The translations under genes and the position numbers were made by a program. The notes under the pieces were generated by a model. That model saw nothing but the letters and a program-made list of their open reading frames with translations, had not been told where the DNA came from and did not search any database. Below are positions 1 through 36,538 of a DNA stretch of 36,538 nt, one piece after another. The DNA comes from an uncultured Rhodospirillales bacterium (GTDB taxonomy: Bacteria; Pseudomonadota; Alphaproteobacteria; Azospirillales; Azospirillaceae). The DNA is taken from positions 1 to 36,538 of the forward strand of contig CAIZDL010000124.1 in the NCBI GenBank assembly GCA_903931735.1, read 5' to 3'. How positions within the stretch are numbered: position 1 is the first letter of the stretch; every line of letters begins with the position of its first letter.

Positions 1-98
1 GCCAGCGACAACACGCCCCCAAACATCGCCACGACCAAGCCAACGCTGAACCGGGAGCGAATGCCCCGCCGCCACCCGTCTTTATCCCGACTTGGCAA
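1..98 (-). CDS. N-terminus of unknown membrane protein, cut by left edge
   Basis: An open minus-strand frame runs from a TTG at 98 (or an in-frame GTG at 104) off the left edge. The visible 32 residues are a basic stretch (MPSRDKDGWRRGIRSRFS) followed by a hydrophobic run (VGLVVAMFGGVLSLA), the pattern of an N-terminal membrane anchor or signal. A GGAGG sequence lies 8 nt upstream of the TTG, which favours that start. Membrane sensor proteins often start this way, but too little is visible to name a family. The same bases are also open on the plus strand up to a stop at 115-117, so the strand call is not certain. Confidence 0.4.
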   Translation of the reverse strand, partial: MPSRDKDGWRRGIRSRFSVGLVVAMFGGVLSL

Positions 99-137
99 GC
101 GCACAGCCTCCGACTAGTGGGGTGCGTCAGTTAAATT

Positions 138-238
138 GGTTTCCAAAGGCCGCGGCCTTTGGTGGGGTCAGGGGGGCAAAGCCCCACAAAACTGTCAAAT
201 TGCCTTCGGCGACCAAAGGCCGGGGGCCTTTGGAAACC
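138..238. repeat. Palindromic intergenic repeat element (nested inverted repeats)
   Basis: A 14-bp perfect inverted repeat (138-151 and 225-238, GGTTTCCAAAGGCC and its complement) encloses a structured unit. Inside are a perfect 20-bp palindrome CCAAAGGCCGCGGCCTTTGG at 143-162, a near-copy at 213-233, and a hairpin GTGGGG (162-167)/CCCCAC (182-187). The whole could fold as one long cruciform. It lies just downstream of the minus-strand merR gene, so it may also stop that transcript. It resembles the REP/MITE-like elements that are dispersed in alphaproteobacterial genomes. Whether it is repeated elsewhere in this genome cannot be seen from the window. Confidence 0.6.
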
Positions 239-306
239 CGGACTTTTACCGTGCAATTGAGTTGATCCGCACTTAATATTTGGGAACGGCCTCAACACCC
301 AAAAGC

Positions 307-1032
307 CTAGCGAATTGCTTTGCGCAACACCGATTTGAGGTCAATCAACTCGGTACGCAAACCCGTCAACTCCCGCCGAAGCCAAGCCGGCATATCGGCA
401 GCCGTCGCCGGAATAACCGAAAGCAGGGGGAACGGCTGGCTCACACCGATACCAAGCGCCGCCGTAGACGGAGGCGAAACGGCCTGAGTCGAAACGGGCT
501 GAGTCGCTGGCACGACAGAGGCCGCTGAAGCCTGCGCCACCGGCTGCGACTGGCCCGCCCCCTTGATCTCGGCGAGAGCAGCCTCATCCGCGCCGCCGTC
601 GCCTTCCGCGCCGTCGTCGTCCCCAAGGGCATCGCCCGCGAGATCCTCGGCGCCGGAGTCGTTAGCGCCCGCACCGTCGCCGCTACTCCCGTCGCCACCA
701 AGGTCGGACCCGAGCAGCCCTTCGGCCATCGCCTCCGCGCCCTCGGCATCGCCGCCGGACTGACGCTGATCCTTCAAAAGGCGCTGAACACCTTTGATGG
801 TATAGCCTTCGCTATACAGTAACCGTTGAATCTTGCGCAACAGCGCCACATCATCGGGCCGGTAATACCGCCGGCCACCGCCGCGTTTCAGCGGGCGGAC
901 CTGGGGAAACTTCGTCTCCCAGAAGCGTAAAACGTGCTGGGGAACATCCAGCTCGTCCGAAACTTCGCTGATCGTCCGAAACGCGGTTGCAGATTTAGCG
1001 CCCGCGCGCGGCCTTACTGCTTCTTTTTCCAT
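307..1032 (-). CDS. MerR family transcriptional regulator
   Basis: A 241-aa protein with an N-terminal MerR winged-helix domain at about residues 18-90. Visible signatures are the HTH ([20 protein letters not shown]), the wing ([18 protein letters not shown]) and the recognition-linked helix ([12 protein letters not shown]). Residues about 95-157 are a low-complexity Gly/Asp/Ala/Glu tract, followed by a Pro/Ala/Ser/Thr linker. The C-terminus (about 215-241) is an amphipathic helix that could dimerise. No Cys-based metal-binding loop is visible, so it is unlikely to be a metal sensor. It starts 8 nt after the ihfA stop, with GAGGG upstream of the ATG, and probably belongs to the same transcript. 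MerR genes directly after ihfA are common in alphaproteobacteria, but their targets are generally unknown. Confidence 0.88.
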
Positions 1033-1040
1033 ACCCGCCC

Positions 1041-1364
1041 TCAGGACGCTACGGCGCCCTCGGCCTCGGCTAGGCCCTGATTGATCCGGTTTTTCAGCAC
1101 ATGGCTGGCCCGGAACACCAGCACTCGGCGAGGAAGAATCGGCACTTCCTCTCCGGTTTTGGGATTACGGCCAACCCGCTGGCCCTTCTGGCGTACCGAA
1201 AAGCTGCCGAATGACGAAATCTTGACCATCTCGCCCCGCGCCAGCGCGTCGGCGACCTCATCAAGAATGGTTTCCACCAAATCCGCAGACTCGTTCCGCG
1301 AGAGCCCGACCTCTTGGTAGACGGCTTCGCTGAGTTGGGCGCGTGTTACTGTAACATTTGGCAT
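1041..1364 (-). CDS. ihfA: Integration host factor subunit alpha
   Basis: A 107-aa DNA-bending protein of the HU/IHF family that pairs with IhfB to bend DNA. IHF commonly assists sigma-54 promoters, recombination and nucleoid organisation. The body ([21 protein letters not shown]) and the DNA-intercalating arm ([21 protein letters not shown]) are intact. The C-terminal helix ends HVLKNRIN, with a short Ala/Glu-rich tail. Length is close to the usual 99-110 aa. The ATG at 1364 has GGAGG 9 nt upstream. It follows fabH after a 132-nt gap holding a candidate promoter and inverted repeat, so it may be transcribed both from that promoter and by read-through. IHF is relevant to the three sigma-54 promoters proposed in this window. 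Confidence 0.95.
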
Positions 1365-1394
1365 GACGCTGTCCCTCCGAGACCCTGGGAGACT

Positions 1395-1423
1395 AACCTA
1401 CTGCGCCGCACTAAACCCGTCAA
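1395..1423 (-). promoter_or_regulatory. Candidate sigma-70 promoter for ihfA
   Basis: On the minus strand TTGACG (1423-1418) is followed after 17 nt by TAGGTT (1400-1395), about 30 nt upstream of the ihfA ATG. The -35 matches five of six consensus bases and the -10 is weak. The spacing and the position in the fabH-ihfA gap support it. Confidence 0.35.
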
Positions 1424-1445
1424 TTCAAAAGGTTGGAAGACGGGT
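1415..1445 (-). other. Inverted repeat in fabH-ihfA gap
   Basis: ACCCGTC (1415-1421) and GACGGGT (1439-1445) form a perfect 7-bp inverted repeat with a 17-nt loop. On the minus strand it is followed only by TTT, so it is at best a weak terminator after fabH. It overlaps the -35 of the proposed ihfA promoter. Confidence 0.3.
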
Positions 1446-1496
1446 CAAAAGTTGAACACGAAGCATTGGACCCAACCCCGGCCAACGGCGAAATGC

Positions 1497-2471
1497 CTAC
1501 CAACGCACCAGTGCCGACCCCCAGGTGAAACCGCCGCCCATGGCTTCCATCAAAAGCAAGTCGCCCCGCTTGATCCGCCCATCGCCAACCGCCTCGGCCA
1601 GTGCCAACGGAATCGACGCGGCGGATGTATTGCCATGATGATCCACCGTTACCACCGCCCGTTCGGGCGCCAGCTTCAGCCTCTTCGCGGTACCCTCAAT
1701 GATGCGCAAATTCGCTTGATGCGGCACCAACCAATCGAGCTGGGAACAATCGATCTTGTTGGCCGCCAAGGCTTCCGCCGCAACCTCGCTCAGCCGGCTC
1801 ACCGCATGACGGAACACTTCCTGGCCGTTCATACGTACCGAACCGACACTTCGGGTCGCGGATGGGCCGCCGTCGCAGGCCAGCGAGTCGTAGTGCCGAC
1901 CATCGGAATGAAGGTGCGTCGACAGCACCCCGCGGTCGGAAATATCCCCCTGCCCCTCGGCCGCCGTAAGCACCACCGCGCCCGCACCGTCGCCAAACAA
2001 CACACAGGTGGTGCGATCTTGCCAATCCAAAATGCGCGAGAAGGTGTCTGCCCCGATAACGAGCGCAGTCTTGGCCTGCCCAAGACGAATAAAATTGTCG
2101 GCAACCGCCAACGCATAAATAAAGCCCGAACACACAGCCTGAATATCAAAAGCAAAACCAGTGGTGATACCGAGTTTTGCCTGAACTTTAACCGCCGTTG
2201 CCGGAAACGTATGATCGGGTGTCGTCGTGCCAAGCACGATCAAATCGACCTGTTCGGCCGCGACACCGGCGTTTTGAAGGGCGGCCTTGGCTGCGGCGAA
2301 CGCAAGATCCGAAGTGGTTTCACCCTCCGCCGCGATGTGGCGAACCCGGATGCCACTACGCTGCACGATCCACTCATCAGAGGTATCAACGCGCTTGGCC
2401 AAGTCGTGATTGGTCACCGCCTGCGCGGGCAAACAAGCACCGACACCCACCATCTGGGATCGTATGGGCAT
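1497..2471 (-). CDS. fabH: 3-oxoacyl-[ACP] synthase III
   Basis: A 324-aa ketoacyl-ACP synthase that condenses acetyl-CoA with malonyl-ACP to start type II fatty-acid synthesis in the cytoplasm. The catalytic triad is intact: Cys114 in DIQAVCSGF, His251 in VPHQANLRI, and Asn281 in [11 protein letters not shown]. The C-terminal [13 protein letters not shown] is typical of the family. The ATG overlaps the plsX stop by one base (TGATG), so translation is probably coupled. Plus-strand reading of this gene gives a long spurious ORF, which was discarded because all the family motifs lie on the minus strand. Confidence 0.97.
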
Positions 2472-3520
2472 CAGACCGCCACCGCCTCACTACCGGGACC
2501 GGGTGCCGGGCGCAAGTGCGGCATCTCCTCCTTGACCCGTTCGTTAAACCCTTGCACCGCCAGATCGTAGGCCACGCAAATCGCATTGGCAAAACCGATC
2601 TCGTCGGTGCCGCCGTGACTCTTAACGCAGATGCCGCGCAACCCCAAAAACATCGCGCCGTTGTAGCGACGCGGATCGGTGCGGGCCTTAAGCTTAATAA
2701 ACGCCGGACGCGCGAGCAAATACCCGATCTTGGCCAGAATCGAGGACCGGAAGGTGCGCTGAAGCAATTCGGAAAAGAACTTTGCGGTTCCCTCGGCCGT
2801 CTTAAGAGCAACGTTACCGGTGAAACCATCGGTGACCACCACATCAACCTTGCCGGTGCCGATGTCGTTACCCTCGATGAAACCATCGAAACGCAACGGC
2901 AAATCCAGCACCCTCAAGCGTGCGGCAGCCTCCCGGATCGCCTCGTGGCCCTTTTGCTCCTCCGAGCCGACATTCAGCAAGCCCACGGTGGGCAGCTCAA
3001 GGCCAAGCACCGAGCGCGCAAAAGCCGCTCCCATCACCGCGAACTGAACCAGATTATTGGCGTCGCACTCAAGATTGGCGCCAAGATCCAGCATCACGCT
3101 CTCGCCGCGCAAGGTCGGAAAAAACGACGCGATCGCCGGCCGGTCAATACCCGGCAGGGTTTTGAGGACCATTTTGCCCATGGCCATCAACGCGCCGGTG
3201 TTCCCCGCCGACACAACAACCGCAGCCCGACCATCCGCCACCGCGTCGATCGCCCGGCGCATGGAGCTGTTGCGGCCCCCACGAAGAGCCACCGAGGGCT
3301 TGGCGTCTGCCGCCACGGCATCCGGCGTATGTACGACGGTCGTGATATCGCGCAGCGCCGGCCACTTGGCCAGCAACGGTGCGATTCGGTTCTCGTCGCC
3401 AAACACCAGGTAGTTGACACCGGGATGACGCTCGCGCGCCAATTCGGCCCCAGCCACGACCATATCAGGGGCGTGATCCCCTCCCATGGCGTCCAGGGCA
3501 ATGGTCAGGCGTCCACTCAC
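2471..3520 (-). CDS. plsX: Phosphate acyltransferase PlsX
   Basis: A 349-aa peripheral membrane enzyme that converts acyl-ACP to acyl-phosphate, which PlsY uses for lysophosphatidic acid synthesis. Family hallmarks are the N-terminal [22 protein letters not shown], and the FVEGNDI-like [24 protein letters not shown]. The chosen start is GTG at 3520. An ATG at 3528 is out of frame and stops after three codons. A GGGAG lies about 11 nt upstream. It sits between rpmF and fabH, the standard order for this phospholipid/fatty-acid operon. Confidence 0.96.
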
Positions 3521-3544
3521 TGCGGCATGGCTCCCTTTCCAGTA

Positions 3545-3562
3545 GTCGGGAGATAGCCCGAC
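3545..3562 (-). other. Short hairpin between rpmF and plsX
   Basis: GTCGGG (3545-3550) and CCCGAC (3557-3562) form a perfect 6-bp stem with a 6-nt loop in the 55-nt rpmF-plsX gap. There is no T-run in either direction. It could tune plsX expression or RNA stability, but nothing more can be said. Confidence 0.35.
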
Positions 3563-3575
3563 CCCATACCCAACC

Positions 3576-3758
3576 CTATGCGGCGGCGACCTTCACCACT
3601 TCCCGTCCATCGTAACAACCGCAGGACAGGCAAACATGGTGCGGACGCTTCAGCTCGCCACACTTGGGGCATTCAGCGTATGAATTTGCTGTCAAGGCAT
3701 GATGAGCCCGCCGCATGTTGCGTCGTGACTTGGAGGTTTTCTTCTTAGGAACAGCCAT
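3576..3758 (-). CDS. rpmF: 50S ribosomal protein L32
   Basis: A 60-aa protein with the N-terminal [20 protein letters not shown] signature of bacterial L32. The two Cys pairs ([19 protein letters not shown]) form the zinc-ribbon version of the protein. It lies between yceD and plsX, as in many proteobacteria. A terminator-like hairpin separates it from yceD, so its level may be set partly by read-through. Confidence 0.97.
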
Positions 3759-3796
3759 GGCTTCTACTCGATCCGGTCAAACCTGCAATCCGTGCG

Positions 3797-3821
3797 AAAA
3801 AGGCGGCCGAAAAGGGCCGCC
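3797..3821 (-). terminator. Intrinsic terminator between yceD and rpmF (minus strand)
   Basis: On the minus strand GGCGGCC, a 6-nt loop and GGCCGCC (3821-3815 and 3808-3802) are followed directly by five T (3801-3797). The stem is perfect and G+C-rich. It lies 87 nt after the yceD stop and about 40 nt before the rpmF start, so it probably ends or reduces transcription into rpmF. Confidence 0.65.
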
Positions 3822-3907
3822 CCGTCACACCGGCGATTCAATACAGCCATTATGACCCGAGGGCAAGCGATATCCCGCACCGACCCGCGATAAAGGACAG
3901 CACCCCT

Positions 3908-4498
3908 TCATTGCCGAAGCTTTAGCCCGGCAAGGGCGCCAAATGGGTTGGACGAGGACTCCTCGGCCGCCGAACCGGGGCTCACCCCGCCCGCGCGCTC
4001 GTCGTCGTCGAAGCCGGAAAATTCGACTCCGGGCGCGCGTGGGTAAGGATCGAGGGCTAACGAAAGATGCTGAGCCACCAGTTCGCCGATATCGATCAGG
4101 CCATCGGCCATCGGTTCGGGCTGATCCTCTTCGGCGGCGAAAGGGTCGAAGGCGATATCCGCCTCTTCCTCGGTAATATCGGGCGAAAACAATGCACTAA
4201 ACGACTCGCAGACGCTGGCCGGCACCGGCTCCATGGTCACAACGCAAGCCTGCACCACCTCCGCCGATACCGTACCCGAAACCCGCACCATCCCGCTTTC
4301 CCGGCCACGCAGGCGGGCCAGGTGGACGGTGGCGCGCAGGCAGAGCACCGCCTCCAGACGAAACCGCACCGCCAAGGCCCGACATTCGGCAACGCTGGCC
4401 TCGATCTCGCGCACGATTTGATCGCCGGGCAAAGACTCGGCCACCACAACCCGCGAAAACTCGGGCGGCGGCACGGCCGGATATTCGGTTGGTTTCAT
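3908..4498 (-). CDS. YceD/DUF177 family protein
   Basis: A 196-aa member of the DUF177 family, usually encoded just before rpmF. Recognisable parts are the beta-rich core with the conserved Cys85 (VQACVVTMEPVP), the acidic region (about 105-135), and the motif DIGELVAQHLSLALDPYPR (about 137-155). The C-terminus is Ser/Gly/Asp-rich and probably disordered. Its ATG overlaps the stop of the upstream CBP3-type gene by 4 nt, so the two are translationally coupled. Bacterial YceD proteins have been linked to 23S rRNA or 50S accumulation. Here the role is inferred only from family and context. Confidence 0.88.
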   Translation of the reverse strand: MKPTEYPAVPPPEFSRVVVAESLPGDQIVREIEASVAECRALAVRFRLEAVLCLRATVHLARLRGRESGMVRVSGTVSAEVVQACVVTMEPVPASVCESFSALFSPDITEEEADIAFDPFAAEEDQPEPMADGLIDIGELVAQHLSLALDPYPRAPGVEFSGFDDDERAGGVSPGSAAEESSSNPFGALAGLKLRQ

Positions 4499-5070
4499 TC
4501 TACGCTCCCTCCCTTTATGCCGGAAAATGCTGGAAAATCCACCTGCCCGGCCAGGATCGACTCCAACGGCTGGGCCGCAAGCCCGGTTACCGCGAGCCGA
4601 ACATAAGCCGCCATGCGCACCAACATCTCGGGCGCCGTTTCCAGCACAGTGCCGAACAAATTATTATCGAGCGCGGCCAGCAAAACCTCGTCCCCCGCCG
4701 CCGCGACGCCCTGATCATAGGCATGGATGCGGCCGTTAAAGCCCTGGGCCATGCGCTTGACCCGGGGCGGCACCCCCATGTCGGCCACCCCCATCTCGCG
4801 CACGGTGCGATCCATATCGGCGATCATGCCCTCGAAAAGATCGCGGGAAAACAACCGTGCCGGTTCGCCTTGGCGCTTCAAACGGTGGACCACCAAAAAT
4901 GCCTGGAGCGCCAGCATTTCATAACGGCCATCGAGGGTGTCGGGAACGCCACCCTCCAGATAAAACTCGGGACGCCGGGATTGCTCCACGATCTGGCTGT
5001 AGCAGCGCGCCACCTTATCGCCACGGCCACCACTTGAAAAAATGCGCTTCAAGAAGGCTATCATCGTCAC
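4495..5070 (-). CDS. Ubiquinol-cytochrome c chaperone (CBP3) family protein
   Basis: A 191-aa protein of the CBP3/UQCC1-like chaperone family, whose mitochondrial members help assemble cytochrome b of complex III. Typical segments are YLEGGVPDTLDGRYEMLALQ, FDGMI-like DLFEGMIADMDRTVREMGV, and VPPRVKRMAQGFNGRI. The frame opens at GTG 5070, and an ATG two codons later (5064) is an equally good start. No strong ribosome site is seen. It is the first gene of the minus-strand operon and divergent from bamE. In alphaproteobacteria this gene and yceD commonly sit together beside bamE. Confidence 0.88.
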   Translation of the reverse strand: MTMIAFLKRIFSSGGRGDKVARCYSQIVEQSRRPEFYLEGGVPDTLDGRYEMLALQAFLVVHRLKRQGEPARLFSRDLFEGMIADMDRTVREMGVADMGVPPRVKRMAQGFNGRIHAYDQGVAAAGDEVLLAALDNNLFGTVLETAPEMLVRMAAYVRLAVTGLAAQPLESILAGQVDFPAFSGIKGGSVE

Positions 5071-5092
5071 ACTCGCAATCTTGTCTGCGATC

Positions 5093-5124
5093 CGGTTGAC
5101 AGGTCAAACCGAGCGGTGCGATTG
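5093..5124. promoter_or_regulatory. Dyad and candidate promoter between CBP3 gene and bamE
   Basis: TTGACA at 5096-5101 is a good -35 for bamE, but the matching -10 (CGATTG or GATTGT) is poor. The -35 lies inside a dyad, CGGTTGAC (5093-5100) and GTCAAACCG (5103-5111) around AG, that could be an operator serving one or both divergent genes. Confidence 0.35.
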
Positions 5125-5198
5125 TCGGGGCCGAGCCCAACCCGTATCGTGCGCCCCACCGTTTCACCCCACCGTTCACCATAAGAGTGTCGATTGTC

Positions 5199-5663
5199 AT
5201 GACCGGATCGACCACTGTCAAATTGTTCGCCATCAGTCTCCTGATTTCGACCGCCTCGGCCTGCGCGCCAATCGTGGCAGTCCACGGCAATTTTGTCGAA
5301 CCCGAACGGCTGGAGCAGATCCACGAGGGCATCAGCCGCAAGGCAGATATCGCCGATATTCTCGGCACCCCCACCGCTGTTGGCACCTTTGATCCCAATG
5401 TCTGGTACTACGTCGGACAACGGACTGAAAAGGTGGCGTTTTATCCGCCTACCGTCGTAGACCGGCAAGTGCTGGTGATGCATTTCGGCGATGCCGGAGT
5501 CGTCCAAAAGATCGAAAAACTCGACGCCACCACCGGAGTCGATGTCGCGATTATTGACCGCACCACGCCGACGGCCGGCAAAGACCTGTCGTTTCTTGAG
5601 CAAATGCTGGGCAATGTCGGCCGCTTCTCCGGCAACAAAAAAGACAGCGGGCCAGGCCATTAG
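5199..5663 (+). CDS. bamE: Outer membrane assembly lipoprotein BamE (SmpA/OmlA)
   Basis: A small lipoprotein of the BAM complex that inserts beta-barrel proteins into the outer membrane. With the ATG at 5199 it is 154 aa; a GTG at 5187 would add four residues. AAGAG lies 11 nt upstream of the ATG, so the ATG is preferred. The signal peptide VKLFAISLLISTASAC ends at a lipobox-like ASAC, and the Cys would be lipidated. The SmpA/OmlA core is clear: EQIHEGISRKADIADILGTPTAV followed by WYYVGQRTEKVAFYPP. The C-terminal tail (about 120-154) is less conserved. The gene is divergent from the CBP3-type operon, its usual alphaproteobacterial position. Confidence 0.9.
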   Translation: MTGSTTVKLFAISLLISTASACAPIVAVHGNFVEPERLEQIHEGISRKADIADILGTPTAVGTFDPNVWYYVGQRTEKVAFYPPTVVDRQVLVMHFGDAGVVQKIEKLDATTGVDVAIIDRTTPTAGKDLSFLEQMLGNVGRFSGNKKDSGPGH

Positions 5664-5700
5664 GCCTCAGGGGCGTTGCCTCAGGGCCGTTCTGAACAGG

Positions 5701-5736
5701 CTCTCAGCCCGCCGCCGACCGGCGGGGGCGTGAGAG
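5701..5736. terminator. Bidirectional hairpin between bamE and response regulator
   Basis: A two-step stem lies between convergent genes: outer arms CTCTCA (5701-5706) and TGAGAG (5731-5736), and inner arms CCCGCCG (5708-5714) and CGGCGGG (5720-5726). No long T-run follows in either direction. The position between two convergent stops still suggests it protects both 3' ends. Confidence 0.55.
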
Positions 5737-5755
5737 GCCCGGAGCGCGAACACCT

Positions 5756-6160
5756 TCAGCCTGGAAACAGGTAGCGATCGATCCGTTCGCGCAGCGCCGG
5801 CAGAGTCGGCGGCTTGACCACGAAGGCGTTCACACCCAACGCCATCGCCTGCTTAACGATTTCGGATTCGGTGTGCTTGGTTAAAAAGATCACCGGAGTG
5901 CGCGGGTTGCGAATTTCCGTCGACGCCCGCAGCCGGGTCAAAAAGTTCAGCCCGTTAACCGGCCGCATTTCGATATCGCAAACGATAATGTCGGGGTTAA
6001 ACCGCCGACATTCCGCAAGGCCAGCCTCGCCCTCGTCCGCCTCGCCAATGCGCCCGAATCCCAGTTGCCCAAGCAATTGCACGATGGTCTTGCGCACAAA
6101 CGCCTGATCCTCGATCACAACGACGCTAAACGGCTGATAATCAGCGCGACCTCGCTCCAT
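5756..6160 (-). CDS. Single-domain (CheY-like) response regulator
   Basis: A 134-aa receiver domain with no output domain. The acidic pocket is Glu17-Asp18 (VVIEDQ), the phosphoacceptor is Asp62 (IIVCDIEM), and the switch residues are Thr94 (FLTKHT) and Lys116 (VVKPPT). The frame is open to 6247, but the ATG at 6160 was chosen because GGAGG lies 6 nt upstream and the extra 29 residues look non-family. It has no kinase beside it and follows the unknown 79-aa gene on the same strand after a 174-nt gap. Single receivers like this often act on flagellar motors or relay systems, but no partner can be named here. Confidence 0.9.
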   Translation of the reverse strand: MERGRADYQPFSVVVIEDQAFVRKTIVQLLGQLGFGRIGEADEGEAGLAECRRFNPDIIVCDIEMRPVNGLNFLTRLRASTEIRNPRTPVIFLTKHTESEIVKQAMALGVNAFVVKPPTLPALRERIDRYLFPG

Positions 6161-6273
6161 CGCCCCCCTCCGACTTTGCAAAAATGTTATCGGCCCCGTT
6201 ATATCAGCAATAAGCGAGATGGTGGACATGGAACACCGCCTCGGCAAGATATTTTTCAGTCCGGCGCAAATGG

Positions 6274-6312
6274 GGGATAATCTGAAACAGAGCTTCTTGC
6301 TCAGATTATCCC
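6274..6312. other. 12-bp inverted repeat upstream of response regulator
   Basis: GGGATAATCTGA (6274-6285) and TCAGATTATCCC (6301-6312) are perfect complements separated by 15 nt. The arms are A+T-rich and no T-run follows. It begins 22 nt past the stop of the 79-aa gene and 114 nt upstream of the response-regulator start. It could be a protein-binding operator or an RNA hairpin protecting the upstream message. Confidence 0.5.
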
Positions 6313-6334
6313 TCTATGGTTTAAATTCTCGCCA

Positions 6335-6574
6335 TCAATGATGACCGCCCCAATTGATTGACGGCCCATAAGACTGTGAGGACATGGAACTCGCCCCGCT
6401 CTGGTCGCCATTCCAATAATGATCGAGTTCATAGACCCCAAAGAACGATAAAAACATCGTCGCAACCACGGCCAGCGTTCGCCAGATCGCATCCCACGAT
6501 ACATTCTTTTTCGCCGGCATCCGGCGGATAGAAGGGGCGAACCCAGATGTTACCCGATAAGTATTCAGTCGCAT
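6335..6574 (-). CDS. Unknown 79-aa single-pass membrane protein
   Basis: A small protein with a basic N-terminus (about 1-30), one hydrophobic segment at about 31-49 (LAVVATMFLSFFGVYEL), and a Ser/Gly/His-containing tail ending INWGGHH. I do not recognise a family. The frame is open to 6694, but the ATG at 6574 has AGGAGG 6 nt upstream, so this start is strongly preferred. By the positive-inside rule the N-terminus is probably cytoplasmic and the tail periplasmic. A sigma-54 type promoter with upstream dyads lies directly before it, which suggests regulation together with fliK-flgD. The response-regulator gene follows downstream on the same strand. Confidence 0.7.
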   Translation of the reverse strand: MRLNTYRVTSGFAPSIRRMPAKKNVSWDAIWRTLAVVATMFLSFFGVYELDHYWNGDQSGASSMSSQSYGPSINWGGHH

Positions 6575-6630
6575 ACCTGGCCTCCTGCACATAACCTTGT
6601 GACGACAAACACGCTGTCTTTCACTCGGTC

Positions 6631-6648
6631 TAGCAACAGACATGCCAG
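6631..6648 (-). promoter_or_regulatory. Sigma-54 promoter for the 79-aa membrane protein
   Basis: The minus strand reads CTGGCATGTCTGTTGCTA from 6648 to 6631. GG (6646-6645) and GC (6634-6633) are separated by exactly 10 nt, and the core TGGCATG-N4-TTGCT differs from the TGGCACG-N4-TTGCW consensus at one base. Transcription would start near 6621, about 47 nt before the ATG at 6574. Confidence 0.7.
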
Positions 6649-6689
6649 AGGTTATGCGCGGACGCTTATCTGTAACCTTAAGTAAACTC

Positions 6690-6765
6690 GGCAACAGTTT
6701 GCCCGGCAGTTTCGCTTTGGGAATTTTTTGCCCGGCAATATCTGCCTACTATGGCAATTTATGCC
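6690..6765. promoter_or_regulatory. Cluster of GGCA/TGCC dyads, candidate enhancer
   Basis: Two GGCA-N5-TGCC dyads (6734-6746 and 6753-6765, 19 bp apart) and one GGCA-N6-TGCC dyad (6690-6703) lie about 75-140 bp upstream of the predicted sigma-54 start near 6621. That is a normal distance for a sigma-54 enhancer. The region is intergenic, between the cytochrome c stop (6827) and the 79-aa gene. Confidence 0.55.
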
Positions 6766-6826
6766 GAAATTTCAGCAAAGTCTGGGGAGATGCTAATACC
6801 AAACATGAGCATCGGCCACCGCCGCC

Positions 6827-7237
6827 CTAAAGCCCCTTAAGATAGGCGATCAAGGCGGCTCGTTCGCCAGCATCGGAAAGGCCGGGAAAGCGCATCGCGG
6901 TGCCGGGCAGCACGGCCTGGGGATCGCGGAGAAATCGATCCAGGAACGATTCGCTCCAAATGAGCACCGAGCCTCGCAGCGCGCCCGAATATACGAAACT
7001 GGAAATCGAGCCTACCGTGCGCCCGACCACGCCGAACAGGCTGGGACCAACATGATTGCGGAGCCTGACGACCGTATGACAAGGACGGCAATCCCGCTCG
7101 AACACGGCCCGTCCCTCGGGTTCTGCGCCTAGCGACGCAAGCGGCCACGCCATCACCGCAAGCACAGCCACCCCGGTTGCGCCAATGAACGCCGCAACAG
7201 TCCCAACGCGCGCCCTCGGCCAATTCCGGCTGCCCAT
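6827..7237 (-). CDS. Class I c-type cytochrome, membrane-anchored or secreted
   Basis: A 136-aa protein with one haem site: C50-R-P-C53-H54 binds haem covalently, and Met115 (PGTAMRFPGL) is the likely sixth ligand. The fold resembles cytochrome c2/c550-type proteins (GRAVFERDCRPCHTV, then VGPSLFGVVGR, and AERAALIAYLK-like ending). The N-terminus (VGTVAAFIGATGVAVLAVMA) is a signal peptide or membrane anchor, so the haem domain is periplasmic. The ATG at 7237 has AGGAGA a few nt upstream. No oxidase or reductase subunits are nearby, so its electron partner is unknown. It stands alone between two regions with sigma-54 signals. Confidence 0.9.
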   Translation of the reverse strand: MGSRNWPRARVGTVAAFIGATGVAVLAVMAWPLASLGAEPEGRAVFERDCRPCHTVVRLRNHVGPSLFGVVGRTVGSISSFVYSGALRGSVLIWSESFLDRFLRDPQAVLPGTAMRFPGLSDAGERAALIAYLKGL

Positions 7238-7310
7238 GGGGTTCTCCTAGCTCTGCTGCCTGAAGTGATACGCATATCGGCGCCACGATGAAAGGACCAA
7301 CGCCCCCTCT

Positions 7311-7326
7311 CGGCATGAATTGCCGG
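7311..7326. promoter_or_regulatory. GGCA-N5-TGCC dyad upstream of fliK, candidate enhancer
   Basis: GGCATGAATTGCC (7312-7324) is a GGCA-N5-TGCC dyad about 143 bp upstream of the predicted fliK sigma-54 start. CGGCATGAATTGCCGG matches CGGCAGGAATTGCCCG at 16831-16846 in 14 of 16 positions. Further GCCGG/CCGGC half-sites follow to about 7350. Confidence 0.5.
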
Positions 7327-7433
7327 GACGAACCGGCGCTATCTGCCGGACAATCCAACACGCCCCCGATCGCCACTTCAATAACCCGCAGGAATATACC
7401 AGTTAATACAATAAGATAGCGTAACGTTCCCGA

Positions 7434-7451
7434 TTGGCCCGGGCCTTGCTT
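7434..7451 (+). promoter_or_regulatory. Sigma-54 promoter for fliK-flgD
   Basis: TTGGCCCGGGCCTTGCTT has GG (7436-7437) and GC (7448-7449) separated by exactly 10 nt. It differs from the TGGCACG-N4-TTGC core at one base. The predicted start near 7461 lies just before the fliK ATG. Sigma-54 control of hook and basal-body genes is known in alphaproteobacteria such as Caulobacter. Confidence 0.75.
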
Positions 7452-7471
7452 TAGATCCGCCATCACGGGAA

Positions 7472-9118
7472 ATGGGTGCCACCGCCATGGATACAGCATT
7501 GGGAATTTACGCTCGCTCCCTTCAGGCCTCACCGGCCTCTGGAACGACCTCGAACGCCGCTTCCACCAAATCGAGCGACGTTTTTGCCTCACTCTTCAGC
7601 CAGTATGCGGGAAGCCAAGCCTTTCAGGCTGGCCATTTGGCGCGTTCAACGCAGTTGCCCACACTGACCACCCAAACCGTGCCCGCCGACCCTCGCCCGG
7701 CGCCGGATTACTCATCCCGGGCCGACAGCCCCGCCGACCAAAGCGCGGCCTCCAACGACGACGCCCCTCCGGCTAAAGTCAGCCACGACGACGACAGCGC
7801 GCGGACGCCAACCAATCGCCCGGCAAAACCGGCCAGCCACGCCCGCTCTCCGTCCAAGGCCGGCAACGCCGACCGGGAAGACAAAGCGGCCAAAGCCGGC
7901 AAGGACGAAAAGGCCGGCAAAGCGCGCAAAGCCGACAAAGCCAATGATGATGCCAGCACCGCCAAAGATGCGACCGCACCCGACGATACCAGCGCCGCAG
8001 ACAGCTCCGACGCCGGCCAAACCATCAACGATCAAACCGCCACCGATAGCACGGTGCCCGAGCAAGGCGACGCTGCCGACCCGATTCTTGCGGTGATGCC
8101 CATGGCCGCCCAACCGCTCCTGGCCGTCAAGCAAGCCCAAGCAACGGAAGGCGCGGGGCTGAAGGGGCCGGGCGGAGCCGCCAAAGGTCTCCAGGGTCCG
8201 GCCGGCAAAGCCGGGCCGCATGATAAAGGTGTGAACGCCGACCAAGCGGGAAAGGCCGGAGCCGCTCTTACCGCGGGAGATGTTTTCGCAGGCGCCCTCG
8301 ATGACACCGCCAACAGCACCGCCGCCGATGCCCAAGACCCAATGACGGCGCTCGCAGAGTCAACGGCGGGTTTAGCCGGCAGCACCGCGTCTGGCGCTCA
8401 GGCAAAACTCGGTTTAGGGCGCGCTCCCGGCGAGGCCACACCGCAAACCGCCGCGACCCAGCTCGTGCAGGCGGTGGCGGCAACCGAAGCCGGGGACGCC
8501 GGATCGGGCGCCAATGGCGGCCTTGCGGGCGAACGCGGGTCCGGCGGCTCGCCCAGCGGGGCCGGCACCCGCGTTCCCGATGGCTCCCAAATGGCCGGGA
8601 CCATCGATAGCGCCCGCCCAACCAGCGGCTCGGACTTTGCCGGTACCCTCGCCTCGGTACGCTCGGCCCGGCCGGGCATGGCGGCCGGCGCGACCGATCA
8701 GGTTGCCATTCAGCTTCAGCACAGCGCAAAAGATGGCAACGGCTCCATTACCATGCAGTTGCGCCCGGAAGAGTTGGGCCGAATCGATATCAAGCTCGAT
8801 ATCGACCAACAAGGACTGGTTAGCGCGACCATCACCGCCGACCGTCCACAAACATTGGAACTGCTTCAGCGCGATCAACGCAGCCTGGAAAAGGCGCTTC
8901 AAGATGCCGGGCTCCAAACCGATAGCGGCAGCCTCAACTTCAACCTGCGGGGCGAAGGGGGCCAAGGCTCCAACCAATCGGACACTCAAGGCGACGGCAA
9001 CCGCTCCGCGCGCAACGGCCACCACACCGCCCAAGGGGAAAGCGCCGCCCCCGCCGACCAAAAGGTGGTGATCCGCCGCTACCAAGTCGCCCCTGGCCGG
9101 ATCGACGTTCGGATCTGA
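7472..9118 (+). CDS. fliK: Flagellar hook-length control protein FliK
   Basis: A 548-aa protein that measures hook length and switches export specificity. Residues about 1-400 are a low-complexity, Ala/Gly/Asp/Lys/Thr-rich ruler-like region with a Lys-Ala-Gly/Asp stretch near 130-165. The C-terminal Flg_hook domain is at about 406-500, recognisable by VAIQLQ, ITMQLRPEELGRIDIKLDI and VSATITADRPQTLELLQRD. The tail is Gly/Asn/Ser-rich and ends VVIRRYQVAPGRIDVRI. The ATG at 7472 follows GGGA; an in-frame ATG at 7487 is the alternative. It heads a flagellar unit with flgD under a sigma-54 promoter. Confidence 0.9.
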   Translation: MGATAMDTALGIYARSLQASPASGTTSNAASTKSSDVFASLFSQYAGSQAFQAGHLARSTQLPTLTTQTVPADPRPAPDYSSRADSPADQSAASNDDAPPAKVSHDDDSARTPTNRPAKPASHARSPSKAGNADREDKAAKAGKDEKAGKARKADKANDDASTAKDATAPDDTSAADSSDAGQTINDQTATDSTVPEQGDAADPILAVMPMAAQPLLAVKQAQATEGAGLKGPGGAAKGLQGPAGKAGPHDKGVNADQAGKAGAALTAGDVFAGALDDTANSTAADAQDPMTALAESTAGLAGSTASGAQAKLGLGRAPGEATPQTAATQLVQAVAATEAGDAGSGANGGLAGERGSGGSPSGAGTRVPDGSQMAGTIDSARPTSGSDFAGTLASVRSARPGMAAGATDQVAIQLQHSAKDGNGSITMQLRPEELGRIDIKLDIDQQGLVSATITADRPQTLELLQRDQRSLEKALQDAGLQTDSGSLNFNLRGEGGQGSNQSDTQGDGNRSARNGHHTAQGESAAPADQKVVIRRYQVAPGRIDVRI

Positions 9119-9162
9119 GCCCCCCGCATTCGCTTCCCCTGCGCCTTTCGTGGAGACCCGCC

Positions 9163-9867
9163 ATGACCACCAGCAGCCTGCTTTCCACCTCCGCCTCGAC
9201 CACCAATCTGGCCGCCAACCCGCTTATCAACCAAAGCGCGAGCACAAGTGGGACTGACGCGACGGCGGCGCTCAACTATAATTTCAGCGAGTTCCTGACC
9301 CTGTTTACCACCCAGTTGAAAAACCAGGACCCCAGCAACCCGATGGACACCACCCAAATGACCAACCAGCTCGCCATGTTCTCCCAGGTGGAGCAACAGG
9401 CGGGCACCAACAGCCGGCTCGACAAGCTGATCGCGGCCCAGCCAACCGCAGGGCTGGCGTCGGGGGTCAGCTACATTGGACGGACCATCGAGGCCGCCGG
9501 CGACAACATCAGCCTTTCCGGCGGCGTTGCCCAAATCGCCTACGACATGCCCGAGACCGCGAGTGGGGTGCGCATCGATATTCTCAACAGCGCTGGCTCC
9601 CTGGTAAACACCATGGCCGGCGTGGGGACCACCGGCATTCAACGCACCACCTGGAACGGGCAGGACAGCAGCGGCAACGCCCTGACCGACGGCACCTATA
9701 CCGTTTCAATCACCGCGACCAACAATGGCATCGACTCGACCTCGATCATTCCGGTGCCGCGCACCACCGGCACCGTGACCGGCGTTGAGAGCAGCAGCAC
9801 CGGCACGGTGCTGAACCTTGGCAACAACCAAGTTAACCTCACCGACGTGCTGGCCGTGCGGTCGTAA
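9163..9867 (+). CDS. flgD: Flagellar hook assembly (capping) protein FlgD
   Basis: A 234-aa hook cap scaffold that guides hook subunit assembly and is discarded afterwards. The conserved N-terminal segment is at about 40-80 (FSEFLTLFTTQLKNQDPSNP, then MDTTQMTNQLAMFSQVEQ). The Ig/Tudor-like C-terminal half (about 100-232) contains WNGQDSSGNALTDGTYTVSI. It starts 44 nt after fliK, with TGGAGA upstream. The hook gene flgE, often the next gene, is not in the window. Confidence 0.95.
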   Translation: MTTSSLLSTSASTTNLAANPLINQSASTSGTDATAALNYNFSEFLTLFTTQLKNQDPSNPMDTTQMTNQLAMFSQVEQQAGTNSRLDKLIAAQPTAGLASGVSYIGRTIEAAGDNISLSGGVAQIAYDMPETASGVRIDILNSAGSLVNTMAGVGTTGIQRTTWNGQDSSGNALTDGTYTVSITATNNGIDSTSIIPVPRTTGTVTGVESSSTGTVLNLGNNQVNLTDVLAVRS

Positions 9868-10189
9868 TCCCAGCGTTAATTTTTTGCGAGACACCCTGAC
9901 GCAGGGGGAATTTAGCTATTTATTAAATGCTACCGATTACGCTCTCGCCATTGCGAAGAGTTCACTGGCTGGGTGGAGAGCCCCCATGTCTTCCCGTAAT
10001 GACACTTCCCGTAATGACAGTTTCCGTAATCACGCCTTACGCAGCAACGCCTCCGCATCGCCCAGCTTGATCGCCTCTGGCGCATCTCGCGGCTTTGACC
10101 CGAAGAGCGCGCTGGAAAAATCATCCCCTGCTGAGCGCTCGCCCTCAGCCCACCGGGCGCAGGATGACGACTATTCGAGTCCCCCCCCC
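9868..10189 (+). other. Gap between flgD and sciP-like gene; possible N-terminal extension
   Basis: This 322-nt stretch is open in frame with the SciP-like gene throughout. An ATG at 9986 has GGTGGAG 7 nt upstream, a better ribosome site than the ATG at 10190. Translation from 9986 would add 68 residues rich in Ser, Asn, Arg and Ala, with 5-aa repeats (SRNDT, SRNDS, FRNHA), that resemble no family I know. It also holds a 9-C run directly before 10190. Either the protein has an unusual extension or this is leader sequence. Confidence 0.4.
9991..10035 (+). repeat. Three 15-bp tandem repeats upstream of sciP-like gene
   Basis: Units start at 9991, 10006 and 10021: TTCCCGTAATGACAC, TTCCCGTAATGACAG and TTTCCGTAATCACGC. 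The first two differ at one base. The period is a multiple of three, so copy-number changes would keep the frame that leads into the SciP-like gene. Confidence 0.8.
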
Positions 10190-10462
10190 ATGACCGAACA
10201 AGACCTGCCGCCGACGAACACCAAACGCTGGGTCATGCGCCGCAAAGCCGAAGTTGTGGCCGGCGTCCGCAACGGCCTGATCAGCCTCGACGATGCCTGT
10301 CAGCGCTATTCCCTTTCCATGGAAGAATTTCTCTCGTGGCAGCGCTTGATCGACAGTCACGGCGTGCGCGGCCTGCGCGCCACCCGGCTGCAAGACTACC
10401 GCTCGGGAGACGATCAGGAGGGCGACCCCGACCGCCCGGCGAACACCAGCCCCGACGACTAA
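10190..10462 (+). CDS. sciP: DUF1153 protein, SciP-like CtrA inhibitor
   Basis: With the ATG at 10190 the protein is 90 aa, close to the length of Caulobacter SciP, which binds CtrA and restrains CtrA-dependent cell-cycle and motility transcription. The helix-turn-helix core is well kept: DLPPTNTKRWVMRRKAEVVA, GLISLDDACQRYSLSMEEFL, and SWQRLIDSHGVRGLRATRLQ. The N-terminal GPDGSPLT-type segment of other SciP proteins is missing. No ribosome site precedes 10190, only nine C, while a good one precedes the in-frame ATG at 9986, so the true start is uncertain. Its place next to fliK-flgD fits a flagellar or cell-cycle role. The gene name is assigned by family resemblance only. Confidence 0.78.
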   Translation: MTEQDLPPTNTKRWVMRRKAEVVAGVRNGLISLDDACQRYSLSMEEFLSWQRLIDSHGVRGLRATRLQDYRSGDDQEGDPDRPANTSPDD

Positions 10463-10517
10463 GATCAGCACCGATGATCACCGAATTGTCTCGCGCCGGC
10501 GGGGGTGAAGAAAGTTC

Positions 10518-12938
10518 ATGCGAAGGGTGAAACGCCTCGCCATCTGGTCCACCGTGATCATATTGATTGTGCCGGCTCTGGTGCTGTTTGGGGGCCGGGA
10601 GTGGCTGCACGGGGGGCTGCCCGATTATGGCCGGACGTTAACGGCAAGCACCCTTAGCGCACCGGTCAAGATTATCCGCGATCTTCATGCCGTGCCCTAC
10701 ATTCAAGCCGGCTCCATGGCCGACGCCTATTTTGCGCTCGGCTTCGTCCACGCCCAAGACCGCCTGTGGCAAATGGATATGACCCGCCGACTCGGGGCGG
10801 GCCGGCTGGCCGAGATCATGCCCGGTGTCGCCGGAAAATGGGCGCTGCGCTCCGACCGCTCGATGCGCACTCTTGGCCTTTATCGGCTGGCCTTATCCAG
10901 CTATGCCGCCCTCGCCCCTGAAGTGCGCCACGCTCTCGATGTTTACGCAGCCGGGGTAAATCACGCGATAGAAACCTGGCAAGGGCCGCTGCCGATCGAA
11001 TTTCAGATGCTTGGCTATCGTCCCGAACCCTGGCAACCGGCCGATAGCCTCGTTTGGGCCAAACTGGAGGCGCTCCAGCTCAGCGGTAATTTCCGCGAGG
11101 AACTGCTGCGCGCTCGGCTGGCGGCGGTTTTGACCACCCAGCAATTAAACGACCTTTTCCCGGCCGACTCGGGACCGGCCACGCTGGCCGCAAAAACCGG
11201 CGATGCCGAAGTTCATCTGGCGGCGCTGGCCGAGAGCGTTGCCAAGGCCCTGCCGGAGCCGCTTGGTCCCAACACCGCTTCCAACGAATGGGTGGTCGAC
11301 GGGGCGCACAGCTCATCGGGCAAGCCGGTGCTGGCCAACGACCCCCACCTTGGCCTTCAAACGCCGATCCTGTGGTATCTCGCGCGCATCGACACGCCAG
11401 AACTGACACTGGCCGGCGCTACCGTGCCCGGAATGCCCTTTCACATTCTCGGACATAACACCACCATCGCCTGGGGCGCCACCTCCACCGGCAGCGACAC
11501 CCAAGATACCTTTGTCGAGCGCCTCGCCCCAGACGACTCCACGCGCTACCAAACCCAGCTCGGCGCAGTTTCGTTTGAAACCCGCACCGAAACGATCAAG
11601 CTCCGGGATGGCTCCAGCCAAACCCTGGTTATCCGCTCCAGCCGCCACGGCCCGATTTTGCCCGAAGACAGCCCGCTCGCCAACACCAAGGCCGCCCCCG
11701 GTTATGTGCTGGCTCTCGCCTTCACCGGGCTTTCAGACCGCGATACCAGCACCGAGGCGCTGTTCCGCCTGAACCGCGCCCGCGACTGGGGCAGCTTTAC
11801 CGACGCGCTCCGACTTCATCAAACGCCGCAACTCAATTTTGTGTTCGCCGATACCGGGGGCACCATCGGCTTCATTTCGCCCGGCGTGGTGCCGGTGCGG
11901 GCGCGCGGCAACGGCTTGCTGCCCGCGCCCGGCTGGACCGGCGTTTGGGACTGGACCGGCGTTATCCCGTTTGAAAATCTGCCCCAGGCGGTTAATCCGC
12001 CGCAAGGGCGCTTTGCCAACGCCAACAACGCCCCGGTTGGGCCGGACTATCCCTTTTTGCTGGCGGCACGCTGGCCCGAGCCGGCGCGGGCGCAGCGCAT
12101 CACAACCCTTCTCGACCGGGCGGGTCCCCAATCGGTGGCCGCCAGCGTTGCCATGCAACGGGATATCGTGACCCTGCCCGCCCGCACCCTGCTGCCCCTG
12201 ATACTCCCCCAACCGGGTATCGAGACCGAGGCGCTGTCGCGCGTGGCGCAAAAGGCGGTCTTGCAGCTCCGGGCCTGGAATTTTCAAGCCGCACGCAACC
12301 TGCCGGCGCCGTTAATCTTTTCCTGGTGGCTGCGTCAACTGAACCGGGAGATATTCGCCGAACGGCTGGGCGCGATGTTCCGCGACTACTGGGACCTGCA
12401 CCCCCAGGTGATCGAACGGGTTCTGACCAGCGCCCCGAGTTGGTGCGACCACCCCGGCCACCCTCATTCCCGATCCTGCTCCGAGCTTTTGCGCTCCAGC
12501 CTTGAAGCAACGGTGCTGGAATTGAGCGAGCGTTATGGCGAAGACCCGGCGCGCTGGAGCTGGGGGGATGAACACCGCGCGGCGTTCGCCCATCCCCTGC
12601 TTGATCAAATTCCCGGCCTGCGCACTCTGTTTTCCATCGGGACCGCAACCGATGGCGACGCCTTCACCCTCAACCAGGGCGGCAGCCTGGTCGGCAGCGA
12701 GAGCGCGCCATTTGCCGATATTCATGGGCCGGGGTTTCGCGCCGTTTATGACCTCGCCGATCTCGACCAATCGTTGTTCGTCATCGCCACCGGCCAATCG
12801 GGCAACCCCCTCTCGCCTTACTACGGCGATTTTGTGAGGTCCTGGCGCGATGGCTCGATGATTTCGCTGAAAGCCGCCCCCGTTGGCGCCCTCCTCGCCA
12901 CGACAACCTTGCGCCCGGCCAGCCCTCCGCTACAGTGA
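10518..12938 (+). CDS. Penicillin acylase family (Ntn) hydrolase, membrane-anchored
   Basis: An 806-aa precursor of an N-terminal-nucleophile amidohydrolase. Residues about 7-27 are one hydrophobic segment (IWSTVIILIVPALVLFGG), so the mature enzyme probably faces the periplasm. The alpha part has the family motifs VPYIQA, YFALGFVHAQDRLWQMDMTRRL and GRLAEI. Autocleavage would expose Ser255 in GPNTASNEWVVDGA, followed by GKPVLANDPHL and the GHNTTIAWG motif. Substrates in this family range from beta-lactams to acyl-homoserine lactones and acyl peptides, and cannot be told from sequence. It begins 55 nt after the SciP-like gene with only a weak ribosome site. The O-antigen-ligase-like gene follows after 37 nt. 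Confidence 0.9.
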   Translation: MRRVKRLAIWSTVIILIVPALVLFGGREWLHGGLPDYGRTLTASTLSAPVKIIRDLHAVPYIQAGSMADAYFALGFVHAQDRLWQMDMTRRLGAGRLAEIMPGVAGKWALRSDRSMRTLGLYRLALSSYAALAPEVRHALDVYAAGVNHAIETWQGPLPIEFQMLGYRPEPWQPADSLVWAKLEALQLSGNFREELLRARLAAVLTTQQLNDLFPADSGPATLAAKTGDAEVHLAALAESVAKALPEPLGPNTASNEWVVDGAHSSSGKPVLANDPHLGLQTPILWYLARIDTPELTLAGATVPGMPFHILGHNTTIAWGATSTGSDTQDTFVERLAPDDSTRYQTQLGAVSFETRTETIKLRDGSSQTLVIRSSRHGPILPEDSPLANTKAAPGYVLALAFTGLSDRDTSTEALFRLNRARDWGSFTDALRLHQTPQLNFVFADTGGTIGFISPGVVPVRARGNGLLPAPGWTGVWDWTGVIPFENLPQAVNPPQGRFANANNAPVGPDYPFLLAARWPEPARAQRITTLLDRAGPQSVAASVAMQRDIVTLPARTLLPLILPQPGIETEALSRVAQKAVLQLRAWNFQAARNLPAPLIFSWWLRQLNREIFAERLGAMFRDYWDLHPQVIERVLTSAPSWCDHPGHPHSRSCSELLRSSLEATVLELSERYGEDPARWSWGDEHRAAFAHPLLDQIPGLRTLFSIGTATDGDAFTLNQGGSLVGSESAPFADIHGPGFRAVYDLADLDQSLFVIATGQSGNPLSPYYGDFVRSWRDGSMISLKAAPVGALLATTTLRPASPPLQ

Positions 12939-12975
12939 ACCTCACACGATCGTAACGAACCAACCCGGAAATCCC

Positions 12976-14202
12976 ATGAGCGCCGCGCGACCAGCACGCT
13001 TTCTTCTCTCCTGCTCATCACCACCGATTGTGCTGTTTTCGGCGATGCTGCTGGCGTTACCGGTGGTGGGGCTCGCGGTGGGGCCGCTATATGCGGCCCT
13101 GGTGTTTGGGCTGGGGGGCCTGCTCGCGCTCTATACCGGGCTGAAAGATCGGTGCCCGCCCGCCATCGATCGCCAATTCGCCGCGCTCGCCCTGGTCTTT
13201 GTCGCGCTGTGCTGGGCGAGTACGCTCTGGTCGGTCGTGCCGGCCACCACCATGCGCGCGGCAGGGCAAATCACCCTGATCCTGGCCGGGGCGCTGATCA
13301 CCCTGAGCATTCCACCGCTCGAAACCGGCCCCGGCCGCGCCTTAATCCGGCTGATGCCCTGGTTCATCGGAGCGGGGGTGGCGTTGCTCTGCCTCGACAC
13401 CTGCCTTGGATACCGCATTCAAGGGCTGGCCGGTCTTGATGGCAATAAATACAGCCGGGGTATTGATTATCTGGTGCTGATCACGTGGCCGGTGCTGGCT
13501 TACACCGTGGCTCAACGGAACTGGCGCGCTACCATAGCGGTGGCCGCGCTGATAATAATCGCCGTGGTCGTTGGGCTTAGCACCACCGGCGCCGTGGGCC
13601 TGCTCATGGGCGTTGTGCTGCTCGGCCTTGCGGCGCTGCTGCGCAACGCCACCGCGCCGTGCCTGTTTACGGTGGTGGCGGCGCTGGTCGCAGCGCTGCC
13701 GTTTATGCTGCGCCTGCTTTCCGCCTCCCGCGAAGAACTCCGGCCCTATATCAAACCCAGCGGCCTGCACCGCCTGGAAATTTGGGATTACACCTCGGCC
13801 CGCATCCTCGACCAGCCCATATTTGGCTGGGGGCTTTTGTCGGCAAAATCCGTTCCGATCCGGCCTGAGGAACTGGCAACGTACCGCTTTGTCGATATCG
13901 CCGGCATCTATCCCCACAATCAATGGCTGGAGTTGTGGCTGGAAACCGGGGCGGTGGGCGCGACGCTGGCCCTCATATTCCTCGGGCTGGTGCTATGGCG
14001 CGTTTGGCGAAAGCTGCCGGCCGAAACCCAGCCCTTTGCCTATGCCGCCATTGGCTCCGCCCTCACCATTTCTTGGTTGAACTTCGAGATCACCACCGAT
14101 TCGTGGTGGGCGGCGCTGACCGCTTCGGCGCTGTTGTTCAAACTGGTCAATGCCCTTCACCCGCACCAGCCTGACGCGGCTTGTGAATCATCGGCATCGT
14201 GA
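12976..14202 (+). CDS. O-antigen ligase (WaaL/Wzy) family membrane protein
   Basis: A 408-aa polytopic protein with about ten to twelve hydrophobic segments. The signature is in the late periplasmic loop: YPHNQWLELWLETGAVGATL (about residues 313-332), with the conserved His-Asn and Gly. Family members join O-antigen to lipid A-core or polymerise surface glycans in the periplasm. The frame is open from 12883, but the ATG at 12976 was chosen because the protein then starts with a plausible membrane-protein N-terminus and does not overlap the acylase. No other polysaccharide genes are near, so the glycan is unknown. Its last 56 nt overlap the 3' end of the convergent efflux transporter gene. Confidence 0.85.
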   Translation: MSAARPARFLLSCSSPPIVLFSAMLLALPVVGLAVGPLYAALVFGLGGLLALYTGLKDRCPPAIDRQFAALALVFVALCWASTLWSVVPATTMRAAGQITLILAGALITLSIPPLETGPGRALIRLMPWFIGAGVALLCLDTCLGYRIQGLAGLDGNKYSRGIDYLVLITWPVLAYTVAQRNWRATIAVAALIIIAVVVGLSTTGAVGLLMGVVLLGLAALLRNATAPCLFTVVAALVAALPFMLRLLSASREELRPYIKPSGLHRLEIWDYTSARILDQPIFGWGLLSAKSVPIRPEELATYRFVDIAGIYPHNQWLELWLETGAVGATLALIFLGLVLWRVWRKLPAETQPFAYAAIGSALTISWLNFEITTDSWWAALTASALLFKLVNALHPHQPDAACESSAS

Positions 14203-15691
14203 TCAGCCCAAAGAGGAACACCCCAGCCATCACGATCAAACAGTCGCCATAGGTTAAAACCAAAGTTTCGCGTTTAAGGAGTTGCGCCAACATTTTCATC
14301 GCCATACCATCGGGTGCAATCTGCCCCATGGCATCAAAACGGGCAGAAAGCTGCTCGACCATGCCTTGAACAACCGGCCGCGCCAGATTAAATTGCTCGC
14401 CCAGCCGATTGTAATGCAACGCCGCCTGATGCAACACCAAAGTATTGATCGCCGCAAGCCCAATGGCGCCGCCCAGATTTCGCATTAAATTATAAAGACC
14501 GCTGGCATTCTTCAGCTTATCGGGTGGCAAACACCCAAGCGAGAGGGTGTTGATTGGTATAAAACACAGCATCAACGCCCCACCCCGCAACGCTTGGGGA
14601 TAAAACAGCTCCCAAAAATCCGAATCGGCGGTGAGTTGCCCGTTCTCCCACAGCCCGAACGAAAACAGCCCAAAGCCGCACGCCATCATCAAGCGCAAAT
14701 CCATGTGCTTGGAAAGAACGCCCGCGAGCGGTGCCGACAAGAATTGAAACGCGCCGGTCACCACCATAATCTCGCCGATCTGAAGGCTATTCAACCCTCG
14801 AACCTGAGCTAAAAACAACGGCATCAAATAGACCGAGCCATAAAGCCCGATCCCCAGAATAAAGCTGTAAATACAACCAAAAGCAAAATTGCGATCTTCA
14901 AAGGCGTGCAACTGAACGACTGGATTTTTAGCGACCAAAACCCGCCAAAAAAACAATCCCCCCGCAACAGTCATCACCACGGCCAAGGTCAAAATCGTCG
15001 GATCGTCAAGCCATTCGTAGCGCGGCCCCTCTTCGGCAACATATTCGAGGCTACCCAAAAACAGCGCCATAAAAAACAACCCGAGCCAATCAAAGCCTTT
15101 CAGCAACGAGTAATCGTGATGGTCGACATGAACAAACTTCCAGACCATCACCGTGACGAACATTCCGGGGATGACATTGATCAAAAAGAGCCAGTGCCAT
15201 GAATAATGCTGAGTGAGCCAGCCACCAAGAGTTGGCCCCAAGGTGGGCGCCATCGTCGCCACCAGCCCCATAACGACGCCGACCATCGGCCGCTTTTCCA
15301 ACGGAAATAACAAAAAAGAGGTCGAGAACACGGTGGGAATCATCGCACCGCCAATAAACCCCTGTGCCGCCCGAAACACCACCATACCACCAAGCGAGCT
15401 GGAAAAGGCGCAGGCGAGGCTCATCAGCGTAAACCCAGCGCATGATATCGAAAACAAAACACGAGTCGACAAAAGACGCGACAAAAACCCCGAAAACGGG
15501 ATCATAATCACTTCGGCGATCAGATACGATGTTTGAACCCAACTAATCTCGTCGGCACTGGCCGAAAGCCCGGCCTGAATTTCAGAAAGAGAGCTGGAAA
15601 CGATCTGGATATCGAGGATGGCCATGAACATCCCGAGCACCATGGTCATAAATCCGGCCCACTCCCGCAGAGTGACTTGCCGGGGGGCCAT
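14147..15691 (-). CDS. emrB: EmrB-type MFS multidrug efflux transporter (DHA2, 14 TM)
   Basis: A 514-aa inner-membrane proton-driven drug exporter of the DHA2 family. Seen motifs are MFMAILDIQIVSSSLSEIQ in TM1, SWVQTSYLIAEVIMIPFSG, the RAAQGFIGGAMIPT segment and motif C-like MGLVATMAPTLGPTLGGWL in TM5. Fourteen hydrophobic segments fit the length. The frame opens at a TTG at 15715, but the ATG at 15691 has GGAGG 8 nt upstream and fits the family. It starts 1 nt after the HlyD/EmrA stop, so the pair is co-translated. It would pump compounds through the EmrA adaptor and an outer-membrane channel encoded elsewhere. Confidence 0.93.
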   Translation of the reverse strand: MAPRQVTLREWAGFMTMVLGMFMAILDIQIVSSSLSEIQAGLSASADEISWVQTSYLIAEVIMIPFSGFLSRLLSTRVLFSISCAGFTLMSLACAFSSSLGGMVVFRAAQGFIGGAMIPTVFSTSFLLFPLEKRPMVGVVMGLVATMAPTLGPTLGGWLTQHYSWHWLFLINVIPGMFVTVMVWKFVHVDHHDYSLLKGFDWLGLFFMALFLGSLEYVAEEGPRYEWLDDPTILTLAVVMTVAGGLFFWRVLVAKNPVVQLHAFEDRNFAFGCIYSFILGIGLYGSVYLMPLFLAQVRGLNSLQIGEIMVVTGAFQFLSAPLAGVLSKHMDLRLMMACGFGLFSFGLWENGQLTADSDFWELFYPQALRGGALMLCFIPINTLSLGCLPPDKLKNASGLYNLMRNLGGAIGLAAINTLVLHQAALHYNRLGEQFNLARPVVQGMVEQLSARFDAMGQIAPDGMAMKMLAQLLKRETLVLTYGDCLIVMAGVFLFGLITMPMIHKPRQAGAGEGH

Positions 15692-15692
15692 C

Positions 15693-16724
15693 TCAACCGC
15701 CTCCCCGAGTATCAACCCTCACCACCACCGAAAGCCCGGGCCGCAACCCTTCGGTCGGTGGAAACAAAATCCGCACCGGCACGCGCTGAACGATTTTGGT
15801 GAAATTGCCGGTGGCGTTTTCGGGCGGCAACAAGCTGAACCGCGAGCCGCTGGCCGGCGCAAAACTGCCAACCCGGCCAACAAGAACAAGGTCGGGATAG
15901 GCATCGACCATGACCCGCGCCGTTTGCCCCAACCGAATATGCCGGAGCTGGGTTTCCTTAAAATTGGCGTCCACATAAAGAGAGCCCAAGGGCACCACCA
16001 CCATCAACTGGGCGCCGGGCCGGGCTAAAACTCCAAGTTGCGCCATCCGATTGCCAACCACGCCATCAAGCGGCGCCCTGATCACGGTATTGCCGAGATC
16101 GTCCTCCGCCAACACCAATTGGGCCTGGGCCTGAGCCAGCGCCGCCTCGGTTTCGTGACGCACCGCCTGAAGCACGCCAAGCTGATCGGATTCGGCGGTT
16201 AACGCTGCCCGGGCGCCGCCCAGTTGCGCCGCCGCTTTCGCCTGATCCGCGGTTGCGGTTTCCAGCCGTTGCCGGGTCGCCCAAGCGTCAGAGGCCAACA
16301 CCCGCGCCCGCTCCAGTTCGAGCGTGGTTCGGCGCAACTCGGCTTCACTGTAAAGCACCGCCGCCCGATTTTGCCCGATCACCGACCGTTGCCACGCCAG
16401 CCGGGCATCGTTGGTCGCCAAGACCGCCCGCTGCGCCGCCACACCCGCCGCCGCCTGATCGACACGGGCGCGATAATCGGTATCGGTCAACACCGCCAGC
16501 ACATCGCCGGCCCTCACCTGCTGGTTGTTGGCGACCGGCAACTCGCGGACATACCCCGAAACCTTGGCGCTGATCGACGCGATATCGGCCAGAACATAGG
16601 CGTCATCGGTCGCCTCGATAAACCGGCCCTCCGTCCACCAATCCCAGCCGGCGCTTCCCGCCCCAAGCAGAGCCGCGGCGACAAGTCCGCCCAACACCAC
16701 CCGCTTGCGCCCCGCTCCCGCCAT
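15693..16724 (-). CDS. emrA: EmrA/HlyD-type membrane fusion protein
   Basis: A 343-aa periplasmic adaptor for the adjacent EmrB-type transporter. It has an N-terminal membrane anchor (about 8-25), the lipoyl/barrel motif TDDAYVLADIASISAKVSGYV, a coiled-coil hairpin rich in Ala/Gln/Glu/Arg (about 75-190), and the second lipoyl half (NTVIRAPLDGVVGNRMAQLG). The C-terminal beta-barrel contains VDANFKETQLRHIRLGQTARV. Two adjacent ATGs (16727 and 16724) are candidates; GGGGG sits about 6 nt before the second, which was chosen. The gene is divergent from the small sigma-54 locus. No TetR or MarR regulator is beside it. Confidence 0.93.
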   Translation of the reverse strand: MAGAGRKRVVLGGLVAAALLGAGSAGWDWWTEGRFIEATDDAYVLADIASISAKVSGYVRELPVANNQQVRAGDVLAVLTDTDYRARVDQAAAGVAAQRAVLATNDARLAWQRSVIGQNRAAVLYSEAELRRTTLELERARVLASDAWATRQRLETATADQAKAAAQLGGARAALTAESDQLGVLQAVRHETEAALAQAQAQLVLAEDDLGNTVIRAPLDGVVGNRMAQLGVLARPGAQLMVVVPLGSLYVDANFKETQLRHIRLGQTARVMVDAYPDLVLVGRVGSFAPASGSRFSLLPPENATGNFTKIVQRVPVRILFPPTEGLRPGLSVVVRVDTRGGG

Positions 16725-16830
16725 CATTATCCCCCGCCACCCGTTTCCCGCCAGCGGCGCACGATGCCCCCCGCCCCGCAATCGGTCAAGTTGAACAAAA
16801 ACGATTGAGATATGCGCCAAGACTGCCGGG

Positions 16831-16869
16831 CGGCAGGAATTGCCCGTCCACGCCGGCCAATTCCTGCCG
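16831..16869. promoter_or_regulatory. Large dyad upstream of sigma-54 promoter, candidate enhancer
   Basis: CGGCAGGAATTG (16831-16842) and CAATTCCTGCCG (16858-16869) are a perfect 12-bp inverted repeat with a 15-nt spacer. The left arm is also part of a GGCA-N5-TGCC dyad (16832-16844), like those before fliK and the 79-aa gene. The centre is about 98 bp upstream of the predicted start near 16948, fitting an enhancer-binding protein site. It could also act on the divergent emrA gene. Confidence 0.6.
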
Positions 16870-16920
16870 GATCACGCCCGGCTGCACCAAAAAACGGTGA
16901 AAAAACGCCATTTGGCCATT

Positions 16921-16938
16921 GCGGCACGGCTCTTGCTT
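16921..16938 (+). promoter_or_regulatory. Sigma-54 promoter for the tiny ORF locus
   Basis: GCGGCACGGCTCTTGCTT carries GG (16923-16924) and GC (16935-16936) with exactly 10 nt between them. The GGCACG-N4-TTGCT core is a full consensus match, with C in place of T just before GG. The predicted start is near 16948, 50 nt before the first small ATG. Confidence 0.72.
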
Positions 16939-16997
16939 ATTTTGGAATAAGAGTGACCGCCATCACGTTCATTCCCCAAGAGGAGGGTTACTCTGTC

Positions 16998-17093
16998 ATG
17001 ACGATGGAAACCGCCAAGGAAAAGGACCGGGTGGCGATGCCACAATTTTTCGCACCAAAGCGGTGCTTCATTTTTTTGCAACCCGGGAGATAA
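16998..17093 (+). CDS. Tiny ORF of 31 aa, unknown
   Basis: A 31-codon ORF preceded by a strong AGGAGGG (16981-16987), 10 nt before the ATG at 16998; a second ATG lies at 17004. The peptide is charged at its start (METAKEKDR) and ends with Phe/Cys-rich FFAPKRCFIFLQPGR. I know no family. It lies under a sigma-54 promoter. A short hairpin with seven T falls inside it, so it could be a leader peptide, or the transcript could be a small RNA and the ORF untranslated. It is followed after 3 nt by a second tiny ORF. Confidence 0.4.
   Translation: MTMETAKEKDRVAMPQFFAPKRCFIFLQPGR
17052..17077 (+). terminator. Weak hairpin with T7 tract inside tiny ORF
   Basis: GCACC (17052-17056), a 5-nt loop and GGTGC (17062-17066) are followed by TTCA and seven T (17071-17077). 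The stem is only 5 bp. If it works, the sigma-54 transcript would end as an RNA of about 130 nt, or be attenuated before the second tiny ORF. Confidence 0.4.
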
Positions 17094-17096
17094 CCG

Positions 17097-17177
17097 ATGA
17101 ACACCTTAATCGTCATTCTGGGAATCGTGTTCGCGGTGGAATTGCTGTTGTGGGATGGCCGGCCCTCCCGACACTAA
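17097..17177 (+). CDS. Tiny single-pass membrane peptide of 26 aa, unknown
   Basis: A 26-codon ORF with GGGAGA 6 nt before the ATG at 17097. The peptide is one hydrophobic helix (NTLIVILGIVFAVELLLW) with a short basic tail (GRPSRH), typical of very small inner-membrane proteins. It begins 3 nt after the preceding tiny ORF and would be translated from the same sigma-54 message. No family is recognised. Its size is below most annotation cutoffs, so homologues may be unannotated. Confidence 0.45.
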   Translation: MNTLIVILGIVFAVELLLWDGRPSRH

Positions 17178-17289
17178 AGGCGGCCCTCTTATCGGTAAAA
17201 ATCAAGGGGTTGGCAAAACAGGGCGCAAAATTTGACGGCGGAATGAACGGCGAGGAAAAATTCGGCCCCCTCGCGCTCATATTCCCGCT

Positions 17290-17317
17290 TTGACACGCTG
17301 CTCAGCGCTGCTACCAT
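17290..17317 (+). promoter_or_regulatory. Candidate sigma-70 promoter for ileS-lspA
   Basis: A perfect TTGACA (17290-17295) is followed after 16 nt by TACCAT (17312-17317), four of six matches to the -10 consensus. The predicted leader is about 42 nt. Confidence 0.5.
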
Positions 17318-17365
17318 TGCGCGTCGCGTTTTGCGTCCCCATTCCCCTGCCGACAGTCCCGCCTC

Positions 17366-20200
17366 ATGTCTCGTGATTATCGCTCCACCGTGTTCCTGCC
17401 GAAAACCGACTTTCCCATGCGGGGAGGGCTTCCTACCAAAGAGCCGGAACTGCTGAAACGCTGGGCCGACATCGGCCTTGACCGGAAATTGCGGGAAACC
17501 GCGGCAGGGCGGCGGAAGTTTATTCTTCACGATGGCCCCCCTTACGCCAATGGCAATATCCATATCGGCCACGCGGTCAACAAAATCCTGAAGGATGTGA
17601 TCAACCGCTCCTGGCAGATGATGGGCTACGACGCCACCTATGTGCCGGGCTGGGATTGCCACGGTTTACCAATCGAATGGCAGATCGAGGAGACGTACAG
17701 GAAGGCCGGGCGCGACAAAGATCAGGTGCCGATCCTGCAATTCCGCGCTGAATGCCGGCAGTTTGCCCAGAAGTGGGTCGACATACAGGCGGCCGAGTTC
17801 CAACGGCTGGGGGTGGGCGGCGATTGGAAGCGGCCCTACACCACCATGACCAACGCCGCCGAGGCGCAAATTGTTCGGGAAATCCACAAGTTCCTGGTCA
17901 ATGGTGGTCTCTATAAGGGTGTCCGTCCGGTGCTTTGGTCGGTGGTCGAGAAAACCGCACTGGCCGATGCCGAGGTCGAATATCACGATCATGTGTCAAC
18001 CACCGTCAACGTCCGCTTCCCGGTGATCAAGCCGTCGCGGCCGGAACTGGCCGGGGCCAAGGTGGTGATCTGGACCACCACGCCCTGGACCCTGCCCGGC
18101 AACCGCGCCATCGCCTACGGCCACGCCTTTGAGTACGGGGTTTTCCGCGTTAATACCGTAGCCGAGGGCAGCTTGGCCGAGCCCGGAGAAACGCTGGTTG
18201 TGTGTGCGGAACTGGCTGCCGCCACCGCCGCCGCCGCCGGCATCACCGACTGGAACCTGCTGCACCGCCTGCCGGGCGAGGCGCTGGCCGGCACCATTTG
18301 CCACCACCCACTGCGGGGCGATGGCTACGATTTTGAGGTGCCGTTGCTGCCGGGGGATTTCGTCACCACCGAAACCGGCACCGGCTTTGTCCACATCGCC
18401 CCGGGCCACGGCGAGGACGACTTTTTTCTCGGCAAAAAATGGGGCATCGAGGTCCCTGAAACCGTTGGCGAAGACGGGCGCTTCCTCGACCGGGTGCCCC
18501 TGTTCGCCGGCCGCACTGTTTACACCCCGTATGGCAAACCGGGCGATGCCAACAACGCCGTGCTGAGCGCCATTGCGCTCAAGGGCGGCTTGCTCGCGCG
18601 CGGATCGCTGACCCACTCCTACCCCTGCTCGTGGCGCTCGAAAGCGCCGCTGATTTTCCGCACCACGCCCCAATGGTTTATTTCAATGCAGCGAAACGCG
18701 CTGCGGGAAACGGCGCTAAAAGCAATCGAAGATACCCGCTGGGTGCCGCCCCAGGGCCGCAACCGAATCTCCGCCATGATCGCCAGCCGGCCCGACTGGT
18801 GCATCAGCCGCCAACGCGCCTGGGGCGTACCCATTGCGCTGTTCACCGCCAAGGCCGATGGCAAGCCGCTGGCCGACCCCACTGTGCTGGAGCGTATTTC
18901 GTCGATCTTTGAGCGGGAAGGCTCGGATTCCTGGTTTGCGCGCCCGGCCCAAGACTTCCTCGGCGACACGTACAAGGCCGATGATTTCGATCAGGTACTG
19001 GATATCGTCGATGTGTGGTTTGAGTCCGGCTCGACCCACGCTTTTGTGCTGGAACACCGGCTGGACGAGCTGGCGTGGCCCGCAACCCTGTACCTTGAAG
19101 GCTCGGACCAGCATCGGGGCTGGTTTCACTCCTCGCTGCTGGAATCATGCGGAACCCGGGGCCGGGCGCCGTATGACACCGTGCTGACCCACGGCTTTGT
19201 GCTCGACGAGCAAGGCCGGAAAATGTCCAAGTCCCTCAAGAACGTCACCGCCCCCCAAGCGGTGTATGACCAGCAAGGCGCCGACATTTTGCGCCTGTGG
19301 GTGGTCGGCTGCGACTATTCGGCCGATATGCGGATCGGCCCGGAAATCATCAAGTTTCAGGCCGATCTTTACCGACGCCTGCGCAACACCTTGCGCTATC
19401 TGCTCGGCGCCCTTGATGGCTTCACCGAAGCGGAACGGGTGACCGACACCGCCGCCATGCCCGAGCTGGAACGTTGGGTCTTACATCGGTTGACCGAGCT
19501 GGACACAGACGTACATCGGTACATCGAGACCTACGACTTTCACAGTCTCTTTACCGCCCTGCACACCTTTTGCTCGGTCGAACTTTCGGCGTTCTACTTC
19601 GACGTTCGCAAGGACGCGCTCTATTGCGACCGCCAGGACTCGATGCGCCGCCGCTCGGTACGTACGGTGATGAGTACGCTCTTTTCCTGCCTCACCGCGT
19701 GGCTGGCGCCCATTTTGTGTTTTACCGCCGAGGAAGCGTGGCTGGCGCGGCCAGCCGGTGTGAACGGCGATGAAGACAGCGTACATTTGCGCACCTTCCC
19801 CGAAGTTCCCGGTTTGTGGCGCGACGATAAGCTGGCCCGGCGCTGGGACGTGATCCGGGGTGTACGCCGGGTGGTTACCGGTGTGCTGGAACGCGCAAGG
19901 GCCGACAAGGTTTTCGGCTCATCGCTCCAGGCCGACCCACTGGTGTATGTCGATGCCGAAACTGCGGTATTGCTGGCCACCGCCGATCTTCACGATGTGG
20001 CCATCACCTCTAGCATCCGCGTGACCACCGCTCCCGCCCCCGACAACGCCTTCACCCTTGACGATGTTCCGGGCGTGGCTGCCGTTGCGGAACTGGCATC
20101 GGGCGCCAAATGCGACCGGTGCTGGAAGGTGCTGCCCGATGTCGGCCGTCATAGCGACCACCCCACACTGTGCCCGCGCTGCATCGAGGCCGTGGCATGA
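17366..20200 (+). CDS. ileS: Isoleucine-tRNA ligase
   Basis: A 944-aa class Ia aminoacyl-tRNA synthetase that charges tRNA-Ile and edits misactivated valine. The ATP-binding HIGH motif is at 66-69 (PPYANGNIHIGHA) and the KMSKS loop at 619-623. Also visible are GWDCHGLPIEW, the editing-domain TTTPWTLPGNRAIAY and TGTGFVHIAPGHGEDD, and the tRNA-binding C-terminal half. The C-terminal zinc finger is intact, with two Cys pairs (CDRC and CPRC) at about 915-940. The ATG at 17366 lacks a clear ribosome site but starts the usual MSRDYRSTVFLPKTDFPMRG. Its stop overlaps the lspA start (ATGA), giving a coupled pair. Confidence 0.98.
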   Translation: MSRDYRSTVFLPKTDFPMRGGLPTKEPELLKRWADIGLDRKLRETAAGRRKFILHDGPPYANGNIHIGHAVNKILKDVINRSWQMMGYDATYVPGWDCHGLPIEWQIEETYRKAGRDKDQVPILQFRAECRQFAQKWVDIQAAEFQRLGVGGDWKRPYTTMTNAAEAQIVREIHKFLVNGGLYKGVRPVLWSVVEKTALADAEVEYHDHVSTTVNVRFPVIKPSRPELAGAKVVIWTTTPWTLPGNRAIAYGHAFEYGVFRVNTVAEGSLAEPGETLVVCAELAAATAAAAGITDWNLLHRLPGEALAGTICHHPLRGDGYDFEVPLLPGDFVTTETGTGFVHIAPGHGEDDFFLGKKWGIEVPETVGEDGRFLDRVPLFAGRTVYTPYGKPGDANNAVLSAIALKGGLLARGSLTHSYPCSWRSKAPLIFRTTPQWFISMQRNALRETALKAIEDTRWVPPQGRNRISAMIASRPDWCISRQRAWGVPIALFTAKADGKPLADPTVLERISSIFEREGSDSWFARPAQDFLGDTYKADDFDQVLDIVDVWFESGSTHAFVLEHRLDELAWPATLYLEGSDQHRGWFHSSLLESCGTRGRAPYDTVLTHGFVLDEQGRKMSKSLKNVTAPQAVYDQQGADILRLWVVGCDYSADMRIGPEIIKFQADLYRRLRNTLRYLLGALDGFTEAERVTDTAAMPELERWVLHRLTELDTDVHRYIETYDFHSLFTALHTFCSVELSAFYFDVRKDALYCDRQDSMRRRSVRTVMSTLFSCLTAWLAPILCFTAEEAWLARPAGVNGDEDSVHLRTFPEVPGLWRDDKLARRWDVIRGVRRVVTGVLERARADKVFGSSLQADPLVYVDAETAVLLATADLHDVAITSSIRVTTAPAPDNAFTLDDVPGVAAVAELASGAKCDRCWKVLPDVGRHSDHPTLCPRCIEAVA

Positions 20201-20691
20201 GACGGACAAGAGGGCGACGGGCAGGAGAGCGGCTGGCGCTGGGACTGGGGATTGCCAGCTTGGTAACGGTGCTTGATCAAGCGGCAAAATGGTATGTCGT
20301 GGCCGTGGTGATGCAGCCACCCCGGGCCATCGAGCTGACCGACTGGCTCAATCTGGTCATAACCTGGAATCGGGGTATCAGCTTTGGCCTGTTTTCCGGT
20401 CAGGTGATGCCATATGTGCTGACCGGGGTTGCGCTGGCGGTGGTCGCCCTGCTGGTGGTCTGGCTCGTTTACGACTCGAGGATGAGCGCGGCGTGTTGGC
20501 TGGGGCTGGTGATCGGCGGCGCGGTCGGCAACGTCATCGACCGCTTGCGGCTGGGCGCGGTTGCCGACTTTATCGACGTTCATGCCGGGGCCTGGCACTG
20601 GCCCGCTTTCAATGTTGCCGACAGCGCCATCACCATCGGCGTGACGCTGATCCTCATTGATGGATTGTTTGGCCGGTCGGAAATGTCGTAA
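20197..20691 (+). CDS. lspA: Lipoprotein signal peptidase (signal peptidase II)
   Basis: A 164-aa inner-membrane aspartyl protease that removes signal peptides from diacylated prolipoproteins. Four hydrophobic segments are visible. The catalytic aspartates are Asp124 (VADFID) and Asp142 (FNVADSAI), and the N-terminal motif DQAAKWYV and ITWNRGISFG are in place. The ATG at 20197 overlaps the ileS stop, which sets the start. The ileS-lspA pair is standard in proteobacteria. The bamE and DUF3035 lipoproteins in this window would be among its substrates. Confidence 0.97.
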   Translation: MRRTRGRRAGERLALGLGIASLVTVLDQAAKWYVVAVVMQPPRAIELTDWLNLVITWNRGISFGLFSGQVMPYVLTGVALAVVALLVVWLVYDSRMSAACWLGLVIGGAVGNVIDRLRLGAVADFIDVHAGAWHWPAFNVADSAITIGVTLILIDGLFGRSEMS

Positions 20692-20781
20692 TAGTGTGCG
20701 AAGCTTTCTGCGCTATTGAATATGGCCTGCGAAGGCGGATACCAACCAATCCAGACCAGCCAAGACCATTAGGGCTCAGCC

Positions 20782-21396
20782 ATGAACGGGAACGGACGCA
20801 GGATGACGCAACGGACCGCACCCACAAATCCCCCCTCGGGCCAACGCCGGTGGGTGGCATCCCTCGTCTGCCTTGCCGCCAGTACGGTGGTCCTGGCCGG
20901 CTGCGGGGGCTGGCGCCAAACCTTTGGCCTTGACCACGCCCCACCCGACGAGTTTTCGGTCGTGGCCCGGCCGCCCTTGAGTATGCCGCCGGACTTCAAC
21001 TTGCGGCCGCCCCGCCCTGGCGCCGCCCGCCCGCAAGAAGTCGCCACCACCCAAACCGCCGCCAATACCGTGTTTGGCCCCGGGTTGCACGCCACCAGCG
21101 GCGCTGCCGCTGGCACGGCAGACTCGGCGCTGCTCAGCCATGCCGGAGCGGCCAACGCCCAGCCCGACATTCGCGCCGCCATTGATGCTGAGACTCGCAA
21201 CCTCATTACCGCCGACAAGCGCTGGGTTGACCGGTTGATCTTCTGGCAAAAACAGGAGCAGCCTTATACGACGGTTGATGCTGCGGGCGAGTCCAAGCGC
21301 CTGCATGACAACGCCGCGCTCGGTCAACCCGTTACCGCGGGCGATACACCAACCATCGAGCGCAAGCGCAAGGCGCCGCTGGAAGGGATTTTCTAG
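20782..21396 (+). CDS. DUF3035 family lipoprotein
   Basis: A 204-aa lipoprotein with the signal WVASLVCLAASTVVLAGC; Cys41 in the LAGC lipobox would be lipidated. After it comes the conserved start of the family (FGLDHAPPDEFSVVARPPLSMPPDFNLRPP). The middle is Ala/Thr-rich and the C-terminal part includes RLIFWQKQ. Function is unknown in this family. An ATG eight codons in (20803) is an alternative start, and no strong ribosome site is seen. It sits between lspA and the M16 peptidase pair, a common alphaproteobacterial order. Confidence 0.87.
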   Translation: MNGNGRRMTQRTAPTNPPSGQRRWVASLVCLAASTVVLAGCGGWRQTFGLDHAPPDEFSVVARPPLSMPPDFNLRPPRPGAARPQEVATTQTAANTVFGPGLHATSGAAAGTADSALLSHAGAANAQPDIRAAIDAETRNLITADKRWVDRLIFWQKQEQPYTTVDAAGESKRLHDNAALGQPVTAGDTPTIERKRKAPLEGIF

Positions 21397-21450
21397 GCCG
21401 CTCACTCGGGGCCGCCCCGGCGCCATTTTTACGAAGCAGGAGACCGCCCC

Positions 21451-22851
21451 TTGTTCCACATGCTTCACCGACTTGGCGTCCGGGGCGGAGGGGTCTTTGC
21501 CCTCGCGGCCCTGGCCTTGGTTGTAACGACGCTTCCCTTGGCGCCGGCGACCGCCAAAGGCGTTTATTTCCCCGAGAGCTTCACGCTGGCCAATGGGCTG
21601 CAAGTTGTGGTGGTCACCAACCGGAGAGTCCCGGTGGTTAGCCACATGCTGTGGTACAAAGTTGGTGGCTATGATTGTCCGCCTACCCAATCGGGGATCG
21701 CACATTTCCTTGAGCACTTGATGTTCAAAGGCACGCCGACAGTTGCGCCGGGGGAGTTTTCCAAAATTGTCGCTCGCAACGGGGGGCGTGACAACGCCTT
21801 TACATCCCACGACTACACGGTATTCTTTCAAAACGTTGCCCGCGACCGGCTCGAACTGGTAATGACCATGGAGGCGGACCGGATGGTCAACCTTCGCCTC
21901 ACCGATGCCTTGGTCTATCCCGAGCGCGACGTTGTGATGGAGGAACGCCGGCAGCGGACCGATGATGTTCCCGGCGACCGCCTCTCGGAACAACTGGAGG
22001 CCACGCTCTATATCAATCACCCCTATGGCACGCCGGTGATTGGCTGGGAGCACGAAATCAAGACCCTCACCCGCGAAAATGCCGAGGCGTTTTATCGCTC
22101 GTGGTATGCCCCCAACAACGCTATTCTGGTCGTGAGCGGCGATATCGATGCGGCCGAGCTGAAACCCATCGCCGAAAAGACGTACGGCGCGGTGCCAATG
22201 CGCACCGTGCCCGAGCGGAATCAATTCGAGGTTCCGGCACTCACCGCCGAGCGACGGCTGGTTTTGCACGATCCTGAAATCCGCGAGCCCTCGGTGGTGC
22301 GCGAAGTCCTTGCCCCCTCATATACTCACGGCGCGGTCGGCCAGGCTTACCCCTTGCAAGTGCTGGCCGAAATCATGAGCGGCGGTCCGACCGGTCGCCT
22401 CAACCGGTCGCTGGTGGTCGAGCAACGAGTCGCCGTTAACGCGGCATTGCTTTACAACCCAACCATGCGCGGCATCGCGACTCTGGAAGTTTCCGCCACG
22501 CCGGTGCCCGGGGGTAATATCGACAAGACCGAAGCTGCTCTTAGCGCCGAAGTCGCCCGATTGCTGAAAGACGGTGTGACCGAGGCCGAGGTCGCGACGG
22601 CACAAAAGCGGATGCTCGCAGCCAATGCGTACGCCCGCGACAGTCTGCAAGGCCCCGCGTATGCCATTGGTATGGCGCTGGCGACCGGTCGCAATCTCGA
22701 TGATGTTGAAAGCTGGCCCGACCGTATTGCCGCCGTTACGGTGGCCGACGTTAACGCCGCCGCCCGCGCCGTGCTTGGTGGCGAGGCCGGCGTCACCGGC
22801 CAATTGTTACCGGTAGCGGACGCCGCCGAAGCCACCAAGGTTAAGGAGTGA
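21451..22851 (+). CDS. M16 family zinc peptidase, catalytic subunit
   Basis: A 466-aa secreted zinc peptidase of the pitrilysin/mitochondrial-processing-peptidase-beta type. The inverted zinc motif is H85-F-L-E88-H89, with Glu164 or Glu165 (VVMEERR) as the third ligand. The N-terminus has a signal sequence (VFALAALALVVTTLPLAPATAKG), so it acts in the periplasm. The start is a TTG at 21451 with AGGAG 8 nt upstream; an ATG at 21460 lies too far from that site. The next gene encodes an M16 protein without the zinc motif, and the two probably form a heterodimer like MPP alpha/beta. Substrates are unknown. Confidence 0.95.
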   Translation: MFHMLHRLGVRGGGVFALAALALVVTTLPLAPATAKGVYFPESFTLANGLQVVVVTNRRVPVVSHMLWYKVGGYDCPPTQSGIAHFLEHLMFKGTPTVAPGEFSKIVARNGGRDNAFTSHDYTVFFQNVARDRLELVMTMEADRMVNLRLTDALVYPERDVVMEERRQRTDDVPGDRLSEQLEATLYINHPYGTPVIGWEHEIKTLTRENAEAFYRSWYAPNNAILVVSGDIDAAELKPIAEKTYGAVPMRTVPERNQFEVPALTAERRLVLHDPEIREPSVVREVLAPSYTHGAVGQAYPLQVLAEIMSGGPTGRLNRSLVVEQRVAVNAALLYNPTMRGIATLEVSATPVPGGNIDKTEAALSAEVARLLKDGVTEAEVATAQKRMLAANAYARDSLQGPAYAIGMALATGRNLDDVESWPDRIAAVTVADVNAAARAVLGGEAGVTGQLLPVADAAEATKVKE

Positions 22852-22856
22852 ACACC

Positions 22857-24209
22857 ATGGGGCACGCCTTCCGCCGCCTCCCTGCCCTGGCCTTTGCCTT
22901 TGGCTGGGTCCTGTCGAGTCTGAGCCCGGCTCACGCCCTCGATATCCAGCGCGTCGTCAGCCCCGGCGGTATCGAGGCTTGGTTGATCGAGGATCACAAG
23001 GTCCCGGTGATCGCGGTTGAGTTTTCGTTTGCCGGAGGTGCCGGCATCGACCCCACCGGCAAGCAGGGGCTGGCCAATCTTACCGCCGATTTGCTCGACG
23101 AAGGCGCGGGCGACCTCGACAGTCAGGCGTATGCCAAACGACTTCAGGACGATGCCATCACGGTAAGCTTCCAAACCGGCAACGACGAATTTCACTGTGG
23201 ACTGCGGACTCTATCGGACCACCGGGACACCGCCTTCGGTCTGATGGCTCTGTCGCTGACCCTGCCGCGCTTCGATGCCGAGGCGGTTGAGCGGGTTCGC
23301 GCCGCCGTGATCAGCGACATCCGGCAAAGCGATGCCGATCCGACCAAAGCAGCCCGCAACGCTTTTTATGCCCAGATTTTTCCAGACCATCACTATGGCC
23401 GCGACGACTCGGGTACGGTCGAGAGTGTCGGCAAGCTGAGCGCCGATGATCTGCGCGGGTATGTCAAGGACAGCTTCAACCGCGAACACCTGCTGGTGGC
23501 GGTGACCGGCGACATCACACCCGCGCAATTGGCCCCGGCGCTCGACCAGTTGTTTGGCGCCCTGCCCGCTTCTCCGCCGCCGGGAGTAAACACGGCGGTG
23601 GCCGAAGTCACGCCAACGCATGGCGGCGAAACACTGGTGGTCCGGCGGCCGATGACCCAATCGATTCTGATGCTGGGCGAGCAAGGCATTAAGCGCGCCG
23701 ATCCCGATTGGTTTCCCGCCTATGTCATGAATTATGTGCTCGGCGGCGGCGGCTTTTCCTCGCGGCTGACCGAAGAAGTCCGGGAGAAGCGGGGGCTGAC
23801 CTACGGCGTTTACAGCTATCTCTACCCCTTTGACCATGCGGCGCTGGTTGTCGCGGGCGGCTCGACCAAAAACTCCAAAGCCGGTGAAGCGCTAGCCCTG
23901 ATCAAATCAGAATGGGCGCGGATGGCGAATGGCGGCATCACCGAAAAAGAACTGGCCGACGCGAAAACCTACCTCACCGGCTCATTTCCGCTTCAGTTCA
24001 GCTCGTCTACGGCAATCGCCCGGCTGGTACTCCAGGTCCGCCACGATAATTTGGGGATCGACTACCTCAACCGCCGCAACAGCCTGATCCAGGCCGTTAC
24101 CCTCGACGATGTTCGCCGGGTGGCGCAACGCCTGCTCGACCCAGCCAAACTCACGGTGGTGGTACTGGGCCAACCCGAAGGCATGGAAAACCCGCCCACC
24201 GCGCCCTGA
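22857..24209 (+). CDS. M16 family protein, non-catalytic partner subunit
   Basis: A 450-aa secreted M16-fold protein lacking the HxxEH zinc motif: the matching stretch reads GLANLTADLLDEGAG. The C-terminal Arg/Tyr signature that helps bind substrate is kept (REKRGLTYGVYSY), as are the GGGGFSSRL motif and the TGDI segment. The signal peptide (LPALAFAFGWVLSSLSPAHA) indicates the periplasm. The ATG at 22857 has AAGGAG 8 nt upstream and was preferred over the overlapping GTG at 22848. The stop of the catalytic subunit lies 5 nt upstream. It most likely dimerises with that subunit. Confidence 0.95.
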   Translation: MGHAFRRLPALAFAFGWVLSSLSPAHALDIQRVVSPGGIEAWLIEDHKVPVIAVEFSFAGGAGIDPTGKQGLANLTADLLDEGAGDLDSQAYAKRLQDDAITVSFQTGNDEFHCGLRTLSDHRDTAFGLMALSLTLPRFDAEAVERVRAAVISDIRQSDADPTKAARNAFYAQIFPDHHYGRDDSGTVESVGKLSADDLRGYVKDSFNREHLLVAVTGDITPAQLAPALDQLFGALPASPPPGVNTAVAEVTPTHGGETLVVRRPMTQSILMLGEQGIKRADPDWFPAYVMNYVLGGGGFSSRLTEEVREKRGLTYGVYSYLYPFDHAALVVAGGSTKNSKAGEALALIKSEWARMANGGITEKELADAKTYLTGSFPLQFSSSTAIARLVLQVRHDNLGIDYLNRRNSLIQAVTLDDVRRVAQRLLDPAKLTVVVLGQPEGMENPPTAP

Positions 24210-24235
24210 TCGACGCGCAACGCCCAACCCAAAAA

Positions 24236-24577
24236 TCACCCCGCAAACATACTGATAACTTCGTCGGTGTTGCACTCCCGAACGATGCGCTCTGCCTTAA
24301 CCAGGAACCGGGCGACATCTTCAGACGTATATCCCCGCTGGAGCAGTGTATCCAAAGCTGCGGCGTAGGCATATTTGTTGATCACCGTCGCGCGGTTCAA
24401 CAAGTCATAGTGACTCCCACTCACGGTAAGCGCCCAGCGAGGCGGATTCGTCGCGTCCATCTTGTCGATTTCACTGGTAACTCGGAAATTTCTACTCCCG
24501 GCTTCTCGCCCGAATAGCGTCTTTTTCTCACCAATGGGAATGACAACCCATTCATCCAACGCAAACCGTTTACGCAT
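24236..24577 (-). CDS. Hypothetical protein, 113 aa
   Basis: A soluble-looking protein with no signal or membrane segment. The N-terminal half appears beta-rich (DEWVVIPIGEKKTLFG), the C-terminal half helical (YAAALDTLLQRGYTSEDVARFLVKAERIV). I do not recognise a family. The ATG at 24577 has AAGG about 9 nt upstream. It is convergent with the M16 operon, with only 26 nt between the stops, and divergent from the acetyltransferase gene. Its base composition is somewhat more A+T-rich than its neighbours, so acquisition is possible but not shown. Confidence 0.65.
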   Translation of the reverse strand: MRKRFALDEWVVIPIGEKKTLFGREAGSRNFRVTSEIDKMDATNPPRWALTVSGSHYDLLNRATVINKYAYAAALDTLLQRGYTSEDVARFLVKAERIVRECNTDEVISMFAG

Positions 24578-24800
24578 TTCAACCGACCTTCATCACAGCG
24601 GCCCCCCAACTTTGGGGGATAATTCATGGAGCCCGAGGCGTTCGTCAAGGGCCTATGAGACCGCAGCCGGTGAGCAAGGACCGTTGAAAATCCGGCTAGG
24701 AACGATATTGTACCGCGCCGCACCTTGACAAGTGGTCCTAGACACCATCACTTGACGACTGACATTGATGCTTTTTCTCGCGCTTTGGGCGGGACTTTTT

Positions 24801-27518
24801 ATGACCATTCACAACATCGACGCACTGCTACAGCCAGCAACCATCGCCCTGGTCGGGTTTGGCGGCACTCCGCGCTGCCCGGGCGCGGTAATGGCGCGTA
24901 ATCTGTTTCATGGCGGCTTTCGCGGGCCGATCATGCCGGTTTCGGCCGATCATGTCGCGGTCGAAGGCGTTCTCGCCTACCGCACCGTGGCCGCCCTGCC
25001 GATGGCGCCAGATTTGGCGGTGGTCTGCTCGCCGTTGGACAAAGCACCCGAGGTGATCGACCAGCTCGGCGCCCGGGGCGCCCGGGCCGTGATCCTGACC
25101 TCCGATGGCGGAGAGAGCGGGCAATCGTCTCCGGCGCTGAGACAACGGCTGATCGACGCCGCAAAGCCCCACCGGTTGCGCCTGCTTGGCCCCGGCAGCC
25201 AAGGGGTGATCGTCCCGGCCTGTGGCCTGAGCGCCAGCCTGATCCAAGTGCGCCAGGCCAAAGGCGACATCGCGCTGATCGGCCAATGCGGCACGGTGGT
25301 CGGCGCCGTCGTCGCGTGGGCGGGGGAGCGGGGCATCGGTTTTTCCCATGTTGCCGCCCTCGGCGACCATGTGGACATCGAGGCCGCCGATCTCATGGAT
25401 TTTTTAGCCAGCGATGGCAGCGTGCGCGCCATTTTGCTGCATATCGAGGCGGTAACCTGCGCCCGCCGCTTTATGTCGGCAGCGCGGGCGGCGGCTCGTC
25501 ACAAACCGGTCATCGTGATCAAAGCCGGGCGCAGCCTGGAGGCCACCTGCCGCGCCAGTGCCAGGGTTGGGGCGCAACCCGGCTCGGATGAAGTTTACGA
25601 CGCCGCCTTTCGCCGGGCCGGTGTCTTGCGGGTAAACCGGCTCTCGGAACTGTTCGATGCCGTGCAAACGCTGGGCACCGGGGTCAGCTTTTCCGGTATA
25701 CCCGTTGGCCCCGGAAGGCTGGCGATCATCACCAACGGCACCGGCATCGCCGTGCTGGCCACCGACACGCTGATCGATGGCGACGGAAGGCTGGCCGGGC
25801 TCTCCGCCGATACCGTCCAAAAACTCAACCAAACATTGCCGCCAAGCTGGTCCCACGGCAACCCGATCAATATTGGTGCCGATGCCAACGCCAAACGATA
25901 TTCAGAAGCCCTCGATATCGTGTTGAGCGACACCACCAACGATGCCGTACTGGTGCTCAATGCGCCATCTGCCACCGGAGATTGCGGTGGCGCCGCCCAA
26001 GCGGTGATCGAAACCGCCAAACGCCAACTTCACGGCCGCAGGCGCCCGGTGCTGACCAGTTGGCTTGGCGAGGGCGCGGTGGACGAAGCCCGGCGGCTGT
26101 TCGCGCTCAACCGTATCCCCTCCTACGAGACCCCCGATGGCGCGATAAGAGGCTTTTTGCAGTTGGTTGAGTTCCATCGCAACCAGGAACTCCTGATGGA
26201 AACGCCGCCCTCAGTCCCCGACCAATTCGCGGTTAACGAGGCGGCGGCGCGAGCGATCATTGAACATGCGCTTGCGAGCGGCCAGCACTGGCTCAGTGAA
26301 ACCGAGGCGCTAGAGGTTCTCGGGCACTATGGCATCGAGGTTAGCGAGACCCACCGGGTGACCACCCCCGAAGCCGCCGCCGAGGCTGCCCGCCGGATCA
26401 ACAAGCCGGTGACGCTGAAACTAAGAGCGCCCGATATCGGGCATCGCGCCGACTTCATCAAATTTGTGCTCAATTTGCGCAGCCCCGAAGAAGTGCTGGC
26501 GGCGGCCAACCGGCTTTTGGCCGAGGCGGCCGACCTCGTGCCGCCCATCACCGCCGATGCCTTCACCGTTCAAGCCATGGCCGATCTTGGGGAAACACAG
26601 GAACTCATGATCGGCATGAGCGAAGACCGGCTCTTTGGCCCGGTGCTGCGCTTTGGTCAAGGCGGCACCGGAGGCAAGGCCCTGGGCGACGAGGCGCTGT
26701 CGCTGCCCCCCCTCAACATGAACCTCGCCCACGACCTGATGGCGCGCACCCGGGTCTGGCGGCTTATGAGAGGCTATCGCGGGCGCAAAGCGGTGGATCT
26801 CGACGCCGTGGCCCAGGCGCTCATCAAGGTTTCCCATCTGGTTGCCGACTTTCCCGAAATTGCGGAGCTGGACCTCGACCCGCTATTTGCCAGCCATCGC
26901 GGCGTGTTGGCGCTTGGCGCCCGCATCCGGGTCACGACGCCGGATCAACCCGGCACCGCCCGCTTGGCCATCCAGCCCTATCCCAAGCAACTGGAAGAGT
27001 TGGCGCAGCTTCGCGATGGCACGCCGGTGCTGGTCCGGCCGATTCGGCCCGAGGACGAACCCGCGCTTCACGCCATGATCGCGGCCATGAGCGCCGAAGA
27101 TTTGCGCTTGCGCTTTTTTGCGCCGACCCGCCGCCTGTCCCACCACACCGCCGCGCGCATGACCCAAATCGATTATGACCGGGAAATGGCGTTTGTTTTG
27201 ATCACCACCGATCACCGCGACGCCGAAATTCTCGGAGTCGCGCATCTGATCGCCGACCCCGATATGAAACGCGCCGAATTTGCGCCCATGGTCCGCAGCA
27301 ACCTCACGCACTGCGGCCTTGGAACCCTCCTCATGGGGAAGATCATTTCCTATGCCCGCCAGAGGGAAATCGGCGAGGTTTATGCCGAGGTCTTGCGGGA
27401 AAATGTCGGGATGATCAAGCTCGCGAACCACTATCACTGCTCCCGCCACGATAACCCCGACGAGCCCGGAACCCTCGAAGTTCGGCTGCGTTTGACCGCC
27501 GGAACGGGTCTTCGCTAA
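24801..27518 (+). CDS. Pat-type protein acetyltransferase (acyl-CoA synthetase-like/GNAT fusion)
   Basis: A 905-aa fusion. From the N-terminus: a CoA-binding Rossmann domain (IALVGFGG, about 8-105), a succinyl-CoA-ligase-like domain (IGQCGTVVGAVVAWAGERGIGFS), an ATP-grasp-like domain (about 490-700), and a C-terminal GNAT acetyltransferase (about 737-900, VLVRPIRPEDEPALHAMI). Proteins of this build (Pat/PatZ) acetylate lysines, for example in acetyl-CoA synthetase, and the synthetase-like half is usually regulatory. Here the ATP-grasp HKSDVGGV motif reads H548-R-A-D-F-I-K-F, so ATP-dependent ligase activity is unlikely. The frame opens at 24765; the ATG at 24801 fits the family start and has GGGA upstream. 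Confidence 0.88.
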   Translation: MTIHNIDALLQPATIALVGFGGTPRCPGAVMARNLFHGGFRGPIMPVSADHVAVEGVLAYRTVAALPMAPDLAVVCSPLDKAPEVIDQLGARGARAVILTSDGGESGQSSPALRQRLIDAAKPHRLRLLGPGSQGVIVPACGLSASLIQVRQAKGDIALIGQCGTVVGAVVAWAGERGIGFSHVAALGDHVDIEAADLMDFLASDGSVRAILLHIEAVTCARRFMSAARAAARHKPVIVIKAGRSLEATCRASARVGAQPGSDEVYDAAFRRAGVLRVNRLSELFDAVQTLGTGVSFSGIPVGPGRLAIITNGTGIAVLATDTLIDGDGRLAGLSADTVQKLNQTLPPSWSHGNPINIGADANAKRYSEALDIVLSDTTNDAVLVLNAPSATGDCGGAAQAVIETAKRQLHGRRRPVLTSWLGEGAVDEARRLFALNRIPSYETPDGAIRGFLQLVEFHRNQELLMETPPSVPDQFAVNEAAARAIIEHALASGQHWLSETEALEVLGHYGIEVSETHRVTTPEAAAEAARRINKPVTLKLRAPDIGHRADFIKFVLNLRSPEEVLAAANRLLAEAADLVPPITADAFTVQAMADLGETQELMIGMSEDRLFGPVLRFGQGGTGGKALGDEALSLPPLNMNLAHDLMARTRVWRLMRGYRGRKAVDLDAVAQALIKVSHLVADFPEIAELDLDPLFASHRGVLALGARIRVTTPDQPGTARLAIQPYPKQLEELAQLRDGTPVLVRPIRPEDEPALHAMIAAMSAEDLRLRFFAPTRRLSHHTAARMTQIDYDREMAFVLITTDHRDAEILGVAHLIADPDMKRAEFAPMVRSNLTHCGLGTLLMGKIISYARQREIGEVYAEVLRENVGMIKLANHYHCSRHDNPDEPGTLEVRLRLTAGTGLR

Positions 27519-27531
27519 CGACTTATGGCCA

Positions 27532-27560
27532 TTGACAACGATTGCGAATGAACCGCAATC
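27532..27560 (+). promoter_or_regulatory. Dyad and TTGACA in cold-shock gene leader
   Basis: TTGACA at 27532-27537 is a good -35 but lacks a good -10. It is followed by a 21-bp dyad, GATTGCG (27540-27546), 7 nt, and CGCAATC (27554-27560). A protein bound there would block a promoter at this site. The remaining leader to the ATG at 27677 is over 110 nt, as is typical for cold-shock messages. Confidence 0.35.
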
Positions 27561-27676
27561 TCGGTGAGAGAACCAAAAATTCACATCATTCGACTAGGGG
27601 TGATAATCTCTCCTTGCATATTGCGCTCGTTAGGCCATCCTGCGAGCTTAGTTTTTTCCACTCGACGAGACATTAC

Positions 27677-28309
27677 ATGTACGACCGCTCTCCCCGTTCC
27701 TTCTCGGCACCCGCGATCACCCAGAGCGGCGCGCGTGCCACCGTAAAATGGTTCAACCCGACCAAGGGCTTCGGCTTCGTAACGCCGGAGGATGGGTCGC
27801 CCGATGCGTTCCTGCACATATCCGCAGTTCAGGCCGCCGGGCATGATGCGCTGCCGGAAGGGGCAACCATCATCTGCGACCTTTCCAGCGGCCCCAAGGG
27901 TCCGCAGGTCGCCTCGATCTCGTCGGTGGACACATCAACCGCGAGTTCCGGTGGTGGCCGTCCGCAGCGCTCTGGACCCCGCAATGATTTCGGGTCCGCC
28001 CCGCGCGGCGATTACGGGGCGGGATCGCGCAGCGATTTCGGCGGTGGCTCCCGTGGCCCCTCGCGCGCTGGCTGGGGCGGTCAGGACGACGACCAGGGCG
28101 GCGAGACGATCGAAGGCACCGTGAAATGGTTCAACTCCGACAAGGGGTTCGGGTTTGTCGCTCCCCATGGCGGCGGCAAGGACGTTTTCGTTCATCGCAG
28201 CGCGCTGGAGCGGTCCGGGGTGCATTCTCTTGCTGATGGCGAACCGGTGCGGCTAACTGTCCGCCAAGGACAAAAAGGCCCCGAGGCGGTTCGCGTCGAA
28301 GTTCTCTGA
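27677..28309 (+). CDS. Double cold-shock-domain protein
   Basis: A 210-aa protein with two cold-shock domains: about 20-84 (RNP1 KGFGFVTP, RNP2 DAFLHISA) and about 145-210 (RNP1 KGFGFVAP, RNP2 DVFVHRSA). Each would bind single-stranded RNA or DNA, as an RNA chaperone or anti-terminator. The domains are joined by a Gly/Arg/Ser/Asp-rich linker (about 92-142), probably disordered and possibly RNA-binding. Double-domain cold-shock proteins are common in alphaproteobacteria. The frame is open from 27542, but the ATG at 27677 gives the typical start just before domain 1. A strong terminator follows. Confidence 0.93.
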   Translation: MYDRSPRSFSAPAITQSGARATVKWFNPTKGFGFVTPEDGSPDAFLHISAVQAAGHDALPEGATIICDLSSGPKGPQVASISSVDTSTASSGGGRPQRSGPRNDFGSAPRGDYGAGSRSDFGGGSRGPSRAGWGGQDDDQGGETIEGTVKWFNSDKGFGFVAPHGGGKDVFVHRSALERSGVHSLADGEPVRLTVRQGQKGPEAVRVEVL

Positions 28310-28337
28310 GCCTTTTTTTTGCCGAGACCCCGGTCTC

Positions 28338-28382
28338 AAAACAGCCGCTCCGATTCGCTTAGGCGTTCGGGCGGCTGTTTTT
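28338..28382 (+). terminator. Intrinsic terminator after cold-shock gene
   Basis: AAAACAGCCGC (28338-28348) and GCGGCTGTTTT (28371-28381) form an 11-bp stem ending in a T-run. A smaller palindrome, GAGACC-CC-GGTCTC (28324-28337), precedes it, and eight T follow the stop codon at 28313-28320. Confidence 0.8.
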
Positions 28383-28591
28383 GTGTCTTAAGGTCAAAAC
28401 GCGGCGTCGGTGCATGGCCCGCTAAATGCATGGCTCCATGCTGACCGCAGCGGTTTGCCCATCACCGCCCCGGCCTGGAGCAAGACACCTCCCCCTGCTC
28501 TTCTTTCCGGACCAAGCCCGGCACATTCTACCCGGCAAAGCCCGACCCCTGGATGGAAATGGACCAGGACTGGCCCTTAATGGAGGCCGCG

Positions 28592-28780
28592 ATGACCATT
28601 CATCAAGAAATCTGCCGTTATCGAGCCGGAAGCAGCCCATGTTGCGGGGAATTGGGCCACGACGACATCGCCGCCGACGCCGCCGAACTCGCGGTTTATG
28701 AAACCGCGCGCGCCCTCGGATATTTGACCACCCAAGCCGCGAGGATCGCCGCGTCCTATGGTCGCACCCTCAACTTATAG
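28592..28780 (+). CDS. Hypothetical small protein, 62 aa
   Basis: A 62-aa protein with GGAGG 5 nt upstream of the ATG at 28592; ATGs at 28553, 28559 and 28580 are in frame but lack such a site. The N-terminus holds three Cys (ICRY and SSPCCGELGHDD); the rest looks helical and Ala-rich (AADAAELAVYETARALGYLT). No membrane segment is visible and I do not recognise a family. It stands alone between the cold-shock terminator and the histidine kinase. The 282 nt before it contain the cold-shock terminator and nothing else I can support. Confidence 0.55.
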   Translation: MTIHQEICRYRAGSSPCCGELGHDDIAADAAELAVYETARALGYLTTQAARIAASYGRTLNL

Positions 28781-28960
28781 CAACCCACGCGCCAAGACTA
28801 AGGAGACGGGCATTCATCGGCAGCAGACTCCACTTCATTGGAAAGATCGGCCTTGGCAATTTCAAATCGGTCTGTCATGATAACGTAACTTAATCATTAC
28901 AATCACTGTTAAGCTACCAAAAATGCCCAGCTTAATATTGCAGATGCGAACGGCAACATC

Positions 28961-30517
28961 ATGACAGCCGCTGTCGATTGCGGGTTTGCCCCTACTGTGG
29001 CCGACTTGGTTGACGTTGCAAGTTTTTCCCAGGAATGGTTGTGGGAAACCGATGCGAACGGCATCCTGTGCCGCCTCTCGGACCGCTATGACCAACTAAT
29101 TGGCGCCCGGAGCGCCGATATACTCGGCCATCGCCTCATCGAACTGCTAGAGCCCTCGCCTAGCGGGAATGCGTGCGACCATAACCACATTGTCAGGGCG
29201 CTGACGTTACGCCACAGCTTTGCCGGCCGCGTTTGCAGCCTGAAGGCGTCGCCTGGGCGGACTATCGTGACGCGGCTCGGCGGCAAACCGCGCTATGACA
29301 CCAACGGCAACCACCTCGGTTTCCTCGGACTCGGCACCGACGTAACCGAGAGCTTTCAGCGCGAACGGGCATGGCTCGACAGCATCGCCCAAAGCGAGTT
29401 GCTGGTTGCCACCATCGAGTCCTGCCCGGTCAGCATCTCGATCGCCGACGCGTTGCGCCCGGGCCTACCGCTGATTTACGTCAACCCCTCATTCACCCGC
29501 ATTACCGGCTACGCCCTGCACGAGGTCATCGAGCGCAACTTCGACTTTTTGCAAGGCCCCGACACGGACCCGGCAACAGCGCGCCGCATCTCCGAATGTC
29601 TTCATATGAAAAAGACCTGCGACGTTGAAATTCTCAACTATCGCAAAGACGGGACACCATTCTGGAACGCTTTGGTGTTTGCGCCTCTTGTCCGCCACGG
29701 TCAAATCGTGGCCTTTATCGGTGTTCAAAGCGACATTACCGATAAAAGGGCCGAACAGCAAGAACTCCAGCGCCGCCACCGGCTTCAGGCCCTAGGGCAA
29801 CTTGCGGGCGGCGTGTCGCACGAAATCAATAACCTGCTGCAACCAATTCTGAGCTACGCTGAACTGGTCCAGACCGAGATCACGGCCAGTCATACGACTG
29901 CCGCCAAGCGGCTGGGAAAAGTGCTTTACTGCGCGGAACAGGCCAGAGACATCGTGCGCAATGTATTGCGTTTTTCGCGGACCGATGAAAATACACTCAG
30001 CGAGCTTGATCTTGCGGCGGCTCTTTCAGAATCCGTCGAATTTGTTCGCGATTTGCTGCCGGCAACGATTACGGTTGCGGTTCGAGGCATCGACTCCGAC
30101 CTTGGTGTCGGCTGGATCAACGCCGTCGAAATGACCCAAATCGTGACCAACCTCCTGAACAACGCCGTCCAGGCCATGAAGGGGCGGGGCGAGATTGCGG
30201 TCGAGGCCGGGACAGCCTACGTCGCGCCCTACCAAGCCTCGCTGCTCGGCGTCGTTGCTGGCGATTATTGCGTGGTCACCATCACCGATACCGGGCCGGG
30301 CATGGATGAAGCCGTCCTGTCGCGCCTGTTTGAGCCGTTCTTCACCACCAAGCCGCTCGGCCAAGGCACCGGGCTTGGGCTTTCCGTGGTTTATGGCATC
30401 CTGCAAAATTGGCGCGGTACAATTTCGGCATCCAGCAGCTCGGGCCGGGGCGCCAGCTTCACCCTGCACATCCCTCTGGTATCCGCTTTGGCCGTGACCT
30501 CCACCCACTCCGACTGA
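28961..30517 (+). CDS. PAS/LOV-like sensor histidine kinase without photoactive Cys
   Basis: A 518-aa cytoplasmic kinase with no membrane segment. The first PAS domain is at about 18-130 ([12 protein letters not shown] ... GLGTDVTE). The second, about 145-262, has LOV features: [11 protein letters not shown], the LOV core [15 protein letters not shown] (192-206), and flavin contacts Asn226 (NYRKDG), Asn236 (FWN) and Gln256 (GVQSDIT). Phe194 takes the place of the adduct-forming Cys (NCRFLQ in true LOV). Dimerisation/phosphoacceptor His287 is in [13 protein letters not shown]. The ATPase domain has the N-box (TNLLNNAVQ), DTGPGMD, and GTGLGLSVV. The start has only a weak ribosome site. A chemoreceptor gene starts 11 nt after its stop, and no response regulator is adjacent. 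Confidence 0.92.
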
Positions 30518-30528
30518 GGACTTCCGAT

Positions 30529-32862
30529 ATGGCATCCTGGCTGAATCGCTTCTACATCGGCACAAGAATATATGCTGGCTTCGCCATCATCTTGTTGCTA
30601 TTGGGCGTTCTCGCCTACATTTCATACCGGAGCCTCGACACCATTGCCGGGCTTCAGGCCGGCTCGGTTAGCTATGCCAGCGATGCGCTGGAAGTCCAGA
30701 GGATCGAACGCAATCTGGTTGGTATGCGGCGCAATATTTCGATCTATCTCGCAACCGGCAGCGTTACGGAATTCAAACGGGCGGAAGAACTGGCGGGCAT
30801 CATCAAAGGCCAGTTTGAAACACTGGAGCACACTCTCAAAGATCCCAAATTTCGGTCTTCGGCAGATGAACTGCGTAAACAAACCGAAGCTTACTTCACC
30901 ACCGCCAATAAAGCCGTGAAAATTCGCGACGCGCGCGACTGGATCATGGAGACCGGCTTTATTCCCAATACAGAATCGGCGACGATCAATCTCAACCGAG
31001 TCATGGATGCCGCGATGAGCACCGGCAACTTTGAGCTGACAACCTATCTCGGGGTCGCCAAAGAGGCGATTTGGGCGCTCCGCTACGAGGCCGAGCGCTT
31101 TGACGCCACCGGCGAAGCCGATCACGCCACCAAAGCCAAAGCCGAGATGGATCAGTTGAAGAAGGCGATTCTCGAGATTGCCGCCCGTGTCGAAGACCCA
31201 ACGCTTCGGTCCCGCATCATCAAAGTTCAACAGCGGGTGACAGAGCTTAGTGAAACTTTCGAAAAACAAGTTGGCTATATTACAAGTTATCACGAAATAT
31301 CCAACAAAACCTTGGTGGAGATGGCCGAGACTCTCAAAACTCTGTCCATGAAGTTAACCTCCGACATTCAATCCGGCCTGGATGAACTTAACGGGCAGTT
31401 AAACCAAACCATCAACGACACCACCCACACCACGGTTGGTCTTTCATTAGCAGTTTTCGTTGGCGGCTTCCTGATCGCTTGGTTAATCGGTGCTGGCATT
31501 TCGCGTCCAATCATCGGCATGACCAAGACCATGAGCAAACTGGCCGCTGGCGACAATGCCATTCTGGTTCCCGCCCTCGACAATCTTGATGAAATCGGCG
31601 ATATGGCTCGTGCCGTTCAGGTGTTCAAAGAAAGCGCAATAGAAAACGAACGTCTGAAGCAAGCACAAGAAATTGAGGAAAAATCAAAGCGGCATCGTCA
31701 AGAGGAATCCGAAGAACTGATTGATATGTTTGGCTCCAGCGTTTCGGGCGTATTTGGAAGCCTTTCCGAAGCCTCGTCGGCCATGGCCACAACTGCAAAA
31801 TCGATGAACGATATCTCCAACGAAACCAATCACCAAGTCGACATCGTCACCCACGCCATCGGGCAAACCAGCGAAAACGCGCAGTCCGTAGCCTCGGCCT
31901 CCCAAGAGCTTACTGCGGCCATCGGTGAAATCGGCCGCCTGATCCACTCCTCCAGCAACGTTGCCGCTGAAGGTGCCAATCAATCCCGTGAAGTCATCAA
32001 CAAAGTTGAAATGCTCCGTCAAGCATCGGAGCGTATTGGAAATATCATTGGCATTATTTCAACCATCGCTAGCCAGACCAATCTCCTCGCCCTCAACGCT
32101 ACGATTGAAGCAGCACGGGCCGGCGATGCGGGTAAAGGCTTTGCGGTGGTGGCGAGCGAGGTTAAATCACTTTCCCAACAAACCCAAAAGGCCACTGTCG
32201 ATATTGCGGAACAAATCACCGGCATTCAGGACTCGATCTCGAGCACCGTCGACTCCGTACAGGCAATCGGCAAAACGATCACCCACATTCACGAATCGAC
32301 CAACGAAATCGCTGCCGCCATCACCGAACAACAAAGCGCAACCAACGAAATCGCTCGCAATGTTCAGTTTGTCTCCTCAAGCGCAGATGAAATCTCCCAC
32401 AGCATAAAATTGGTTCGCGATGCCGCCGATCAAACGATCAGCGCCTCGACCAAGGTGCGCGACGCTTCCGATACCATGTCGGGTCAGGCCGAAAAGTTAA
32501 GCGTTGAGGTGAAAGACTTCCTCTCGGCGATCAAGGGTGCTGGAACCCAGCACGAATTTCAACGCCTTTCGGTCAATATTCCGGCGCAACTTGTCACGGA
32601 AAACGGCACCAAAGCCGCCACCAGGGCGAACCAAATCTCCATTGGCGGCGCATGGCTCGCCACCCGCGTCGACCAACCGCTCGGCTCCACGGTCGAAATC
32701 TCTCTCGAAGGCGTATCTCGCCCAATAAAATCGCGCGTTGCGGGTCTAACAGAGACAGGCACTCGCCTACAATTCCCGATGGACACCGCCCACCTCTCCT
32801 TTATGGTCGGTGTTATCCAACAACTGGCCCAAACAACCGGTAGAAAGCGTGTGACAACCTGA
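30529..32862 (+). CDS. Methyl-accepting chemotaxis protein with C-terminal PilZ-like domain
   Basis: A 777-aa chemoreceptor. TM1 is at about 13-33 and TM2 at about 303-326. Between them lies a helical periplasmic sensor region of about 270 residues. HAMP follows (about 325-378), then the cytoplasmic coiled coil with the highly conserved tip (about 513-550, [19 protein letters not shown] then [14 protein letters not shown]). After about 670 comes a PilZ-like domain (about 675-765) with NxSxGG intact (N701-Q-I-S-I-G-G707), but the RxxxR motif reads R679-L-S-V-N683. MCP-PilZ fusions are known from Azospirillum Tlp1. The ATG at 30529 has GAGGA 8 nt upstream; the kinase ends 11 nt before it. Confidence 0.93.
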
Positions 32863-32940
32863 AACGGCGGCAAACTCGATCGACGCGGGAAAAAAAAACG
32901 GCGACGGGCCGGGGGTGTCGCCATAAGGCACGCGAAGCGG

Positions 32941-32969
32941 TTGACCCGCGCGGTCTGAGTGGTTAGGGT
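32941..32969 (+). promoter_or_regulatory. Candidate sigma-70 promoter for serC
   Basis: TTGACC (32941-32946) and TAGGGT (32964-32969) with 17 nt between. It resembles the proposed ihfA promoter (TTGACG-17-TAGGTT). The leader to the serC ATG would be about 50 nt. Confidence 0.4.
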
Positions 32970-33026
32970 CGGCGCTGGGCCACGCCCCCCCGCCGGGGCG
33001 CTCTATTCTGCAAGGGATAGTTTCAA

Positions 33027-34163
33027 ATGAAGCCGACAACCCGGCCAAATAACCCGAATTTTTCCTCTGGTCCCTGCGCCAAGCGTCCCGGTTGGTCGCT
33101 TTCTGCCCTTGAGAAGGCCCCGCTGGGCCGCTCTCACCGGGCCAAGATCGGCAAAGCCAGACTTCAGGAAGTCATCGATCTTTCTCGCTCCGTGCTTGGG
33201 CTGCCCGAGGGCTACCGACTCGGCATCGTCGCCGGGTCCGATACCGGTGCCGTCGAAATGGCGCTCTGGACCCTGCTCGGGCAACGCCCCGTCGATCTGC
33301 TGGCCTGGGAAGCGTTTGGTAAAGACTGGGTAACCGACGTTACCAAGCAGCTCAAACTCCCAGGTGCTCGGGCCTTTACTGCCAACTATGGCGAACTTCC
33401 CGATCTCAAGCAGGTTGATTTCGACCACGACGTCGTTTTTACCTGGAACGGCACCACTTCGGGGGTGCGCGTCCCGAACGGTGACTGGATCTCTTCGGAC
33501 CGCCAAGGTCTAACCATTTGCGATGCCACCTCGGCGGTGTTCGCCATGGATATTCCGTGGTCAAAAATCGACGTTTGCACATGGTCTTGGCAAAAAGTGC
33601 TCGGCGGCGAAGGGGCTCACGGTATGCTGGTGCTGAGCCCGCGTGCGGTTGAGCGCCTGGAAAGCTACAAGCCAGCTTGGCCACTGCCCAAGCTTTACCG
33701 GATGACCAAAGACGGTAAAATCAACGAAGGTATCTTCAAAGGGGAAACAATCAACACCCCCTCGATGCTTGCGGTGGAAGACGCCATCGATGGGCTAAAG
33801 TGGGCACAAAGTGTTGGCGGCCTTCCTGGCATGATCAAACGCTCGGAAGCCAATCTCAAGGCGATTGTCGACTGGCAGGCGGCGAGCAATTGGGCCGGAT
33901 TTCTTGCCAAAGTCTCCGAGACCCGCTCTTGCACCTCAATTTGTCTCAAGATCGTGGACCCCAAGGTCCCGGCCGAAGCGCAAGCCGACATTGCCAAAAA
34001 AATCACCTCACTCCTGGAAAAGGAGGGCGTTGCCAACGACATCGGCTCTTATCGCGACGCACCCGCCGGTCTTCGCATTTGGGGCGGCGCCACCGTTGAG
34101 ACCAGCGACATTCAAGCATTGTTGCCTTGGCTCGACTGGGCTTATGCCGAAGTAACCAAGTAA
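33027..34163 (+). CDS. serC: Phosphoserine aminotransferase
   Basis: A 378-aa PLP-dependent class V aminotransferase converting 3-phosphohydroxypyruvate to phosphoserine. It is of the alphaproteobacterial/archaeal-like SerC type, starting with the family's [18 protein letters not shown] is held by Lys190 ([15 protein letters not shown]) and Asp166 (CDATSAVF). [11 protein letters not shown] and the C-terminal [13 protein letters not shown] are also typical. The ATG at 33027 follows AAGGGA. serA follows after 76 nt, forming the two-gene serine pathway unit. Confidence 0.97.
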
Positions 34164-34187
34164 TAACAAGTATCACCGTTTCCCCCT

Positions 34188-34208
34188 CCTCCGCCCCAAA
34201 AGCGGAGG
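34188..34208 (+). other. Hairpin between serC and serA
   Basis: CCTCCGC (34188-34194) and GCGGAGG (34202-34208) form a perfect 7-bp stem with a 7-nt loop (CCCAAAA). No T-run follows. The right arm contains the GGAGG that would serve the upstream GTG at 34213, so folding could affect serA translation or set the serC:serA ratio. Confidence 0.45.
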
Positions 34209-34239
34209 GGGCGTGAGGAGCCATAGGGATTCCCAAGAC

Positions 34240-35817
34240 ATGCCGAAAGTTCTTATTTCTGACAGCCTCAGCCCCCGTGCGGTTGAGATTTTCAAGGAGC
34301 GCGGCGTCGAGGTCGACGTCAACACCAAGCTTAAGCCCGATGAGCTTAAAGCGATTATCGGCAATTACGATGGCTTGGCCATCCGCTCAAACACAAAAGT
34401 GACCAAGGAAATCATTGCCGCCGCCACCAACCTGAAAGTCGTTGGGCGCGCGGGAATCGGCGTCGATAACGTCGATATTCCGGCCGCGACCGCGCGGGGC
34501 ATCGTGGTCATGAACACGCCGTTTGGCAACTCCATCACCACCGCCGAGCACGCCATTGCGCTGATGTTTGCGCTCGCCCGCGAACTTCCCGCCGCCAATG
34601 CTTCAACTCACGCTGGAAAGTGGGAAAAAAACCGGTTCATGGGTGTTGAAGTAACCGGCAAAACCCTCGGGATTATCGGCTGCGGCAATATTGGGTCCAT
34701 CGTCGCGGAACGGGCGCTGGGGCTGCGGATGCGCGTTATCGCTTTCGATCCCTTCCTTTCGGCCGAACGCGCGCAGCAACTTGGCGTCGAGAAGGTTGAG
34801 CTGGATACGTTACTGGGCCGTGCTGACTTCATTACTCTGCACACTCCGCTAACCGATGGCACCCGCAATATCCTCAACGCCGAAAGCCTGCGTAAATGCC
34901 GCAAGGGCGTGCGCATTGTCAATTGCGCGCGCGGCGGCCTGATTGTGGAGGAAGACCTCAAGGCCGCGCTTTTGTCAGGCCATGTCGCGGGGGCGGCGCT
35001 CGATGTTTTTGCCGTCGAGCCTGCCAAAACCAGCATCTTTTTTGGGATGGAACAGGTGATCTGCACCCCCCATCTCGGCGCTTCGACCACCGAGGCTCAG
35101 GAAAATGTGGCACTCCAAGTTGCCGAACAGATTTCAGACTTTCTGGTTACCGGCGCCGTCGTCAACGCCCTGAACTCGCCCTCGGTTTCCGCCGAAGACG
35201 CGCCCAAGTTGCGCCCTTATATGAAGCTGGCCGAGCAACTGGGCAGTTTTGCCGGGCAGATCACCCTCGCCGGCATCACCGCCGTGACCATCGAGTATGA
35301 AGGCCAAGTCGCCGACCTCAACACCAAGCCCTTGACTCAGTTGGTGCTTAAAGGGCTACTGTCGCCGCAAATGGATTCTGTTAATACCGTCAACGCCCCA
35401 ATCGTCGCCCGCGAGCGCAATATTGGCGTCTCCGAGACCAAGCGCGAGCGGTGTAACGACTACCACACGCTGATTCGGGTTACCGTCACCACCGACCAGA
35501 GCACCCGAACTTTGGCGGGCTCGCTTTTTGGGGGTGACAAACCCCGGCTGGTCGGCATCGACGATGTTTCGGTCGAGGCTGAACTTTCGCCCCAGATGCT
35601 CTTCATCCGTAACGAAGACAAGCCGGGTTTCATCGGCCGTCTTGGCGCAACTCTGGGCGACGCCGGCATCAATATCGCCACTTTCCACCTGGGCCGCACC
35701 GCCCCCGGCGCCAACGCCGTGGCTTTGGTCTCGGTGGATCAAGCCGTGGATAGCAGCGTTTTGGAAAAAATCCATCACGCACCCGGCGTGGTTGCAGCAG
35801 TGGCGCTAACTTTCTAG
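34240..35817 (+). CDS. serA: D-3-phosphoglycerate dehydrogenase
   Basis: A 525-aa long-form enzyme that oxidises 3-phosphoglycerate with NAD+ in the first step of serine synthesis. The nucleotide-binding motif is G147-C-G-N-I-G152. The catalytic Arg is in NCARGGLIVEE, the Glu in the DVFAVEPA segment, and the His in TPHLGASTTEAQ. After about 320 come an allosteric substrate-binding domain and a C-terminal ACT domain (FIRNEDKPGFIGRLGATLGD), which usually mediates serine feedback. The ATG at 34240 gives the standard MPKVLISDSLSPRAVEIFKE start; an upstream GTG at 34213 with GGAGG would add nine residues. Confidence 0.97.
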   Translation: MPKVLISDSLSPRAVEIFKERGVEVDVNTKLKPDELKAIIGNYDGLAIRSNTKVTKEIIAAATNLKVVGRAGIGVDNVDIPAATARGIVVMNTPFGNSITTAEHAIALMFALARELPAANASTHAGKWEKNRFMGVEVTGKTLGIIGCGNIGSIVAERALGLRMRVIAFDPFLSAERAQQLGVEKVELDTLLGRADFITLHTPLTDGTRNILNAESLRKCRKGVRIVNCARGGLIVEEDLKAALLSGHVAGAALDVFAVEPAKTSIFFGMEQVICTPHLGASTTEAQENVALQVAEQISDFLVTGAVVNALNSPSVSAEDAPKLRPYMKLAEQLGSFAGQITLAGITAVTIEYEGQVADLNTKPLTQLVLKGLLSPQMDSVNTVNAPIVARERNIGVSETKRERCNDYHTLIRVTVTTDQSTRTLAGSLFGGDKPRLVGIDDVSVEAELSPQMLFIRNEDKPGFIGRLGATLGDAGINIATFHLGRTAPGANAVALVSVDQAVDSSVLEKIHHAPGVVAAVALTF

Positions 35818-35908
35818 CCCAGCCACGTTTCCTCCCCCGCCGGATCGTCACTCATAAAAAAGCGGCCCCGGCGGCGGACTGGAACATAATACGATCAAGC
35901 GGAACCGC

Positions 35909-35950
35909 ATCATGCTCTAACCTTTTGTTTTTAAAGCGAATTTTACACGC
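35909..35950 (+). repeat. Alphaproteobacterial intergenic GCTCTAA...TTTGTTTTTAAAGCG motif
   Basis: The stretch CATGCTCTAA (35911-35920), then TTTTGTTTTTAAAGCG (35923-35938) and an A+T-rich end closely resembles a short intergenic motif that I recall as widespread and repeated in Rhizobiales and related alphaproteobacteria. It lies between the serA stop and the convergent coiled-coil gene, where it could influence 3' ends. The remaining 184-nt gap holds nothing else I can support. Confidence 0.4.
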
Positions 35951-36001
35951 TACGGGGAGCCCCCTTCGCGACCCGCTCACGGTCACGGGAAAAGGCCACG
36001 A

Positions 36002-36538
36002 TCAGGAGAGGCGCACCTTAAGCACCACCACCGCAGCGCCAACCAGGGCAAAAATGAGCGCCGCAAACGTCAGCAACATCGGCAGGGACCGCAACTCGCG
36101 ACGGAACATTTTGAGGGATTCGCCCTGGCGACGAAGACGCTCCTCCAGGCTGGCAATGCGGTCGGCCTGCTCGCGTTGGCTTTCCACGCCGCTTTCATGC
36201 TCATCGGTCAAGCGCAACACCGCCAACCGCAGCCCTTGAAGGTGAACCGCCTGAGCATCGTGAGCGGACCCGATCTCGGCGTGATGGCCGGAGATATCCT
36301 CCCGCAGTTGCTCCACACCATCAATCAGCGTGCTCTGACCGGCGAGCAACTGGTCGTTGCCATCCATCTGGCGTGCTTGATTTTGGCTCAACCGGCGCTG
36401 CTCTTCGTGAACCTGATCGAGCAGTCGGCGCACCTGCTGATGCGTTTCCGCAAGCTCTTCAAGGCCGCGATTGAGGCGCAGGGCGCTCTCGGCAATCTCG
36501 CGGCTAACATTCACCGATGCCGCCCCGCCGTTAAGGCC
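36002..36538 (-). CDS. Tail-anchored coiled-coil protein, possibly cut by right edge
   Basis: At least 170 aa from a GTG at 36514, but the frame stays open to the window edge (preceding residues GLNGGAAS), so the start may lie outside. Residues to about 140 are Glu/Gln/Arg/Leu-rich heptad-like coiled coil (LNRGLEELAETHQQVRRLLDQ). The C-terminus is a single membrane segment (LPMLLTFAALIFALVGAAVVVLKV) with a basic end. This is a C-tail-anchored topology with the coiled coil probably cytoplasmic. I do not recognise a family; it could be a scaffold or a polar/partition factor, but that is speculation. It is convergent with serA. Confidence 0.6.
   Translation of the reverse strand, partial: GLNGGAASVNVSREIAESALRLNRGLEELAETHQQVRRLLDQVHEEQRRLSQNQARQMDGNDQLLAGQSTLIDGVEQLREDISGHHAEIGSAHDAQAVHLQGLRLAVLRLTDEHESGVESQREQADRIASLEERLRRQGESLKMFRRELRSLPMLLTFAALIFALVGAAVVVLKVRLS

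Follow-up and report, generated by a model that had tools for sequence, protein, structure and literature searches.

The second PAS domain (PAS2) of a sensor histidine kinase from an uncultured Rhodospirillales bacterium resembles a LOV domain but has phenylalanine at the site of the adduct-forming cysteine. The kinase gene lies at 28961..30517 on the forward strand of the 36,538-nucleotide stretch of DNA analysed here (the window). In our preferred reading, which we hold with about even confidence, PAS2 is a derived LOV domain whose blue-light adduct chemistry was lost with the Cys and whose tight FMN binding was probably lost too. Selection would have retained the domain in the kinase, where, most likely blind to light, it would serve as a relay or PAS input and transmit a dimer conformational signal to HisKA, the source of that signal being either PAS1 or a non-FMN ligand.

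The kinase is 518 aa long and has the domain order PAS1–LOV-like PAS2–HisKA–HATPase_c, without a receiver domain. Pfam identified two PAS regions, HisKA (2.2e-8) and HATPase_c (8e-24). On the forward strand, PAS1 (residues 18-132) occupies 29012..29356, PAS2 (residues 145-268) 29393..29764, the HisKA/DHp domain 29792..29989 and HATPase_c 30125..30478. The hallmarks of a HisKA-type sensor histidine kinase are all there, namely the phospho-acceptor His287 (29819-29821) and the N (397), G1 (443), F (457) and G2 (469) boxes, and the kinase looks intact from its sequence. The assembly is a draft of 291 contigs, and in principle the Phe could be an assembly error or the kinase a pseudogene. A dead gene is contradicted by the full reading frame, the intact H, N, G1, F and G2 motifs and the low dN/dS given below. 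A chance event or sequencing slip at Phe194 was ruled out by the syntenic orthologue in a congeneric genome (G002), in which this codon is TAC (Tyr) and both Glu191 and Asp195 recur. We regard an artefact or a dead gene as extremely improbable.

The origin of PAS2 was examined by sequence and structure comparison. The top phmmer matches in the PDB were LOV domains (9vf7, E=6e-29; CagFbFP, E=5e-28; also CrPhot LOV1). The AlphaFold2 model, built on an alignment of five sequences, had a mean pLDDT of 89.8, and the best Foldseek matches listed for it were all LOV structures or LOV-based constructs, with 9vf7 at a TM score of 0.90 and an rmsd of 0.8 A. PAS2 is thus predicted to adopt the LOV fold. 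Residues were numbered by AsLOV2, using a sequence that matches PDB 2v1a letter for letter. The initial annotation had placed the LOV domain at 29396-29746, which is in frame and corresponds to residues 146-262, and had described Phe194 at the Cys site together with three retained flavin contacts. These observations were all reproduced: Phe194 (TTC, 29540..29542) aligns with C450, Asn226 (29636..29638) with N482, Asn236 (29666..29668) with N492, and Gln256 (29726..29728), the signalling Gln, with Q513. Three further changes had not been recorded. Glu191 (29531..29533) replaces the LOV motif glycine (G447), and Asp195 (29543..29545) and Ser211 (29591..29593) replace R451 and R467, the two conserved arginines that touch the FMN phosphate in all LOV proteins according to the DsLOV paper (PMC4335406). 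The motif of PAS2 is E191-R-N-F194-D195-F-L-Q versus GXNCRFLQ in LOV domains. Compared with a canonical blue-light receptor, PAS2 has the predicted PAS/LOV fold and the N482/N492/Q513 contacts but lacks the adduct Cys and both phosphate arginines. With Phe at position 194, the classical Cys adduct cannot form. The definition of LOV* domains in Yee et al. 2015 (PMC4682037) requires absence of the Cys and at least nine of the other conserved LOV residues (YtvA G59, N61, R63, F64, L65, Q66, N94, N104 and Q123), and PAS2 falls outside it because Glu191 and Asp195 replace the equivalents of G59 and R63; the other seven of the nine are kept (N193, F196, L197, Q198, N226, N236 and Q256).

That LOV domains can signal without the Cys, as the initial annotation had stated, is confirmed by Yee et al. 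2015 (PMC4682037), where Cys-less VVD, YF1 and BAT-LOV* are precedents and natural Cys-less LOV domains numbered about 70 entries. The Cys-devoid LOV* domains, including BAT-LOV*, resemble PAS2 in having the adduct Cys replaced and other contacts kept, but the class names Ala, His or Pro at the Cys site, whereas the window has Phe. PAS2 may accordingly still bind FMN, FAD or riboflavin and signal without an adduct, by semiquinone photoreduction or cellular redox, through Gln256 and the beta-sheet. This redox or light sensing, also put forward in the initial annotation, is in our view a tentative possibility, and it remains the main rival to the preferred reading because the Asn226/Asn236/Gln256 triad survives in both the Phe and the Tyr members, the window protein and G002. 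The high-confidence predicted LOV fold favours it as well, as does the conservation of Asn482 in 27/31 non-Cys relatives (described below), the equivalent N85 of PpFbFP being the most mutation-sensitive pocket site tested, with 141/161 changes deleterious (PMC3488000). The proposal is weakened by the joint loss of both arginines and the motif Gly, which supports the preferred reading, by the acidic Asp next to the phosphate site and by the bulky aromatic residue at the Cys site. In the PpFbFP saturation study, fluorescence fell strongly with 60/117 of the random substitutions at the Cys site (PMC3488000).

We rejected the loss of the arginines as proof that no flavin is bound. Changes at either Arg of PpFbFP were mostly neutral (152/180 and 120/138; PMC3488000), NifL lacks both, and BAT-LOV*, which has Pro at the Cys site, accepts loading with FAD, FMN or riboflavin (PMC4682037). 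The parent protein of PpFbFP carries an extended arginine cluster (PMC5314338). NifL PAS1 of Azotobacter vinelandii (PDB 2gj3) has Glu for the Cys, Ser for the first Arg and Trp for the second, and keeps Asn482; it differs from the window protein in having Ala and His at the positions of Asn236 and Gln256. NifL is an FAD-bound redox sensor, its PAS1 binding FAD (PMC3466315), whereas a flavin in PAS2 is putative. The LOV receptors without the Gln that Dietler et al. 2022 (PMC9098866) described are, like PAS2, a natural loss of a once-"essential" LOV residue; they were picked by loss of the Gln, whereas in PAS2 the Gln is present and the Cys is missing. A natural Phe at the adduct-Cys site also occurs in a LOV protein from Lake Diamante. 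As far as the accessible text of that report goes (PMC12202551), the protein is archaeal, its sequence was listed while a different one was characterised, and Arg losses are not mentioned, whereas PAS2 lacks both arginines. Cys-less LOV domains, including one with Phe, are therefore already known (PMC4682037; PMC12202551). What is new, at the level of sequence, is an aromatic pair with the full Asn/Asn/Gln triad and no phosphate clamp, in a genus that shows intermediate states.

To place the substitution within the genus, we compared five congeneric genomes, the window's own (G000) and G001, G002, G003 and G004. The Cys site is Phe in G000, Tyr in G002, Cys in G003 and Leu in G001 and G004. 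The G002 kinase is 72% identical to the window kinase, and synteny between the two genomes extends over the whole compared stretch, with a tRNA synthetase gene at one end, a phosphoserine transaminase gene at the other, and the kinase and a chemoreceptor in between. Free variation of orthologues at the flavin contacts, named in the initial annotation as evidence against a flavin sensor, was found in part. G002 keeps Asn/Asn/Gln, but Asn236 is Ala in G003, and in the Leu-type domains of G001 and G004 all three contacts are gone (Asn226 to Gln, Asn236 to Cys and Gln256 to His). The losses in G003 and the paralogues count against flavin binding. The Cys-bearing domain of G003 already has the sequence N-C-D. 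This genome also carries a second, Leu-type LOV-like kinase that ends at a contig edge (L201, G003:C39), so that the genus has at least two groups of LOV kinases and the Leu-type proteins are probably paralogues, not variants of one gene. No LOV kinase was found beside the acetyl-CoA-synthetase-like and cold-shock genes in G001, G003 or G004, within the reach of the contigs, whereas G000 and G002 have one there.

In the tree, the five congener proteins formed one clade (100/99) in which the Cys-bearing G003 protein branched first, with the Phe/Tyr pair (100/97) and the Leu pair (100/100) nested inside. Outside the genus, the nearest kinases with this domain architecture carry a canonical GRNCR or GSNCR motif. 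Since the change of Arg451 to Asp is already present in the Cys-bearing congener, the erosion looks stepwise. The simplest order would have Arg451 changing to Asp first, followed by loss of the Cys and Arg467, with the ring contacts lost later in the Leu group. Given this stepwise loss of light chemistry in its relatives, PAS2 has probably ceased to sense blue light in the ordinary way. A scan of the genome contigs with the whole kinase returned mainly matches to the kinase part only, plus one congener.

PAS2 is under strong purifying selection. Between the window and G002, whose synonymous sites are strongly diverged, dN/dS was 0.11 for PAS2, 0.14-0.19 for the kinase parts and 0.34 for PAS1, which evolves fastest of all kinase modules. 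The low value for PAS2 indicates that its fold is not decaying. The flavin pocket, defined as 16 flavin-contact sites listed in PMC4335406, behaved differently from the rest of the domain. Across the 78 related domains described below, the identity of the pocket exceeded that of the rest by 0.07 to 0.17 in pairs of Cys-bearing domains, whereas in pairs without Cys it was lower by 0.10 to 0.22, the pairs being non-independent. For the window and G002, pocket identity was 0.62 versus 0.80 for the rest of the domain, a deficit that is weak by itself with 16 sites (binomial P about 0.08); taken over all pairs, the contrast holds throughout. The summed volume of the ring-side residues, which ignores geometry, was larger in the window protein than in 45/49 Cys domains and larger in G002 than in 49/49. 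The less conserved pocket and the bulky side chains count against the sensing function first proposed; what stands of that proposal is the description of PAS2 as LOV-like, naturally devoid of the Cys and still equipped with the contact triad. Together with the replaced motif residues, they suggest weak or no flavin binding by PAS2, and a role as a relay or in binding an alternative ligand.

The same selection data bear on a further explanation, that PAS2 has gained a different, specific non-flavin small ligand and that the losses reflect neofunctionalisation rather than relaxation. Two findings favour it: purifying selection extends over the whole domain in both the Phe/Tyr and the Leu groups (dN/dS 0.11-0.12), and the Leu-type copies of three genomes share one fixed new residue set, Leu/Gln/Cys/His at C450/N482/N492/Q513. 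The 6/16 pocket sites at which the Phe and Tyr domains differ, however, speak against a new site being tightly fixed in these two, and the sequence names no ligand. We consider a new specific ligand improbable.

We extended the comparison to the bacterial family and class. The strict motif GRNxRFLQG was found 21 times in 385 genomes from across the class, with Cys in 19 cases, Pro in one and Asn in one; the Asn-bearing case had no LOV match. The family and class yielded 78 distinct LOV-like domains, 47 with the Cys and 31 without it, and a tree built with the pocket columns left out, which has few columns and weak forks, required at least eight changes of Cys state. Judged from these counts, Cys loss is recurrent in this bacterial family. 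Arg451 was kept in 46/47 Cys domains versus 8/31 non-Cys domains, although these are related sequences, uncorrected for kinship, for which a Fisher P would be an unfair probability. Only the window protein and G002 had the full Asn/Asn/Gln triad among the 31 non-Cys domains. Canonical LOV histidine kinases of the same family (for example loci L123, L122 and L124, in G006, G076 and G071) share the domain order of LOV followed by HisKA/HATPase and are 42-44% identical to the window kinase over the core. Their motif is GRNCR, and they carry the first Arg, in most cases also the second, and Asn/Asn/Gln, whereas the window kinase reads ERNFD, with Ser in place of the second Arg.

A separate pattern was seen in a large group of LOV-like kinases of genus g11, in which the signalling Gln (AsLOV2 Q513) is replaced by Cys (loci L151, L184-L187, L188-L194, L196, L197, L204, L206, L207, L209, L211, L212 and L216). 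Cys513 was carried by 17/31 non-Cys domains and 4/47 Cys domains. At C450, some members of this group keep the Cys and most have Gly, Ser, Ala, Pro or Ile. A Cys at site 513, near the flavin, might have a chemistry of its own.

The kinase gene is followed at 30529..32862 on the forward strand by a chemoreceptor gene (HAMP and MCP signalling domains), the ATG of which lies 11 nt past the kinase stop. Arrangement and spacing are identical in G002, and the two genes are likely to be co-translated, which may also link them functionally. The chemoreceptor has a weak C-terminal PilZ match (E 6e-4, under the Pfam cut-off) that, if true, would connect it to c-di-GMP. It is conceivable that the aromatic-for-Cys lineage, Phe here and Tyr in the sister genome, keeps Asn/Asn/Gln as a dedicated non-adduct flavin sensor feeding this chemoreceptor-cotranslated kinase. 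Such a sensor would respond to redox state; the Tyr form could instead use photoreduction, with its ring, next to the flavin, as electron donor. We think such a sensor unlikely. Upstream, between the kinase and a cold-shock gene, a forward-strand ORF of 75 aa with no family match (28553..28780) keeps its frame in the corresponding, syntenic region of G002 (56% over 87 aa), and its link to the kinase is putative. The cold-shock gene (27623-28306) encodes a protein with two cold-shock domain matches and adjoins an acetyl-CoA-synthetase-like/acetyltransferase gene in all five congeners. No cognate response regulator was found beside the kinase among the window genes scanned. Plasmid carriage was rejected, the plasmid matches being distant LOV/PAS kinases only.

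A photosynthetic life style was likewise rejected as context, since none of the five congeners has a reaction-centre gene. BLUF domains were present in two of the five (G002:C157:4140-4412 and G001:C93:6637-6909), and no BLUF protein was found in the window's genome, where PAS2 was the sole LOV-like domain found. With LOV, BLUF and reaction-centre genes searched, this genome gives no independent sign of blue-light physiology.

If PAS2 binds a flavin, it would be a natural test of LOV signalling when the Cys gives way to an aromatic residue and the phosphate clamp is missing. If it does not, the congeners would form a graded series from a light receptor to a light-blind PAS module, with Cys and Asp first, then Phe or Tyr, and a separate Leu branch. 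In both cases, a Cys-less GXNCRFLQ-like motif from this bacterial family should not lead to annotation as a blue-light sensor.
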